NCBI GenBank assembly: GCA_021732845.1
Contig: JAKFUF010000015.1
Span: 1-64,000 of the forward strand
Length of the DNA stretch: 64,000 bases
Direction: 5' to 3'
Source: Planctomycetaceae bacterium
GTDB lineage: Bacteria; Planctomycetota; Planctomycetia; Planctomycetales; Planctomycetaceae
Shown: one piece after another, positions 1 to 64,000 of the stretch
How positions within the stretch are numbered: the stretch's first letter is position 1
How the letters are laid out: each line of letters opens with the position of its first letter
Made by a program: the position numbers and the translations under genes
Notes under the pieces: generated by a model
What the model was told of the DNA's origin: nothing
What the model saw: the letters and a program-made list of their open reading frames with translations, nothing else
Databases searched by the model: none

Positions 1-126
1 CCACAAACTCGCACTTCAACCCTGTCCCAGGTAAGACCATCAACTGGAGAGCCGGATGCGGGAAATCCGCCAGTCCGGTTCGGAGGGAGGGGGGAGCCGA
101 AACCAATCGGCCCTCCCTACCCCTAT
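1..126 (+). ncRNA. Group II intron, 3' end (domains V and VI)
   Basis: The window opens inside a group II intron. Bases 49-81 fold as domain V: GAGCCGGA pairs with TCCGGTTC, the AGC catalytic triad is at 50-52 and a GAAA tetraloop at 62-65. Bases 82-126 form a domain VI-like stem with an unpaired A at 119, seven bases before the proposed 3' end at T126, which fits the branch-point distance and the AY terminus of this class. The sequence after 126 matches the middle of a repeat unit that is intact at 459 onward, so the junction is well defined. The reverse transcriptase/maturase, if present, lies outside the window. The structure was judged by eye. Confidence 0.85.
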
Positions 127-864
127 CCGCCACGCCGATCGACGAATGGAACAACCAGGTTGTCCCAGCGGCTCACCGGACGGCTTGCGCCGTGCCGCTA
201 CAAGTGGGCGTAATGTCGTCTTTTGCTCCGCGAGAGGCGACACAAAGTAGCCGAGTCACTCCGTGACTCGCATCGTGGCTTCTTCGACGACTTGCAATTC
301 ACAGACAGGCAGGGCACAAGCCCTCCGGTGAGTCTCAAAGTCGCCCAGTCACTCCGGCCGGGTTCGAGTCAAGGAGTGACTCGGCAACTTTACGGTGCCC
401 GAATGAGGACGACGTGAGGCTTGCGAGTTGCCCGCGGCTCTGGAGGACCAGAGCCCTCCCGCCACGCCGATCGACAAATGGAAACAACCGGTTTGTCCCA
501 GCGGCTCACCGGACGGCTCGCGCCGTGCCGCTACAAGTCGGCGTAAAGTCGTCTTTTTATCCACACAAGAACGCGAACGTCTGGCGACAATGCCGACAGC
601 GTGAATCCAGAGCCTCCGTGTTGGTCCGCGCTGGACCACGCTCGCGTCCTTTCGCCGAGCGAAAGGCGACACAAAGTAGCCGAGTCACTCCGTGACTCGC
701 ATCGTGGCTTCCTCGACGACTTGCAATTCAGAGACAGCGGCAGGGCACAAGCCCTCCGGTGAGCCTCAAAGTCGCCCAGTCACTCCGGCCGGGTTCGAGT
801 CACGGAGTGACTCGGCAACGTTGCGGTGTCCGAGTGAGGATGACGTGAGGCTTGTGAGTTGCCC
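127..864 (+). repeat. Mosaic interspersed repeat, left copy (~430-bp units)
   Basis: Two partial units lie here: the 19-base palindrome CGAGTCACTCCGTGACTCG occurs at 252-270 and 681-699, a 429-base period. A second palindrome class is at 365-383 and 796-814. Each unit also holds a GGCTCTGG/CCAGAGCC hairpin (436-455 in the intact copy) and a segment resembling the ends of other copies near 27 kb, 57 kb and 62.7-64 kb. Open frames through it are repeat-derived and show no protein features. It is the reverse complement of the array at the right end of the window. Confidence 0.85.
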
Positions 865-1371
865 CGGCATGAAAGAATCGCACGACGAAATCGACCCGGG
901 AACCTTTCACCTGAACTCGGCGTTTCCTCCTTCGTGGAATAACTGTGACATTTGTCTCCCTATCCAGCAGCGAACGCCATCAAGGACAACGGATGAAGTT
1001 GGTGGTGAAGTCGACAGGCCTGGCAAAACGGTGCGGGAATCGTACGGTCATAAATTAACCACGAATTTTCACGAATCTTACGAATTTCACGAATGATCAA
1101 CCGGCATGGCTTCGCGGGTGACGGAATCCTGCTCGTTGTTATTCGTGACATTCGTCTTATTCGTGAAAATTCGTGGTTCCCCCTTCTCGTTGCCTAAGAC
1201 CGGCCTTCGATTATCACCCTGAAGCGTGCTTTATTCCTTGTCCGGACGCTAACGCGTGCCGGCTCATTGGCGGATCAACGAATCGAAATCGAACAGTTAT
1301 TTTTGCCGCGATCCTCAGTGGCACGCGGTGTCACCTTGAGCTGGGAGACCGTAAGTTGCCGCAGAGACGCG
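865..1371. other. Intergenic region with no gene recognised
   Basis: No convincing coding frame, RNA gene or promoter was recognised between the repeat and the 3' end of lpdA. The only clear structure is the long inverted repeat at 1057-1178, listed separately. Confidence 0.5.
1057..1178. repeat. Long inverted repeat with 20-bp arms
   Basis: AACCACGAATTTTCACGAAT (1057-1076) is perfectly complementary to 1159-1178. Inside are further copies of the TTCACGAAT/ATTCGTGA unit at about 1085-1093 and 1140-1157. A diverged relative lies at 12659-12733. It looks like a dispersed repeat built of short repeated units rather than a terminator, although it could form a strong hairpin. Confidence 0.75.
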
Positions 1372-2766
1372 TTACGCGTGGATCGCCCGGCCCAGCACTG
1401 CCAGCGAAGCCTCTTTCAAGACTTCGGTGAGCGTCGGGTGGGCGTGGGTCACGCTGCCCAGGTCTTCGCTGCTGGCACCGAATTCGATGGCTGCCGTGGC
1501 TTCGCCAATCATGTCGCCGGCACGGGGGCCGATGATATGGACCCCCAGAATCCGGTCGGTCTGGGCATGAGCGAGTACTTTGACTCGGCCCTCGGTGTGG
1601 CCCAGCGCCCGGGCGCGGCCGTTCGCCAAAAACGGAAAGCTGCCAATCTTGTAGGGGATATTCGCCGCCTTCAGTTCTTCCTCGGTCTTGCCGACGGCGG
1701 CCACTTCGGGTTCGGTGTAAGCCACGCTGGGAATGGCGTCGTAATTGACGTGTCCATGGCCGGTGACGATGTGGTCGACGCAGGCGACCCCCTCATGTTC
1801 GGCCTTGTGGGCCAGCATTGGCCCCTTGATCACGTCGCCAATGGCATAAACGCCCGCGGCGGATGTGGCAAAGTGCTGGTTGACCACGACCCGTCCGCGT
1901 TCGTCCTTCTGGACACCGGCGGCCTCCAGGCCGAGGTTCTCGGTGTATGGCACGCGGCCCGTCGACACCAGCACGCGGTCGCAGCGGAGCGTGTCGCCGT
2001 TGCTGCACGTGACGACGCAGGCATCGCCCTCGACTTTGGCGGCCGTCACGCTCGTCTTGAGTCGGAATTCGATCCCCTGCCTGGCGAAAATCTTCATCGC
2101 TTCGTTGGCGATTTCCCCATCAGTGCCCGGGAAGATCCGATCCAGGAATTCGAGGACCGTGACCTTCGCCCCCAGCCGCCGCCAGACGGTTCCCAGTTCC
2201 AAGCCGATGTAGCCCGCACCGATCACGACCAAATGCTGTGGCACCGCAGGGAAAGACAGGGCTTCCGTGCTGGTGCCGATGCGGTCGCCGGAGAGTTCCA
2301 CGCCCTTCAATGTCGAGGGGCGGCTGCCGGTGGCGACAATGATCGATTTGCCCTGCAGCTCAATTTCAGCCTGCCCGGCCGCCGAAGGCGTGACAATCAC
2401 CTTGCCGCCGCCGGCGAGCCGGCCATGGCCGGCATACCGCGTGATCTTGTTCTTTTTGAACAGTCCGTCGATCCCCTTGCCGAGCATGGTGACGATTTGC
2501 TCTTTGCGTTTGAGCATCGTCGGCAGGTCCAGTGCCACCTCGCCGGCTTTGATTCCATGTGCGGCAAAAGCCGTTCGGGCCTGTTCGTACAGTTCGCTCG
2601 ATTCCAGCAGTGCCTTGCTGGGGATGCACCCGATCCGCAGGCAGGTTCCCCCGAGGGAAGGTTCGCGTTCAATGCAGGCGACGTTCAACCCAAGCTGAGC
2701 CGCGTGAATGGCAGCCACATAACCGCCGGGGCCACCGCCAATGATAATCAGATCGTGTGCTGTCAT
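1372..2766 (-). CDS. lpdA: Dihydrolipoyl dehydrogenase
   Basis: 464-aa FAD-dependent disulfide oxidoreductase, the E3 component that reoxidises dihydrolipoyl groups of 2-oxoacid dehydrogenase or glycine-cleavage complexes with NAD+. The N-terminus has the FAD-binding GGGPGGY motif at about residues 10-16, followed by the redox-active disulfide motif GGTCLRIGC (Cys42 and Cys47). A second Rossmann motif, GAGYIGLELG, should bind NAD, and the C-terminal HAHPTLTE carries the catalytic His-Glu pair. The ATG at 2766 was chosen because the FAD motif follows immediately; an open frame extends upstream but has no family features. No E1 or E2 gene lies nearby, so it may serve several complexes. Confidence 0.96.
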   Translation of the reverse strand: MTAHDLIIIGGGPGGYVAAIHAAQLGLNVACIEREPSLGGTCLRIGCIPSKALLESSELYEQARTAFAAHGIKAGEVALDLPTMLKRKEQIVTMLGKGIDGLFKKNKITRYAGHGRLAGGGKVIVTPSAAGQAEIELQGKSIIVATGSRPSTLKGVELSGDRIGTSTEALSFPAVPQHLVVIGAGYIGLELGTVWRRLGAKVTVLEFLDRIFPGTDGEIANEAMKIFARQGIEFRLKTSVTAAKVEGDACVVTCSNGDTLRCDRVLVSTGRVPYTENLGLEAAGVQKDERGRVVVNQHFATSAAGVYAIGDVIKGPMLAHKAEHEGVACVDHIVTGHGHVNYDAIPSVAYTEPEVAAVGKTEEELKAANIPYKIGSFPFLANGRARALGHTEGRVKVLAHAQTDRILGVHIIGPRAGDMIGEATAAIEFGASSEDLGSVTHAHPTLTEVLKEASLAVLGRAIHA

Positions 2767-3029
2767 GGATCGCAGGGAGTCTGTCTGTGGGTGGCAGGGA
2801 AGAAAGCCTCTTCCATGCACGTATGGCGGGGCCGATTTCTGAGGAGAGGAGCGTTGCCCGAGCATAGGCCTTCAACCGGGCAATTGCAAACTCCACGGGC
2901 GTCTGCGTCTGCGCGCCTGCTGCCTGCCATGCCTGCCATGCCAGTCGTTGCGGCGGGCATTGGCGCGCTGTTATCGTGGCTCGCGCATGGTAGTGACCCA
3001 ATTTGCCGTTTCCAGCGAGTACCCGACGC

Positions 3030-3758
3030 ATGGCCGATTCGATCTCCCCCGCGACGCTGAAAGACCTGGCGCGTTTCGATTCCCCGACGATCTGCAATGC
3101 GATCGAATTCTTTGAGGTCCGCCCACGAAACACGGGGTACATGAACGACACGATCAAGGCCTGCTTTCCCAAGATGCCGCCAATGGTGGGCTTCGCGGTC
3201 ACCTCAACCTTTCGCAGCATGTCGCCTCCGCGCGGCGGCGACGTGTATGCCAGCATGAGCGACCAGATCAACGCCTTCGCCGGCCTGCCGGGACCGCCAG
3301 TGATCGTCTACCAGGATCTCGACGTACCGGTCGTCTCCGCCACGTTTGGCGAGGTGATGTGTACCGTCTATCAGTCGTTTGGCGCCCAGGGGCTGATTAC
3401 GTCCGGAGGCGGACGCGACCTCGATCAAGTCGAACGCCTGGGGTTCCCCACCTTCACCTCCGGCGCGATCTGCTCGCACGGCTACTGCCACACACTCGCC
3501 GTCAACGTGCCGGTGACGGTGGGCGGAATCTGCATTTACCCGGGCGACCTGATTCACGGCGACCTCAATGGTGTGACCACCATTCCGCTCGATATCGCTT
3601 CGGAGATTCCCGGAGTCTGTGACGAACTGGCTGCGGCGGAAGCGGTCATCCTCAATTACTGCAAGGGTCAGAACATCACCGTCGCCGGCTTCACCGCCGC
3701 CCGGCAGGAATGCACCGACATGTTCAAGAAGATCGGGCAGCGGGTCCGACGGAAGTAA
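3030..3758 (+). CDS. RraA family protein
   Basis: 242-aa protein of the RraA-like/4-hydroxy-4-methyl-2-oxoglutarate aldolase fold. The central stretch GLITSGGGRDLDQVERLGFP carries the Gly...Arg-Asp pattern that binds metal and substrate in the aldolase-type members, and IYPGDLIHGDLNGV is the typical following segment. Family members are either RNase E inhibitors or class II pyruvate aldolases; in organisms of this type a small-molecule aldolase or lyase is more likely, but the substrate cannot be read from sequence. It is divergent from lpdA and 57 bases upstream of the KtrA-like gene on the same strand. Start at ATG 3030 fits the conserved N-terminus; a TTG at 3003 is an alternative. Confidence 0.85.
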   Translation: MADSISPATLKDLARFDSPTICNAIEFFEVRPRNTGYMNDTIKACFPKMPPMVGFAVTSTFRSMSPPRGGDVYASMSDQINAFAGLPGPPVIVYQDLDVPVVSATFGEVMCTVYQSFGAQGLITSGGGRDLDQVERLGFPTFTSGAICSHGYCHTLAVNVPVTVGGICIYPGDLIHGDLNGVTTIPLDIASEIPGVCDELAAAEAVILNYCKGQNITVAGFTAARQECTDMFKKIGQRVRRK

Positions 3759-3815
3759 AGGTTCCAGCCGGCAGCAGTTGACCTCCGCCATCGTTTTAAA
3801 TCCGTCAGGGATATT

Positions 3816-4490
3816 GTGCATCGAGTTGCAGTCATTGGACTGGGACGCTTTGGGCTGACGCTGGCCAGCCAGTTGGGCCGCAATGGGGTTGAAGTCCTGG
3901 CGATCGACCGCAGCGGGGCGCTGGTCGAGGCGGTCAAGGATGATGTGGCCGTCGCGGTCCGGCTCGACTCGACGGATGAAGACGCCCTGACGGCCCAGGA
4001 TATCGCCAAGGTCGATGTCTGCGTGATTGCCATTGGCGAAAACTTCGAGGCGTCACTGCTGACCACCACCATCGTCAAAAAGCTCGGCGTCAAGCACATT
4101 GTCTGCCGCGCCCAGACGGCGATTCATGCGGAGATTTTCCGCCGTCTGGGAGCCGACGAGATCATCCAGCCGGAAACCCAGGCTGGCGAGGAACTCGCCC
4201 GGAAGCTGGCCAATCCGCATCTGGAAGACACGATCCGCCTGGGTGACGGATACAGCCTGATCGAACTGCGGGTTCCGAAGGCCTTTCTGGGAAAGTCCCT
4301 CGAACAGCTCAACCTGCGTGTGAAGTATCAGGTCAACCTTGTGGCCCTCAAGCGGAACAGCCCGCCACAGTCCGGCTCAGTTGGACTGGAACGGATTTAC
4401 GTGCCGCTCCCCGGCGAAGTCCTGCAGCCGAATGACATTCTGGTGCTCGTTGGCAGCGATGCCGCCCTGGCGGACCTGCCCAAGGAATAA
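3816..4490 (+). CDS. TrkA/KtrA-type potassium uptake regulatory protein
   Basis: 224-aa cytoplasmic gating subunit for a Ktr/Trk potassium transporter. An N-terminal RCK (TrkA-N) Rossmann domain shows the dinucleotide motif GLGRFG at residues 8-13 and an acidic residue after the second strand (LAIDRS). Residues from about 140 to the end match a TrkA-C domain. This single-RCK length is typical of KtrA rather than the duplicated TrkA. The start is GTG, placed directly before the first beta strand. No integral-membrane KtrB/TrkH partner is adjacent, so the transporter must be encoded elsewhere. Confidence 0.93.
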   Translation: MHRVAVIGLGRFGLTLASQLGRNGVEVLAIDRSGALVEAVKDDVAVAVRLDSTDEDALTAQDIAKVDVCVIAIGENFEASLLTTTIVKKLGVKHIVCRAQTAIHAEIFRRLGADEIIQPETQAGEELARKLANPHLEDTIRLGDGYSLIELRVPKAFLGKSLEQLNLRVKYQVNLVALKRNSPPQSGSVGLERIYVPLPGEVLQPNDILVLVGSDAALADLPKE

Positions 4491-4614
4491 CGTCGCAGCC
4501 GCCTCCTGCTCGAACCGTAATTCCGACGCGCGGTTTGCGTCATGGAGCCACGGGAACAATACTGAAGGTTGAGCGCTCTAGCTTCGGCGCGAATTTAACA
4601 CGGCTCGCCCTCTC

Positions 4615-5493
4615 ATGGCAGATAGCACTCCCACTCCTGAACTCCTGGCAAAGCGTGACGCGCTGTTGTCGCTGTTGCGTGGCTACGGCCGCGTCGGGGT
4701 CGCTTTTTCCGGTGGAGTCGACAGTGCGGTGGTGGCATGCGCGGCGCACTTGGCCTGCGGCGACAACGCTGTCGCCGTGACCGCCGTGAGCCAAAGTTTG
4801 GCGGGCGGAGAACGCGAAGAAGCGGAATCCCTCGCCCGGTTGATTGGCATCCGACATCAGATTGTTGAAACCCGCGAATTCGAGAACCCGCAATATCTGC
4901 AAAACGCACCCAATCGGTGCTATTTCTGCAAGACGGAACTCTACACGCGGCTCGAAGAACTCGCGCCGACGCTCAATGTCGACGTCCTGTGCAACGGTGC
5001 CAACCTGGACGACCGGGGCGACTACCGCCCCGGCATGCAGGCAGCACGGGAGCATCGGGTCACCAGCCCACTCATTGAGGCCGGCTGCACCAAGGCCGAC
5101 GTGCGGGCGCTCGCCAAGTTGTGGGGACTGCCTGCGTGGGACAAGCCGGCCACGCCGTGCCTTTCAAGCCGCATCGCCTATGGGCTGGAAGTCACGCCGG
5201 AGCGGGTGCAGCGCGTGGACCAGGCCGAAGCGTGGCTCCGCCAGGAATTCGGACTGCGCGAGTTTCGCGTCCGCCACGAAGCCAATGACCTCGCCCGCCT
5301 GGAACTTCCCGCCTCGGAACTGGCCCGGTTTCTTGACGCCGACAGGCGCACAAGAGTGGCTGAAACCTTCCATGGTCTGGGATTCAAGTACGTGACGCTC
5401 GATTTGGATGGGTTTCGGTCGGGCAGCATGAATGCGGCGTTGCCGCTCTACGAACTGGGGCAATCCTCTGACAAAGTTCCTGTCGGCGGTTAG
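4615..5493 (+). CDS. larE: ATP-dependent sacrificial sulfur transferase LarE
   Basis: 292-aa PP-loop ATPase of the LarE family, which adenylates and then sulfurates a nicotinic-acid-derived pincer precursor in nickel-pincer nucleotide synthesis for lactate racemase-type enzymes. The PP-loop SGGVDS is at residues 32-37. ATPCLSSRI contains Cys181, aligned with the sacrificial cysteine of the Lactobacillus enzyme, and CYFCKTEL gives a second conserved Cys pair (101 and 104) that in some homologues ligates an iron-sulfur cluster. larB, larC and larA are not in the window. Standalone larE homologues are common, so the exact sulfur acceptor remains open. Confidence 0.9.
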   Translation: MADSTPTPELLAKRDALLSLLRGYGRVGVAFSGGVDSAVVACAAHLACGDNAVAVTAVSQSLAGGEREEAESLARLIGIRHQIVETREFENPQYLQNAPNRCYFCKTELYTRLEELAPTLNVDVLCNGANLDDRGDYRPGMQAAREHRVTSPLIEAGCTKADVRALAKLWGLPAWDKPATPCLSSRIAYGLEVTPERVQRVDQAEAWLRQEFGLREFRVRHEANDLARLELPASELARFLDADRRTRVAETFHGLGFKYVTLDLDGFRSGSMNAALPLYELGQSSDKVPVGG

Positions 5494-5525
5494 ATGTCTT
5501 TCGCGAGGCGGCAATTGGCCAGCAG

Positions 5526-5606
5526 ATGACAATCCCCGAAGAACTGACTGAGTTGCTCGACGAGGCCGCAGAGTTAGTGGCTGGCTACGGCGAGATGAAT
5601 TTGTAA
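5526..5606 (+). pseudogene. Possible N-terminal fragment of the next gene, ended by in-frame TAA
   Basis: A 26-codon frame starts at ATG 5526 (MTIPEELTELLDEAAELVAG...) and ends at TAA 5604-5606. It lies in the same frame as the gene at 5649-6233, and the 14 codons between the TAA and the TTG at 5649 are open. The composition of the fragment looks protein-like (acidic amphipathic helix). Either the downstream gene lost its N-terminus to a nonsense mutation, or this is a separate short peptide. Confidence 0.4.
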
Positions 5607-5648
5607 TGCGGTTTCGACACGGGCAAAGAATTCGCGGCCGAGCAATCA

Positions 5649-6233
5649 TTGCGTGACCGGATCTTGCTGAAAGACTGGTCGGCACTCGGTCCCTTGGCGG
5701 CAATTTTCGCTCCCATAGGTGCGTGGGACGATGGTGTTGGGCGTGAGGGGCGTGAGGGAATGGCCCTTGCAGATCGAGTCACGGCGTTGTTAGGCAGTGG
5801 GGGCTTGCGCGTGGCGAAGTTTAGGTTGACGCGGATCGAGCCCCCAGATTGGGCAACGCAACCGGATCTCAGCATCTTCAACGTGACGGTCGCCGAATAC
5901 ACTGCGATGCAGCGGCACCGCGAGAGGATTCTGTGGGCCGTTCAGCGTGAAGTCGAGGAGTATATCAACACGCCAGATCAGTACGGCGAGGGCGAGAGCT
6001 TCCCGGATCGGCTCCGCATGACTGGGACGTACTACATCGGGTCCGAGTCGTACATCGCCCACCGTGACCCGACGTGGTTCCAAATCAGCGTCCAGTGCCG
6101 CTGCTTGGAGCGTCCGAAGACCGGCGTGCCCCGCGACGACGACTACCTGGGATTGGAGGTCTGGCTCAGGTGCGTGCCGCAGCGCTGGGCGTCGTTCGAG
6201 GTGTTCCGCAACACCGACTCGTCGTCGATCTAA
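5649..6233 (+). CDS. Hypothetical protein, possible integron cassette gene
   Basis: 194-aa protein with no recognised domain. It is soluble by eye, with no signal peptide or membrane segment, and is rich in Arg, Trp and acidic residues. The TTG start has a weak ribosome-binding site; the same frame continues upstream to a TAA at 5604, beyond which lies a plausible N-terminal segment, so the original protein may have been about 235 residues. An attC-like recombination site begins 167 bases after the stop, which is the usual arrangement in integron cassettes, where most genes are orphans. Function unknown. Confidence 0.55.
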   Translation: MRDRILLKDWSALGPLAAIFAPIGAWDDGVGREGREGMALADRVTALLGSGGLRVAKFRLTRIEPPDWATQPDLSIFNVTVAEYTAMQRHRERILWAVQREVEEYINTPDQYGEGESFPDRLRMTGTYYIGSESYIAHRDPTWFQISVQCRCLERPKTGVPRDDDYLGLEVWLRCVPQRWASFEVFRNTDSSSI

Positions 6234-6664
6234 GGAAAGGCACGACGAGCAGGGCATTTCCAGCACTGACAAGAAGGAGGGCTTTTGGCGTTCACGCTGG
6301 CACAGCGGGCTGAGGCCGCGGGCAGCAGCCTCAAAATCAATTCCCAACCACCGGCCTCGTGGTAGCATCCACTCCGTGCAGCGTCAAGCAGGGCTGTCTT
6401 GCCTAACAAGCGATTCAACCCGATGTGCCGCAAGCGGCTTTTGTCGTGCTGTACAATCCCGCCCGCGGCACACGCGGGTTAACCTGGGCGTTGGGCGGGC
6501 TGCACGGATGTGACTAACAAACGGAGGCTTGAGTAATTGTCGGATGTCGTCCGCCAAAAAACTGCAATCAGGGTCTGCCGTTCAGAGTCGATTTCGTCCA
6601 CCGAGTTTCGCCTCCGTGTGGCATAGACTCAGCGATCTAGCGGCGCAGTGGTGCATCTCTGAGA
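6234..6664. other. Intergenic region holding an attC-like site
   Basis: 431 bases without a convincing gene between the orphan gene and the 3' end of cimA. Apart from the attC-like element at 6401-6496 no structure was recognised; open frames through it have no protein features. Confidence 0.5.
6401..6496 (+). mobile_element. attC-like integron recombination site (96 bp)
   Basis: R'' = GCCTAAC (6401-6407, fits RYYYAAC) and R' = GTTGGGC (6490-6496, fits GTTRRRY) flank a long imperfect stem. AACCCG (6417-6422) pairs with CGGGTT (6475-6480) at the L''/L' position, and GTGCCGC (6425-6431) pairs perfectly with GCGGCAC (6465-6471), leaving a 33-base terminal region. Order, spacing and 96-bp total length match attC sites, including the TAACAAGCG start that is frequent in planctomycete cassettes. 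No integrase gene and no second attC are present, so this would be a lone site. Assigned by eye. Confidence 0.65.
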
Positions 6665-8242
6665 CTACGCCACGGGGTCGACCTCTTCATCCTTCAGCAG
6701 CTTGTACTCCACGCTGTCGACGAGCGCCCGCCAACTGGCTTCGATGACGTTTTCGCTGACGCCGACGGTGCTCCAGACGTGCGACTGGTCGCGGCTTTCG
6801 ATGACAACGCGGACGCGGGCGGCGGTTCCCTCGGTCGAATTGATGACGCGGACTTTGTAGTCCATGAGCTGCATTTCCCCGAGCCGCGGATAGTGCCGGT
6901 CGAGGGCCTTGCGCATGGCATTGTCGAGCGCGTTCACCGGTCCGTCCCCTTCGCCCACCACATGCTCCAAGGATCCATTGACCCGCAGCTTGACCGTGGC
7001 TTCCGTCGAGGTGCTGCCCTCTCCATTTGTTTCCACGTTGACCCGGTAGTGCAGCCGCTCGAACAGCGGCCGGTACAGCCCGGCACACTTGCGGACCAGC
7101 AGGTCGAAGGAGGCTTCGGCGGCTTCGAACTGATAACCCGTCGCCTCGAGATCCTGCACCTGCTCAAGGATGCGGGCCATCAGTGCCGTGTCGTGCTCCA
7201 GGCGGTACTTGGTCGTCTTGGCGACGATGTTGGACCGGCCCGAAAGCTCACTGACCAGCACGCGGCGGACATTTCCCACGGACTCGGGGCGGATGTGCTC
7301 GTAGCTCTCCGCCAGGCGGTTCACGGCATGGACGTGCATGCCGCCCTTGTGCGCGAAGGCGCTGGTGCCGACGAACGGCTGCCCGGGGCGGAAGTTCATG
7401 TTGGCGATTTCGTAGACGTACCGCGAAAGTTCGGTCAAATGCGGCACGCCGCCGGGTATCAGCACTTCATGGCCCGGCAGCTTCAGGCCAAGGTTGGCGA
7501 TGACCGAGATCAAGTCGGCGTTGCCACAGCGTTCACCAATACCGTTGATCGTGCCCTGCACCTGCCGCGCGCCATGCAGCACCGCCGTCAGCGAGTTGGC
7601 GATGGCCAGATCGCAGTCGTTGTGACAGTGGATGCCGACCGGAACTCCGAGCGCCTGGCGGGCGGCATCCACCGCGCGGCCCACCTCCTCCGGCATCCGT
7701 CCGCCGTTGGTGTCGCACAGCACAATCATGGAGGCCCCCGCCCGTTCCGCCTCGCGGATCGTCCGCAACGCGAACTCGGGATTGTGATGGAAGCCATCGA
7801 AGAAGTGCTCGGCGTCGTAGATCACCTGACGTCCCTGTCCGTGGACGAATGACACGGAGTCGCGGATCATTGCCAGGTTTTCGGCTTCGTCGACACGCAG
7901 GACTTCGAAGACATGCAGATCCCACGTTTTGCCGACCAGCGTGACCACCGGCGCTTTTGAATTGACCAGCGCCTGCATGCCGACATCTTCCGCAGCGGTG
8001 CAGCCCCGGCGGCGGGTCATGCCGAAGGCGGTGATTTTCGCATGCTTCAGCTTGAGATTCACAGCCCGCTGAAAGTATTCAAAATCCTTCGGGTTCGACA
8101 GGGGATAGCCACCCTCCACGAAGTCGACCCCAAGTTCGTCGAGCTTCAGGGTGATTTGAAGTTTGTCCTCGACCGAAAAGTTCACCCCCTCGCCCTGCGA
8201 ACCATCCCGCAATGTGGTGTCGTAGATTTCGATCCGGGACAT
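6665..8242 (-). CDS. cimA: (R)-citramalate synthase
   Basis: 525-aa member of the isopropylmalate/citramalate synthase family. It should condense pyruvate with acetyl-CoA to (R)-citramalate, opening the threonine-independent route to 2-oxobutyrate and isoleucine. Features: DTTLRDGSQ at residues 8-16 (metal and catalytic Arg), the metal-binding GIHCHNDCDLA, the GTINGIGERCGNADL loop, and a C-terminal LeuA-type dimerisation/allosteric domain. The GSQGEGVNFS variant after the first motif separates CimA from LeuA; a true LeuA is encoded at 57507-59054. A promoter, Ile-rich mini-ORF and terminator precede it, suggesting isoleucine-responsive attenuation. Confidence 0.93.
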   Translation of the reverse strand: MSRIEIYDTTLRDGSQGEGVNFSVEDKLQITLKLDELGVDFVEGGYPLSNPKDFEYFQRAVNLKLKHAKITAFGMTRRRGCTAAEDVGMQALVNSKAPVVTLVGKTWDLHVFEVLRVDEAENLAMIRDSVSFVHGQGRQVIYDAEHFFDGFHHNPEFALRTIREAERAGASMIVLCDTNGGRMPEEVGRAVDAARQALGVPVGIHCHNDCDLAIANSLTAVLHGARQVQGTINGIGERCGNADLISVIANLGLKLPGHEVLIPGGVPHLTELSRYVYEIANMNFRPGQPFVGTSAFAHKGGMHVHAVNRLAESYEHIRPESVGNVRRVLVSELSGRSNIVAKTTKYRLEHDTALMARILEQVQDLEATGYQFEAAEASFDLLVRKCAGLYRPLFERLHYRVNVETNGEGSTSTEATVKLRVNGSLEHVVGEGDGPVNALDNAMRKALDRHYPRLGEMQLMDYKVRVINSTEGTAARVRVVIESRDQSHVWSTVGVSENVIEASWRALVDSVEYKLLKDEEVDPVA

Positions 8243-8289
8243 GTGAGGCCTGTGCGAAAGTGAACCTGAGCGGGGACGGGATCAATCTC

Positions 8290-8322
8290 AAAAGAAAAAC
8301 CCTCAGGCGAGACCTGAGGGTT
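8290..8322 (-). terminator. Probable cimA attenuator (intrinsic terminator in the 5' leader)
   Basis: On the minus strand a perfect 10-bp stem (AACCCTCAGG/CCTGAGGGTT, loop TCTCG) is followed by TTTTTCTTTT. It lies 48 bases before the cimA start. Upstream, the segment ACCTGAGG (8350-8357, containing the TGA of the leader ORF) is exactly complementary over 8 bases to CCTCAGGT in the terminator's 5' arm and so could act as an antiterminator. Alternatively it is the plain terminator of an uncertain small gene at 8336-8640. Confidence 0.65.
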
Positions 8323-8351
8323 GGGACTTCAACAGTCAAAGGCTTTCAGCC

Positions 8352-8402
8352 TCAGGTTTGCGGGTGTCTTGTCTGAATTTGAATGATGCAGGGAGCAGAC
8401 AT
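8352..8402 (-). CDS. Putative isoleucine-rich leader peptide of cimA
   Basis: 16-codon ORF, MSAPCIIQIQTRHPQT, with three Ile codons (ATC ATT CAA ATT) in the middle. It starts about 32 bases after the predicted transcription start and its stop codon lies inside the antiterminator segment. A ribosome stalled on the Ile codons would leave that segment free; one reaching the stop would cover it and let the terminator form. The ribosome-binding site is weak, so this rests on layout and on the parallel with leuA. Confidence 0.5.
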   Translation of the reverse strand: MSAPCIIQIQTRHPQT

Positions 8403-8440
8403 GGCCAATCAATCCAACCACAATTTGGAATGGTTTCTGG

Positions 8441-8470
8441 AGCATACTGGCACCGGAAGACAGTTGTCAA
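8441..8470 (-). promoter_or_regulatory. Predicted sigma70-type promoter of cimA leader
   Basis: On the minus strand TTGACA (8465-8470, perfect -35 consensus) is separated by 18 bases from TATGCT (8441-8446, 4 of 6 to the -10). Transcription would start near 8434, giving a leader of about 190 bases before cimA, with the terminator roughly 110-145 bases into the transcript. Confidence 0.55.
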
Positions 8471-8760
8471 CGACGCATCGGGAACGTTGGGATTCTCCGA
8501 ATGGATGGTAAACGCCCCCATGTCGACCAGGCAGAGCTGGCCAGTTTTCAAAAATCAGCCGGAACGCCTTGGCGTCCGGTTCAGAATCCATTCGGCGATC
8601 TTCGATTTCCAGGCTGCCCAGAACCGGGGCCTGATTCATAAGATCCTCCATCTCGAAAACTCACCCGCCGGGGGCAAACACGGGCCGGGGCTGGCCACTC
8701 GGCACGGCGCATTCTAAGCTACGGAATTCCTGATTGGCGGCCCTGAAGTGCTGTATTTCC

Positions 8761-9672
8761 ATGTCTGAACCGGTTGGATTTCTCAACGTCAACAAGCCTG
8801 TCGGGATGACATCGCGGCGCATTGTCGACGACGTGACGTATCTGTTCCGAACGGGCCGGGTGGGGCATGCGGGGACGCTGGACCCGATGGCGTCTGGTGT
8901 GTTGGTGGTCGCCGTGGGGAAAGCCACGCGACTGGTGCCGCACGTGCAGGACCAGCCCAAGACCTATCTGGCAACCTTCGAGCTGGGGGCGACCAGCAAC
9001 ACGGATGACCTCGAAGGCGAAATTGTTCGTGAACCGGGGCGAGAACTGCCTTCACAGTCCACCATTGAAGCCTGCCTCCCGGAATTTGTCGGCCGGATTC
9101 AGCAGGTGCCGCCGTTGTTTTCGGCGGTGCATGTCGACGGCCGGCGGGCGTATCACCTCGCCCGCAAGAATCGCGAGTTCGAAATCCCCCCGCGGCCCGT
9201 CGAAGTCTTTCAGATCGACATGCTGCGGTACGAGCCACCGTTTCTGTCGCTGCGGATCATGTGCGGTTCGGGCACCTACATTCGCTCCATTGGCCGCGAT
9301 TTGGGTGCACGACTCGGTTGCGGAGGGCTGATGAGCGGGCTGGTGCGCGAGCAGATCGGGCCGTTGAAACTGGATGCGGCGGTCGATCTCAAACAATTGA
9401 CACGCGAGAACGCCGCCGCGGTCCTGCTGCCGATGACAGTGGGCGTGGCTCTGCTTCCGCAGCATGTGGTGAGCGAGGCCGACCTGATTGAACTGCAATG
9501 CGGGCGACAATTGACGCCCCCGCCCGACTTCGCCCCCAAGTCCTTTCCCGTGGCTCTGCTCGCACCCGACCGCAGTCTGGCCGCCCTCGCTGAATGGGAC
9601 ACCTTGAGCCACCGGTTGCATCCTCGGCAAGTGTTTCTGGAACACTGTGAAGGGATTGGCGCGGCAAAATAG
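8761..9672 (+). CDS. truB: tRNA pseudouridine(55) synthase
   Basis: 303-aa TruB family enzyme that isomerises U55 in the T-loop of tRNAs. The N-terminal GFLNVNKPVGMTS is the conserved opening, and GHAGTLDPMASG contains the catalytic Asp41. The later CGSGTYIRSIGRDLG is the family motif near the RNA-binding surface. The ATG at 8761 places the conserved NKP block at residue 11, as usual. In many bacteria truB follows rbfA/infB; here it stands alone, with a short terminator-like hairpin 68 bases after the stop. Confidence 0.96.
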   Translation: MSEPVGFLNVNKPVGMTSRRIVDDVTYLFRTGRVGHAGTLDPMASGVLVVAVGKATRLVPHVQDQPKTYLATFELGATSNTDDLEGEIVREPGRELPSQSTIEACLPEFVGRIQQVPPLFSAVHVDGRRAYHLARKNREFEIPPRPVEVFQIDMLRYEPPFLSLRIMCGSGTYIRSIGRDLGARLGCGGLMSGLVREQIGPLKLDAAVDLKQLTRENAAAVLLPMTVGVALLPQHVVSEADLIELQCGRQLTPPPDFAPKSFPVALLAPDRSLAALAEWDTLSHRLHPRQVFLEHCEGIGAAK

Positions 9673-9739
9673 CCGCGTATGAATCCGGGACACCGCCAAC
9701 TCCACCCGACCTGCAAAGACTGGCCGTGCTGGCGCGAAG

Positions 9740-9759
9740 ACCTGCCTGCGGCAGGTTTT
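9740..9759 (+). terminator. Terminator-like hairpin after truB
   Basis: ACCTGCC (9740-9746) pairs with GGCAGGT (9750-9756) across a 3-base loop, followed by TTT. The stem is short, the T-run brief. Confidence 0.45.
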
Positions 9760-9849
9760 GGGGGAAATTTCCCTGTTCCCGCCGCAACTTGACAGGTAAG
9801 CTCAATCCAGGTGTTCCCACCGCGCAGACCCGGTCGAAGGAGAGTTGTC

Positions 9850-10875
9850 GTGCGTAAAGCGATGTACTTGTGGCTCACCGCCAGTGGATTATGCACCGCG
9901 CTGCTGCTGTGCGGCCTGCCACCACTCTCCCAGCCGGTTTCCGCCGAGGAGAAGGCCGCCGACAGCGGTTCCGCCCGGTTCATGCGGGTCACGTTCGACG
10001 ACAAGGACCTGCCGGTGTCGATGGACACCGCCATCGTCCGTTATGTCTCGGCCGACAACACCCGGCCGGACTTGATGGTCGATCTGATCGGCGCGGTGCA
10101 TGTCGGCGACCAGTCCTACTACGACCAGCTCAACACCGAGTTCGAGGGCTACGATTCCCTGCTGTACGAACTGGTGGCGCCGCGGGGCACCAAAATCCCC
10201 AAGGGGGGTATCAAGGGGGCCGGGACGGGCAGTGCCGTGTCGCAGTTGCAACTGCTGATGAAGCGGGTGCTCGCCCTGGAGTTCCAGTTGGAACAGGTCG
10301 ACTACACGAAGGACAACTTTGTCCATGCCGACATGACACCCGAACAGTTCTCGAAGTCGATGAAGAACCTCAAGGAAGATCCAATGGTGATGTTCCTGCG
10401 GCTGATGAAGGCCAGTTCGGAGCACCAGGCCAAGAACAAGCGGCCGCCGCCGAATGACCTGGTCATCATGGCCGCCTTCTTCGACCGCAAGCGCGGACCG
10501 GCCATTTTGAAGCGGATCTTTGCCGAACAGCTCAGCGATGCCGATGTGCTGCTGGAGGCGCTCAACGGTCCCCAGGGTTCGACGTTGATCACTGAGCGCA
10601 ACAAGGTGGCGCTGGATGTCCTCGCCGCGGAGATTGACGCCGGCAAGAAGCGGCTCGGTATCTTTTACGGCGCCGCGCATCTGGCCGACATGGAAACTCG
10701 CCTGGTGGAACGCTTCAAATTGAAGCGCAAAGAGACCAAATGGATTCGGGCCTGGGACTTGAAGTCCCCGCCGAAGGAGGCCCCCAAGGTTGAGAAGCCG
10801 GCTTCCGACAAGCCAGCCGGCGAAAAGCCGGCGGCGGAAAAGCCTGAAGCGAAGGCTGAAAAGACCGCCAAGTGA
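9850..10875 (+). CDS. Exported TraB/Tiki-superfamily-like protein
   Basis: 341-aa protein with an N-terminal signal peptide (hydrophobic residues about 5-28, likely cleaved after PVSA). The mature part carries two GxxH motifs, GAVH at residues 81-84 in a strand-turn context (LIGAVHVGDQSYYDQL) and GAAH near residue 275, the hallmark of the TraB/PrgY/Tiki/EreA superfamily of metal-dependent hydrolases or proteases. Substrate unknown. The last 45 residues are a Lys/Pro/Ala/Glu-rich repeat tail. The GTG at 9850 was chosen because AAGGAGAG lies 6-13 bases upstream and the signal peptide follows directly. Confidence 0.65.
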   Translation: MRKAMYLWLTASGLCTALLLCGLPPLSQPVSAEEKAADSGSARFMRVTFDDKDLPVSMDTAIVRYVSADNTRPDLMVDLIGAVHVGDQSYYDQLNTEFEGYDSLLYELVAPRGTKIPKGGIKGAGTGSAVSQLQLLMKRVLALEFQLEQVDYTKDNFVHADMTPEQFSKSMKNLKEDPMVMFLRLMKASSEHQAKNKRPPPNDLVIMAAFFDRKRGPAILKRIFAEQLSDADVLLEALNGPQGSTLITERNKVALDVLAAEIDAGKKRLGIFYGAAHLADMETRLVERFKLKRKETKWIRAWDLKSPPKEAPKVEKPASDKPAGEKPAAEKPEAKAEKTAK

Positions 10876-11391
10876 ACTTGCAAGAGGCCGCCATGCCACA
10901 GTCAAGGGTTTGTGGCTGGCCGTTCTGGCTGTCTTCGTGAAAAGCTGAAGCTCACGAAGGCATGTCTGTGGCACTTGGCCACCATGAAGTCGCTGTGCGA
11001 GAACGAAATCGACATCCTCGGCGACGAGGAGACCGCGACCGAGATGTTCTGGTCGCTGCGACTGGATCTCAATACCAGGCCAAGCCGTGGGCCGTACTAC
11101 GCCTTTTTGGCCCTAAGCGTTGTCAGGCTGCGTGGAACGCGGGGCATTCCCTCTTTCATCCAAATTTCACAAACTTTCTCTCGCCCAATTGCAATAAGCG
11201 TCTGGATCAATTATCGTCTCGACACTGAGATTCAATCCCACTTGAATCCGTGACCAGTCAGGTTCGCCAGCAAGCTTTGCAGCCAGCCAGCTTCCATCGC
11301 CAGCCCGCCACCACAGCCCGCCCGACTTGACTCCTGTTTGCGGCAACGTTGCCGCGAGCCGACCGTTTCCTCGGAAACTTGGAGTCTCCCC
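10876..11391. other. Intergenic region with nested inverted repeats, no gene recognised
   Basis: Nested inverted repeats follow the TraB-like gene: GCCACAG (10895-10901) with CTGTGGC (10966-10972), and inside them CTTCGTGA (10933-10940) with TCACGAAG (10952-10959); these may end transcription. Between about 10985 and 11150 two overlapping frames both look partly protein-like, as in a decayed gene, but none can be assigned. Confidence 0.4.
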
Positions 11392-12414
11392 GTGCGCAGT
11401 CCCTCCCGCCGTGGCTTTACACTGATCGAACTGTTGGTGGTCATCGCGATTATCGCGATTCTTGTGGGCCTGCTCCTGCCGGCAGTGCAACAGGCCAGAG
11501 AGGCGGCCCGGCGGACGCAGTGCAAGAACAACCTCAAGCAGATTGGTCTGGCGCTGCACAACTACCTGTCGACTTTCTCCGTCTTTCCACCCAGCTACTG
11601 CATCGGTTCCGCCAAGGGGGGGACGTGGTCGATCCACGCCCGCATCCTGCCCTATCTCGACCAGGCCAATGCGTATAATCTGGCCGATCTGAACGTGGGC
11701 TACGGTGACCCACCCAACTCGACCAACGGCATCACCTCACAGAATCTGCCGTCCTACCGCTGCCCCAGCGAACCGAATGGCGCGGTGAGCATGTCGACAC
11801 CCGCATACTTCCCGCCAAATTACGCCTTCAATGCCGGACCGTGGAAGCTGTTCACCCCCACCTCGGCCAACCTGGCGGACGGCGGCACACCGGGTGACGG
11901 TGCCTTCGCCCCGAACTCGAAATTCACGGCGGCAAATTTTCTGGATGGCATGAGCAACACCCTCTGTTTTTCCGAGGTGAAGACCTACACCAGCCAAATC
12001 AGCAACGATGCGGCAGCCACCAACGCGATTCCCGACCTCTCCCTGATGCCGGGCTACCTTGCGGGAACGTTCAGCACCCAGGGCCACCGGGAGTGGACCG
12101 ATGGGAAGATCCACGAAACCGGTTTCACAACCACATTTCCCCCCAACACCAAGGTTTTCATCGCCAACAAGGGCACCTCGAGCCCCGACCCGCTTGTTGA
12201 CGGCGATTACATCTCGTGCAAGGAACGCGGCACAAGCGCGACTTGTGCCGGAAAGCCGACCTACGCCGCAGTCACGTCCCGCAGCTATCACGTGGGCATT
12301 GTGCATTCCCTCCTGATGGATGGCTCGACCCGCGCCGTGTCCTCCAACATTGACACCAACCTCTGGCGAAACCTGGGCACGCGCATGGGCGGGGAAGTCA
12401 TCGGGGACTATTAG
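11392..12414 (+). CDS. DUF1559 prepilin-like protein
   Basis: 340-aa protein with a type IV prepilin/pseudopilin N-terminus: short basic leader RSPSRRG, then FTLIELLVV, so prepilin peptidase should cut between Gly8 and Phe9. The helix runs on as [20 protein letters not shown] and ends in the LHNY block of the DUF1559 family, which is greatly expanded in planctomycetes. The C-terminal part has the usual closing pattern with [16 protein letters not shown]. The GTG at 11392 has GGAG seven bases upstream. No assembly ATPase or platform gene is nearby, so the secretion machinery is encoded elsewhere; the role of these pseudopilins is unknown. Confidence 0.9.
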
Positions 12415-12815
12415 TTTTTGCGACATTGTCCTGCGTCCCGGCACGGGGACGCAGGCACTCCAAACAGAGCTGCTGGCTGACAGTGCTCGCGCGGAATCTC
12501 AAATCAGGTGCGTCCGCCAAAAGTCGTCTTCGTCATCCTCAACGAATCTCGAATCTCAGCTTTCAAAGATTGTTGTAAGACTGAGTGATGCGGGAATTGC
12601 AGTGAAATAAAGTTGGCGGACATTCTGTGAAATCTGAGATTTGGCTGGGGTTTCCCATGATTTCACGAATCACGAAGACCGCCGATCAACAACTCTATTC
12701 GTGCGATTCGTCTGATTCGTGGTTCCTATAACACCGCCCGACTCGCGGATTCTTTGAGCAAATCTAAAACAGACCGGCGAAGGCGGCGGTGAGGGCGTCT
12801 TGGTCCGGCTGGCGA
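12415..12815. repeat. Intergenic region with a degenerate ATTCGTG-type inverted repeat
   Basis: 401 bases between convergent genes and without a gene. At 12659-12733 a set of TTCACGAATCACGAA and ATTCGTGCGATTCGTCTGATT blocks forms a diverged relative of the inverted repeat at 1057-1178. Short GAATCTCGAATCTCAG and TCTGAGATT blocks near 12545-12640 form another weak inverted pair. Confidence 0.5.
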
Positions 12816-13772
12816 CTAAATCGCCTTCAGCAGTCCGTCCGCCGCCGTCGTCGTGCCATTAAAGGCGGGTTTGCAGCGGCGGGAGAGCGGAAACTCATTG
12901 CGTGAGGCACCAAGGCCGATTTCCGCGTGCTTGTGGTCGACTGTTTCCGCCAGGCGCTGGAGATTGAACGCGGTCCATTTTTCCTGCAGCAGCAGCAAGT
13001 GTTCCAAACCCTGGCAACTTTGCCGCATCTGGTCCGGCAGCAGGGCAGAGAGGGCGACGGCAGCCGCCGCTGAACGCCCCAACTGCGGATGCGCGAGGAT
13101 TTTGAGCCCCTGGTGATGGAACAACACGCAGCAGACAATGTCGTCGGGGAGGCTCCACCGGGCGGCCAGACAGGCAGCGGCCAGCGCATGGTCCCAACCC
13201 AGTTCCTGCTGTTCAAACTCGCACAGGCCGATCGACTGCCGCTCGCGGGGCTGGACGAATTTGATATAATGGTCGAAGAGGTCGTTGGTCAGGACGGGCA
13301 GCAAGAAATCCTGCAGCAAGGCTCCCGAGAAGGCCAGTTCGGTGTCGGTCTTGAGCAGGCTGGCCACTTCGCGGGCAAACAGCGCCTTTTGCAGCGTGAA
13401 GTTCCAAAAGCAGTTTTGATTGATGAGCTTGGATTTTTTGGACTGCACCGCCGCCTGCATGCCGGTGGTGATGACAAACATCCGGCTCTGTTTCAGTCCC
13501 AGCAGCGACAACACCTGCAGAATGGTTTTGGCTTTGTTGCGCAGACCGATAAAGGTTGAGTTGACGTAGCGCAGAAGTTCCAGCGTGAGGCCGCTGTCGG
13601 TTTCGATGATGGCGGCGAGTTTGCGCAGATCGGCGTCCGGTTGGTTCGACACTTCGATGAACTGGGTCACCGCCAGCGGCAGTGCGGGGAGACTCAGTGT
13701 CGGCGGCAACGCCGCCACCGTGAAGTCTCCCAGAGACTGCTGTTTGATCGTTGTCCAGTCGATGTCCGCCAT
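12816..13772 (-). CDS. HDOD domain protein
   Basis: 318-aa protein made almost wholly of an HDOD domain, a degenerate HD fold found in signalling proteins that usually lacks the metal-binding His-Asp pair. The family start [15 protein letters not shown] and the following [18 protein letters not shown] block are clear, as is the internal [11 protein letters not shown] region. There is no attached GGDEF, EAL or receiver domain. It is a tandem paralogue of the gene immediately upstream (gap 7 bases), and the two are surely cotranscribed. The ATG at 13772 begins [10 protein letters not shown]; the longer open frame upstream is the antisense end of its neighbour. Role in signal integration inferred only. 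Confidence 0.8.
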
Positions 13773-13779
13773 GGTGTCC

Positions 13780-14742
13780 TCATGCGATGGGACGAGAGAC
13801 TTGAGCCACGGGCGGGTTCGTGGCCTGCGCGATCTTCTTGAGGTGCCGCTCGTACTGATGCCGGAGGCTGAAGTCGTAGGCTGCTCCGGACGACAACTCG
13901 GCAAACAGCGACTCGACCCGCACGGCAATTTCGCCCAACTTTAACGCCGGCCAGATCTGTTCCAGCTTCATCAGTTGATTCAAACCGGTGGGATTCTGCC
14001 GGATGGCATCCGGAATCAGGCTGGAAACGGCGACCGCCGCCAACGCCGTTTTGCGGAACTGCTTGTCACACAGCAGTTCCAGCCCCCGATGGTGAAAGAG
14101 GGTCGCCAGGATGAGGTCATCCGGAAAGCCCCAGTCGAACATCAGGTTTGCGCCGACCTGAGCGTGGTTCCACTGCAGTTCCTGCAGTTCGAATTCCGCC
14201 AGGCCGCGGGGAAATGCGGCAGGATCAGCAAGGTACTTCAGGTAGGTGTCACTGCATTCATTGGTCAGCAAGGGCAGGACGAAATCCTGCAGCATGCCTC
14301 CGGCAAAAGCCAGGTCGGCATCCGCTTTGAGCAGCAAAGCCACTTCCCGGGCGAAGATCGCCCGTTCCAGATTGGCATTCCAGAAATTGTTCACGTTGAT
14401 GAGTTTGCATTCGCGGGTGGCTACAGCGAGTTTGGTGCCAGCCGTTAACAGCAGCAACTTGGTGTTCCGCAGCCCCAGCAATCCCAGAGCCTGCTGCGCC
14501 GACGCCACCTTCGTTCGCAGACCGAACTGGGCGGAATTGACGTGCTTCAGCAGTTCGCAGGTCAACGAAACATCCGTTTCAATGATGTTCGCCAACTCGA
14601 GATTGGAGACGGTGGGATCTTCGACCTTTCGGCAAAACTGCGTCAACGCGCGGGGCAGGGCTGGAAGTTTGACCTTGGGCAGAAGGTCTTTGCGACGCTC
14701 GTTTCCCAAGGCCGCAATGCGGATCTCAGTCCAATTCAACAT
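13780..14742 (-). CDS. HDOD domain protein (tandem paralogue)
   Basis: 320-aa HDOD protein paralogous to the next gene: [38 protein letters not shown] and [14 protein letters not shown] match the neighbour in order and spacing. Both share an N-terminal opening of the form W-T-x-I, so the duplication covered the full gene. The pair is divergently arranged to the zinc-ribbon gene at 15077, with about 330 bases between them that presumably hold both promoters. Conserved HD residues are not obvious, so a binding or scaffold role is more likely than a phosphohydrolase. Confidence 0.8.
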
Positions 14743-15076
14743 GGCAATTCAAATCTCTCGCCAGGATCCAGAGGATCGAATGAGCCGGGAATGACAGGCA
14801 CTTGAGCCTGAAAGAGGAGGGACTTGCCGAACTATAGGTTACAAAACGGCCCCTGCGGCAATTTGGCCGCCATTGGGGAAAACCGGTCGAACCGGTGCTG
14901 ACGACTGGCGCGAAACTCCGTTGTCGGCTTGGAGAAATTCCCCAAACGTCCGGCTTCCGGCTTTTCAGCCCTTGGCAGAATGATACGATGGAGTTTGGGA
15001 GCATCGTCATCCAGTCAGCCGCATTCGCCTTTCTTCGGTTGATTTCCAGCACGCCCAGTTCGGACCAGTTCAGATT
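14743..15076. other. Divergent intergenic region, no gene recognised
   Basis: 334 bases between the HDOD pair and the zinc-ribbon gene. It should contain promoters for both directions, but no -35/-10 pair stood out enough to list. Confidence 0.4.
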
Positions 15077-16900
15077 ATGGACGTTTCGATTCACGAGTGC
15101 CCGCATTGCCGCGCCATTCTGATTAGCGACACCGAGACTTGCGCCGTGTGCGGCAAGAATGTTCGCGAGGCGGTTGTGACTCCTGTCGTGGCAAAGGTCC
15201 CTACGAAACGCGCCTCCGACGAGATCGCTTGCCCAACTTGTGGAATTGGCGTCCCCAGCACGATGTACCGCTGCCGCGAGTGCGGGACTTTCCTTTCTGC
15301 CGAAGTCATGGAAGTTGCCAAGCGGATGCCGACTTACGGGATGCCGCTGCCACGACAGGCAGAACGGGCCGCTGCCCTGCGAGCGTCCGCCGAGACAGCC
15401 GCAAATCATGCGGAAACTGATGAGCTGGAACAAGCCGGTTTCACGGATGATGCCGACTTCGAGACGGACGCTCCCCTGGAGGCGGCGGATGATGATTTCA
15501 GCTACAGCTCCGGGTCCGGCGAAGAGGATTATTCCCTCGCCAGCAATCTGGAAGAGACCTACGACGAAACCCAATACACCAGTGAAAATTACGACACTGG
15601 TTATGAGGAGAGCGAGGGCGGTGATTACGCCCTTGAGGGGCAGTCGGACGAATATGCGCTGAATGAAACTCCCGCCGATGAAGGCTCGGCCCCACTTCCC
15701 GATTTCGAACAGGGCGAAGCCGAGTCTGGTCCAGGGCAGACTGAATCTGCTGAGCCATCCGCCCCAGTGGCCGAGAGTGCCGCTGCCAGCACCCCCCAGC
15801 CGCGCGCCACGGATGGTGCCGACCATGCTGTGTCAACTGGTGCCGACGCCCTGCTGAGTGCCGCCCTTCAGGAAGAGAAGGAGAGTGCTCGCCGCGCATC
15901 GGCAGGCGGCCGCCGCCGCCTCAAGAAAGAGGCGTTGCCCGAAGGTTCGTTCATGATCTACTGCCCCCAGGGCTGCCGGATCCAGGTGCAGGAAAAGCAT
16001 CGCGGCCGCACGGGCCGCTGTCCCAAGTGCAAGTCTTTGTTCTTTGTGCCACCCGCTCCGGTGGCCGCCGTCGAAGGCAGCACCGAGACCCCTGAAGCCG
16101 CTTCAGCCACCACCTCTTCGAAGTACGCCCAATGGCTGCCGGATGTGCGGCTGCACCGACTGAATCCGGCGAAGCTGATGCTCAAGCCCGACAGCCTGCT
16201 CAACCAGTTTGAAGCAATGGATATCGGCAACGGCGGAGATCATCTGCTGGCCGTGACGGTCTTCGCCGGCGGTGGTGTGTTCGGTGCCTTCCAGGAGGCC
16301 AAGAAGAAGACGGCGACACGGGAACAGATTCAAGCCCATCTGGCGACGGATGCGCCGCTCACCAGCCTTCCCGCCCCACGGCATTTTGTGCTGGGTGCCG
16401 AGCAGGCTGAACAACTGAAGCTGGCGCAGCCCCCGGTTCCGGGCGAGGAGTCGCTGTTCGCGAATGTTCCCGTGTTTGGAGCGGGGCGGATCGCGCTGCG
16501 GGCTCCCTTTGTCGACACGCCGACCGAACGGTCATACCTGTCGTTCACGTTGTCGCAGTTCCGCACGTTTTGTGAAATGGCGGGGGCGTTGAACATCGGC
16601 CCGCTGGTCGAACTCGCCAAGCTGGCGGGCGTGCCGATGACCGACACCTATGCGGAACACACCTGTCACTACAGCGACACCCACATCTCCGCATTGACTG
16701 ACATCACGTACCAAAAGGCCGATCCCGCCCTCAAGCTCAAGACGCTTGGGTGGAAATGCCAGGCCTGCGGACTCGTGATCAGTGAAGACAGCCGCAAGAA
16801 GGAGAAGGTCGGCAGCAAGAACGAGACTTCGGTTCCCAAGGCGAAATGCCCGAAGTGCAAAAAGCCCATGGGAGACGGCCGGTTGGTCGGTTTGCAGTGA
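15077..16900 (+). CDS. Zinc-ribbon protein with acidic low-complexity linker
   Basis: 607-aa protein of unknown function. Four putative zinc ribbons are visible: CPHC...CAVC (residues 8-24), CPTC...CREC (about 52-69), CPQGC...CPKC (about 295-318) and CQAC...CPKC near the C-terminus. Residues about 110-250 are a disordered, strongly acidic stretch rich in Glu, Asp, Ser and Tyr, with SYSSGSGEED-type repeats. The conserved-looking globular part lies at about 350-570. No signal peptide. The middle ribbon resembles the MJ0042-type zinc fingers common in planctomycete proteins. Probably cytoplasmic; partner unknown. Confidence 0.75.
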   Translation: MDVSIHECPHCRAILISDTETCAVCGKNVREAVVTPVVAKVPTKRASDEIACPTCGIGVPSTMYRCRECGTFLSAEVMEVAKRMPTYGMPLPRQAERAAALRASAETAANHAETDELEQAGFTDDADFETDAPLEAADDDFSYSSGSGEEDYSLASNLEETYDETQYTSENYDTGYEESEGGDYALEGQSDEYALNETPADEGSAPLPDFEQGEAESGPGQTESAEPSAPVAESAAASTPQPRATDGADHAVSTGADALLSAALQEEKESARRASAGGRRRLKKEALPEGSFMIYCPQGCRIQVQEKHRGRTGRCPKCKSLFFVPPAPVAAVEGSTETPEAASATTSSKYAQWLPDVRLHRLNPAKLMLKPDSLLNQFEAMDIGNGGDHLLAVTVFAGGGVFGAFQEAKKKTATREQIQAHLATDAPLTSLPAPRHFVLGAEQAEQLKLAQPPVPGEESLFANVPVFGAGRIALRAPFVDTPTERSYLSFTLSQFRTFCEMAGALNIGPLVELAKLAGVPMTDTYAEHTCHYSDTHISALTDITYQKADPALKLKTLGWKCQACGLVISEDSRKKEKVGSKNETSVPKAKCPKCKKPMGDGRLVGLQ

Positions 16901-17023
16901 GCCAAGTCGCGACGGATCAACGCGCCGGAAGTGCCGTGTTGGCCGTTCGCTTGGCAGTTTCGGAAAGTCTTGCTACAAAACGAAATTGTGGACAAGCATC
17001 CGAATGCAATTGACAGGGTGGAA

Positions 17024-17791
17024 ATGCGGCGAAAATTCGTGGCGGGCAATTGGAAAATGAACACGTTGGCTGGTTCAGCCACGGCTCTTGCCAAGGGACT
17101 CGCGGAAGGTGTTCTGACCACGGAAAGCGTGGATGTCGCGGTTTTTCCACCCCTCCCCTACCTCGCGGCGGTCTCTGCCACGGTGGCGGGAAGCGGCGTG
17201 CGCGTCGGTGCCCAAAACGTCTACCATGAGAAGCCGGGCGCTTTCACCGGTGAAGTCTCCGTCGAGATGCTTCTGGATGTGGGATGCCAATGGGTGCTGG
17301 TGGGCCACAGTGAACGGCGTCATCTTGTGGGGGAGTGCAATTCCCTGGTGAACCGCAAGCTGATTCAAGCCTGCGAACGCGGGCTGTCTGTCATCTTGTG
17401 CGTCGGAGAGACCTTGCTGGAACGGCAGTCACATCAGACTGAAATGGTGCTCAACAGCCAGATGGCGGGTTCACTTTTGGGCGTGGACGCGGCATTGATG
17501 CCCAAGATTGTCATCGCCTACGAACCGGTCTGGGCGATTGGCACGGGAGTGAATGCCACGCCAGACCAGGCAGAATCGGCGCATCATCATCTTCGCACGT
17601 GGCTCGCCGGTCGCTACAATCGGATGGTCAGCGAGAGTACACGGATTCTGTATGGCGGCAGCGTCAAGGCCAATAATGCCAAAGAGTTGCTGAGCCTTTC
17701 CAACGTGGACGGAGTGCTGGTCGGGGGTGCAAGCCTGGAGGTCGAGGGCTTCTCCAAGATCATTCAGGCCGCCAGGGATGTTTCTCGCTGA
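17024..17791 (+). CDS. tpiA: Triosephosphate isomerase
   Basis: 255-aa TIM-barrel enzyme that interconverts dihydroxyacetone phosphate and glyceraldehyde 3-phosphate in glycolysis. The active-site residues are all present: Asn9 and Lys11 in GNWKMN, His95 in VGHSERR and Glu167 in AYEPVWAIGTG, with the phosphate-binding YGGSVKANN near the end. The ATG at 17024 is the family start; the upstream extension has no similarity to TIM. It opens a same-strand run tpiA-secG-yicC-gmk-rpoZ. Confidence 0.97.
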   Translation: MRRKFVAGNWKMNTLAGSATALAKGLAEGVLTTESVDVAVFPPLPYLAAVSATVAGSGVRVGAQNVYHEKPGAFTGEVSVEMLLDVGCQWVLVGHSERRHLVGECNSLVNRKLIQACERGLSVILCVGETLLERQSHQTEMVLNSQMAGSLLGVDAALMPKIVIAYEPVWAIGTGVNATPDQAESAHHHLRTWLAGRYNRMVSESTRILYGGSVKANNAKELLSLSNVDGVLVGGASLEVEGFSKIIQAARDVSR

Positions 17792-17894
17792 ACGCCCGCA
17801 TTGCCACGGAGGCGGTCGGGAGTCGATAAAGCAGTTTGAGCGGCAACCGCCGCTGGGCTGTCATGCTGATGTGTTTCGCAGACATTAAGGATGG

Positions 17895-18536
17895 ATGATG
17901 GGTTATTTTCTGCTCACGCTGCAACTATTCATCGGCATGTTTCTGATGTTTGTGATTCTCCTCCAGCGAGGTCGCGGGGGAGGACTGGTCGGGGCCCTCG
18001 GCGGTCAGGGCGGGCATAGTGTCCTGGGAACGAAAGCCGGCGATGTCTTCACTTGGATCACGGTTGGCACAGCCGTCGTGTGGTTCATCCTGGCCTGCGT
18101 CACTGGATGGGCGCTGCAGGCGGAATCGAAGAAGTTCGTGAATACCACGCCAGCAGTCACCCCGGCAGCCACTGCGCCAGCGAAGGAAGGCGGAGAGGCC
18201 GACCTAACCAAGCCGCTTGGTGAATCCCTCACCGCTCCGGTTGCCAAGCCAGTCACGAAAGAGTCGGCACCGAAGGCATCCAAGCCAGTCGAGAAGGCTG
18301 CTCCAACAGTGCCAGACGCGAAGCCAGCGACGACCCCTGAAAAACCCGCTGCTGAGGCAAAGGCCGCGAAGCCGGAATCGGCGAAGGCCGATGGTCCGGC
18401 GCTGCCGGCGGTGCCTGAAAAGACACCTGCCGCAGAAGCTCCCGCGGAAAAGAAGCCTGAAGCGGCCGCGAAGCCAGGCGAAGCTGCTGCCGAGCCGAAA
18501 CCGGCTCCGGCCACGCCGCAGCCAGCGAAGCCGTAA
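17895..18536 (+). CDS. secG: Protein-export membrane protein SecG with long C-terminal tail
   Basis: 213-aa SecG, the accessory subunit of the SecYEG translocon. Two membrane helices (residues about 3-22 and 51-73) flank the conserved cytoplasmic loop with [19 protein letters not shown]. After residue 80 comes an unusually long tail, about 130 residues of Ala, Pro, Lys and Glu repeats of the [12 protein letters not shown] kind; typical SecG proteins are 70-120 residues. Similar tails occur in other high-GC genomes and are of unknown role. It follows tpiA by 103 bases. Confidence 0.93.
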
Positions 18537-18565
18537 TTTGCCGATTGACGCCGTGATCTACTCGT

Positions 18566-18596
18566 TGAAGCACCGGCAAATTTTGCCGGTGCTTCA
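18566..18596 (+). terminator. Perfect 15-bp hairpin after secG
   Basis: TGAAGCACCGGCAAA (18566-18580) is fully complementary to 18582-18596 around a single T. There is no downstream T-run, and yicC begins only 46 bases later, so it may be an attenuating or mRNA-processing hairpin rather than a full terminator. Confidence 0.5.
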
Positions 18597-18641
18597 GCAT
18601 TCCATCCGCACCAGTTTTCATCTTCCACCAAGGACATTATC

Positions 18642-19526
18642 GTGCTCCTCAGCATGACCGGTTTTGGCGATGCCCGGCGTCACGAGGGAGCACAAGCCAT
18701 GGCGGTGGAAGTGCGGACGGTCAACAACCGCTACTTAAAGGTCACAACAAAACTCGCGGAAGTCTATGCAGCCTTGGAAGGCGAAATTGAAAAGGTGATT
18801 CGCGGGGCAATCGGCCGGGGTACGGTGAACGTCACGGTTCGTGTGGACCGCGTCCGGACTGAAACGGACTTCCGCATCAACACCGTGGCTGCCGACAGTT
18901 ATTGGACGCAACTGAAGACGCTCGCCGAGTCTCTGCACGCCCTCCCCCCGTCCGATCTTGGACAACTATTGCCGTTGCCGGGGATCGTCGACGAAGACTG
19001 GCGGCGTTCGGTGGACATCCAGGCCGACTGGGTCTTGATCAGCGAACTGCTGAAAGAGGCCCTGGCCAAACTGCAGGTCTTCCGGGTCGATGAGGGCCGC
19101 TCCATGGAGCGCGACCTGCGAACCAATGTGGGGTTGATTCGGGTCCAACTGGACCAGGTGATCGAGCGGGCACCATTGGTGGTCTCTGAGCAGCGGGCCA
19201 AGATGCTGGAACGGGTGCGGCAATTGCTGCACGGGACGGACAGTCAGGTGGTCGAATCAGATCTCGTTCGCGAGGTCAGCATCTTCGCCGACCGGACCGA
19301 CATCAACGAAGAGATCACGCGGCTCAAGTGCCACCTCGAACAGTTTGAGGCCTTTCTGAATGAGAAGGAATCGACGGGTCGCAAGCTCGATTTCCTCTGC
19401 CAGGAACTGTTTCGCGAAGTGAACACCATTGGCTCCAAGGCGAACAATGTGGCCATCGCCCACTGTGTGGTCGAGATGAAGTCGGCGGTGGAGAAGATCC
19501 GCGAAGTGCTGCAGAATGTGGAATAG
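18642..19526 (+). CDS. yicC: YicC/YloC family endoribonuclease
   Basis: 294-aa protein of the YicC family. The opening SMTGFGDARR and the adjoining VRTVNNRYLKVTTKL are signature blocks, as is the C-terminal GRKLDFLCQELFREVNTIGS with KANN shortly after. Members are Mn2+-dependent endoribonucleases implicated in RNA turnover and sporulation-related phenotypes. The start is GTG at 18642, four codons before the SMTGF motif. It sits directly before gmk, the arrangement seen in many bacteria. Confidence 0.93.
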   Translation: MLLSMTGFGDARRHEGAQAMAVEVRTVNNRYLKVTTKLAEVYAALEGEIEKVIRGAIGRGTVNVTVRVDRVRTETDFRINTVAADSYWTQLKTLAESLHALPPSDLGQLLPLPGIVDEDWRRSVDIQADWVLISELLKEALAKLQVFRVDEGRSMERDLRTNVGLIRVQLDQVIERAPLVVSEQRAKMLERVRQLLHGTDSQVVESDLVREVSIFADRTDINEEITRLKCHLEQFEAFLNEKESTGRKLDFLCQELFREVNTIGSKANNVAIAHCVVEMKSAVEKIREVLQNVE

Positions 19527-19592
19527 TCGATGCCGTGGAATCCGCGTCCTTGGTGGGCGAACGGGTGCGTCAAGCTGGTTTTGAGTCAACAC

Positions 19593-20192
19593 ATGGCCCG
19601 GTCGTCCGCTGTGGATGAATTTTCCGATTTGCAGTTTGTGGTCATTTCCGGCCCCAGCGGAAGCGGAAAGACCACGATTGTTGAACGCCTGCTGGACGAA
19701 TGTCCGCGGCTGGTCAAGTCCGTCTCAGCCACCACGCGCCCTCGACGCGTAGGCGAGGAGGAGGGCAAGAACTACTACTTTCTGACCCGGGAAGAATTCG
19801 AAACACGGCGGGAAAAGGGCGAATTCCTGGAGTGCGCGGAGGTGCATACCTCGGGGAATTGGTACGGGACGTTGAAATCCGAGGTACAACGAGCCAGAGC
19901 GTTGGGAGGCTGGGCTCTCCTGGAAATCGACGTGCAGGGCGCGGCTCAAGTCATCCGGACCTACCCTCAAGCGCTGTCGATCTTTATCCGTCTCGCTGCC
20001 GACGCTGATTACGAGCTGCGGCTGCGGGGCCGTGGCACAGAGTCGGAGGAGATCATTCGCCGGCGGCTCGAAAATGCCCGAAACGAATTGCAGCATGCCG
20101 ATGCCTACCGCTATCAGGTGATCAACAATCAATTGGACGAGACGGTGCGGGAGATCGCCGGACTGATTCAATCCTGGAAGCCGGCAGGATGA
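19593..20192 (+). CDS. gmk: Guanylate kinase
   Basis: 199-aa enzyme that phosphorylates GMP to GDP with ATP. The P-loop GPSGSGKTT follows the first strand, SATTRPRRVGEEEGKNYYFL is the GMP-binding region, and VQGAAQVIRTYP and RRRLENARNE complete the family pattern. The ATG at 19593 gives the usual short N-terminus; an in-frame ATG at 19530, four bases after the yicC stop, would add 21 residues. The final TGA shares the ATGA of the following Rpn-like gene, so translation is probably coupled. Confidence 0.96.
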   Translation: MARSSAVDEFSDLQFVVISGPSGSGKTTIVERLLDECPRLVKSVSATTRPRRVGEEEGKNYYFLTREEFETRREKGEFLECAEVHTSGNWYGTLKSEVQRARALGGWALLEIDVQGAAQVIRTYPQALSIFIRLAADADYELRLRGRGTESEEIIRRRLENARNELQHADAYRYQVINNQLDETVREIAGLIQSWKPAG

Positions 20193-21166
20193 CAGACTAT
20201 GACAGCCCGTGGAAAATGGTTCTGGATGGATTGTTCAGGGAATGTCTTGAACTGTTCTTTCCCGAACTGGCCGCAGCCTTGGACTGGTCGCGGCCCTATG
20301 AATCCCTGGAACAAGAACTGAGGAGCATCGCCAGCGGCGCAGAAATTGGTCTGAAGATCGTCGACAAACTGGTAAAGGCATGGCGTTTGGACGGAAGTGA
20401 AGAATGGCTCCTGGTGCATCTGGAAGTCCAAAACCAGCGAGTGCAAGATTTCTCAGAACGGATGTTTACTTCTTACTGCCGGATTCGCGATAATTACGGC
20501 GTATTTCCCGTGAGTTTGGCAGTCTTGGGAGATGCAGAAGAATACTGGCGGCCAGATCAATTTCTCCATGAGAGGTATTCCTGCAGCCTGACCTTCAAAT
20601 TCCCAATGGTCAAACTGAGTGATTTCGCGCTTCGACGAGAGGAGTTGGAGACATCGCCGAATCCTTTCGCCAGAGTCGTTCTTGCTCATCTCGCCACACA
20701 ACAAACACGCGGCGATCCAACACATCGCTATGTGGAGAAAGTCAGTCTTGTGAAAAACCTGCTCATGGCAGGGTGGTCAAAAACTGAACTGGAGTACGTG
20801 CTGCGTTTCATAGACTGGCTGATGCAATTACCCTCCGAAATGGAGAAGAGCTGCCGTCTGGAAATTACCGAGTTTGAAAGAGGTGCGCCAGTGCCATTCA
20901 TCACTTCATTTGAACGCATCGCCCGTCAGGAAGGACGAGAAGAGGGACGACTCGAAGGGATTGAAAAAGGGATTGAACAAGGGACTGAAAAAAGTCGCAA
21001 TGTATTGCGGTCCAGCATTCGACACATCTGGGTTCAGCGGTTCCCATCAGCTGCGCCTGAGATGTTCGCAAGGCTGGACGCGGTGACGGATGTCGACAAA
21101 CTAGAACAGTTGATCGGGTTGTCTCTGGATGGCTCGCTGCGGGACATCGAAAAGCATCTTTCGTGA
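20189..21166 (+). CDS. Rpn/PD-(D/E)XK transposase-like protein
   Basis: 325-aa protein of the recombination-promoting nuclease/putative-transposase type (PDDEXK_2-like). The N-terminal DSPWKMVLDGLFRECLELFFP is the usual opening. The catalytic core is LLVHLEVQNQR, read as the E-x-Q variant of the EXK motif, and the C-terminal helix EGREEGRLEGIEKGIEQG shows the repetitive REEG-type helix seen in this family. It overlaps gmk by four bases and splits the otherwise common gmk-rpoZ linkage. Third-position GC is lower than in its neighbours, consistent with later arrival. No partner genes or terminal repeats are evident. Confidence 0.8.
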   Translation: MTDYDSPWKMVLDGLFRECLELFFPELAAALDWSRPYESLEQELRSIASGAEIGLKIVDKLVKAWRLDGSEEWLLVHLEVQNQRVQDFSERMFTSYCRIRDNYGVFPVSLAVLGDAEEYWRPDQFLHERYSCSLTFKFPMVKLSDFALRREELETSPNPFARVVLAHLATQQTRGDPTHRYVEKVSLVKNLLMAGWSKTELEYVLRFIDWLMQLPSEMEKSCRLEITEFERGAPVPFITSFERIARQEGREEGRLEGIEKGIEQGTEKSRNVLRSSIRHIWVQRFPSAAPEMFARLDAVTDVDKLEQLIGLSLDGSLRDIEKHLS

Positions 21167-21235
21167 AGAAATTCGCCATCAAGGCGGTGCGCAGCGCCGC
21201 CAGAAAACTCCATTCTGCGCGGGAGCCTGAACCCA

Positions 21236-21502
21236 ATGCTTGAAGATTTGAAAGAAGAGAAGATCGTCAACAAGGTCGGTGGCCGGTTTAAACTGTCGAC
21301 GCTGATTCAAAAGCGTCTCGTGCAGCTCAACCGTGGCTCGCGCCCGCTGATCGAGATGAACACCAAGAATCCGATGGAAATCGTGATCCACGAGATCATG
21401 GAAGACAAGATCTATCTCGATACGACCGGCCGCGTGGCGGTTGCCGTCGAAAACCCGGACGAACCCGCGAAGGATGCCGGTCCTTCGCTCGAAGATCTCT
21501 GA
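21236..21502 (+). CDS. rpoZ: DNA-directed RNA polymerase omega subunit
   Basis: 88-aa Rpo[21 protein letters not shown] is the omega signature region that packs on the beta' subunit, with the [14 protein letters not shown] block that follows in planctomycete homologues. The product stabilises the beta' subunit during assembly of RNA polymerase. Start ATG 21236 is preceded by GGGAG at a workable distance. The gene ends at a bidirectional terminator shared with the convergent polX. Confidence 0.88.
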
Positions 21503-21546
21503 GAGCACGCGGGTGGCCTCAAATGGCCGTCCCGCGAAGTTTCCCA

Positions 21547-21582
21547 AAAGCCCGGCATCGCGCCTTTGCCGTGCCGGGCTTT
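21547..21582. terminator. Bidirectional terminator between rpoZ and polX
   Basis: AAAGCCCGGCA (21547-21557) pairs perfectly with TGCCGGGCTTT (21572-21582). The A/T runs on both sides suit termination of both convergent genes. Confidence 0.75.
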
Positions 21583-21589
21583 CGCCGGG

Positions 21590-23317
21590 TCAGCGGTTGC
21601 TTCGCAGTAATGACTTAAATGTTGTCCATTCCTGCGCGTTGGCGACATGTCTGGCCTCCAAGCCAGCACGGCGGGCCTGAAAGACGCCGAACTGCATCAC
21701 ATCGAAGCCCGTGGTGGCATGGGCATCGGTGCTGATCACAATCGGAATTCCCAAATCCCGCGCGGCGGCCGCACCCAGGTCGTCGATGTCGAGGCGGCTG
21801 GGGTGGGCATTGATTTCGATCATCACGCCGTGATCGGCGGCGGCCTTCAGCACCTCCTTGAGATCCATCGCGGCGGGAGCGCGCGGCCGCTTGCCCAGGT
21901 AGCGCCCGGTCAGGTGGCCCAATACCGACACATGCGGATTCCTGATGGCGGTCATGAGCCGCGCCATGATCTGGTCCTTGGGCTGCTTGAGTCCGTAGTG
22001 CAGAACGGCGATGACCCAGTCGGCCTCGGCCAGGACATCGTCCGGGAGGTCCATCGTGGCATCTTCCAGAATATCGCACTCGATCCCACGCAAAACCTGA
22101 ATGTCGGTGTACTCGGCGCGGATGACCTCGATCTCTTTCCAGTGTGCCCGCAGGCGGTCCGCATCCAGGCCATTCGCCATCGACACCCGTTTTGAGTGGT
22201 CGGTGATCGCGATGTATTTGAGCCCCCGCTGCCGCGCGGCGTCAATCATTTCCCGAATGCTGGCGGTGCCGTCGGTGGCGGTGGTGTGCATGTGCAGGTC
22301 GCCCTGCATGTCCGCCAGTTCCAGCAGCTTTGGCAGCGTACCCTTCTCCGCCCGCTGAATCTCGCCGCGATCCTCTCTTAATTCCGGCGGAATATAGGGC
22401 AGGCCGATGGCTTGATAAACCTCTTCTTCGGTGCGCCCGGCAATTGAAGTCTCTCCCCGAAAGACTCCGTATTCATTGATTTTAAGGCCCATTTCCGCCG
22501 CCCGGCGGCGGGTCATGATGTTGTGCTCTTTGGATCCCGTGAAATACTGCAGAGCCGCGCCATACGACTCCGCCGGAACCACGCGCAGGTCCATTTCCAT
22601 GCCTCCGCGCAGCCGCACGCGCTGTTTGGTCTCGCCGCGGGCAAGCACCTTTTCCACCAACGGATGCGTTCCCAGGCAATCCATGGCCGCCGTGGAATCA
22701 TCGGCGGTCACCAGCACATCGAGGTCGCCAATCGTCTCCTTGCGGCGGCGCACGCTTCCGGCGGCCGAAACCTGATGCACGCCTGGCACCAGTTGGAGGG
22801 CGTCGACAATCGAGTCTGACAGGAACTTGGCTTCGGCGAGATCGTGCCGCATGCCGGACTCGGCGACGTGGGCCAGGCCCTCCAGGATTTTTTTTGCCGT
22901 CTTTTCGCCGAATCCTTTGAGCCCCGCCACCTGGCCCGACTCACACGCCGCCTTCAGCATGTCCAGATCGAGAATCCCCAGTTCCTTCCACAATGCCGCC
23001 GTCTTCTTCGGCCCCATGCCGTCAATCCGCAGCATGTCAGCCACGCCGGCAGGAACCTCCAGCCGCAATTCCGTCAGTTGCGGCAGTTCAGAGGTCTCGA
23101 GAATGGTTTTGATCTTCGCGGCCAGATCCTTGCCGATCCCAGAGATCTCTTCCAATTGGCGCGGATTGGCGGCAAACAGGTCTGCCATCTGCTCGGGATG
23201 ATCGCCGATCGTTCGGGCAGCCATCCGGTAGGCACGGACGCGAAACGAGTTCGCGCCTTGAATCTCCAGCAGATCGCCCACCTCCTCGAAGATGCGCGAG
23301 ATTTCGGTGTTGTTCAT
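21590..23317 (-). CDS. polX: DNA polymerase/3'-5' exonuclease PolX
   Basis: 575-aa family X DNA polymerase with a C-terminal PHP domain, a gap-filling repair enzyme. The N-terminal helix-hairpin-helix region ([25 protein letters not shown]) precedes the nucleotidyltransferase metal site GDLDVLVT. The PHP half starts with [11 protein letters not shown], followed by [10 protein letters not shown] and ending with an ISTDAHAT block; this supplies the Mn2+-dependent 3'-5' exonuclease. The length is standard for bacterial PolX. A gap of 140 bases separates it from the cyclase gene upstream, so cotranscription is possible. Confidence 0.96.
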
Positions 23318-23457
23318 GGCAGCGGAACACTGTCTGTGATGAGGGGCCTGCCCGTTGGTTACCTATATCACTTTGCGTGGCTCCAGGACACGTATGGAGA
23401 AGCCATTCGCAGTCGCTCGCTCCGGCTCCACTGGCGGTGTCCTGGAATCACGCAACG

Positions 23458-24690
23458 CTATTTCGGGCTAAGTTTCCAGGCCTTGATCCGGCCAATGTTT
23501 TTGGCTTCAACCGGTTCCTGCTCCTGGAAACAGGACTTGTCAGCTTCGTCGAGCGCCTGGTGAAAAGAGTTGCTGACGACAATTTCGCTCGGCCCTGCCA
23601 GACCCATCAGGCGGGCGGCGACATTGATGCAGTCGCCCACCGCACCGACATGCGTCCGGCTGAAGGGACGGAGTGACACGATCTGCAGGTCCCCCATGGC
23701 GAGGCCCACATGCACGCCGCCGGAGGCCTGCACGCGGTCAATCTGCCGCTGCCAGTGATGCGAGACGGAATTGCCAATGCTCACAAGCGCCCGGGCTGTG
23801 TCCAGTGCCGCCTGGGGAAACCCGGGAGAACGCTCGGGGATGCCGAACAGGCCGATGACCTCGTCGCCGACGAACTGGTACAGCATCCCGCCATTGTGCA
23901 GGATTTGATAGCGGGCCTTGGAGTAGAAGGAAGTCAAACTTTCACGCACGACTTCGCTGTCGGGAGTATCGCGGACGTAGCTGGAAAACGAGCAGAGGTC
24001 TGCGAGAACGACCGCCACTCCGCGGTATTGCCCCGGCGGGAGAATGTCGCGCGGGTTGGGGCGACCGCCGTTCCGTAGCGCCTGAATCTTCCAAAATCCA
24101 AAATGCCAAAGCAGTTCGGCCTTCAGCGGATCGTGGTCGTACTCAGCCAGTGACTTGCCGCCGAACGCATGGAAGCCATGCGTTCGGTCGATCGATTGTC
24201 TCACGTCGAGCAGATTGTCCGCGGTGATGGCGGGAATGTTGACGTGAAATTTCTCATTCAGCAGCTTGAGCAGGCGAGATTCATCCCACACCTCAAGTCT
24301 CAGGGAGGGATGCACGCAGTCGGCGAGTTCGATTTCCAGTTGTGGCCAGTCCGAATAATGTCGCGTGTCCACGACCAGCACCACTCGCTGGGTGCCCGCC
24401 AGGCGCGGACCAGGCTCCAGGAATTTTCGCCGCAGACTCTGGAGCAGTTGGACCCTGTCATATCCCAGTTTGACTTCGATGACATAGGCCGGCAATCCGG
24501 CGGGAGCGACACGGATGTCGGCAAACGCATCTGGTCGTTCCAGAGGATATTCACGGTCGATTCGGACCTCCTCTGGACTGATGCCATCGGTGAGGGCGTG
24601 CTCAAACCGGCAAAGTTCGGTGCAGACCTCCTCCACCAGCAGCCGCAATTGGGGGAGGTAGGTCCGGTCTTCGCTGAAATCGCCCACCAT
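23458..24690 (-). CDS. Nuclease-like domain fused to class III adenylate/guanylate cyclase
   Basis: 410-aa soluble protein with an unusual architecture. Residues about 1-150 resemble a PD-(D/E)XK nuclease fold: an acidic residue in DAFADIRV followed 13 residues on by the EVK motif in AYVIEVKLGYDR, then VVLVVDTRH. Residues about 225-405 are a class III cyclase domain: metal Asp in VVLADLCSFSSY, second Asp in QFVGDEVIGLFG, and transition-state residues in GDCINVAARL. Most cyclases of this kind carry HAMP, CHASE or receiver domains rather than a nuclease-like one. Start ATG 24690 gives MVGDFSEDRTY. Product nucleotide and target unknown; the nuclease assignment is inference. Confidence 0.75.
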   Translation of the reverse strand: MVGDFSEDRTYLPQLRLLVEEVCTELCRFEHALTDGISPEEVRIDREYPLERPDAFADIRVAPAGLPAYVIEVKLGYDRVQLLQSLRRKFLEPGPRLAGTQRVVLVVDTRHYSDWPQLEIELADCVHPSLRLEVWDESRLLKLLNEKFHVNIPAITADNLLDVRQSIDRTHGFHAFGGKSLAEYDHDPLKAELLWHFGFWKIQALRNGGRPNPRDILPPGQYRGVAVVLADLCSFSSYVRDTPDSEVVRESLTSFYSKARYQILHNGGMLYQFVGDEVIGLFGIPERSPGFPQAALDTARALVSIGNSVSHHWQRQIDRVQASGGVHVGLAMGDLQIVSLRPFSRTHVGAVGDCINVAARLMGLAGPSEIVVSNSFHQALDEADKSCFQEQEPVEAKNIGRIKAWKLSPK

Positions 24691-24820
24691 CGAAAGCCCC
24701 GCTGAATTGTCTGAGCACCCCCTCACGCGCAAGGTACAACCCATGCATTGTGACTACAAGTCTGAATCGACAGCGACCGCCCCAATGTTAAAAACGGTTA
24801 TGGTGACAATGGGTTGGGCC

Positions 24821-24860
24821 AAAAACACACCCCGTGTGGCAGAGTTTGCCACACGGGGTG
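24821..24860 (-). terminator. Intrinsic terminator of the matrixin gene
   Basis: A perfect 14-bp stem (24828-24841 with 24847-24860, loop of 5) is followed on the minus strand by TTTTT at 24821-24825, 27 bases after the matrixin stop. Confidence 0.85.
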
Positions 24861-24886
24861 CAAGTTTTGGTACCGTCCTCGAGAAT

Positions 24887-26437
24887 TCACTCCATCCGGT
24901 AGAGCACATCCAAGGCAAAGGATGCGAGCAGCCTGTCGGTGGATGCGATCGACTGCCGTTGCAGATCGACGAGACTGGGCGTGGCTTCGCTCTCGGCCCC
25001 CGAATCCAGCTTCCTAGTCTCCAAACGCTCTGTTCGTGCCGCAACGTTCGTTGCGGAAGCAGTGATTGCGCTTGCTCGCAAAGTGGGAACGGCAATTCGG
25101 GTCGTGGGAGATGCGATGCTGGAAGCCCTGGTCGCCGAACCTTCAGTGCCCACGGAGGCCCTTCCGGCGTTGACGAATATCGGCGATTCGGCGTGTTCCG
25201 ACCCATGATCATGGTCGTGATCGTGGTCGTGATCATCCTCGAATCCAAACTCATGACCACGCCCCATCTGGATCAGCATTCCACCGCCGACCTGCAGGGG
25301 ATTCCCGTTCAGCAGCATGGTATTTGGCAGCGTGACGGTGGGGTCGGCTCCGGTCCCCATGTTGACCACCAAGGCATACTGCCCGGTGCCGAAAGCGGTC
25401 GTGTTGGCACCCTGGGCTTTGATGTAATAGGTCTGGCCCGCGGACAACCCCGAGATCTGCAGGTTGAGCGTCGCACCATAGCCTGTTGAACTGGCGGTGC
25501 CCAGCACGGTGGTTTGGTTGCTGGCGTAAACGGTAAACTTCGGTGCCAGCAGGCTCAGCCCACTTGACTGCATTGACACACTGAGAGTCGACCCGACTCC
25601 CGTTGGGGCGGTGAACTTGAAGTAGTCGACATCCGTCGTGGTGGTGATGTCGAGCGCATCGATCACACCATCAAGCTGGGTGGAGCTGAAATTCGAGGTG
25701 AGGTCCGTTGCCGTGCCGAAAGTGTTGTTGCTTTCGTAGACGTCGCTCGACCGGGCAGCGTCGGCACTGTAAATGTTGCGGATGCCGTTGGTGTCATCCG
25801 TGGAAAGGGCCGTTTTGACTCCGTTGTAATAGCCCCACATCACAGATGTGGCACCACTGGTGGTGTGGTCGAGACCGAGGGCATGTCCGAATTCGTGAGC
25901 CGCCACGGAGAACAGATCTGTTCCCTGTCCCACGCGGAACTGGACACTGGTGTTGAACATGATGTCGCCGGCCACCGAGAAGTTGTTGACCGGGGGCGGC
26001 AGGAAGGCTGTGGCGAGGCTGGAATTGCCGAAGTTGTATCCGCTGATGCGGATGTCAGCCATCGCGGGATCACCCTGCTGGTAGTCGCCGCTGCCGAAGT
26101 CGCCACCATTGTCGCTGATCAGGACAAAGTTGATGTTGGACTTTTGTGCCCAAGATTGGGCCGCCTTGAGAATCTGCGCCTGCCACTGGCTGCCAATATA
26201 GACGCTGTTATTGAAGACCGCGTTGATATCGTTGTAAACTCCGCCCAGATTTGCCCCATCCGGGACAAATCCAATCGTGATCACCTGGGGACTCGGCCAG
26301 GCATTTCCCGTGTTGGCGTACAGCACGAGCCTGGGTTCCAACGTCTCAATGGCAGCAACCGTCGCGCGGCTGGCGCGCCGGGCAGGTCGTTTGGGGAACA
26401 AGTGACCCTTCAGTCGCTTCCAGACGATGCCAGTCAT
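24887..26437 (-). CDS. Exported matrixin-type zinc metalloprotease
   Basis: 516-aa protein. The zinc site HEFGHALGLDH is the matrixin/metzincin signature HExxHxxGxxH with the following Asp-His, in a domain of about residues 50-225. The N-terminus is basic and then reads IETLEPRLVL, the LEPR motif frequent at the start of large secreted planctomycete proteins. A pre-peptidase C-terminal-type beta domain (about 235-370) follows, then a His/Asp run DDHDHDHDHDHG that may bind metal, and a low-complexity Ser/Ala/Thr tail. ATG 26437 was chosen over the longer frame because the basic leader begins there. Substrate unknown. Confidence 0.85.
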   Translation of the reverse strand: MTGIVWKRLKGHLFPKRPARRASRATVAAIETLEPRLVLYANTGNAWPSPQVITIGFVPDGANLGGVYNDINAVFNNSVYIGSQWQAQILKAAQSWAQKSNINFVLISDNGGDFGSGDYQQGDPAMADIRISGYNFGNSSLATAFLPPPVNNFSVAGDIMFNTSVQFRVGQGTDLFSVAAHEFGHALGLDHTTSGATSVMWGYYNGVKTALSTDDTNGIRNIYSADAARSSDVYESNNTFGTATDLTSNFSSTQLDGVIDALDITTTTDVDYFKFTAPTGVGSTLSVSMQSSGLSLLAPKFTVYASNQTTVLGTASSTGYGATLNLQISGLSAGQTYYIKAQGANTTAFGTGQYALVVNMGTGADPTVTLPNTMLLNGNPLQVGGGMLIQMGRGHEFGFEDDHDHDHDHDHGSEHAESPIFVNAGRASVGTEGSATRASSIASPTTRIAVPTLRASAITASATNVAARTERLETRKLDSGAESEATPSLVDLQRQSIASTDRLLASFALDVLYRME

Positions 26438-26944
26438 GGGGGGTGCCCTCAATGAAGTTTGCCCGAGATTTGGTGCGCCACGTTCCAGATTTGGCGTGGT
26501 TTTTTTTGACACGGCTGTTTTGTGGTGTAAGCTTTGGTTGTTCGGGATCTCCGCGATCCCTATCCGACTGATCGACTTCAATGGTGGTTTGGTTGCCTGA
26601 AGGCCCATCACCTTCAATGAGCATTCTTGGTTTCAATGAAACTGCTGGTAGGAGGGGGTGCGATTCAATCCCCTGAGGGTGAGCGAATCGCTCTGCAAGA
26701 TCCAACCAGCACATTTCCTTGGACGCATTTTGCCATCAGATCATAAAATCATCCAATTGAATCTGAAATTCTAGAAGATTTTCGCACCTCAGACTTGAAT
26801 TCGGGTAAACACCTGCATTGTGGGCCCCGGTCAACGCCGAAATTGCATGCCTAAACGTGAAATCTTCACACGTTGAGCTGCCAAACGAGTTGCCTCGGTG
26901 TGTCCGCGAACGCTGTCGGTGCCGCCCTCCGGGTGAATCACGGG
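26438..26944. other. Intergenic region upstream of the matrixin gene
   Basis: 507 bases, AT-richer than the flanks, with no gene recognised. It presumably carries the matrixin promoter. Its right end, from about 26925, enters a fragment of the interspersed repeat. Confidence 0.4.
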
Positions 26945-27010
26945 TCACGGTGCTTGTCCGCGCCGGATCACGATCACGTCCTTTCGCCGAGCAAAAGGCG
27001 ACTTTGCGCA
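26930..27010 (+). repeat. Fragment of the interspersed repeat
   Basis: The stretch around 26945-27005 (GCTTGTCCGCGCCGGATCAC and CCTTTCGCCGAGCAAAAGGC) matches the part of the left-end repeat near 620-670. Only this module is present; the CGAGTCAC palindrome is missing. Confidence 0.6.
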
Positions 27011-27442
27011 ATCTGTTGATCGCCGCGTTGGGGTTGGCTCTGCCTCGCTGGTTTCGGTTGGCGCCGCGCAGACGACCGTGATTTGTTCCACCCCCTCACA
27101 GATGGTTGACACCGTCACCCCTCTGGCCGAACCATCATCACGGTCCTCCGCTGACAGTGCCTCGGACGAACTCTTCCCCATCCGCGCCCCCATGGCGGCC
27201 GCGAGAGCGCTCCGCAGCTCTTCGTGAGACGGCTCCCCGGCCTCGTCAAACTCGTCAACGCCCTCCAGCTCCACAATCCGCCCGGTGACGGTTGGCGCCG
27301 CGGCGATCTGCTCCGCGCACAGGTCGTGCAGCCGGCCCCGGCGGCATTTGGCGTAAGGTCTCTCCAGGTCCAGGTGGCTCAAACAGTACATCACCACCCA
27401 CGGCTCGCCATCGTGGACCGCGTGAACGAGCCGCAGGGTCAT
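26945..27442 (-). CDS. Hypothetical protein with repeat-derived C-terminus
   Basis: 165-aa protein of unknown function, acidic in its second half. The first 100 residues look like a genuine folded protein (MTLRLVHAVHDGEPWVVMYC, then a Glu/Asp/Ser-rich region). The last 20 residues, KSPFARRKDVIVIRRGQAP, are encoded by a fragment of the interspersed repeat and resemble translations of the repeat at the left end, so the original 3' end has probably been replaced. It lies just downstream of the MFS gene on the same strand; a GTG at 27493 would make them overlap. Confidence 0.5.
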   Translation of the reverse strand: MTLRLVHAVHDGEPWVVMYCLSHLDLERPYAKCRRGRLHDLCAEQIAAAPTVTGRIVELEGVDEFDEAGEPSHEELRSALAAAMGARMGKSSSEALSAEDRDDGSARGVTVSTICEGVEQITVVCAAPTETSEAEPTPTRRSTDCAKSPFARRKDVIVIRRGQAP

Positions 27443-27467
27443 GGCGTGCGCCAGATCCTCCCGTGGC

Positions 27468-28859
27468 TCACCCTGCGCCACCGGTTGAGCCACGCATTGA
27501 AGTGGAACCGCCGATCACATTTGTGATTCTGTCAGTCCCATCCCGCAGCCACACCAGACAGAGCAGCCGCGCGCACATGGACGAGGCGAAGAGGATCGTG
27601 AAGGCGTCGCCCCTCCACGTGCCCCAAACGATTGTCGCGTGACGGGCGAGCATGTCGTGCAGCCACCACCCGCCGGCCATTCCAGCCAACCCAGCCAGAC
27701 CGCCGGCCACATTCTGCGACAGGGCGATAGGCACCGCTGTTTCCAACGGCAGTGTTCCTGTCGGCAGCACGTCGGGAGCCGTTCGCGCATCGCGCAGGCG
27801 TTGCAGCAGCAGGTTCGGGCCGGCCACGTTGATGGCTCCCCAACCGCCCCACATCACATAGGCAACAAACAGCCACCGCCAATTGTCGTGGCTCGCCACG
27901 ATCCAGAACACGAGGCTGAGGGCGGTGACCAGGCATCCCATTGCCAGTGGAATGCGATGTCCAATGCGGTCGCTCCAGCGGCCAGTGATGGCACACACGG
28001 GCAACTGCGCGATGCGCATGACGCTCTCCAGCAAGTAGTAGGTCCCCAGGCCAATCGCCAGGGGTCCACGCCGGTATTCAAAGAACGCCGCCTGCGTCAT
28101 CCCGCTGGCTGCCGCGTGCGCCCAATGGAACAGCACCACCCGCCGTACAGCCCGGTTGGCAAACACCGCCTGCATGGCTTGCCAGGTGGATGACTTCGTC
28201 CCCATCGCCTCGACAGAGCCGGGTGTTTCCGGTACCCGCCACATCACAGCGGTGGCGGCACCGGCCAGCACGATGCCGCCATAAAAGATGGTCCCAGTCA
28301 CCCACTGCGACCGAGGGGTGGCCGGCTTCCTGGAACCCGTGCTTCCGAACTGGTCGCTGAGGTAACCCACCAGAACCGGCACCACCAGGACCGCCACATG
28401 CACCATCTGGCGGCGGCCGAAGAACCGCCCCCAGGACTCGGCCGGGGCCAGCCGACGCAGCCAGTCGAGCCACGCCACCAGCCCAATGGAGCGGAACACC
28501 CAGCAGGCGACCAGCAACCCCATGGACGCGGGCAGGCCAGCGGCGTGCGGAACACCCACCAGTGCCGGAATGATGGCGAGGCAGACCAGCGACAAGATCG
28601 TTGTGCCGAGCCACGTGCGTTTGGAACCGCCGCACCAGCGAATGGCCGCGTGAGCACCCAATCCTGCGATTCCCACCAGTTCCGGCGCGGTGAGCAGAGC
28701 CACGCGGACCGGTGCGCTGGCTCCCAGCTCAGCGGCAAAATAGGTTAAAAATCCCCCCGATGTGAGGAGATGGCCGGCCGACCACAGGCCGGTACTCCAA
28801 TACACGCGGGCAGACCAAGAGTGGTCATGCGGCAGTGATGCCGCAGGCAAGGTGGGCAA
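27468..28859 (-). CDS. Major facilitator superfamily transporter
   Basis: 463-aa integral membrane protein with about 12 hydrophobic helices. The loop after helix 8 reads GRWSDRIGHRIPLAMG, the MFS A-motif-like segment expected there, and the N-terminal half has WLDWLRRLAPAESWGRFFGRR in the equivalent intracellular loop. Substrate not assignable. The start is TTG with GGAGTAGGGG upstream; no ATG precedes the first helix. The HAD phosphatase gene ends 98 bases upstream on the same strand. Confidence 0.8.
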   Translation of the reverse strand: MPTLPAASLPHDHSWSARVYWSTGLWSAGHLLTSGGFLTYFAAELGASAPVRVALLTAPELVGIAGLGAHAAIRWCGGSKRTWLGTTILSLVCLAIIPALVGVPHAAGLPASMGLLVACWVFRSIGLVAWLDWLRRLAPAESWGRFFGRRQMVHVAVLVVPVLVGYLSDQFGSTGSRKPATPRSQWVTGTIFYGGIVLAGAATAVMWRVPETPGSVEAMGTKSSTWQAMQAVFANRAVRRVVLFHWAHAAASGMTQAAFFEYRRGPLAIGLGTYYLLESVMRIAQLPVCAITGRWSDRIGHRIPLAMGCLVTALSLVFWIVASHDNWRWLFVAYVMWGGWGAINVAGPNLLLQRLRDARTAPDVLPTGTLPLETAVPIALSQNVAGGLAGLAGMAGGWWLHDMLARHATIVWGTWRGDAFTILFASSMCARLLCLVWLRDGTDRITNVIGGSTSMRGSTGGAG

Positions 28860-28957
28860 GGTCCCCTACTCCAAGAACCAACCATAACGTCTAAATCCCA
28901 TCAACGAACATCGGCGGCAGATCATCCACGGGATCTGAATGCATCCAACGCGTGGCT

Positions 28958-29632
28958 CTAAAGTCCGAGGATTTGAGGGACGCGCGGATCGGAAAGGTCG
29001 GCCAGGAGTGCGTCCGGTTGGCAGGCCTGGAGTTCTTCGCGCGGATGTGTGCCAGTTTCCACGGCGATGACGCTGGCGTTGATGGCGCGGGCACACTGCA
29101 CGTCCAGCGGCGTATCGCCGATCACCCACAGCCTGTCAGGCTTGAACCGCGCGCCAAACCGTGTCCGCACCTCTTGGAGTGCCTCGTGCGCCACATCGTC
29201 GCGGACCAGGTGGTGATCGCCGAAGCCGCCGAACTCGAAGTAATCGGCAAGCGCGAAATGCCCCAGCTTCAGGGAGGCCCCCTTGCGGGTGTTTCCTGTC
29301 AGCAAGCCGACGGCGACATCGTCGCGGGCGGCGAGCGTTTGCAACAGTTCTTTGATTCCTGGCAGAACGCGTCCGCCGAACCGCTCCAGCACCGAAGGCA
29401 GTTGCACGAAGTACGCGTCGCGGAATTTTTCCCAGTTCTCCACACTGGGCTCGATGCCGTGATGCAGCATCATGTCACGCGTGATTCCCCGGTCAGTCCG
29501 GCCGCTGATGGGGACAGACTCCGTCGGTTCCGCCACGCCAAATGCCACGGTCAGCGCTTCGCGCAGCGCCAACCGCCCCGCGCCGCCTGTTGTGATCAGC
29601 GTTCCGTCGATGTCAAACAAGCAGGTGAGCAT
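28958..29632 (-). CDS. HAD-superfamily phosphatase
   Basis: 224-aa soluble hydrolase. Motif I is FDIDGTL with the nucleophilic Asp at residue 7, motif II LLTGNTRKG, and the acidic motif IV GDTPLDVQCARA; a helical cap lies between I and II. This pattern fits the phosphoglycolate phosphatase/beta-phosphoglucomutase subgroup, but motif II with GNT rather than SN is atypical and the substrate is uncertain. Start ATG 29632 places motif I at the N-terminus as usual. It is divergent from the DUF1501 gene at 29932. Confidence 0.88.
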   Translation of the reverse strand: MLTCLFDIDGTLITTGGAGRLALREALTVAFGVAEPTESVPISGRTDRGITRDMMLHHGIEPSVENWEKFRDAYFVQLPSVLERFGGRVLPGIKELLQTLAARDDVAVGLLTGNTRKGASLKLGHFALADYFEFGGFGDHHLVRDDVAHEALQEVRTRFGARFKPDRLWVIGDTPLDVQCARAINASVIAVETGTHPREELQACQPDALLADLSDPRVPQILGL

Positions 29633-29838
29633 GAAGGGCCTTATGAACACATTTACCGGTTGCGAGCGGCGAATTCAGCCTTTAAGAGTGCCTGTTTTAT
29701 CCTCCGGCACCGCCGGCGAGCGAGCGTGAATCCTGGGAAAACGCCGGTCGCCGCGGAATTCTCCGCTCTCGACACGGTGCACGGCGAATGTGGTATAAAG
29801 GATGGATTGATTTGGATGGCGAAATTTCGGAGTTGGCT

Positions 29839-29877
29839 GGTCACTTCGTGACCGGGAACGAGTCACGGAGTGACTCG
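29839..29877. repeat. Two adjacent palindromes upstream of a DUF1501 gene
   Basis: GGTCACTTCGTGACC (29839-29853) and CGAGTCACGGAGTGACTCG (29859-29877) are consecutive perfect hairpins. The second is identical to the palindrome in the terminal repeats, the only copy found in the interior of the window. Confidence 0.75.
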
Positions 29878-29931
29878 GCAACTTTCGGGACCCCATCTAC
29901 GGCAGCGACTGGCAACAGGCCGAGAACACAT

Positions 29932-31359
<1,428 letters not shown>

Positions 31360-31555
31360 CCAGTGGGGCGGTGATCGACCGAGCGTTCACGTCTGATGAA
31401 TCGTTCTGTGAATATTGGAACTCGCATAAAAGCAATGCCTGAAATCCGGCCATCGAAAATGAACAGAGCGGCCCGAACTCTCGACAAACTCAACCCCATG
31501 CGATTACTTTCATGGAGTTCTTCGCAGAAAACTAGAATTTACAAGAGGGAAGAGC

Positions 31556-32134
31556 TTGCCTCCATTACCGAAAATCAACCTTGCGGACCTCTTTGGGGCT
31601 GGAGGGATGCCCGGCCTCACTGTGGCATTCGGACAAATGTACGCCGAGGCCGCTGCCGTCTGCTTAGCCCACTGCGGGCACGTTTCCGGCGTGGGCTTAT
31701 CCACGAGGGGCGTGATAGAGCGGCACTATGAAGTGCACTGGTCCGCGATCACTGAGCAGATTAACAGCAGCCACTATGACATCCAGGAAGCAACCGAATC
31801 AGGTGCTTCCGCAATCGCACTGTTTTTGGCTCGTGACTTGTTGGAGCTTAATGCACTGGAACGGTCGAAGAAAGAGTCTGGCTTCGACTACTGGGTTGGT
31901 CCGGATGGTGCTCAAATGCGCCATGGACCAGATGGCCCGGAGATGCTTGAGGGAGATGGAGTCTATCGACTAGAAATCACAGGCACCACTGTCGGAACGG
32001 ATTCACTTGTCAGGTCCAAACTGAAACAGAAAAAAGATCAGGTCAACAAATACAGGAAGAAACACCCCGGAATAGGGGCTTACGTCTGTGTTGTCGTGTT
32101 TAATTATCCTGAATCGCATTTGGAGAAGGTATGA
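31556..32134 (+). CDS. Hypothetical protein, first of an orphan pair
   Basis: 192-aa protein of unknown function, no signal peptide. It starts with TTG preceded by GAGGGAAG, a good ribosome-binding site. The N-terminus is hydrophobic and Ala/Gly-rich (LADLFGAGGMPGLTVAFGQ); the C-terminal half has a charged segment with YRLEITGTTVG and then LKQKKDQVNKYRKKHPG. Its stop overlaps the next gene's start (ATGA), so the two form a unit. Codon use is noticeably less GC-ending than in neighbours, suggesting acquisition. Confidence 0.65.
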   Translation: MPPLPKINLADLFGAGGMPGLTVAFGQMYAEAAAVCLAHCGHVSGVGLSTRGVIERHYEVHWSAITEQINSSHYDIQEATESGASAIALFLARDLLELNALERSKKESGFDYWVGPDGAQMRHGPDGPEMLEGDGVYRLEITGTTVGTDSLVRSKLKQKKDQVNKYRKKHPGIGAYVCVVVFNYPESHLEKV

Positions 32135-32877
32135 ATCCGGATATTTCAAAGCTGCACGATGAGGCAATGAATATCGCGATGGATGCGGAAGTTGCCAAGT
32201 GGCGTGGTGAACATGCCGTTGCAAAAGGAATGTCCCTTAAGGCAATGGAATATGAGAGACAAGCTGCATTTCTGGTGCCTAGCGATGCCGCGCTCACTAG
32301 GATGGTGTTGTTTCGCAGCGCAGCAGCATTGGCGTTTGCCAGCGGAGAATTTCGAGAATCGTTGCGGCTCATTAAGATCGGCCTTAACACGAATGGCCCC
32401 GAAGCGATCCGGCGGGAATTGCTCAGCCTGCGGAAGAGTGTATGGAAGCGACTGCAAAGAACGCCTGGAATGGGGTTGGGCACGCCAGTCCCCGCGATTG
32501 TCGTAACCGCCAACGTGTGTCTGGTTTATGAAATCGCGCGCGCCGACCTGTTTAATACGAGGCGAAATAGAGTTCGTAGATTTACAAGTGAAAGAAGAAT
32601 GGGGCTTAAAAGAACGGCAATCCTCCCAAAGGGTACTGAAGTCGCAGTGCTTGAAGCATGCCCAAGGCAGCAAATGGTGCGCATAAGGACCGCCACAGTT
32701 GATGGGTGGGTGCGCAGGCGTTCTCTAAAGAAGTCCTTCACGAAGGTGGCACGCTCTCAAGCAACTACCGAGTCATTGTTTTTCGGAGTGAATGCCTCCT
32801 GCTCCGGCCAATCGGATAGCCAATTCTTATTTATGAAATCGTTTCAGGCTGTTAATGAGCCAGTGGACCGGAAGTAA
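32131..32877 (+). CDS. Hypothetical protein with TPR-like and SH3-like regions
   Basis: 248-aa protein coupled by a 4-base overlap to the preceding gene. Residues about 1-100 are helical, with ALAFASGEFRESLRLIKIGL resembling a TPR-like unit. Residues about 155-205 (AILPKGTEVAVLEACPRQQM, then VDGWVRRRSL) match the strand pattern of a bacterial SH3-like domain. No signal peptide, so it is probably cytoplasmic. Like its partner it has AT-richer third positions than the flanking genes. Function unknown; a chaperone or targeting role for the first protein is possible but unsupported. Confidence 0.65.
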   Translation: MNPDISKLHDEAMNIAMDAEVAKWRGEHAVAKGMSLKAMEYERQAAFLVPSDAALTRMVLFRSAAALAFASGEFRESLRLIKIGLNTNGPEAIRRELLSLRKSVWKRLQRTPGMGLGTPVPAIVVTANVCLVYEIARADLFNTRRNRVRRFTSERRMGLKRTAILPKGTEVAVLEACPRQQMVRIRTATVDGWVRRRSLKKSFTKVARSQATTESLFFGVNASCSGQSDSQFLFMKSFQAVNEPVDRK

Positions 32878-33014
32878 TCATCGAACTCAGCGCATTTGCC
32901 GAGCCGTGAGCATGGTCAATCGTATGCATTTGTATTTCCGGCGAGACCAGGATACATCAACCGGAGCTAATCCCAGCCAAGCCATCTCGCGTAAACAGTG
33001 AATCGAAAATCCCC

Positions 33015-34124
33015 TTGGCTGACAAGAAGAAAAAAGTTCGCATCGCTCTTCGCAAGAACCGGGACAAGGCGTCGCCCCGGTCGGCACAGACGCGCTATGG
33101 CGAGGCGGAGGATGCACCGCTTGAGGAGCGGGTCTCGGGGAAGGGTGCGCTCACGCGGAATCGCACGATCATTGCCGAGGGGGAAGGGACCGCAGTCAGC
33201 GTCGACATGCTCCAGTGTGTCCGCGGTCGCGTTCTTAACCCCCGTGGCACAGGCTGCATCGTTCGCGGCGAAGACGGCGTGCGGTACGAATGCACGATTC
33301 GCCGGATGGTCAAAAGCCTTTCCACGGATGTCCGGACGGCGGTGGTTGCGGGGGACGTGGTCTGGATCCGGCCGGGGGGCGAGAACAAAGGGGAAAGCCA
33401 AGGGGTCATTGAGCGAGTTGAGCCACGGCAGGGGACGCTGGCGCGAATGATCCGCGGGCAGCGGCAGGTGCTGGTCGCCAATGTCGACCGGGTGCTGATC
33501 GTGGCTTCCGCGAACCACCCGCCACTCAAGCCGAGCCTGATTGATCGGTACCTGATCAGCGCTTCAAAAGGCGGGCTGAAGCCGATCATCTGCGTCAACA
33601 AGACGGACTTGGTTGACCCGGCGGAACTGCAGCCGATTTTGGGGCTGTATGGTCAACTGGGCTACGAGGTTGTTCCCACCAGCACGCAGCATCAGCGTGG
33701 GTTGGAGCGGCTGCGGCATCTGCTCAAGGGACATCAGACGGTGCTGGCCGGACAAAGCGGTGTGGGCAAGTCGTCGCTGATCAACGCGGTGCAGCCGGGC
33801 CTCAATTTGCGGACGCTGGAGGTCAGCAATGAGACCCGCAAGGGCCGCCACACGACCACTGGGGCCAGTCTCTTGGAACTGACCTTCGGAGGTTGGGTGG
33901 TGGATACCCCCGGCATCCGGCAACTGGAGTTGTCTGATGTGCGCCCGGACGAGGTTGAAGACTACTTCCTGGAGTTCCACCCGTATGCCGCGCATTGCCG
34001 GTTTCCGGGTTGTTCGCACATCCACGAAACCGGGTGCGCGGTGAAGAAGGGCGTGGTCGACCGGATGATTTCGGTGCTGCGGTTCGAGAGTTACTGCCGC
34101 ATCCGGCTGGGAGATGCCGAATGA
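33015..34124 (+). CDS. rsgA: Ribosome small-subunit biogenesis GTPase RsgA
   Basis: 369-aa circularly permuted GTPase that acts late in 30S maturation. The order is the RsgA one: OB-fold (about 75-120), then G4 NKTD, G5, G1 GQSGVGKSS, G2 around GRHTTT and G3 DTPG, ending with a zinc site (CRFPGCSHIHETGC). The basic N-terminus is longer than usual. The start appears to be TTG at 33015; no ATG or GTG is available before the conserved region and the ribosome-binding site is weak. Its stop shares ATGA with the next small gene. Confidence 0.94.
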   Translation: MADKKKKVRIALRKNRDKASPRSAQTRYGEAEDAPLEERVSGKGALTRNRTIIAEGEGTAVSVDMLQCVRGRVLNPRGTGCIVRGEDGVRYECTIRRMVKSLSTDVRTAVVAGDVVWIRPGGENKGESQGVIERVEPRQGTLARMIRGQRQVLVANVDRVLIVASANHPPLKPSLIDRYLISASKGGLKPIICVNKTDLVDPAELQPILGLYGQLGYEVVPTSTQHQRGLERLRHLLKGHQTVLAGQSGVGKSSLINAVQPGLNLRTLEVSNETRKGRHTTTGASLLELTFGGWVVDTPGIRQLELSDVRPDEVEDYFLEFHPYAAHCRFPGCSHIHETGCAVKKGVVDRMISVLRFESYCRIRLGDAE

Positions 34125-34444
34125 CCCCCGACCACGAACCTGCCGTTCAACAACCGCCGGCACCGCAGCCATCGGCACCGGCAGCCTCGAACGGCGAGAA
34201 TTTCGTCCGCCCTCCCAGCAACCTGTTCTTCCCGCTGACGGCGGTCTTCGGCGTGGCCTTCGTGATCACCATCTTCGCCCTGGTGGCGAGAATGTTTGGC
34301 AATCCGCGCGCCCCCATCAACCGCTTTCTCGATGAATACGGGATGCACCTGATTCTGACGGAAGTCATCGGAATCCTGCTGTCGGGCCTGCTGGCGATGG
34401 TTGTCGACCGGCTGCAGACATTGGCGCGAACGGAAGACAAGTGA
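34121..34444 (+). CDS. Small membrane protein
   Basis: 107-aa protein with a Pro/Ala-rich N-terminal tail (residues 1-30) and two predicted membrane helices: about 36-58 (FFPLTAVFGVAFVITIFALV) and 75-96 (LILTEVIGILLSGLLAMVVD). It overlaps rsgA by four bases, so it is coupled to it. No family recognised. Confidence 0.7.
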   Translation: MTPDHEPAVQQPPAPQPSAPAASNGENFVRPPSNLFFPLTAVFGVAFVITIFALVARMFGNPRAPINRFLDEYGMHLILTEVIGILLSGLLAMVVDRLQTLARTEDK

Positions 34445-34634
34445 TTCTGCGGGTGTCACGCGCGAATAGTGACATACGCCCGGCTCGCGGGAGGCCGAAA
34501 GTCCGCATTGACTCATTTTCATCCGGCTCCTAACATCCCGCCCCTCTCTCGATTTTCCACGTCATTTCCACGTTTCCTCGGTCGCCGCAAAGGTGCCCCG
34601 CTGCTTTTCTGGCGGGGCAAACTGGAGTTCGGGC

Positions 34635-35531
34635 GTGTTCTGTCCCGTCGTCCGCCGCTGGTCCCGCCTGCTCGCCGTTACTGCGAGTTGTGTGCTCGTC
34701 TGTCTGGCGGTCGGCTGCGCCGGAACCCGGTGGCTCGACAAACTCCCGATGTACACCGCCAGGCGGCTGCCTCCCATCCTCGGCGCGCCGGACGCGATCT
34801 ATCTGGATGTCGTCTTTGCCGAGCGTCCGCGGCACGATTCACTGCTGGGTCCGGAACTCTGGCAGCATATCGACCAGACTGCCGACCTGAATGCCAAGAC
34901 CCGCGACTCCCTGCGGGACAACGGACTGCGGGTTGGCGTGGTGGGTTCACAACCACCGCCGGCCCTCTCGACGGTGCTGGGGCTGAACATGGACTTTGTC
35001 GACCCCAAACATGAGAACTCCAAGAAGCTGATGGGGCATCAGTCGATCATCCGTTCCGGTGGCTTCACCGAAATCCAGTCGAATCCGACGGCGTATGAAG
35101 ACTGCCACTTCGATGTGGTGCGGAGCGAGCAGGGCACGGTGGTCGAGACCACGCACAAGAAATTTGCCGGAGCCCGCTGCATCTATAAAGTCACGGCCGA
35201 GCGGGTTCAAGATGGCTGGGTGCGCCTCGACTTCACTCCGCAGGTGATGCATGGTGCACCACGACCTGTCTATTCAATGGAGATCGACGAACAGGAAAGC
35301 CACCCGGACTACGTCTATGCACAGAAGACGGAGTCGTTCCCGCAGCAGCAGTTCAGCGTGACCCTGTCGGTCGGCGAGATGGCGGTGATTTCTGCCACTG
35401 AGGATGCCAAGGGCCGGTTGGGCGAGGTGTTCTTTCAGGGCACGAACGACGAGAACGTCGAGGTGCAGCGGGTGCTGGTCATCCGCCTGGCCAACATGGG
35501 CCTGACCGACGATCCGTACGGCAACAACTGA
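34635..35531 (+). CDS. Putative lipoprotein
   Basis: 298-aa protein with a lipoprotein signal: hydrophobic stretch then LVCLAVGC, with Cys the likely lipidation site around residue 28. The mature domain has no recognised family. The region DFVDPKHENSKKLMGHQSII and the later YKVTAERVQDGWVRLDFTPQ suggest a beta-rich fold. GTG 34635 was preferred because GGAG lies about 10 bases upstream and the signal peptide follows at the right distance. It ends nine bases before the M50/HlyD-like gene, which suggests an operon and perhaps a shared envelope role. Confidence 0.6.
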   Translation: MFCPVVRRWSRLLAVTASCVLVCLAVGCAGTRWLDKLPMYTARRLPPILGAPDAIYLDVVFAERPRHDSLLGPELWQHIDQTADLNAKTRDSLRDNGLRVGVVGSQPPPALSTVLGLNMDFVDPKHENSKKLMGHQSIIRSGGFTEIQSNPTAYEDCHFDVVRSEQGTVVETTHKKFAGARCIYKVTAERVQDGWVRLDFTPQVMHGAPRPVYSMEIDEQESHPDYVYAQKTESFPQQQFSVTLSVGEMAVISATEDAKGRLGEVFFQGTNDENVEVQRVLVIRLANMGLTDDPYGNN

Positions 35532-35540
35532 GGCCCCCGC

Positions 35541-37766
35541 ATGACCACCGCAGCCGTGACGATCCCCTCCGTCCAGCGCCCCACGCCCCTGTGCGCGCGG
35601 AAGGACCTGCAGGCGGAACGGTCGGTCGCGGTCGACGGTGTCTTCTATGTGGTCAAAGATCCGGTCGCGCTGCGCTATTTCCGCCTCACCGAGGCGCAGC
35701 ACCACATCCTGACGGAGGTGGACGGGCGAAAAACGATCGAAGAGATTCGCGAGGGCTTCGGTCGAAAATTTCCCACGCTCCGCCTGGGACTCGTGGAACT
35801 GCAGAACCTCATTGCCGACCTGCACCGCAAGGGGTTGCTGCTCAGCACCCGTTCCGGCCAGGCACAGACACTGCGCGAATGGGACCGCGAGCGGCGGTGG
35901 CGGGACATCGTGGGGGCCTTCCGCAACATCCTCTACGTCCGCCTCCCGGGATGGGATCCCGAATCCACGCTGAAGCGAATCTACCCTGTCGCCCGTTGGA
36001 TGTTTACGCCGCTGGTCTTCTCCCTGGTCTGCTTCGCGCTGACCCTGGTGGGGCTCTCGCTGGCCATTCATTTCGACGAGTTTTACCATCGGCTCCCCGC
36101 ATTCAATCAGTTCTTTGGCTGGAAAAACCTGCTCCTCCTGTGGCTCACGCTGGGGGTCTGCAAGGTCATTCATGAACTGGGTCACGGCACGGCCTGCCGG
36201 CACTATGGCGGCGAGTGTCACGAGATCGGGCTGTCGTTCCTCGTGGGGAGCCCCAGCCTCTACTGCGACGTGTCCGATGCCTGGCGGCTGCCCAACAAAT
36301 GGCCGCGGATCGTGATCGGCCTGGCGGGCATGTACATCGAACTGGCGATGTCGGCGGTGGCGTTCGCGATCTGGTGGTGGACCAACCCGGGGCTGTTGCA
36401 CTACCTGGCTCTGAACGTGTTCTTCGTCACGACGATCACCACGATCATCGTCAACGCCAATCCCCTGCTGCGGTACGACGGCTATTACATCCTGGCCGAC
36501 CTGGTTGAAGTTCCCAATTTGCAGAAGCGGGCCGAACAGTCGCTCAAGCGGATGTTTGCCTGGTGCTGCCTGGGGGTCAGGCTGCCCTTCGACCCGCGTG
36601 AGCGGACCGGACCGGGCTTCATCGCTTACGCGCTGGCGGCGGCAGGCTATCGCTGGATGACCCTGGGCAGCATGGTGCTGTTCACGTGGCACACTCTCAA
36701 GCCGTACGGCGTGCAGATGGTCGCGCTGATCGGCGGTGCCGTGACCGTGGCCACAATTGTCTGCAACCTGGGTGCCTCTGTGTGGCACGTCATCAACCTG
36801 CCTGGGAGAGAACCGATGCAGCGCTGGAAAGTCGGATTGACGCTGACCGTTCTGGCGGGACTGATGGCGGGCGGGCTGATGTGGCCGCTGCCACATCATG
36901 TGTACGCCTCGTTCGTCATCGAACCACTCGGCGTGCAGGCGGTCCATGCCGCCACATCGGGAATTCTGGCTGAAATTCATGTTCATCCCGGACAGTTCGT
37001 CCACCAGGGAGACGTGCTGATCAAGCTCGAAAACATGGACAAACTGCGGGAGTATCTGTCTGAAAAGCAGACAGTGCGGCAACGTGAAATCGAACTCAGC
37101 ATGCAGCAGCAGATGGGCCGCGGCGACGGAGAACAGGTCGCGGCCGAAATTCTGAAGTCAGCGCGTGAACGGCTGGCGGAGACCCGGCAACAACTGCGCA
37201 AACTGGTGATCACTGCTCCCTGCGACGGAGTGGTGATCGCTCCCATCGGCATCGCCGAACCCGACCGGCAATCCATGAAGACCCAGCTTGCCACCTGGTT
37301 TGGCACACCGCTGGACGCCGCCAATGTGGGTTGCGCCATCGACGCGCGGACGCACCTGTTGAGCATCGCTCCGTCGGCCACAGGGGCACCGGAAAAGTTC
37401 CAGGCGACGCTGGTGGTGGACCAGTCCGACCGCAACGATGTCCGCGCGGGCCAGCCGCTGCAGATGCGTTTCGAGAATCTGCCCGACCGCCTGTACGCGG
37501 GAACGGTCAGTCATGTTGGCGAGCAGGCGATCGAAACCGTGCCAGTCGCCCTCTCCAACAAGACCGGCGGCGAGTTGCCCACCACGACCGAGCAGGGGGC
37601 CGAGAAACTTCTGAGTGCGGCCTACCAAAGCACTGCCGTTCTCGCCGAGGATGTCGACCTGCTGCGAACCGGCATGCGGGGCCGCGCGCGGCTCACCGCC
37701 GAAACCCGCACCGTCCGCGAGTGGGTCTGGCGTTACCTCTGCCAGACCGTCCACTTCCGCATGTGA
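35541..37766 (+). CDS. M50 peptidase fused to a HlyD-like adaptor domain
   Basis: 741-aa membrane protein. Residues about 20-110 form a PqqD-like winged-helix domain. A site-2-protease-type M50 core follows, with the zinc motif HELGH at 211-215 in a membrane helix and the distal NPLLRYDGYY ligand at about 310, among six or so helices. From about 440 a single helix leads into a biotinyl-lipoyl/HlyD-like periplasmic part with AEIHVHPGQFVHQGD, a coiled coil and a second barrel. This resembles proteins near HlyD-type exporters in planctomycetes. The zinc ligands look intact. Substrate unknown. Confidence 0.85.
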   Translation: MTTAAVTIPSVQRPTPLCARKDLQAERSVAVDGVFYVVKDPVALRYFRLTEAQHHILTEVDGRKTIEEIREGFGRKFPTLRLGLVELQNLIADLHRKGLLLSTRSGQAQTLREWDRERRWRDIVGAFRNILYVRLPGWDPESTLKRIYPVARWMFTPLVFSLVCFALTLVGLSLAIHFDEFYHRLPAFNQFFGWKNLLLLWLTLGVCKVIHELGHGTACRHYGGECHEIGLSFLVGSPSLYCDVSDAWRLPNKWPRIVIGLAGMYIELAMSAVAFAIWWWTNPGLLHYLALNVFFVTTITTIIVNANPLLRYDGYYILADLVEVPNLQKRAEQSLKRMFAWCCLGVRLPFDPRERTGPGFIAYALAAAGYRWMTLGSMVLFTWHTLKPYGVQMVALIGGAVTVATIVCNLGASVWHVINLPGREPMQRWKVGLTLTVLAGLMAGGLMWPLPHHVYASFVIEPLGVQAVHAATSGILAEIHVHPGQFVHQGDVLIKLENMDKLREYLSEKQTVRQREIELSMQQQMGRGDGEQVAAEILKSARERLAETRQQLRKLVITAPCDGVVIAPIGIAEPDRQSMKTQLATWFGTPLDAANVGCAIDARTHLLSIAPSATGAPEKFQATLVVDQSDRNDVRAGQPLQMRFENLPDRLYAGTVSHVGEQAIETVPVALSNKTGGELPTTTEQGAEKLLSAAYQSTAVLAEDVDLLRTGMRGRARLTAETRTVREWVWRYLCQTVHFRM

Positions 37767-37850
37767 CTGCCGTAAATCGCTCTTCGGCCCCCACATGATC
37801 TTGACCACACTCCTCCGGCACGGCGTTTATGAACTCCAGCAGCAGGATCC

Positions 37851-38669
37851 CTACGCGCTCTCGCGGGCCAGCGAAGCGACCGCGCTCACCAGCAGCGTGA
37901 CTGTCAGGGGCAATTCGGCCGACGTCCGCCGCACTTCGATGCGGGCACCGTAGCGGTAGAGCGCGGCGACTTTCCAGCGCAGGTCGGTTGCCGGGTCGTC
38001 TGTCTCTTCGGGTTCGCACTCCAGTTCCGGCAGGGCGGAAAAGGGCGGGTTGAAGGTGAGGTGGACCATCGCCAAGGTTTGCCCGGCAGCAAACTCGGCG
38101 GTGACCTGGCCTTCAATGCGGTCCTGTCCGTCAGCCGTGTTTCTTGAAAACCATTGCTGCGCGTCCCGGAAGGGGACTGACGGCGGCGGCAACGGTGGCG
38201 CTGGATGCTGCGGCAGGCGGTCGGCGAGCAGTTGTAGCAAGGGATGCCGTGCCGCCACGAGAGCGGTCAGCGTCATCACGAACGTCACCGTAAACGGTGA
38301 CCGGGTGGAGGTCAGCAGCAGGCACAGGAGCGGCAGCAGCGCCAGCGTGTGCAGGGCCGCCGCCAGCGTATGGGGAGCGGGTTCGTCGGGTGACTGCGGG
38401 ATCAGCCGGCAGGCCAGTTCGCATCCGCAAACGATGGCTGTCAGGAGCAGTGAGATTGCGAGGGCAGGGAGCGCGTTCAACCCGTGGGCCGTGCCGCCGG
38501 TGAGCCACCGGCAGACGACGACGAGGGCGACGATGTTGATGGCCGCCCACAGCAACAACACGGGGCGACGCGGGAGCGTGAGCCACGCGTTCCAGAGCCG
38601 CAGTTCGTCACGGAGCCAGCTTTGCCAAACAGCAAGCGTGTTGGAAACGGACTGGGTGGTGCCGGACAT
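37851..38669 (-). CDS. Membrane protein of unknown function
   Basis: 272-aa protein with four predicted membrane helices in the first 145 residues (LLWAAINIVALVVVCRWL and ALPALAISLLLTAIVCGCEL are the first two). A Pro-rich linker PQHPAPPLPPPSVP and a soluble C-terminal domain (about 165-272) follow; this includes a VAALYRYGARIEVRR block. No recognised family. It is convergent with the M50/HlyD-like gene. Confidence 0.65.
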   Translation of the reverse strand: MSGTTQSVSNTLAVWQSWLRDELRLWNAWLTLPRRPVLLLWAAINIVALVVVCRWLTGGTAHGLNALPALAISLLLTAIVCGCELACRLIPQSPDEPAPHTLAAALHTLALLPLLCLLLTSTRSPFTVTFVMTLTALVAARHPLLQLLADRLPQHPAPPLPPPSVPFRDAQQWFSRNTADGQDRIEGQVTAEFAAGQTLAMVHLTFNPPFSALPELECEPEETDDPATDLRWKVAALYRYGARIEVRRTSAELPLTVTLLVSAVASLARESA

Positions 38670-38823
38670 GCGTGGCCTCGTGCCAACGGTGATTCACGTC
38701 GTCGAAAGTCGATCAACGTCAAGCGAGCGGGCACGTAGGATGGGCTTCCTAGCGCTTCCCAGCCCGTCCTTGAGCGAGTCCCGTTCTCTTGGAGATTCAC
38801 GGCCACGGATGGCCATGATCCAA

Positions 38824-38858
38824 TACAAAACTCATGGGCAGGTCAACCCGCCCATGAG
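38824..38858 (-). terminator. Terminator of metK
   Basis: CTCATGGGC (38831-38839) pairs with GCCCATGAG (38850-38858); on the minus strand the stem is followed by TTTTG. It lies 24 bases after the metK stop. Confidence 0.6.
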
Positions 38859-38881
38859 ATCCAGTTCTCATCCGGTCAAAC

Positions 38882-40093
<1,212 letters not shown>

Positions 40094-40404
40094 CGGAAAA
40101 CTCCATTGATCTGATCGCGATCGTGCGCAACGGCATCGACAGCTTGTAATTCAAGCCGGCATTTTAGGATGCACCCAGAATTGCGACAATCCCACGCCGA
40201 GGATTCCGGCCCGAAAAGTGTGTCCGGGCCATTTTGCCCGCCACCCACATGAATATCAATGTAAAGGTTATAAAATAGAGAAGTATTGTTAAAAGTTACA
40301 GCGCCCGCCTTGGCGGGGTCTCATGGTCTGATGTCTCCGGCAAAGTCCCCAGTTCCGCGGTCGTGGGCGATCCCTCTCATCAGCAGCGATTTGCACCCTG
40401 GCAA
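40094..40404. other. Intergenic region upstream of metK, no RNA motif recognised
   Basis: It contains an AT-rich patch at about 40250-40300, suitable for a metK promoter, and a short CCCGCC/GGCGGG hairpin at 40304-40317, but no clear -35/-10 pair and no riboswitch-like fold. Confidence 0.4.
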
Positions 40405-40959
40405 TCAACTGCGCGGCAATGGGCAGGCGACGCTTTCATAGTCCGGCAGTTCCGCCGAGTTTTCATTCCGGCAGGCCCGCAGGATCTTTCCGTCTTCGAT
40501 CAGAAACGCCCCCGGCAGTTGGCGCACATCGCCCTGCGGCATGCCCAAGCCGTGCTTGAAAATCGCCTTGAACCCCTGCCACCAGACCGCGAAGCCAACC
40601 ACCTGCGAGACCGAGCCACGGATGAGACCGAAGGCCTGGTACAACCGGCGCTGCGGGTCGCTGATGCGGGGCAGATCGTCGATCTGATAGGTCCGCAGCA
40701 GGGCCGCCGCCTCCGCATCGGGGCTCATGTGGACGAGCACGATCTCTGTGCCGGTCGCCAGAATTGCCGTGCGCTTCCGGGCGACTTCGCCGAATGCCTC
40801 GCGGCAGAACGTGCAGCCCAGATGCCGGAAAAAGACCACCAACACCGGACCGCTGCGCGACAATTGCGCCAGCGATACGCCGTCCTGAGTTTGAAAGTCC
40901 CCCAACAGCGTGTCATCCAGCGCGGTTGCTGGAACCTCGGTCAACATGGCGTGGCTCAC
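40405..40959 (-). CDS. AhpC/TSA-type thioredoxin-fold protein
   Basis: 184-aa protein of the peroxiredoxin-like 2 / AhpC-TSA_2 group. VVFFRHLGCTFCREAFGEVA supplies a CxxC active site at the start of helix 1 of a thioredoxin fold. The following VLVHMSPDAEAAALLRTYQI and the RLYQAFGLIRGS block are typical of the group, some of whose members are selenoproteins (SelL). No signal peptide, so cytosolic redox activity is likely. It starts 15 bases after the stop of the S8 protease gene on the same strand. Confidence 0.8.
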   Translation of the reverse strand: MSHAMLTEVPATALDDTLLGDFQTQDGVSLAQLSRSGPVLVVFFRHLGCTFCREAFGEVARKRTAILATGTEIVLVHMSPDAEAAALLRTYQIDDLPRISDPQRRLYQAFGLIRGSVSQVVGFAVWWQGFKAIFKHGLGMPQGDVRQLPGAFLIEDGKILRACRNENSAELPDYESVACPLPRS

Positions 40960-40974
40960 TGGATTCCTGGCCGG

Positions 40975-43900
40975 TCAATACCCCTCCATCTTGGCAGGAA
41001 ACATGATCGGCAGCCAGCGGCGTTCATACTCGAACTGGTGCGACCAGCCAAGTTCCTCGGCCAGGTCACGCCGTTTCTCTGCGTGCAAGTAGCTCGGCGC
41101 GGCATTGCTGCTTTGCTGCAGCAACAGTTGCAGCGCGACCCCTGGGCGCCCCTGCCGGCGTTCGCGCCGCAGGTGCAGCAGGAAATATGCAGGCTCGGTC
41201 GTGTCGACCCATTTCCGCAACTCGGCAAACGTGGCTTCAAACAGCACGGCATTCGCTGTCTTCTCGGCATCCGTCAGCGGATGCTTGGCGAGCACTTCCG
41301 GCAACTCGCGGAAACCGACCGCGCGGCCTTTGCGATACAGTGTGTCGACCAGTTGCGACTTCAGCACCGTGGCCTTTTCCCGATCGGCTGCGGCCGCGGG
41401 ATCTTCTGGGTTCACATTGGTCGCCAGGGCCAGAGCCAGCTTGGCGGCGTCGATCTTTGCCAAGACCGCATCCGCGGCGGCGATCACTTCGGGCAGCCGG
41501 TCATCACGCAGATTCTCGTCGTCATCCAGCCGAAGCAGCCGGGTCAGATCCACCAGCAGGGTCTGCGGGGCTTGGGCCAAAATCTCCGCGGCGAGCTTGT
41601 CGAAAACCTCTTTGTCCGTCGGCAGCGTGAGCGACTGCAACTGCTGAAGCTGGAACTCGGTCTGTGCTTTCGCCAAGCGGGTGGCGGTGTCGGGAGCGGC
41701 AGTCGAGGAGGCAGGCGATGCTGAGCCACGCGGCGCGTTCGGCACTGGGACCATGACGCGCAGCGGGATCTCGGGGGAGTGGGCATGCAGTTGCAGTGAA
41801 CCCAACAGTTCCTCTCCAGCCGCTCCGGGATACGATGCCGGCGGTGTGATGAACAGGGCGCGGGTCTGCCGGGGAAGCCACGATTTCTGGGAGAACCGGC
41901 CAGCATTCACGCTGGCGGGACGGGCGGGGGAGACGGGCAGATCGATCGGGCCGATACCGCGGTCGAGCGCCAGCCGCAGCGTCTGAAGCTTTTGCAGTGC
42001 CTCCGGCGAGGTGTGGCGAATCTGCAGCTTGAGGGTGTGGCCGCCGGGGCTTAGCGTCACGGCGTCGGGGAACATGTCATTGGTCGCGACGCGCCGCTTG
42101 CCAGCATCGAACAGCATCCAAAACAGCGTGCCGTAATCGGAGTCGTACAGCAGTCCGTCAATCTGCGGAAACCGTGGGGTGACTGAGCCTCGCTGAGATT
42201 GGTCGAAGCGGTAGGTCAGCAGCAGTTCATGCCAGATCTGCCCCTCGGGCAGCCTGTCCCGGTCATCGCTCAACAACCGGATTGTGGTACTCTCGGGGCG
42301 CACGATCTGCCGGTGTGTGGTCAGCACCGCTTTGACGTCGTCGTCTCCCAGCGACTCTGCCCCCAGCGCCGCCGTCACCTCGACTTCGGTCGCCGGCCCT
42401 TCTGGTGCCAAATCGGCCGCGGTTGAATTCGGCAGCAGGCTGTGAAACTCGATCTTGTAGGTGAGCCCGCTCTCAATGCCATTCCACTCCTGAACGAAGC
42501 ACAGCTCCAGCAGTTGTTCGCCCGCGACAGCAAACGACTCTTCGTACGGCACGCCCGCGACCACTCGCGGGTGCCAGGTGTGCTTGGAAAACGCCTTGCC
42601 CGGCTGCGCGGTGGCCGCGTCGATCAGGAAGCGGGCGGGGTTCGTTCCCTCCGGCTGAGTCAGAGTCAAGGTGGCCCATGTCGCACCGGCGGGGACCGCG
42701 AAGAACCGGCGTTCCAGTTGCCCTGGAGTGAAGGACAAGGTCTCTTCCAGGCGCGGCCGCGGCTCATTCTCCAGCGACATTGGCCGCAGCACGGTCACCG
42801 GCAGGCGAAACAACGGCCCGCGTTCTGGTCGCGCGGCGTCGAAGCCCAGCACCTCCGCCGAGTGGACACCCGGCGGCAGCTCGGTCGGGTCGACCCGCAG
42901 TTCGAACATCCGGAAGCCACTGGAGAGTTGAATGCTTTCGGCCGCCTGTACCCAGTCGGCTGTCGATTGCAGACGCACCGACAAATCAAACTGCAACTCG
43001 TTCTGGTGGGAGGGATCTATGGGCAACGTGGTTTGCACGCGCACCAGCATGTCCTGTGGTGTGTTCGTTTCAAACGGCTCCCGCAGGTAGACGCCCCGCG
43101 CGTTGTCGCGGAAGGGAATCGTCGCTTGAAACACGGCGAGTTCGCCGCGGTCGTTGGCGTGCCGTTGAAGATGGTCCCAGGCCTTGTCGACCTGCAGCAA
43201 CCCCGGTCCCTGGGCAAACACCTCGCTCCGGTTGATGAACTGCGCGGTGTTTTGAATGGCCCGCCGTACGCTGGCGGGGGAAAAGGGGGTCTTGGTTTCC
43301 TTCGCGGCGGAGACGAGCAGCGCCAGATTTCCACAGGCGTGCGGCGACGCCATGGAGGTTCCATTCATCTGCAACTGCCGCCGCAACGTCCATTGGGGAA
43401 CCGGCGCGAACGCGCCGCCGGGGGCAAAAATATCGACCCCCATGTCGCCGTCGCGCGTCGGCCCACGCGAGGTCCAGGAGTACGCCAGCCCCTCCTCGGC
43501 CTGCGTGGCTTCCTTGGCCCGTGGAGAGTACTGCGCCGCCATCATGGCAGGCGAAAGGTACGCGCCGACTCCGAGAATGGCGCTGGTGGTACCACCAGGC
43601 GCACCCACGGTCGAGAGTGCCGGCCCGCTGTTGCCCGCACTGGAAACAAAAATCACCCCGTGTTTCGTCACCAAATTGGCAAACGCTTCCGAGATGATTC
43701 CGGCGTTCGGCCGAGTCGTGGCTTCGCCGTAGCTCATGTTGATCAGGTCGCATTTGTTGCGCAGCACCACATCCTGAGCCCGCAGCAGCGCCGTGCCGGT
43801 CTCCATGCTGTCCAGCCGGGTGTCGCCGATTTTGACGCCCACGATCTGGGCACCGGGAGCCACGCCGTTCAGTTCCGGCTGCTGCGGATAGTTGGCGGCG

Positions 43901-44763
43901 ACGATCCCCGCCACGTGCGTGCCATGCGATCCCGAGTCGGTGACGATCGACAGCAGGTTCCCCTGGTTGTAAATGTTCACGGCGAAATTCAGCCGATCCT
44001 CCTGGCCGAACGTGGACCAGCCACGCTCGGTGCGGAAGTCCGTCAGCGCCTGTTCCTCGGCCAGGTCACTGTCTTCATCGCAGTCGATCACCGCCCGCCA
44101 GACGCTGCCGTCGTGGTACACCACGCAGTCAAACAATGGACCGGGATCGTCGTACGAATCGGCCAGCGTCTTCAGCACATCGACCCGGGCTTCCAAGTCG
44201 GACCGTGTCAGCTTTTCAGCGGGAGTTGGGCGCGGATGGGCCGCATCGAAGGTGTCCAGTGCCTGGCGGGCGTCGGCCTGGGCCTTGCGGTGCGCCGTCT
44301 GCCATTGCTGCTGTCGGGTCTTTCGAATCCGGCCTTCGAGTTCGCCGGGAAAGATGTCCCACGCCCGTTTGACACCCACATGGTAGTCACCCGTCGGGTT
44401 GGCTCCCGCAGGTGGCTTGAGCTTTCGTCCGCTCAGCCCCGCGAGCGTCCCGTCGACCACTTTGATGACCTTGGAAACGTCGACATCGCCGCTGCCGGTG
44501 GCATCGACCAAGTCCACAATTTTCGGCTGGCCGTGGCTCGTGGTCTGCAACCCCTCGGCTCCCGGGTCGACCCCGGTATCAAAGATCGCGACGACCGCGC
44601 CACGTCCGTCAAACGTGGGATGCTTGCTCAAAAAGCGGCTGGCACCGGTCTCCTCCTTCGGCAGCAGCCCAGCCGTTGGAAACGCTGCCTGCTCCTGCCC
44701 GTGGCTCAGGCAGGCAACCAACAGCAACATCGATCCACACAGCGCCGCAATCATTCGTCGCAT
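40975..44763 (-). CDS. Tripeptidyl-peptidase II-like S8 serine protease
   Basis: 1262-aa subtilase. A signal peptide (MRRMIAALCGSMLLLVACLS) suggests export. The catalytic Asp62 is in FDTGVDPGA, His280 in SHGTHVAG, Asn in GNSGP and Ser in GTSMASPHACG. The gap of about 218 residues between Asp and His is the hallmark insertion of tripeptidyl-peptidase II, and the size of about 1,250 residues with a long beta- and helix-rich C-terminal region also matches TPP II. TPP II is best known from eukaryotes, where it trims tripeptides from peptide N-termini. Start ATG 44763 opens the signal peptide. Confidence 0.88.
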   Translation of the reverse strand: MRRMIAALCGSMLLLVACLSHGQEQAAFPTAGLLPKEETGASRFLSKHPTFDGRGAVVAIFDTGVDPGAEGLQTTSHGQPKIVDLVDATGSGDVDVSKVIKVVDGTLAGLSGRKLKPPAGANPTGDYHVGVKRAWDIFPGELEGRIRKTRQQQWQTAHRKAQADARQALDTFDAAHPRPTPAEKLTRSDLEARVDVLKTLADSYDDPGPLFDCVVYHDGSVWRAVIDCDEDSDLAEEQALTDFRTERGWSTFGQEDRLNFAVNIYNQGNLLSIVTDSGSHGTHVAGIVAANYPQQPELNGVAPGAQIVGVKIGDTRLDSMETGTALLRAQDVVLRNKCDLINMSYGEATTRPNAGIISEAFANLVTKHGVIFVSSAGNSGPALSTVGAPGGTTSAILGVGAYLSPAMMAAQYSPRAKEATQAEEGLAYSWTSRGPTRDGDMGVDIFAPGGAFAPVPQWTLRRQLQMNGTSMASPHACGNLALLVSAAKETKTPFSPASVRRAIQNTAQFINRSEVFAQGPGLLQVDKAWDHLQRHANDRGELAVFQATIPFRDNARGVYLREPFETNTPQDMLVRVQTTLPIDPSHQNELQFDLSVRLQSTADWVQAAESIQLSSGFRMFELRVDPTELPPGVHSAEVLGFDAARPERGPLFRLPVTVLRPMSLENEPRPRLEETLSFTPGQLERRFFAVPAGATWATLTLTQPEGTNPARFLIDAATAQPGKAFSKHTWHPRVVAGVPYEESFAVAGEQLLELCFVQEWNGIESGLTYKIEFHSLLPNSTAADLAPEGPATEVEVTAALGAESLGDDDVKAVLTTHRQIVRPESTTIRLLSDDRDRLPEGQIWHELLLTYRFDQSQRGSVTPRFPQIDGLLYDSDYGTLFWMLFDAGKRRVATNDMFPDAVTLSPGGHTLKLQIRHTSPEALQKLQTLRLALDRGIGPIDLPVSPARPASVNAGRFSQKSWLPRQTRALFITPPASYPGAAGEELLGSLQLHAHSPEIPLRVMVPVPNAPRGSASPASSTAAPDTATRLAKAQTEFQLQQLQSLTLPTDKEVFDKLAAEILAQAPQTLLVDLTRLLRLDDDENLRDDRLPEVIAAADAVLAKIDAAKLALALATNVNPEDPAAAADREKATVLKSQLVDTLYRKGRAVGFRELPEVLAKHPLTDAEKTANAVLFEATFAELRKWVDTTEPAYFLLHLRRERRQGRPGVALQLLLQQSSNAAPSYLHAEKRRDLAEELGWSHQFEYERRWLPIMFPAKMEGY

Positions 44764-44909
44764 GGCAACCCCGGCTCCTTGGCGAAACACGCGGGGCACG
44801 GAAGATTGGGAAGAATGTGCCGGTCGCGTTGAATTCACCATCTTAGTGCGCGGGTGAGCCGGACGCAGGTGGATTTCAGGATTTTTGCCTGCTCAAGGAG
44901 GATCAGCGA

Positions 44910-45017
44910 ATGAAAACCAACGGGATTGTTTACGGTTCCAAGCGATCAATCATGCAATTGGCCGATCGAGTCAACAAAGATCTTGCCTCCGAGGGCTGGG
45001 GCGATCCGGTAATTTGA
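44910..45017 (+). CDS. Possible 35-aa peptide with strong ribosome-binding site
   Basis: ATG 44910 is preceded by AAGGAGG at an 8-base spacing and opens a 35-codon frame (MKTNGIVYGSKRSIMQLADR...). It is antisense to the end of the 61-aa gene on the minus strand, so both are unlikely to be conserved genes. Reported because its initiation signal is among the best in the window. Confidence 0.3.
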   Translation: MKTNGIVYGSKRSIMQLADRVNKDLASEGWGDPVI

Positions 45018-45131
45018 TCCGGGCTTTTTCTGAATGTTCGGATTCTTCGACTCCAGCTCCTCAACTTGCCTCAACAGGTCTTGATCAACCTTCCGGTTTC
45101 GCTCAGCAATCTTTCGCATGTCTTGGTTCAT
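44946..45131 (-). CDS. Small hypothetical protein (61 aa)
   Basis: 61-aa charged protein, MNQDMRKIAERNRKVDQDLL..., with a helical, coiled-coil-prone first half and a Gly/Pro-containing second half ending in GGKIFVDSIGQLHD. The start at ATG 45131 has GGAG eight bases upstream. It is divergent from the DUF1549 gene. No family recognised; the regular helix composition supports a real gene. Confidence 0.55.
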   Translation of the reverse strand: MNQDMRKIAERNRKVDQDLLRQVEELESKNPNIQKKPGSNYRIAPALGGKIFVDSIGQLHD

Positions 45132-45245
45132 CAGAAAAACTCCGCGTGTGGACGAACCTGCAGAACTCAAGCTATCGAGGTGTTGCCCAGTTACATGTTC
45201 GTAGCGATCCTTCGAAAACCGAAAATTACCAGATACGATGCATGT

Positions 45246-48107
45246 ATGAGAACTCTTGCATGCTTAAGACTGACCGTCTTGGAATATCAACGGTTACCGC
45301 AACTGACGCAGGCGATTGTCTTGGCCATACTGTTCGTGGTTTGGCCAGGCATCGCAGGCACCAGGGCTGGGGCCGATGAACCGGTCACGCCTGAGCAGGC
45401 ACGGTTCTTTGAGACCCGGATCCGGCCGATTTTGGTGGAGCACTGCCAGGGGTGTCATGGTCCCAAGAAGCAGGAGGCGGGGCTGCGGCTGGATTCTCGG
45501 GCCGCACTGCTCAAGGGGACGGATGCCGGGGCGGTGGTAGAAACTGGCAAGCCGGACGAGAGCAGCCTGATCGAAGCGATCCGCCACGAGAACGGGTTGA
45601 AGATGCCGCCGGAGGGCAAGCTGCCCGACGCGGCGATCGCGGATCTGACTGAGTGGGTCCGCCAAGGGTTGCCGTGGCCGGAAGCGGCACCGGTCAAAAG
45701 TCCCGCCGAATCCGCGGGTCAGCACTGGGCGTTTCAACCGGTGCGTGAGCCCCAGGCACCGGTGGTGAAAGACGCTACGTGGCCGCGTTCTCCCCTCGAT
45801 CAGTACGTGCTGGCGAAGCTGGAAGCCGAGGGGCTGAAACCGGCCGCTCAAGCCGACAAGCGAACGCTGTTGCGGCGGGCCTCGTTTGACCTGTTGGGGC
45901 TCCCTCCCACGCCCGAAGAACTGTCCGCCTTTGACGCGGATGCGTCGCCGATGGCCTTCGCCACGGTGGTGGACCGGTTGCTCACTTCGCCACACTACGG
46001 CGAACGCTGGGCGCGGCACTGGCTGGATGTGGCCCGCTATGCCGACAACAAAGGCTACGTGTTCTTTGAAGAGCAGAATTATCCCTGGGCCTATGCCTAC
46101 CGGGACTACGTCGTGCGGGCGTTCAACGAAGACCTGCCCTACGACCAGTTTATCATCCAGCAACTGGCCGCCGACCAGTTGGACTTGGGAGCCGACAAGC
46201 GGCCGTTGACCGCACTGGGGTTCCTGACCGTCGGCGGGCACTTCATGGGAAATGTCCATGACATTCAGGACGACCGGATTGATGTGGTGACCCGTGGCTT
46301 GCAGGGGCTGACGGTGGCCTGTGCCCGCTGCCACGACCACAAGTTCGACGCCATACCCCAGGCAGACTACTACTCCCTGTACGGTGTGTTCCGCAGTTCC
46401 GTCGAGCCCCTGATGCCGCCGACGTTCCTCCCGACGCCGGAGACAGAAGAATCGAGGAAATTCGAGGCGGAGCTGCAAGTGCGGCTCAAAAAGCTGGCCG
46501 ACTTCGTCACGATGAAGCACCAGAATCTGGTGAACTCGGCCCGAGTCCGCGTGGCGGAGTACCTGATGGCGGCGTATGCCACGCGCGACAAGCCGAGCAC
46601 CGAAGACTTCATGTTGATCAGCAATCCGGATGATCCGCATCCGCTGGTGATCCTGCGGTGGTGGGTCTTCCTGGACAAGACCCGCCGCGGTCATGACCCG
46701 GTCTGGTCCCTGTGGCACGCCTTTGCGGCATTGCCAGAAGCGGAGTTCGCCGCCAAGTCCGTAGAACTCTGTGCTGAACTGAGCGCCAAGCAGGCTCTCC
46801 CCAATGCTGCCGACAAACGTGTGAACCCCATTCTGCTGGCGGCCCTGCTGGAGAAACCACCGCAGACGATGGCCGAAGTGGCCGAGCGGTTTGCCGCCGT
46901 GTTGAAGGAGACCGATCAACAGTGGCAGGCCCTCGTGGCGCAGACCGGCGGCGGCGCTCCCGCACCCGTGGCTCTGCCCGATCTCGCCCGCGAACAGTTG
47001 CGGCAGGTGTTGTACGGTGCCGATGCTCCGCCCAATGTGCCGTTGCTGTCCGGCTGGGGGTTCCTGTCGCTGCTGCCCGACCGGCCGGCGCAGGGTGAGT
47101 ATCAGAAGATTTTGAAGGAGGTCGAGCAGTGGAGCATGACCGGACCGGGTGCCCCGGCGCGGGCGATGGTGTTGGAAGACCAAGCCGAACCGTTTGAGCC
47201 TCGGATCTTTCTGCGGGGCAACCCCAACCGCCTGGGAAATGCTGTGCCACGGCAGTTCTTGGGTGCGGTGCGTCCCAACCGGGAGCCATTTCAACATGGC
47301 AGCGGTCGGCTGGAACTGGCGCGGCAGATTGTGGATCCCGCCAATCCTCTGACGGCACGGGTGATGGTCAACCGCGTGTGGGCCGAACATTTTGGGGCGG
47401 GGTTGGTCCGCACGCCAAGCGATTTCGGTGTGCGCAGCGAACCCCCGTCACACCCGGAACTGCTGGATTGGCTGGCGACGCGGTTCGTCAAGCAGGGCTG
47501 GTCGCTGAAGGCGTTGCACCGCGAGATTCTGCTGTCGGCGACTTGGCAGCAGGCGGGCACAACCGATGACGTTGCCGCTCCACGCCAAGATCCCGAGAAC
47601 CGTTGGCTGTGGCACATGCCCCCGCGGCGGCTCGATTTTGAAGGCACACGCGACGCCCTCCTGGCCGTCAGCGGCACGCTGGATCGAACCCTCGGCGGAC
47701 CTCCGGTCCAGCTCCTCGATTTCCCCAGTCCCCCCCGGCGAACACTCTACGGCTTCATCGACCGGCTCAATACGCAGGGCCTGTTGCGAACCTTTGATGT
47801 CCCCAGCCCCGATACATCGAGCCCCCAGCGCGACACGACGACGGTCGCCGCCCAAGCTCTGTTCCTCTTGAACGGACCGTTCTCGCAGGACTGTGCGAAG
47901 AAGCTGCTGGCGCGGCCGGAGGTCGCCGCGGAAACGGCGATTTCGCCGAGAACTGAGAAGATTTATCAGTTGCTGCTCTCCCGCAAACCCACGGGCGAGG
48001 AACTGCAATTGGCAACTTCGTTTCTGGGCGAGAATCTGGATGCGGGAAGCTGGGAACGCTATGTCCACGGACTGTTGCTGACGAATGAGTTCGTCTTTGT
48101 GGATTAA
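45246..48107 (+). CDS. DUF1549/DUF1553 planctomycete cytochrome-like protein
   Basis: 953-aa exported protein. A hydrophobic segment (about residues 18-35) is the signal. The PSCyt1 domain follows with one haem-binding CQGCH motif, then DUF1549, containing the second site CARCHDHKFDAI, and a C-terminal DUF1553 with NPLTARVMVNRVWAEHFG and LLSATWQQAG. Proteins of this layout are a hallmark of planctomycetes and normally pair with DUF1501 genes; a TIR gene separates it from its likely DUF1501 partner here. The reaction is unknown. ATG 45246 was chosen for the signal peptide; an in-frame ATG at 45195 is possible. Confidence 0.9.
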   Translation: MRTLACLRLTVLEYQRLPQLTQAIVLAILFVVWPGIAGTRAGADEPVTPEQARFFETRIRPILVEHCQGCHGPKKQEAGLRLDSRAALLKGTDAGAVVETGKPDESSLIEAIRHENGLKMPPEGKLPDAAIADLTEWVRQGLPWPEAAPVKSPAESAGQHWAFQPVREPQAPVVKDATWPRSPLDQYVLAKLEAEGLKPAAQADKRTLLRRASFDLLGLPPTPEELSAFDADASPMAFATVVDRLLTSPHYGERWARHWLDVARYADNKGYVFFEEQNYPWAYAYRDYVVRAFNEDLPYDQFIIQQLAADQLDLGADKRPLTALGFLTVGGHFMGNVHDIQDDRIDVVTRGLQGLTVACARCHDHKFDAIPQADYYSLYGVFRSSVEPLMPPTFLPTPETEESRKFEAELQVRLKKLADFVTMKHQNLVNSARVRVAEYLMAAYATRDKPSTEDFMLISNPDDPHPLVILRWWVFLDKTRRGHDPVWSLWHAFAALPEAEFAAKSVELCAELSAKQALPNAADKRVNPILLAALLEKPPQTMAEVAERFAAVLKETDQQWQALVAQTGGGAPAPVALPDLAREQLRQVLYGADAPPNVPLLSGWGFLSLLPDRPAQGEYQKILKEVEQWSMTGPGAPARAMVLEDQAEPFEPRIFLRGNPNRLGNAVPRQFLGAVRPNREPFQHGSGRLELARQIVDPANPLTARVMVNRVWAEHFGAGLVRTPSDFGVRSEPPSHPELLDWLATRFVKQGWSLKALHREILLSATWQQAGTTDDVAAPRQDPENRWLWHMPPRRLDFEGTRDALLAVSGTLDRTLGGPPVQLLDFPSPPRRTLYGFIDRLNTQGLLRTFDVPSPDTSSPQRDTTTVAAQALFLLNGPFSQDCAKKLLARPEVAAETAISPRTEKIYQLLLSRKPTGEELQLATSFLGENLDAGSWERYVHGLLLTNEFVFVD

Positions 48108-48134
48108 CCGCGACAGACACTCTGGAAAGTGAAG

Positions 48135-48839
48135 ATGCCGACGATATTCATCTCATACCGGCGAGCTGACAGTCTCGAGTCCACCGGTCGTGTGTACGAC
48201 CGGCTGGCCGAAGCTTTTGGAGCAGAGTGCGTCTTCCGGGACATCGATAGCATTCCGCTGGGGATCCCCTTCCCGGAACTGTTGCGGCAAACACTCTCAC
48301 GAGCGAATGTCGTGCTGGTGATCATAGGTCCATCTTGGCTGTCCGTGACAAATCCTCATGGTCAGCGCCGGTTGTTCGAACTTGCCGATTTGGTCCGTAT
48401 GGAAGTGGAGTGCGCCCTGCAACAGGACTTGCCAGTAATCCCGGTAATGGTGGGCAACGCGCCATTGCCGAAGGAAGAATGCCTGCCGGAATCCATTCGC
48501 GGGTTGGCCCAGCGCAACGGCTTTGCTGTCCGTCCTGACCCGGACTTTCACCGGGACATGGATCGGCTTTGCCTCAAGGTCCAGGAATTGCTGGGGTTCC
48601 CTGATGCTCCGTTGCGGAAGGCAGAACTTCTTGAGCAGTTGCTCGCAAAACACCAAGCCGAGTTGGAACGCATAAATGGATCAGAGCAATTCCGCTGGCA
48701 CATGACGCAAGAGAAACTGCGAAAACTGACCCCGGCACAAGAGCAGGAACGGGCTGCCTCATCCTTTAGAGATCATATTTTTGCTATCATTGGTATTTCG
48801 CTGTTTGCATGCGTGGCGTTGTTTGGGCGAGGATGCTGA
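48135..48839 (+). CDS. TIR domain protein with C-terminal membrane helix
   Basis: 234-aa protein. Residues 1-140 form a TIR domain: PTIFISYRRADSLESTGRVY is the first strand and helix, VVLVIIGPSWL the fourth strand, and the helix LADLVRMEVECAL carries a Glu at the place of the NADase catalytic Glu. A coiled-coil linker follows, then one membrane helix (IFAIIGISLFACVALFG) at the very end. Such proteins can be signalling adaptors or NAD+-consuming effectors. It lies between a DUF1549 gene and a DUF1501 gene, with no other defence-type gene near. ATG 48135 is preferred to a GTG six bases upstream. Confidence 0.82.
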   Translation: MPTIFISYRRADSLESTGRVYDRLAEAFGAECVFRDIDSIPLGIPFPELLRQTLSRANVVLVIIGPSWLSVTNPHGQRRLFELADLVRMEVECALQQDLPVIPVMVGNAPLPKEECLPESIRGLAQRNGFAVRPDPDFHRDMDRLCLKVQELLGFPDAPLRKAELLEQLLAKHQAELERINGSEQFRWHMTQEKLRKLTPAQEQERAASSFRDHIFAIIGISLFACVALFGRGC

Positions 48840-48901
48840 AGCATATCCGTCATTCCCGGCTGTTTGGATGAACTTTCAATGTGCCAGTGGGGCGAGTTTA
48901 A

Positions 48902-50314
48902 ATGTTGGATGGAATGTCCCGCCGCGATCTCCTCCAGCGTTCCGGCATGGGGTTCGGCATGCTGGGCCTCACGGGGCTGTTGGCGCAGGACGGACTGCTG
49001 ACGCAGCCGGCGGCGGCGGCGGAATCGAACGTTCATCCGCTTGCCCCGCATGTGGCTCATTTTGCCGGCAAGGCGAAGCGGGTGGTTCATCTCTTCATGA
49101 ACGGCGGGCCATCGCAGGTCGACACGTTCGACCCGAAGCCACTGCTCGACAAGTACCACGGCAAGCCGCTGCCGGAGGGGACGCTGCGGACCGAGCGAAA
49201 GACGAGCGGGGCGTTCCGTTCGCCGTTCAAATTTCAGAAGTACGGGCAGTCGGGCATTGAAGTCAGCGAACTGTTCGCCAAGACGGCCCAGCATATCGAC
49301 GACATGTGCATCATCCGCTCAATGAAGGCCGATGTGCCCAACCACGAACCCTCCCTGTGGCTCATGAACTGCGGCGAAGGCCGCATGGCCCGGCCGAGTT
49401 TCGGCTCGTGGGTCACCTATGGCCTGGGCTCCGAGAACCAGAACCTGCCGGGCTTCATTGCCATGTGTCCCGGTGGCTACCCGATCACCGCCACGCAAAA
49501 TTGGCGGTCGGCGTTTCTGCCGGGGGCCTATCAGGGCACCTACATCGATTCGCAGCACACCGAAATCGACAAGCTGATCGCCAACATCCGCAATCCGGCA
49601 GTCACGCAGCCCGAACAGCGGCGGCAGCTCGACTTGGTGCGGACTCTCAACGAAAAGCACCTGGCTGCCCGTCCACATGCTCCTATGCTGGAATCGCGCA
49701 TCCAGGCGTTCGAATTGGCCTATCGGATGCAATCCGAAGCGGCCGAGGCATTCGATATCAGCCAGGAGTCGCAGGCCACCCGCGAAATGTACGGTGCCGA
49801 CATTCATGGCCGCCAACTGCTGATGACACGGCGGCTGCTCGAACGCGGCGTGCGGTTCGTGCAGCTTTGGAGCGGTGCCGGACAACCTTGGGACAACCAC
49901 AGCGGAATTGAAGCTGAGCATCGCAAGCTGGCCCTGCAATGGGACGGGCCGATTGCCGCATTCCTACAAGACCTCAAGCAGCGGGGCATGCTCGACAGCA
50001 CGCTCGTGATGTGGGGCGGTGAATTCGGTCGCACACCTGTGGCGGAACTCCCGGACCTGAGCGGCCGCGACCACAACCACTACGGCTTCTCCATGTGGCT
50101 CGCCGGCGGCGGCGTCCGCGGCGGCTATGTCCACGGAGCCACGGATGAACTGGGCTTCGCCGCCGTGCAGGATCCGGTACATGTCCACGACCTGCACGCC
50201 ACGCTGCTCCACCTGCTGGGCTTCGACCACGAAAAACTGACCTACCGCTACGCCGGCCGCGACTTTCGGTTTACCGATGTGCATGGGCGGGTGGTGCGCG
50301 AACTGATCGCGTAG
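48902..50314 (+). CDS. DUF1501 exported protein
   Basis: 470-aa DUF1501 protein with a twin-arginine start (MSRRDLLQRSGMGFG). VVHLFMNGGPSQVDTFDPKP and [11 protein letters not shown] are the family blocks, with SGRDHNHYGFSMWLAGGG near the C-terminus. It follows the DUF1549/DUF1553 gene in the usual order, but with the TIR gene in between. Activity unknown; the fold is sulfatase-like. Confidence 0.9.
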   Translation: MLDGMSRRDLLQRSGMGFGMLGLTGLLAQDGLLTQPAAAAESNVHPLAPHVAHFAGKAKRVVHLFMNGGPSQVDTFDPKPLLDKYHGKPLPEGTLRTERKTSGAFRSPFKFQKYGQSGIEVSELFAKTAQHIDDMCIIRSMKADVPNHEPSLWLMNCGEGRMARPSFGSWVTYGLGSENQNLPGFIAMCPGGYPITATQNWRSAFLPGAYQGTYIDSQHTEIDKLIANIRNPAVTQPEQRRQLDLVRTLNEKHLAARPHAPMLESRIQAFELAYRMQSEAAEAFDISQESQATREMYGADIHGRQLLMTRRLLERGVRFVQLWSGAGQPWDNHSGIEAEHRKLALQWDGPIAAFLQDLKQRGMLDSTLVMWGGEFGRTPVAELPDLSGRDHNHYGFSMWLAGGGVRGGYVHGATDELGFAAVQDPVHVHDLHATLLHLLGFDHEKLTYRYAGRDFRFTDVHGRVVRELIA

Positions 50315-50484
50315 GCGAAATGCGGCGCTGGAAGCGCATCGCGTCTGGGAGCCATTCACCAGATTTCCTCCCGTCAAGTTCAAGCCGCCGCTGAAATCCG
50401 GTATGTTGGCTGCCATGCAGTGATCGCATTCGCTCCGCGCCGATGGAATGCCACAACAGCCGTTTTCCCCAGCAGGATCCCCTC

Positions 50485-51855
50485 ATGTCCGCTCCGCTCC
50501 AGACTTCCCGTCGTCAGTTTCTTCAGGGCATCGCCGCCGCCGGTGCCGCGGGGCTCTTCCTCCCGTCGGCCGGCCGGGCCTTCGGCTACGAGTCGCCCAA
50601 CGAACGCCCGGTGTTTGCGACCATCGGGCTGCGGAACCAGGGCTGGGCGATCACCAGCAAGTCGTTCGCCTTCGCCGACTTCGCGGCTCTCGCCGATGTC
50701 GATTCGAAAGTGCTGGGAGAGAACGTCGAAAAGGTCGAGAAAGCCCAAAAGAAGAAGCCCGACTCCTACAAGGACTACCGCCAGGTTCTGGACCGCAAAG
50801 ACATCGACGCGGTGATGATCGCCACGCCCGACCACTGGCACACGAAAATCGCCGTGGAAGCGATGCTGGCCGGCAAAGACGTCTACTGTGAAAAGCCGCT
50901 GACCCTCACGATCGACGAAGGCAAGCTGATCGAGAAAATCGTGAAGCAGACGGGCCGGGTCTTCCAGGTCGGCACCATGCAGCGGACCGAGTCTGACCTG
51001 AACTTCCTGAAGGCGATCGCCCTGGTCAAGAACGGCCGCATCGGCACCGTCAAGAAGGTGACCTGCGGCATCAACGGCATGGAGGCCTCGCCCACGATTC
51101 CCGTGGCGACCGTCCCCGAAAGCATCGACTGGGACATGTGGCTCGGGCCCGCACCTAAAGTCGCCTACCGCGCGCTGCCTCAGTTGCGTGAAGGCTATGG
51201 AGGAGGCGTGCCGCTGTTCAGCAACTGCCACTATTCCTTCCGCAACTGGCACGAATACTCCGGGGGAAAACTCACGGACTGGGGTGCCCACCATGTGGAC
51301 ATCGCCTGCTGGGCGCTGGGAGCCACGGAAACGGGGCCGAGCCGGATCGCGCCGGTCGAGTACACGTTGCCTGTGGAGTACAAGGACGGGAACCCGCTTG
51401 TCGACGACCGTTACAACGCCGCGACCGAGTTCACGCTCCGCGTCGACATGCCCAACAATGTCGAAATGATCATCACCAGCAAGGGTGACAACGGGATTCT
51501 GTTCGAAGGCACCGAGGGCCGGTTCTTCGTCAACCGCGGCAAGATTGCCGGAAAGCCGGTTGAAGATCTCAAGGACAAGCCACTGCCCGAGGGCGCGATT
51601 GAAGCCATCTACGGTGGCAAGGTCAGCGCCAACCACACCGCCAACTTCATTGAGGGAATGAAGGCCCGGAAGCAGCCGATTTCCGATGTCTGGTCGCACA
51701 ACCGGATGCTCGAAATCTGCCACCTCTCCAACATCGCCATGCGCTTCGGCCGGGAACTCCAGTGGGATGCCGCCAAGCGGGAGATCGTCGGCGACCCCCA
51801 GGCCAACGCCTTCCTCGCCCGCGAAAACCGCAAGGGGTTCGAGATCAACATGTAG
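50485..51855 (+). CDS. Exported Gfo/Idh/MocA-family oxidoreductase
   Basis: 456-aa NAD(P)-dependent sugar or polyol oxidoreductase with a twin-arginine signal (SRRQFLQGIAAAGAAGLF). The Rossmann half has DAVMIATPDHWHTKIAVEA and the signature CEKPLTLT with the active-site Lys of the family; the C-terminal half includes NWHEYSGGKLTDWGAHHVDI. Export of cofactor-bound enzyme by the Tat route is typical for this planctomycete-expanded group. Substrate unknown. ATG 50485 has AGGA upstream and starts directly at the signal. Confidence 0.92.
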   Translation: MSAPLQTSRRQFLQGIAAAGAAGLFLPSAGRAFGYESPNERPVFATIGLRNQGWAITSKSFAFADFAALADVDSKVLGENVEKVEKAQKKKPDSYKDYRQVLDRKDIDAVMIATPDHWHTKIAVEAMLAGKDVYCEKPLTLTIDEGKLIEKIVKQTGRVFQVGTMQRTESDLNFLKAIALVKNGRIGTVKKVTCGINGMEASPTIPVATVPESIDWDMWLGPAPKVAYRALPQLREGYGGGVPLFSNCHYSFRNWHEYSGGKLTDWGAHHVDIACWALGATETGPSRIAPVEYTLPVEYKDGNPLVDDRYNAATEFTLRVDMPNNVEMIITSKGDNGILFEGTEGRFFVNRGKIAGKPVEDLKDKPLPEGAIEAIYGGKVSANHTANFIEGMKARKQPISDVWSHNRMLEICHLSNIAMRFGRELQWDAAKREIVGDPQANAFLARENRKGFEINM

Positions 51856-51938
51856 TTCGTGATGAGATCTGGCGGGATTGCCGATTGGCGGCGATCCCGT
51901 TCGTCATGGATGAGATGGGAATTTGCGGAGGTGAATTG

Positions 51939-52044
51939 GGACAGGATTGAAAAGGATGAAGAAGGATAAGAAAGGATGCTTTTGTCGGAAGTCACTCAAA
52001 AACAGATCCTCTCTGATCCTTTTCAATCTTTTTTTATCCTGTCC
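51939..52044. repeat. Imperfect inverted repeat between convergent genes
   Basis: GGACAGGATTGAAAAGGAT (51939-51957) is the reverse complement, with an internal gap, of the stretch ending ATCCTGTCC at 52044. Internal AAGGAT/ATCCTT copies add further pairing. It lies between two convergent gene ends and may terminate both, but its repeat-like build suggests a dispersed element. Confidence 0.6.
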
Positions 52045-52083
52045 AAACTTTCCAACGGCCCCGTCTCCCAGGTTCCGTGACGG

Positions 52084-53556
52084 TCACGCCAGCAGTTCCG
52101 CCACCACGCGCCCGTGGACATCGGTCAACCGATAGTCGCGGCCCTGGAAGCGGAAGGTGAGGCGGGTGTGGTCCACGCCCATCAGGTGGAGCAGGGTGGC
52201 GTTGAGGTCGTGGACGTGGACGGGGTCGCGGGTGACGTTGTAGCAGAACTCGTCGGTTTCGCCGTGGACGGTGCCCGGCTTGATGCCGCCGCCGGCGAGC
52301 CACATGGTGAAGCAACCGCCGTGATGGTCGCGGCCGTAGTTCTTCGGTTCGAGCTTCCCTTGGCTGTAGGTGGTGCGGCCAAACTCGCCGCCCCAGACGA
52401 CCAACGTTTCGTCCAGCAGCCCGCGCTGTTTGAGGTCGCCGATTAGGGCCGCGGCCGGTTGGTCCACATCCTGACATTGCAGCCGGATGTCGCTGGGCAG
52501 GTTGTAATGCTGGTCCCAGCCCCGGTGATAAAGCTGGATGAAGCGGATGCCGCGCTCGGCCATCCGCCGTGCGAGCAGACAGTTGGCGGCGAATGTGCCG
52601 GGCTGCCGCGACTGCGGACCATAGGCTTCAAACGTGGCTGCGGTTTCACTCCCAAGATCAGCGAGTTCCGGGACCGAAGTCTGCATGCGAAACGCCATTT
52701 CGTACTGTGCGATGCGGGTGGCGATTTCTGGATCATGTTCTTTGGCCGACTGCTGTCCGTTCAAGCTGGCCAATAGATCCAGTTGGTCACGGCGAGTGGC
52801 GGGATCGATGCCGGGCGGATTGGACAGGTACAACACGCGGTCGCCGCCGCTGCGCAAGGCCACCCCCTGATGGTTCGACGACAGGAAGCCCGAACCCCAC
52901 AGCCGTGCATACAGCGGGTCGGCCGGCCGCGCGGCGCTGCCCCGCGAGATCAGCACAACGAAGGCCGGCAGGTTGCTGTTCTCGCTGCCCAACCCGTAAC
53001 TGGCCCAGGCTCCAAAACTGGGCCGGCCAGCCTGCTGGTGCCCCGTCTGCATCAGCGTCACGGCCGGGTCATGGTTGATCGCCTCGGTGTGCAGCGAACG
53101 GATGATGCAGAGGTCGTCGACAATCCGTCCGGTGTGTGGCAGCAACTCCGAAAGCGTGGCTCCGCTTTCACCATGCCGCGCGAATTGAAAGATCGACGAC
53201 GTGATCGGCAGCGACTTCTGTCCGCTGGTCATTCCCGTCAGCCGTTGATTGGCACGAACCGATGCCGGCAGTTCCTGGCCATGCCGCTCCTTCAACCCCG
53301 GCTTGTGATCAAACAGGTCGAGCTGCGACGGTCCGCCGTGCATGAACAGCGAGATGATCCGTTTGGCTTTTGGCACACCGTGCGGCCCCGCCGGCAACAT
53401 GTTGGGATTGGCTGCGCCGGAGCCTTGCAACAGCGAGACCAATGCCGCGCTGCCGAGGCTGATTCCGCCTTGTTGCAGGAAGGCCCGCCGTTGCTGTTGC
53501 TCGGCCGACGCTGGCATGGACGACGCAAACTTGGAGCTGAATTCAAAGTCGCTCAT
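52084..53556 (-). CDS. DUF1501 exported protein
   Basis: 490-aa DUF1501 protein. The N-terminus has a single Arg pair before [16 protein letters not shown], a weak twin-arginine signal. [20 protein letters not shown] and [13 protein letters not shown] are the family blocks, with [18 protein letters not shown] near the C-terminus. Its ATG overlaps the stop of the DUF1549/DUF1553 gene upstream, so the two are translationally coupled, the classic pairing of these families. Confidence 0.92.
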
Positions 53557-56500
53557 CGTCGCACCATCGCTTCGTCGAGGTTGAAGAGCGTGTGAGCCAC
53601 GACTGTCCAGGCGGCCAGTTCGACGGGATCGGCGGACTCGACGGGCGTGGCACCGACCGCCAGCAGTTTTGCCGCCGCGGCAGCATCGGCCGAATACCGC
53701 TGGCGCAGCCGGTTGAGCAGCGCGAGAAGCTGCGGCAGCTCGTCAGCCGTGGCTTCGCGCGTCAATATTCTCCAATACATCTGCCGCACGCGCTGCGAAT
53801 CGTCCGTCTCGGCGGCGAGCGTGGCTGCGGCCAGTTGCCGCGCGGCCTCCACGTAGGTTTCGTCGTTGAGGAGCAACAGCGCCTGCAGTGGAGTGTTGGT
53901 CCGCGACCGGCGGAGCGTGCATTTTTCACGGGTGGGACCATCGAACAGCAGGAGCGCCGGTGGCGGGGCCTGACGCTTCACATAGGTGTAGAGACTGCGA
54001 CGCCACAAGCCCGGCCCACGATCCGGTTCATAGGAGTCCTCCGCATTGTAGGAAACCTCCTCCCACAAGCCGGGCGGCTGGTACGGCTTGACGCTCGGCC
54101 CGCCGAGTTGGGGAACAAGCAGGCCCGATGCGGCCAGGGCCTGGTCGCGAATCATTTCGATTGGCAGCCGAAAACTGGCCCCCCGCGCGAGCCAGCGATT
54201 TTCCGGATCCACCAGTTCACTTCCGCGCTCAAGGAACTGCGAGCGTTGACGGTAGGTGCGGGAGGTGACGATCAACCGCAGCAGGGCTTTTGTATCCCAG
54301 CCCTCGTCCCGAAAGGTTGCCGCCAGGTAGTCCAGCAGTTCCGGGTGCGTTGGCGGTTCGCCCTGCGTGCCGAAGCCGGTCATGTTGCGGACGAGCCCTT
54401 CGCCGAAGCACTGCCGCCACAGCCGGTTCACGGCCACCCGCGCGGTCAGCGGGTTGTCCCGCGCCATCAGCCACCAGGCGAAACCGAGGCGATTTCGAGC
54501 CTCGCCAGCGGGCCATGGAGAGAGAGCCACGGGAACACCCGGTTCAACAACCTCACCATGCTTGTTGTACTGTCCGCGTTCGAGGAGATAGGTGGGACGC
54601 GGGGGCGACAGCTCATCCATGACCAGCGCCAAGGGGATTGCGGACCGCAGGTCCTGCTCCTCCCGTTGTGCGGTTCGAAGAGTCTGTCGCGCCACACGGG
54701 TCGGTTCATCCGGGTTGTGGTCGATGTAATCGTCGAGCAACAGTTCCTTGTCGCGCGCCATTCGCTTGTCAGCAGGAATCTCTAGAACGCCGCGAATCCG
54801 CTCGCCGCGAAAGCCTTTCGCCACCTCCTCCGCAGGGATGACTCCAGACACGATCCGCAATTCGTCCAACAGGCCGTAGTAGCCAAGTCCGTCGTCGCGC
54901 CGGCCGATCCGCAGCGGCTCGCTGTTTGCCACCGTTCCGGTCAGCGAGTCGCGGCGGACCTCAAGCGGCGCGGCGACACCATCAACGTAAACTTTGAGGC
55001 CCTGCGCCAACCGCGAACCATCGTAGCTCACGACCACTTGATGCCATTGCTTCGAGACCGCGGGCTCGCGCAGGATGACCTCAATCGCATCCGCTCCCCA
55101 GCGATGGACGAGATTGACCGTGATCCGTCCCTTTTGCCACAGGACTTCGAGCCCCCGGCGGTCACCCTCAGGCTCGATTTTCGAAACCGGGCAACTGAGG
55201 GATGAGTCGGGCAACATCCAGAAACTCAGCGTCCAGGGCTTGTCCGCCTGGAATTCAGGCAGGTCACACTCCAAGTGCTGGGTGGCATCGAATTTTCCTG
55301 CCTGGCCGCGAATGCCCGGCGTCTGTTGGAGAGTTGTTCCACGGTGTTGGATCGGATCAGTCGATTGTTCGAAAGCATGGTGCAGCCCGACCGGCAGCAT
55401 CGAAGGCGGAGCCAGCGAGCGCTCAACATCGGCTTCATGCTGGCTCAACTCGGTCGCCGCCGCCAGTCGCAGTGGCTCATAGGCCTGGGTCGCCTTGGCG
55501 GTGGCCGCCGCACGCTCTTGAAGCAGGCGCGTCTGCTCGGGAGTTGGCACCGAAATCCGCGGGGGTGGATCCTGCCCAGAGACCAAGCCGGTTTCCGGCA
55601 CATTGTTGAAGAACGCGAAAAGCTGGTAGTACTCGCGCTGCGAAATTGGGTCGTACTTGTGGTCGTGGCACTGCGCGCAGCCGATGGTCAGGCCGAGCCA
55701 CGTGGACATGGTCGTGTCGACCCGATCCACGACGTATTCCACCCGGTACTCCTCGTCGATAATGCCCGTCTCATTGTTCGACATGTGGTTGCGGTTGAAG
55801 CCTGTGGCGATCTGCTGCTCGACCGTGCGGTTGGGCAGCAGGTCGCCCGCGAGCTGTACGACGGTAAACTGGTCGAACGGCAGATTGCGGTTAAATGCCT
55901 GGATCACCCAGTCCCGCCACAGCCACATCTGGCGGGGCATGTCGCCAAAGTACCCATCGGTGTCGGCGTACCGTGCGGCGTCCAACCAGTCCATCGCCAT
56001 CCGCTCACCAAAATGGGGTGAACCCAGCAGCCGGTCAACGGTTTGCTCATACGTCTCTTTGGCGGCGCGCTCTTGGTCTTGCAGGGTCGGCGGCAGTCCC
56101 GTCAGGTCGAAACTCACCCGCCGCAAGAGCGCTGAGGTGGCCGCCTCCGGCGAGAACTGCAAGCCGTGCTTTGGAAATTCGGCGGCGACAAAGGCGTCAA
56201 TCGGATTGCTGACATCCCCGGCCTGTGGCACCTCCGGTTTTACCAGTGGCTCAAAGGCCCAGTGTCGCTGATACTCGGCACCCTCGGAGATCCACTGCCG
56301 CAGAATCTGGATTTCCGCGGGAGTGAGCCGCCGCGGAGCCCCTGGCGGCGGCATCCGCACCGATTCATCCGTGGCCGCCACGCGAACCAACAGTTCGCTC
56401 GCCTCCGGCTTTTCCGGAACAATGGCCCGCACTCCAGAATCGGCAGGTTCGACGGCATGCGTGCGAACATCGAGCCGCAAGCCAGCCTGGCGCGCCTTCA

Positions 56501-56696
56501 CATCGAAGCCGTGACAACGCCAGCAATGCTCGGCGAGGATCGGGCGCACATCGCGATTGAAGCGGATCCGCTCTGCGGCAATCGCAGTTGGTGGAGCGAG
56601 GCACGGAGCAATGGCGAGCAACCAGGCAACCAGATAACCCTGCGGATTGAGACTGATGCGCCACCAGTCACGTTGCCTGTTTGACGGCTGCAACAT
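53553..56696 (-). CDS. PSCyt1-DUF1549-LamG-DUF1553 protein
   Basis: 1047-aa exported protein, coupled to the DUF1501 gene. After a signal helix ([16 protein letters not shown]) come a PSCyt1 domain with CWRCHG, DUF1549 with a second haem motif in [12 protein letters not shown], an inserted LamG/concanavalin-like domain (about residues 455-630; [12 protein letters not shown] and QVVVSYDG), and DUF1553 with [18 protein letters not shown]. The LamG insertion suggests carbohydrate or polymer binding. ATG 56696 opens the signal-bearing N-terminus; the frame extends about 80 codons further without family features. Confidence 0.9.
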
Positions 56697-56995
56697 CGAT
56701 CGGTTCCTCACAGGTCCGAATTTCTGATCGGGAAATCGAGATGTGTACTCAAAAGGAATTTTTCGTCGATTCCGAGACCAATTTGAAGTGGTCTGCACAA
56801 ATCGTACGACTGGCAATAACACCCACGCCGCGTTCGACTTCCGCTGGTGGTCCTCGAGTTTTGGCGAATTCGTACGATTTTGGTGCGCTTGTTGCACCTC
56901 TTTAATGGCGACGCTCAACGCTCTTGGGTGTTTGACGTGTCCCATTGTCTCAGTTGCGCTTGAGACGTGTTTGGTTCACAAATTTCAGGTGTACC
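56697..56995. other. Divergent intergenic region, no gene recognised
   Basis: 299 bases, AT-richer than the flanks, between the DUF1549/DUF1553 gene and the small gene at 56996. It should hold promoters for both; no clear pair was chosen. Confidence 0.4.
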
Positions 56996-57385
56996 ATGCC
57001 AGCCTCTTCACTCACCAGAACGCCACCCTACCGCCCGATCCCGGCAAGGAACTGCACGCCGGAGAGACTCCGCGCCCTGTGTGCCAGCATGGTTTGCCGG
57101 GCTTTGGAAGATTTGCGGGTCTGGGAACGCAACCGGACCCGGGACACGACGACCGCGGGTGCGCGAAACGCAATCAGGGAGGCTCGCCGACACGCCATGA
57201 AAGCACTCCGCTGGCTGCGGGGAGAAGATGGAGCCGTTGGGCTGAGTTTCGCGGATGCCTGCGAAGTGCTGGGAATCGACACGACGATCGCAGCGAGGAA
57301 GATTCTCCGGCAGGTTAATGCCACGGCATTGGCGGAACTTGATCGGTTCTCGCTCACCACGGCTTGCGCCGTGTCGCAAAAATGA
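56996..57385 (+). CDS. Small hypothetical protein
   Basis: 129-aa basic protein. The segment ALRWLRGEDGAVGLSFADAC followed by EVLGIDTTIAARKIL could form a helix-turn-helix, which would suit a DNA-binding role, but no family was recognised. The N-terminal 40 residues are Arg/Pro-rich. The last residues run into the repeat-like sequence (TTGCGCCGTG) that begins near 57360, so the 3' end may have been altered. Confidence 0.5.
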   Translation: MPASSLTRTPPYRPIPARNCTPERLRALCASMVCRALEDLRVWERNRTRDTTTAGARNAIREARRHAMKALRWLRGEDGAVGLSFADACEVLGIDTTIAARKILRQVNATALAELDRFSLTTACAVSQK

Positions 57386-57480
57386 AAGCGGCTGGGCGCG
57401 CGCCGGCGCGAGCCCTCCGGTGAGCCACACGGGTCCATCCTCATTCACCAGACGGCTTGCGCCGTGCCGCCAAAACCCGC
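57360..57480 (+). repeat. Fragments of the interspersed repeat
   Basis: CGGCTTGCGCCGTG occurs at about 57361 and 57446, with GAGCCCTCCGGTGAGCC at 57411, as in the left-end repeat. Only short modules are present. Confidence 0.55.
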
Positions 57481-57506
57481 CCACGACGGGCCACCTGCAT
57501 CGCCTC

Positions 57507-59054
57507 TCACACCCCGCGCTGGTCCTCGCCGCGGGGCGGCGCGACATTGGACGCCGCCTTGTTCAGGGCCTTGAGGTACGCCTGGGCGCTGGCCTCGATG
57601 ATGTCGGTGCTGGCGGCACGGCCGTGCCAGGTGTGGCCTTCATGGGCAATCTCGACCAGCACCTCGCCCTGGGCATCCTTGTCGGCCGAGACGCTCCGCA
57701 CCTGGTAGTTCGTCAGGCGGGCCTTGATCCCCGTGATCCGCTCCAATGTCTGAAACACGGCGTCGACCGGGCCGTCCCCCGTGGCGGCATCACACTTCAC
57801 AGGCTCTTCGCCATGCTGCAACTGGATCGTGGCGGTGGGGATCGCGCCGGTGCCGGACGAGATGTGCAGGCTGACCAGCTTCCAGCGGTCCTCAACAATG
57901 CCGAAGCGGTTGTCAATGATCGCCGTGATGTCGGCGTCGTAAACGTCCTTCTTCTTGTCGGCGAGGGCGATGAAGTCGTTGAACACCTGCTCAAACATTT
58001 TGTCTTCGAGCGTGAAGCCGAGTTGTGTCACCCGGTCCCGGAACGCATGGCGGCCGCTGTGCTTGCCGAGCACCAGGTTTGTGCCCTGGAAGCCGACATC
58101 TTCGGGACGCATGATCTCGTACGTCGTCCGTTCCTGCAGCATCCCGTGCTGATGAATGCCAGCCTCATGAGCAAAGGCGTTCTGCCCGACAATCGCCTTG
58201 TTCCGCTGCACGAGCATCCCCGTGATCCGCGAGACGAGCCGGCTGGTGGTGAACAACTTCTGGGTATTGATGCCGGTGGTCAGACCGAAATAGTCCTGCC
58301 GCGTGCGGAGGGCCATGACCACCTCTTCGAGCGCCGCATTGCCGGCACGCTCACCCAGGCCGTTGATGGTGCATTCCACCTGGCGCGCCCCGGCTTCGCA
58401 CGCCGCCAGGCTGTTGGCGACCGCCATGCCCAAATCGTTGTGGCAGTGCGAGCTGATGACCGCCTGGTTGATGTTGGGGACATTCTCCTTCAGGCACTTG
58501 ATGACGTTGAAGTATTGAGTGGGCGTCGCATAGCCGACGGTGTCCGGAATGTTGACCGTCGTGGCTCCCGCCGTGATCGCCTTCTCCACCACCTCGCAGA
58601 GGAAATCGAGTTCGGTCCGGGCGGCATCTTCCGGTGAGAACTCGACGTCTTCGCAGAACCCCTTGGCTCGCTGGACCGATTCAATTGTCCGCCGGACGAT
58701 CTCCGGCTTGTCCATTTTCAGTTTGAACTGCCGGTGGATGGAACTGGTGGCGAGGAACACATGAATCCGCTTTTTGGCGGCATCCTGAAGGGCGGCGCCT
58801 GCCCGGTCGATGTCGTCATCACGGCTGCGGGCGAGGCCGCAGATCACCGCGCGGTCGCCGAACTGACGAGCCACGGCCTGCACCGCTTCGAAGTCGCCCG
58901 GTGAAGCGATGGGGAACCCGGCTTCGATGACGTCCACGCCCAGATCCACCAGCGCCTGCGCGACCTCCAGCTTCTCGGCAGTGTTCATGCTGCAGCCGGG
59001 GGATTGCTCGCCATCGCGGAGCGTGGTGTCGAAAATGATCACGCGGTTGGACAT
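57507..59054 (-). CDS. leuA: 2-isopropylmalate synthase
   Basis: 515-aa LeuA, which condenses 2-oxoisovalerate with acetyl-CoA in the first committed step of leucine synthesis. [13 protein letters not shown] near residue 7 and [12 protein letters not shown] provide the metal and catalytic residues, [18 protein letters not shown] follows, and the C-terminal allosteric domain includes [14 protein letters not shown]. Size and motifs separate it from cimA at 6665-8242. It is preceded by a Leu-rich leader peptide and terminator, so expression should respond to charged leucyl-tRNA. Confidence 0.97.
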
Positions 59055-59183
59055 GGAAGTTTCCAGTGGGGGGTGAAGCGCAGCGCAACACCATGAGTGT
59101 CTGGCGACCGTGCTTGCCGTGGCAAGTCACCGCGCCCCTTTGAGCGAAATGTGGAGCGCTGCGCAACACATCCCGCAGAAACG

Positions 59184-59217
59184 AAAAAACCCTGAGCCCT
59201 CGGAGAGGGCTCAGGGT
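59184..59217 (-). terminator. leuA attenuator (intrinsic terminator in the 5' leader)
   Basis: On the minus strand an 11-bp stem (CCCTGAGCCCT/AGGGCTCAGGG, arms at 59206-59216 and 59190-59200, loop of 5) is extended by one A-T pair and followed by TTTTTT. It sits 130 bases before leuA. CTTAGG and GGAGA (59247-59258 region, overlapping the leader stop TAG) can pair with CCTGAG and TCTCC of the terminator to form an alternative structure. Confidence 0.82.
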
Positions 59218-59247
59218 GAAAGTTCAAGCAATCAGGCTGGAACGGTC

Positions 59248-59313
59248 CTAAGATCTCCCATGAGGATGGGGGATTAGCTGCAGGGCCAGATTCAGCAGTT
59301 CGAGACGCATCAT
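59248..59313 (-). CDS. Leucine-rich leader peptide of leuA
   Basis: 21-codon ORF, MMRLELLNLALQLIPHPHGR plus Ser, with six Leu codons in ten positions (residues 4-13). GGAG lies five bases before the second ATG. It begins about 22 bases after the predicted transcription start and ends 30 bases before the terminator stem, the geometry of amino-acid-biosynthesis attenuators. Confidence 0.78.
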   Translation of the reverse strand: MMRLELLNLALQLIPHPHGRS

Positions 59314-59341
59314 CACTCCAATTGAATCTTCAATCACCAAT

Positions 59342-59370
59342 ACCATATCGGGATTCGAGGGTGTCGTCAA
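59342..59370 (-). promoter_or_regulatory. Predicted sigma70-type promoter of the leuA leader
   Basis: TTGACG (59365-59370) is 17 bases from TATGGT (59342-59347) on the minus strand. The -35 overlaps the stop codon of the ABC permease gene. Transcription would start near 59335. Confidence 0.65.
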
Positions 59371-61019
59371 GAAGCGGGAATCGGCAGATTTTCCAGCTCG
59401 CACCGATTCAACATCCGGTCGACGTGGCTCAGGCAATAGCGGCGGACGAGGATGAGGGCCGCGCCGTGAAGCGTCAGGTTGACCACCGCGGCCGCGATCG
59501 GCAGGGATTTCTGCTCCAGTGCCGAGATCAGCAGCCCGGGAAAGATCATTGCCGGATTCAAGGGAGTCCCGTCGAACAGGAAATCCATCCTCAAAAAGAC
59601 CGGAATCAGCCCCCAGCCGAAGACCAGCGCCAGCGCGAGAATGATGGCCCGCGACTGAACGTGAAACTTCAGGCCGATGGCCACGGAGAACCAGGCGGTG
59701 AGCCACAGGTAGATGAACGTGGACAGGCAGGAAAGTCCCAGATAACCCCAGCCGTTCATCGAGATCGAGTACATCGACGCGACTTGCTCCTGCCACCAGG
59801 TTTCGAAACCAAAGGTGGTGAGGAAGGGAATGAACAAGACCAGCGCCATCCGCCGGACGCCGTGGAATTTCTGCAGCAGAATGTCCCGTCCGCTCAGCGG
59901 CATCGTCAACAGCACGTCCAACGTCTGCCGTGAGCGCTCGCCGGAAATCAAACTGGTGGCCTGCACCGAGACCAGCACGATGGCGATGGCCCAGAGGATC
60001 ATCAGGATGACTGACGCCGCCTGGAGCCGGCTCCGGCTGGTGGCGTCGGCGACGGCCACCAGCACGAACAACAGCGGCATTTCAATGGCCGAAAGGATGC
60101 GAAACAAATACCGCACCGTGCCGAGCGACTTCTTCTTGGTTTCGCGCCACGAAATCGGATCGACAACCGGCAGCGAGACACTGTCGTTGATCAGCACGAT
60201 GCCGCGGGTCAGCGGGTTCTGGTTCATCTCATGGAAGGTCCGGTCCAGAGACTTGAAAACCTCCAGCATGAAGTTGCGTGGCTCAACAAAGGCCCGCGGC
60301 ACCAAAAAACTGCTGGCGACCGTCACCGAGGTCACCGTGACAAACACCGAGGGCATGGTGTAGACCATCGCCCGGATCAGCATCTCCTGGTCGGTTGCCG
60401 CCATTCCCATGTTTGGGGATTGGCAGCACAAAAGCGGAGCCACCAACAGCGTGGCGCCGAGTACATAGGTGAGAATGAACGCCCCGACCGTGGTGCGGGC
60501 GAAGGTCGAACACGCGATGGCAAACGACCCGACCTGCAGCGAGGCCAGCGCCAGCATCCACAGGCTGCACCAGAACTCCAATTGCGTGATGCCCCCCAGC
60601 GCGTAGGCATACGCCAACAGCGGCAGGGACAGCAGTTGGAATGAAAGCATCGGGACGAGTCGGCTGAGCAGCTTTTCCATCACGATGGTGAAGGGATTGA
60701 GCCGCGTGAGCAGGAGAATGCCCAGGCTGTTCCGTTCCTTTTCCTGGGTGATCGCGCCGCAGGTCATGGCCGGCATGAAGAGATAGATCCCCAGCATCTG
60801 CAGCCCGACCAGGCTGCGGAACATCTCCTTCCCTTTGCCCAGCACCCCCAGCGCGTTGACCGACTGCTCGGCAAGAATGCCCTGAAACATCCAGTACGCC
60901 CCGCCAAACAGGAGGAGGGCATAGCCGACGCGAAAGGCATAGGTCTGCCAGCGGGCGGCCTGTTCCACCAATTCCTTGGTGAGCAGCGGCAGTCTGAAGT
61001 CGAGAGGCCTGGAGGCCAT
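59367..61019 (-). CDS. ABC-2 type transporter permease
   Basis: 550-aa integral membrane protein with about 12 hydrophobic segments. ITQEKERNSLGILLLTRLNP in the first half and ISGERSRQTLDVLLTMPLSG in the second are duplicated copies of the ABC-2 E-R-x-x-x-T-L signature loop. This indicates two fused permease modules, each of six helices. No ATP-binding subunit gene is adjacent in the window. The kinase gene lies upstream on the same strand, with a 96-base gap. Substrate unknown. Confidence 0.82.
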   Translation of the reverse strand: MASRPLDFRLPLLTKELVEQAARWQTYAFRVGYALLLFGGAYWMFQGILAEQSVNALGVLGKGKEMFRSLVGLQMLGIYLFMPAMTCGAITQEKERNSLGILLLTRLNPFTIVMEKLLSRLVPMLSFQLLSLPLLAYAYALGGITQLEFWCSLWMLALASLQVGSFAIACSTFARTTVGAFILTYVLGATLLVAPLLCCQSPNMGMAATDQEMLIRAMVYTMPSVFVTVTSVTVASSFLVPRAFVEPRNFMLEVFKSLDRTFHEMNQNPLTRGIVLINDSVSLPVVDPISWRETKKKSLGTVRYLFRILSAIEMPLLFVLVAVADATSRSRLQAASVILMILWAIAIVLVSVQATSLISGERSRQTLDVLLTMPLSGRDILLQKFHGVRRMALVLFIPFLTTFGFETWWQEQVASMYSISMNGWGYLGLSCLSTFIYLWLTAWFSVAIGLKFHVQSRAIILALALVFGWGLIPVFLRMDFLFDGTPLNPAMIFPGLLISALEQKSLPIAAAVVNLTLHGAALILVRRYCLSHVDRMLNRCELENLPIPAS

Positions 61020-61115
61020 GTGGTCACCTGAAACCGGGAAGCGTCACGCGGACGACAATACCAGATTTCAGCGGCAAAAACTTGTGACAAAAACTCAGCC
61101 ACAAATTCAATGCCA

Positions 61116-62543
61116 CTAATTCGCGGCCTCATCCGCCGGCTCTTTGGCATCCTCGTTCGGCTGCTTGACCGCTTTGCCGCTGCCGCCAGCACCGCCGCCG
61201 TCCGACCCCTGGGACATGTTGTTGTAGACCACAAACATCAGCATGCCGCCGAGCATCAGCACCGCCACGAGCAGGCCCACGACCAGACCAATCAGCCAGT
61301 TCTGGCGGCGCATCAGATCGAGGGTCTGCTCGTGCGGCCGGACCGTGCTTTGATCGCCGGCAAACGGCAGCGACATCTCCTTCTTCGGCATCCCCGTTTC
61401 CATCGACATCAGCGACTGGTTCAGGAAGTCGCGCGAGAAGCGCTCGTTGCTGACGGCCGAAACCTCGGTGTCCTGGGAGACATTGACCGGGACAGGCGGC
61501 AGGTGCTGGGCTTCGCCATCCCGCAGCCGCTTGAGGGCGACCAGCACTTCCGCGGCAGTCCCAAACCGTTCCGCGGGATTCTTTGACAACATCCGGCGGA
61601 AGATGTTCTCCAAGTCGTCGGAGGCGTCGGGACGACGGGACTTGAGCCGCGGAATGGGAGACTGGGCGTGGAGAATCAGCGTCTCAGGGACGGAGTTGCC
61701 GCGATAGGGAGGCGTTCCCGTCAGCAGATAATACATCGTGCAGCCGAGCGAGTAGACATCGGAGGCCGCGTTGGCGAAACGCGGGTCTTCCACCTGTTCC
61801 GGCGACATGTACTCGGCGGTGCCAAGCATCTGCCCTTGAACTGTCAGCCGCGGACCATCTTCGCTTTCCTCGTTTTCCTCGATGCGGGCCAGGCCCATGT
61901 CCAGGATCCACACCTGGCCGGTCTTGTCGAGCAGCAGGTTGGAGGGCTTGATGTCGCGGTGAATGACACCTACGTTGTGGGCGTATTCGAGCCCCTCGGC
62001 CACCTGAATCGTGTAGTCGATGACCTCGGGAATCGGCAGTGGGCCGCGGGATTTGACCTGGGACCGCAGGTTGTCGCCATCGACAAACTGCATGATCAGA
62101 AAGTGCATCGAATCCACTTCGCCAGCGTCGTAGGTGGCGACGATATGTGGATGATTGAGCCGCTTGGCGGCGTTGGCCTCCTGCTTGAAGCGCCGCACCG
62201 CCTTGGGTGACTTCATTGCCTGGGTGGACATCACCTTGAGCGCGACGATGCGTTCGGACTGCCGGTGTTTCGCCTTGAAAACCTTGCCCATTCCCCCGGT
62301 GCCGATTTTGTCCAGCACCAGGTAGTCGCCAAAAATCAACCCCTGGGTTTTGCCTTGATAAATGGCCGAAGCTTGAAATTTCGTCAAGCGGCGGGCGCGG
62401 ACCAGCTCTTTTGCCAAATCTTCCGCTGAAACAGAATTCTTGTTTCCACCGGCAAGTGTCCGACGAAATTCAGCGACATCGCGCTGGGACATCAGTCCGC
62501 TCTGGACCAACTGATCAACGAAACGTTCGACATCAGCCGACAT
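61116..62543 (-). CDS. Serine/threonine protein kinase with C-terminal membrane anchor
   Basis: 475-aa Hanks-type kinase. The N-terminal 65 residues are a planctomycete-type helical extension (FVDQLVQSGLMSQRDVAEFR). The kinase domain (about 70-340) has the glycine loop KIGTGGMGKVFKA, Lys in VALKVM, the catalytic loop HRDIKPSN, DMG in place of DFG, and GTAEYMSPEQ in the activation segment. A single membrane helix at about 415-440 (LIGLVVGLLVAVLMLGGMLM) puts the kinase in the cytoplasm, with a short Gly/Glu-rich tail outside. Confidence 0.95.
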   Translation of the reverse strand: MSADVERFVDQLVQSGLMSQRDVAEFRRTLAGGNKNSVSAEDLAKELVRARRLTKFQASAIYQGKTQGLIFGDYLVLDKIGTGGMGKVFKAKHRQSERIVALKVMSTQAMKSPKAVRRFKQEANAAKRLNHPHIVATYDAGEVDSMHFLIMQFVDGDNLRSQVKSRGPLPIPEVIDYTIQVAEGLEYAHNVGVIHRDIKPSNLLLDKTGQVWILDMGLARIEENEESEDGPRLTVQGQMLGTAEYMSPEQVEDPRFANAASDVYSLGCTMYYLLTGTPPYRGNSVPETLILHAQSPIPRLKSRRPDASDDLENIFRRMLSKNPAERFGTAAEVLVALKRLRDGEAQHLPPVPVNVSQDTEVSAVSNERFSRDFLNQSLMSMETGMPKKEMSLPFAGDQSTVRPHEQTLDLMRRQNWLIGLVVGLLVAVLMLGGMLMFVVYNNMSQGSDGGGAGGSGKAVKQPNEDAKEPADEAAN

Positions 62544-62739
62544 AATTGACCTTCAGTACACACCGGACCCCAAGGCGTCTCACGATTCTACAGCAGGGCG
62601 CAACCGGGAACAATTTTCTTTTTCGACGAATTGTAAACCATTGCCGCAGTTCCGATTTCAATCATACCTTGGATTGTAGCAGATTTGAACATCGCCGCCA
62701 TCAACTGACATCGGAGCAATTGCACCCGTCTTGATATGC
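62544..62739. other. Intergenic region upstream of the kinase gene
   Basis: 196 bases without a recognised gene, AT-richer than flanking coding sequence. It should hold the kinase promoter and ends where the right-hand repeat begins. Confidence 0.4.
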
Positions 62740-64000
62740 CCGGAAGGCTCGCGCCCTTCCGCTTCCATTCTGGCGGCACGGCGCAAGCCGTTCGGGTGAG
62801 CCGCTGGGACAAACCGGTTGTTCCATTTGTCTATCGGCGTGGCGGGAGGGCTCTGGTCTCCAGAGCTGCGGGCAACCGACGATTTGGCCTTTTCGAAGGA
62901 ATTCCGAGCGATCTGTGGCTCACCGGAGGGCTCGCGCCCTTCCGCTTTTATTTGAGCCGCTCGGCGCAAGCCGTCGGGTGATGCGCTGGGACAAACCAGT
63001 TGTTTCCATTTGTCAATCGGCGTGGCGGGATGGCTCTGGTCCTCCAGAGCCGCGAACAACCGACGATCCGGCGATTTCGAAGGAATTCCGAGCGATCTGT
63101 GGCTCACCGGAGGGCTCGCGCCCTTCCGCTTTTATTTGAGCGGCACGGCGCAAGCCGTCCGGTGAGCCGCTGGGACAAACCGGTTGTTCCATTCGTCAAT
63201 CGGCGTGGCGGGAGGGCTCTGGTCTCCAGAGCCGCGGGCAACTCGCGAGCCCCACGTCGTCCTCACTCGGGCACCACAAAGTTGCCGAGTCACTCCGTGA
63301 CTCGAACCCGGCCGGAGTGGCTGGGCGACTTTGAGACTCACCGGAGGGCTTGTTCCCTGCCTGTCTGTGAATTGCAAGCCGTCGAGGAAGCCACGATGCG
63401 AGTCACGGAGTGACTCGACTACTTTGTGTCGCCTCTCGCTCCGCGAGAGGACGCGGGCGTGGTCCGGCGCGGACAAACACGGAGGCTCTGGAATCGCGCT
63501 GTCGGCATTGTCGCCAGACGTTCGCGTTCTTTTGCGAAGCAAAAGACGACTTTGTGCCGTTCACTTGTAGCGGCACGGCGCAAGCCGTCCGGTGAGCCGC
63601 TGGGACAAACCGGTTGTTTCCATTCGCCGATCGGCGTGGCGGGAGGGCTTTGGTCCTCCAGAGCCGCGGGCAACTCGCAAGCCTCACGTCGTCCTCACTC
63701 GGGCACCGCAACGTTGCCGAGTCACTCCGTGACTCGATCCCAGTCACGGAGTGACTGGGCGACTTTGAGACTCCCCGGAGGGCTTGTGCCCTGCCGCTCG
63801 CTTTGGAGGGCAAGCCGTCGAGGAAGCCACGATGCGAGTCACGGAGTGACTCGACTACTTTGTGTTGCCTCTCGCTCCGCGAAAGGACGCGAGCGTGGTC
63901 CGGCGAGGACCAACACGGAGACTCTGGATTCAAGCTGTCGGCATTGTCGCCAGACTTTCGCGTTCTGTTGCGGAGACAAAGACGACTTTACGCCATTCAC
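62740..64000 (-). repeat. Mosaic interspersed repeat, right copy (inverted relative to the left)
   Basis: The sequence is the reverse complement of the left-end array and continues past the window. The 19-base CGAGTCAC palindrome occurs at 63286-63304, 63399-63417, 63718-63736 and 63835-63853; matching positions 63399 and 63835 give a 436-base period. GGCTCTGG/CCAGAGCC-type hairpins recur between them. Frames through it are not gene-like. Confidence 0.85.
62742..63240 (-). repeat. Three tandem ~183-bp units at the start of the right array
   Basis: CTCGCGCCCTTCCGC recurs at 62748, 62931 and 63115, spacings of 183 and 184. Each unit has the GCCGCTGGGACAAACC and GGCGTGGCGGGAGGGCTCTG blocks and ends with GAATTCCGAGCGATCTGTGG, except the third, which passes into the longer unit. 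Confidence 0.8.

Follow-up and report, generated by a model that had tools for sequence, protein, structure and literature searches.

The leader of leuA in a Planctomycetaceae genome is, with high probability, a ribosome-mediated transcription attenuator that would respond to charged tRNA-Leu, and comparison with related genomes indicates that planctomycetes of this group very probably sense leucine shortage by way of a stalled ribosome. The window, meaning the whole 64,000-nucleotide stretch of DNA that was analysed, lies on contig 35 of a genome of 9.25 Mb, and its leader features are collected in Table 1. A leader-peptide attenuator at leuA had been proposed in an initial annotation, and comparative sequence supports the proposal, in that the ORF, the helices and the promoter are all conserved. 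The identity of the gene is secure by curated equivalog models, LeuA scoring 775 bits with NF002086 (cut-off 532) and 732 bits with TIGR00973 (cut-off 598.7).

Table 1. Positions of the leuA and cimA leader features within the window.
Feature	Position	Strand	Basis
leuA, 2-isopropylmalate synthase, 515 aa, predicted regulated gene	57507..59054	-	NF002086 and TIGR00973
Promoter: -35 TTGACG 59370-59365, 17 nt, -10 TATGGT 59347-59342	59342..59370	-	sequence and conservation in relatives
Predicted leader peptide ORF, 21 codons, MMRLELLNLALQLIPHPHGRS then stop	59248..59313	-	Leu-rich ORFs at leuA of relatives
Predicted control codons, 6 Leu in codons 4-13: CTC CTG CTG CTG CTG CTA	59275..59304	-	sequence; CTA excess
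Segment 1:2 hairpin CCCAU-CCUC-AUGGG, end of leader ORF	59257..59270	-	z -3.3
Segment 2, antiterminator 5' strand, GGGAGATCTTAGG, covers stop codon	59247..59259	-	pairs with segment 3
Segment 3, terminator 5' arm, common to antiterminator and terminator	59202..59217	-	sequence, covariation, folds
Intrinsic terminator: 13-bp stem 59217-59189, loop TCC, T tail to 59184	59184..59217	-	sequence, covariation
cimA, citramalate synthase, 525 aa	6665..8242	-	TIGR00977, 667 bits (cut-off 450)
Predicted Ile leader ORF before cimA, MSAPCIIQIQTRHPQT then stop	8352..8402	-	Ile-rich leaders in relatives
Putative cimA antiterminator strand ACCTGAGG, over leader stop codon	8350..8357	-	complementary to CCTCAGGT at 8319-8312
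cimA leader terminator AACCCTCAGGTCTCGCCTGAGGGTT with T tail	8298..8322	-	sequence

The promoter hexamers with their 17-nucleotide spacing, the 21-codon frame with six leucines in residues 4 to 13 and an alternative pairing segment over the stop codon of that frame had all been named in the initial annotation, and each is present on the minus strand, the pairing segment being complementary to the 5' arm of the terminator. The annotated terminator and its T tail were likewise found, with the length of the stem, which is perfectly paired, corrected from 11 bp to 13 bp. Leucine occupies codons 4, 6, 7, 9, 11 and 13 of the leader ORF, which has a second in-frame ATG at 59310, and the terminator lies 135-163 nt upstream of leuA. 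The fold of the leader surpasses that of 200 out of 200 dinucleotide shuffles (z -3.19). The arrangement is that of the attenuator class as a whole: an ORF rich in codons of the pathway before a terminator, the terminator before the gene, and the 5' strand of the antiterminator over the stop codon.

In the mechanism proposed here, RNA polymerase would start about 20 nt ahead of the leader ORF with a translating ribosome behind it. Under a shortage of leucyl-tRNA the ribosome would be expected to stall at the leucine codons and cover segment 1; segment 2 could then pair with segment 3, with the result that the 3:4 terminator would not form and leuA would be transcribed. With ample leucyl-tRNA the ribosome would reach the stop codon and mask segment 2, whereupon 3:4 would form and transcription would stop before leuA. 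If the leader is not translated, the 1:2 hairpin in the last leader codons would sequester segment 2, and termination would follow by default. Computed folds in which the ribosome occupies codon 11 or 13, both of them Leu codons, give the antiterminator (-18.7 kcal/mol), those with the ribosome at the leader stop codon give the terminator (-26.4 kcal/mol), and the naked leader RNA folds into hairpin 1:2 plus the terminator; as modelled, these states match the classical logic of amino-acid attenuators. A 1:2-like hairpin (z below -1) is found in 33 of 53 aligned leaders, in varying register.

The helices themselves were assessed by covariation in the alignment of these 53 leaders, with the partner column slid as the control. 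For the terminator, 96.1% of cells are paired and two-sided changes occur at 8 of 11 pairs, with 58 such changes in register compared with at most 16 when slid; a slide of a single column lowers pairing to 52-59%. For the 2:3 antiterminator, 82.5% of cells are paired and two-sided changes, 25 cells in all, are seen at 7 of 10 pairs. No slid register of the antiterminator exceeds 63% paired, and although the slide of +3 yields 33 two-sided cells as against the 25 at register 0, far fewer cells are then paired. Pairing of segments 2 and 3 is better than in shuffles (p<0.05) in 36/53 leaders. The antiterminator of the window is weaker than that of many relatives, consisting of two short helices (CUUAGG:CCUGAG and GGGAG:CUCUC) with an internal loop, and taken alone it reaches p=0.06. 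RNAalifold applied to the leader alignment yields the terminator only, as would be expected when the alternative helix shares the terminator arm. Leaders of the Fuerstiella type have a shorter ORF that ends just before segment 2, and they retain a segment 2, CCTCAGG, that is the complement of CCTGAGG in their own terminators. The compensatory changes that had been suggested as a check are thus found in both the terminator and the antiterminator, and the leucine codons and both hairpins, whose loss among relatives had been named as grounds for doubt, are retained.

The comparison set comprised 85 distinct planctomycete leuA upstreams drawn from whole genomes and named genome contigs; judged by LeuA, the nearest relatives that bear a name are Planctomycetaceae and their neighbours, including Planctomicrobium, Fuerstiella, Gimesia and Thalassoglobus. 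No more than 350 nt upstream of leuA, 74 of the 85 have a short ORF in which five or more of ten codons encode Leu, compared with 5.3% of shuffles; the split is 60/65 in the nearest leuA set and 14/20 in a set mostly from other families of the class. The stricter combination of a Leu ORF with a detectable terminator at the right distance was found in 43/85. A simple scan detects a terminator in 52 of the upstreams, all 43 among them, and finds no hairpin in the other 33 of 85, in part owing to mismatched stems. Only 10 of 60 leader ORFs have a Shine-Dalgarno-like site in front of them. As to the promoter, a single site of the TTGACG-N17-TATGGT type in 4.1 kb, against 0.5 expected, is by itself near chance. 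Immediately upstream of the leader, 31/59 relatives score at least 9/12, compared with 5% of shuffles and with only 2/59 in a control region lying 100 nt farther upstream, and both the position and the form, TTGAC[G/C]-17-TA-type, are kept. These data bear on another reading of the hairpin, namely that it is the terminator of an upstream permease gene and that the ORF is a chance frame with no leader-peptide control, as might be supposed from a permease ORF on the same strand that ends at 59367, just upstream. That reading is exceedingly improbable, given that the conserved promoter sits between the permease gene and the hairpin, that covariation links segment 2 to the terminator arm, and that shuffling what precedes real terminators produces a Leu-rich ORF about 1% of the time (1.3%, 7/520).

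The composition of the leaders is also distinctive. CTA makes up 19.7% of their Leu codons as against 0.3% in leuA genes, and CTT 22.9% as against 6.2%; CTA is absent among the 220 Leu codons of four genes of the window. The excess of CTA may partly reflect a lack of selection for fast codons. Such enrichment in codons seldom used by genes is what would be anticipated if the element mainly sensed a general slowing of translation, or a single Leu isoacceptor, and not leucine supply itself, a possibility that is nonetheless very unlikely in view of the fit between codons and pathway, Leu at leuA and Ile at cimA. Within the same window as leuA, cimA is preceded by a predicted isoleucine attenuator, the leader of which has three Ile in four codons (ATC ATT CAA ATT). 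Because citramalate synthase is the first enzyme of the pyruvate route to isoleucine, the Ile codons of the cimA leader fit the pathway. The putative antiterminator pairing of ACCTGAGG with CCTCAGGT, the latter included in the terminator arm, was read by eye only. An Ile-rich leader with a terminator, identified by the same rule, occurs in 28/40 related cimA upstreams (29/41 including the window), and the Leu test was passed by 0/41 cimA upstreams. ATT accounts for 64% of Ile codons in the leaders of the cimA set and for 28% in genes. Two other observations concern the ends of the window. Positions 62740-64000 hold degenerate direct and inverted repeats with spacings of about 184 and 434 nt and copies up to 95% alike, over which ORFs, probably spurious, run on both strands; at the opposite edge, positions 47-126 of the plus strand match a group II intron domain (RF00029, 54 bits).

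Supply-sensing through leader translation, the reading preferred here, can also be set against direct control of the terminator by a T-box or a riboswitch, in which the leader RNA itself would bind a ligand or a tRNA. The locus has the general outline of such an element, in that its 5' leader, about 280 nt long, contains a switchable terminator and precedes an amino-acid gene. No Rfam T-box (RF00230) or riboswitch match was obtained at gathering or relaxed thresholds, and nearly all of the conservation in the 53-leader alignment falls in the ORF codons, segment 2 and the terminator, so that this alternative can be given almost no weight. Among Rfam leader families, searched at gathering and relaxed thresholds, only chance matches to the terminator hairpin were obtained.

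Within Planctomycetia the predicted leucine attenuator is widespread; its distribution is patchier among the remaining Planctomycetota. A phylum-wide covariance-model search gave full-length matches mainly in the family and class of the window; partial matches elsewhere, mostly to the terminator alone, were left out of the counts. Leu-rich leaders occur in every sampled family of the class but one (f7), represented by the single genome L052, where the ORF scan finds no Leu-rich leader and the covariance model matches over its full length, though weakly. In other Planctomycetota a clear Leu-rich ORF can be read by eye in about 8 of 19 leuA upstreams, with 6/19 passing the strict test; examples from outside the class are GLLLSLVLLLSASGG (L188) and LLGLLLIPSAG (L197), each followed by a stop codon. 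Three distant Planctomycetota (L201, L202 and L203) carry two complete predicted leucine attenuators in tandem within the last 440 nt before leuA, arranged in L203 as MKQIVGNLLLLASLRGAS, stop and terminator, then MSLLSLLLRTPRGAPG, stop and terminator. A leader with terminator was found in 0/73 upstreams of ilvB, hisG and trpE from relatives of the same group, no second copy of the leader was found elsewhere in the genome, and the leuA upstreams sampled from Acidobacteria, Clostridia and one spirochaete lack a comparable Leu leader.

In E. coli, leuL is a short ORF with a run of Leu codons that controls leuA through an antiterminator/terminator switch, and the leu leader uses the rare CUA codon. 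The planctomycete leader resembles enterobacterial leuL (E. coli leuLABCD) in the Leu-codon run within a short ORF, in leuA as target, in mutually exclusive antiterminator and terminator and in rare CUA use; it differs in having segment 2 over the stop codon, in belonging to another phylum and in giving no match to Rfam RF00512 (Leu_leader), either at gathering or up to E=5. With the actinobacterial LEU element it shares a Leu-run leader ORF upstream of leuA (PMC1262725). That element is a pseudoknot in which the Leu run base pairs with the leuA Shine-Dalgarno box (PMC1262725), whereas, going by that description, the planctomycete leader has an intrinsic terminator and a conventional, covarying antiterminator. 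A 2010 genome-wide survey of premature terminators noted that Proteobacteria and Actinobacteria were at that time the only groups with known leader-peptide systems, and extended these to Firmicutes, where the bacillar hisS and hisZ leaders are attenuators of this kind (PMC2965389). For S. aureus, a leucine-rich attenuator peptide in branched-chain synthesis is reported (PMC5794164). Both Firmicute cases are like the planctomycete one in being leader-peptide attenuation outside Proteobacteria and Actinobacteria, with different genes and a different phylum. The initial annotation had known of no published planctomycete example, and in agreement with this no description of a planctomycete attenuator was found in open full-text papers, most subscription papers being outside reach. 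Attenuation itself is an established mechanism; its occurrence in this phylum, the RNA family, cimA as a target and the placing of two units in tandem all appear to be undescribed.

It is somewhat more likely than not that leader-peptide attenuation is old in Planctomycetota, guarding the two branched-chain entry enzymes (leuA through Leu, cimA through Ile) and not ilvB, hisG or trpE, placed in tandem in some lineages and with an origin independent of the proteobacterial, actinobacterial and firmicute systems. The finding yields an RNA family missing from Rfam, and for many planctomycete genomes it allows the regulation of leuA and cimA to be predicted. A textbook mechanism, ribosome-mediated attenuation, would thereby be extended to a phylum with an unusual cell organisation. 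Attenuation requires that transcription and translation be coupled, with the ribosome close behind the polymerase, and because of this need the conserved design of these leaders is indirect evidence for such coupling in planctomycetes, and the planctomycete attenuator offers a direct route to testing it.
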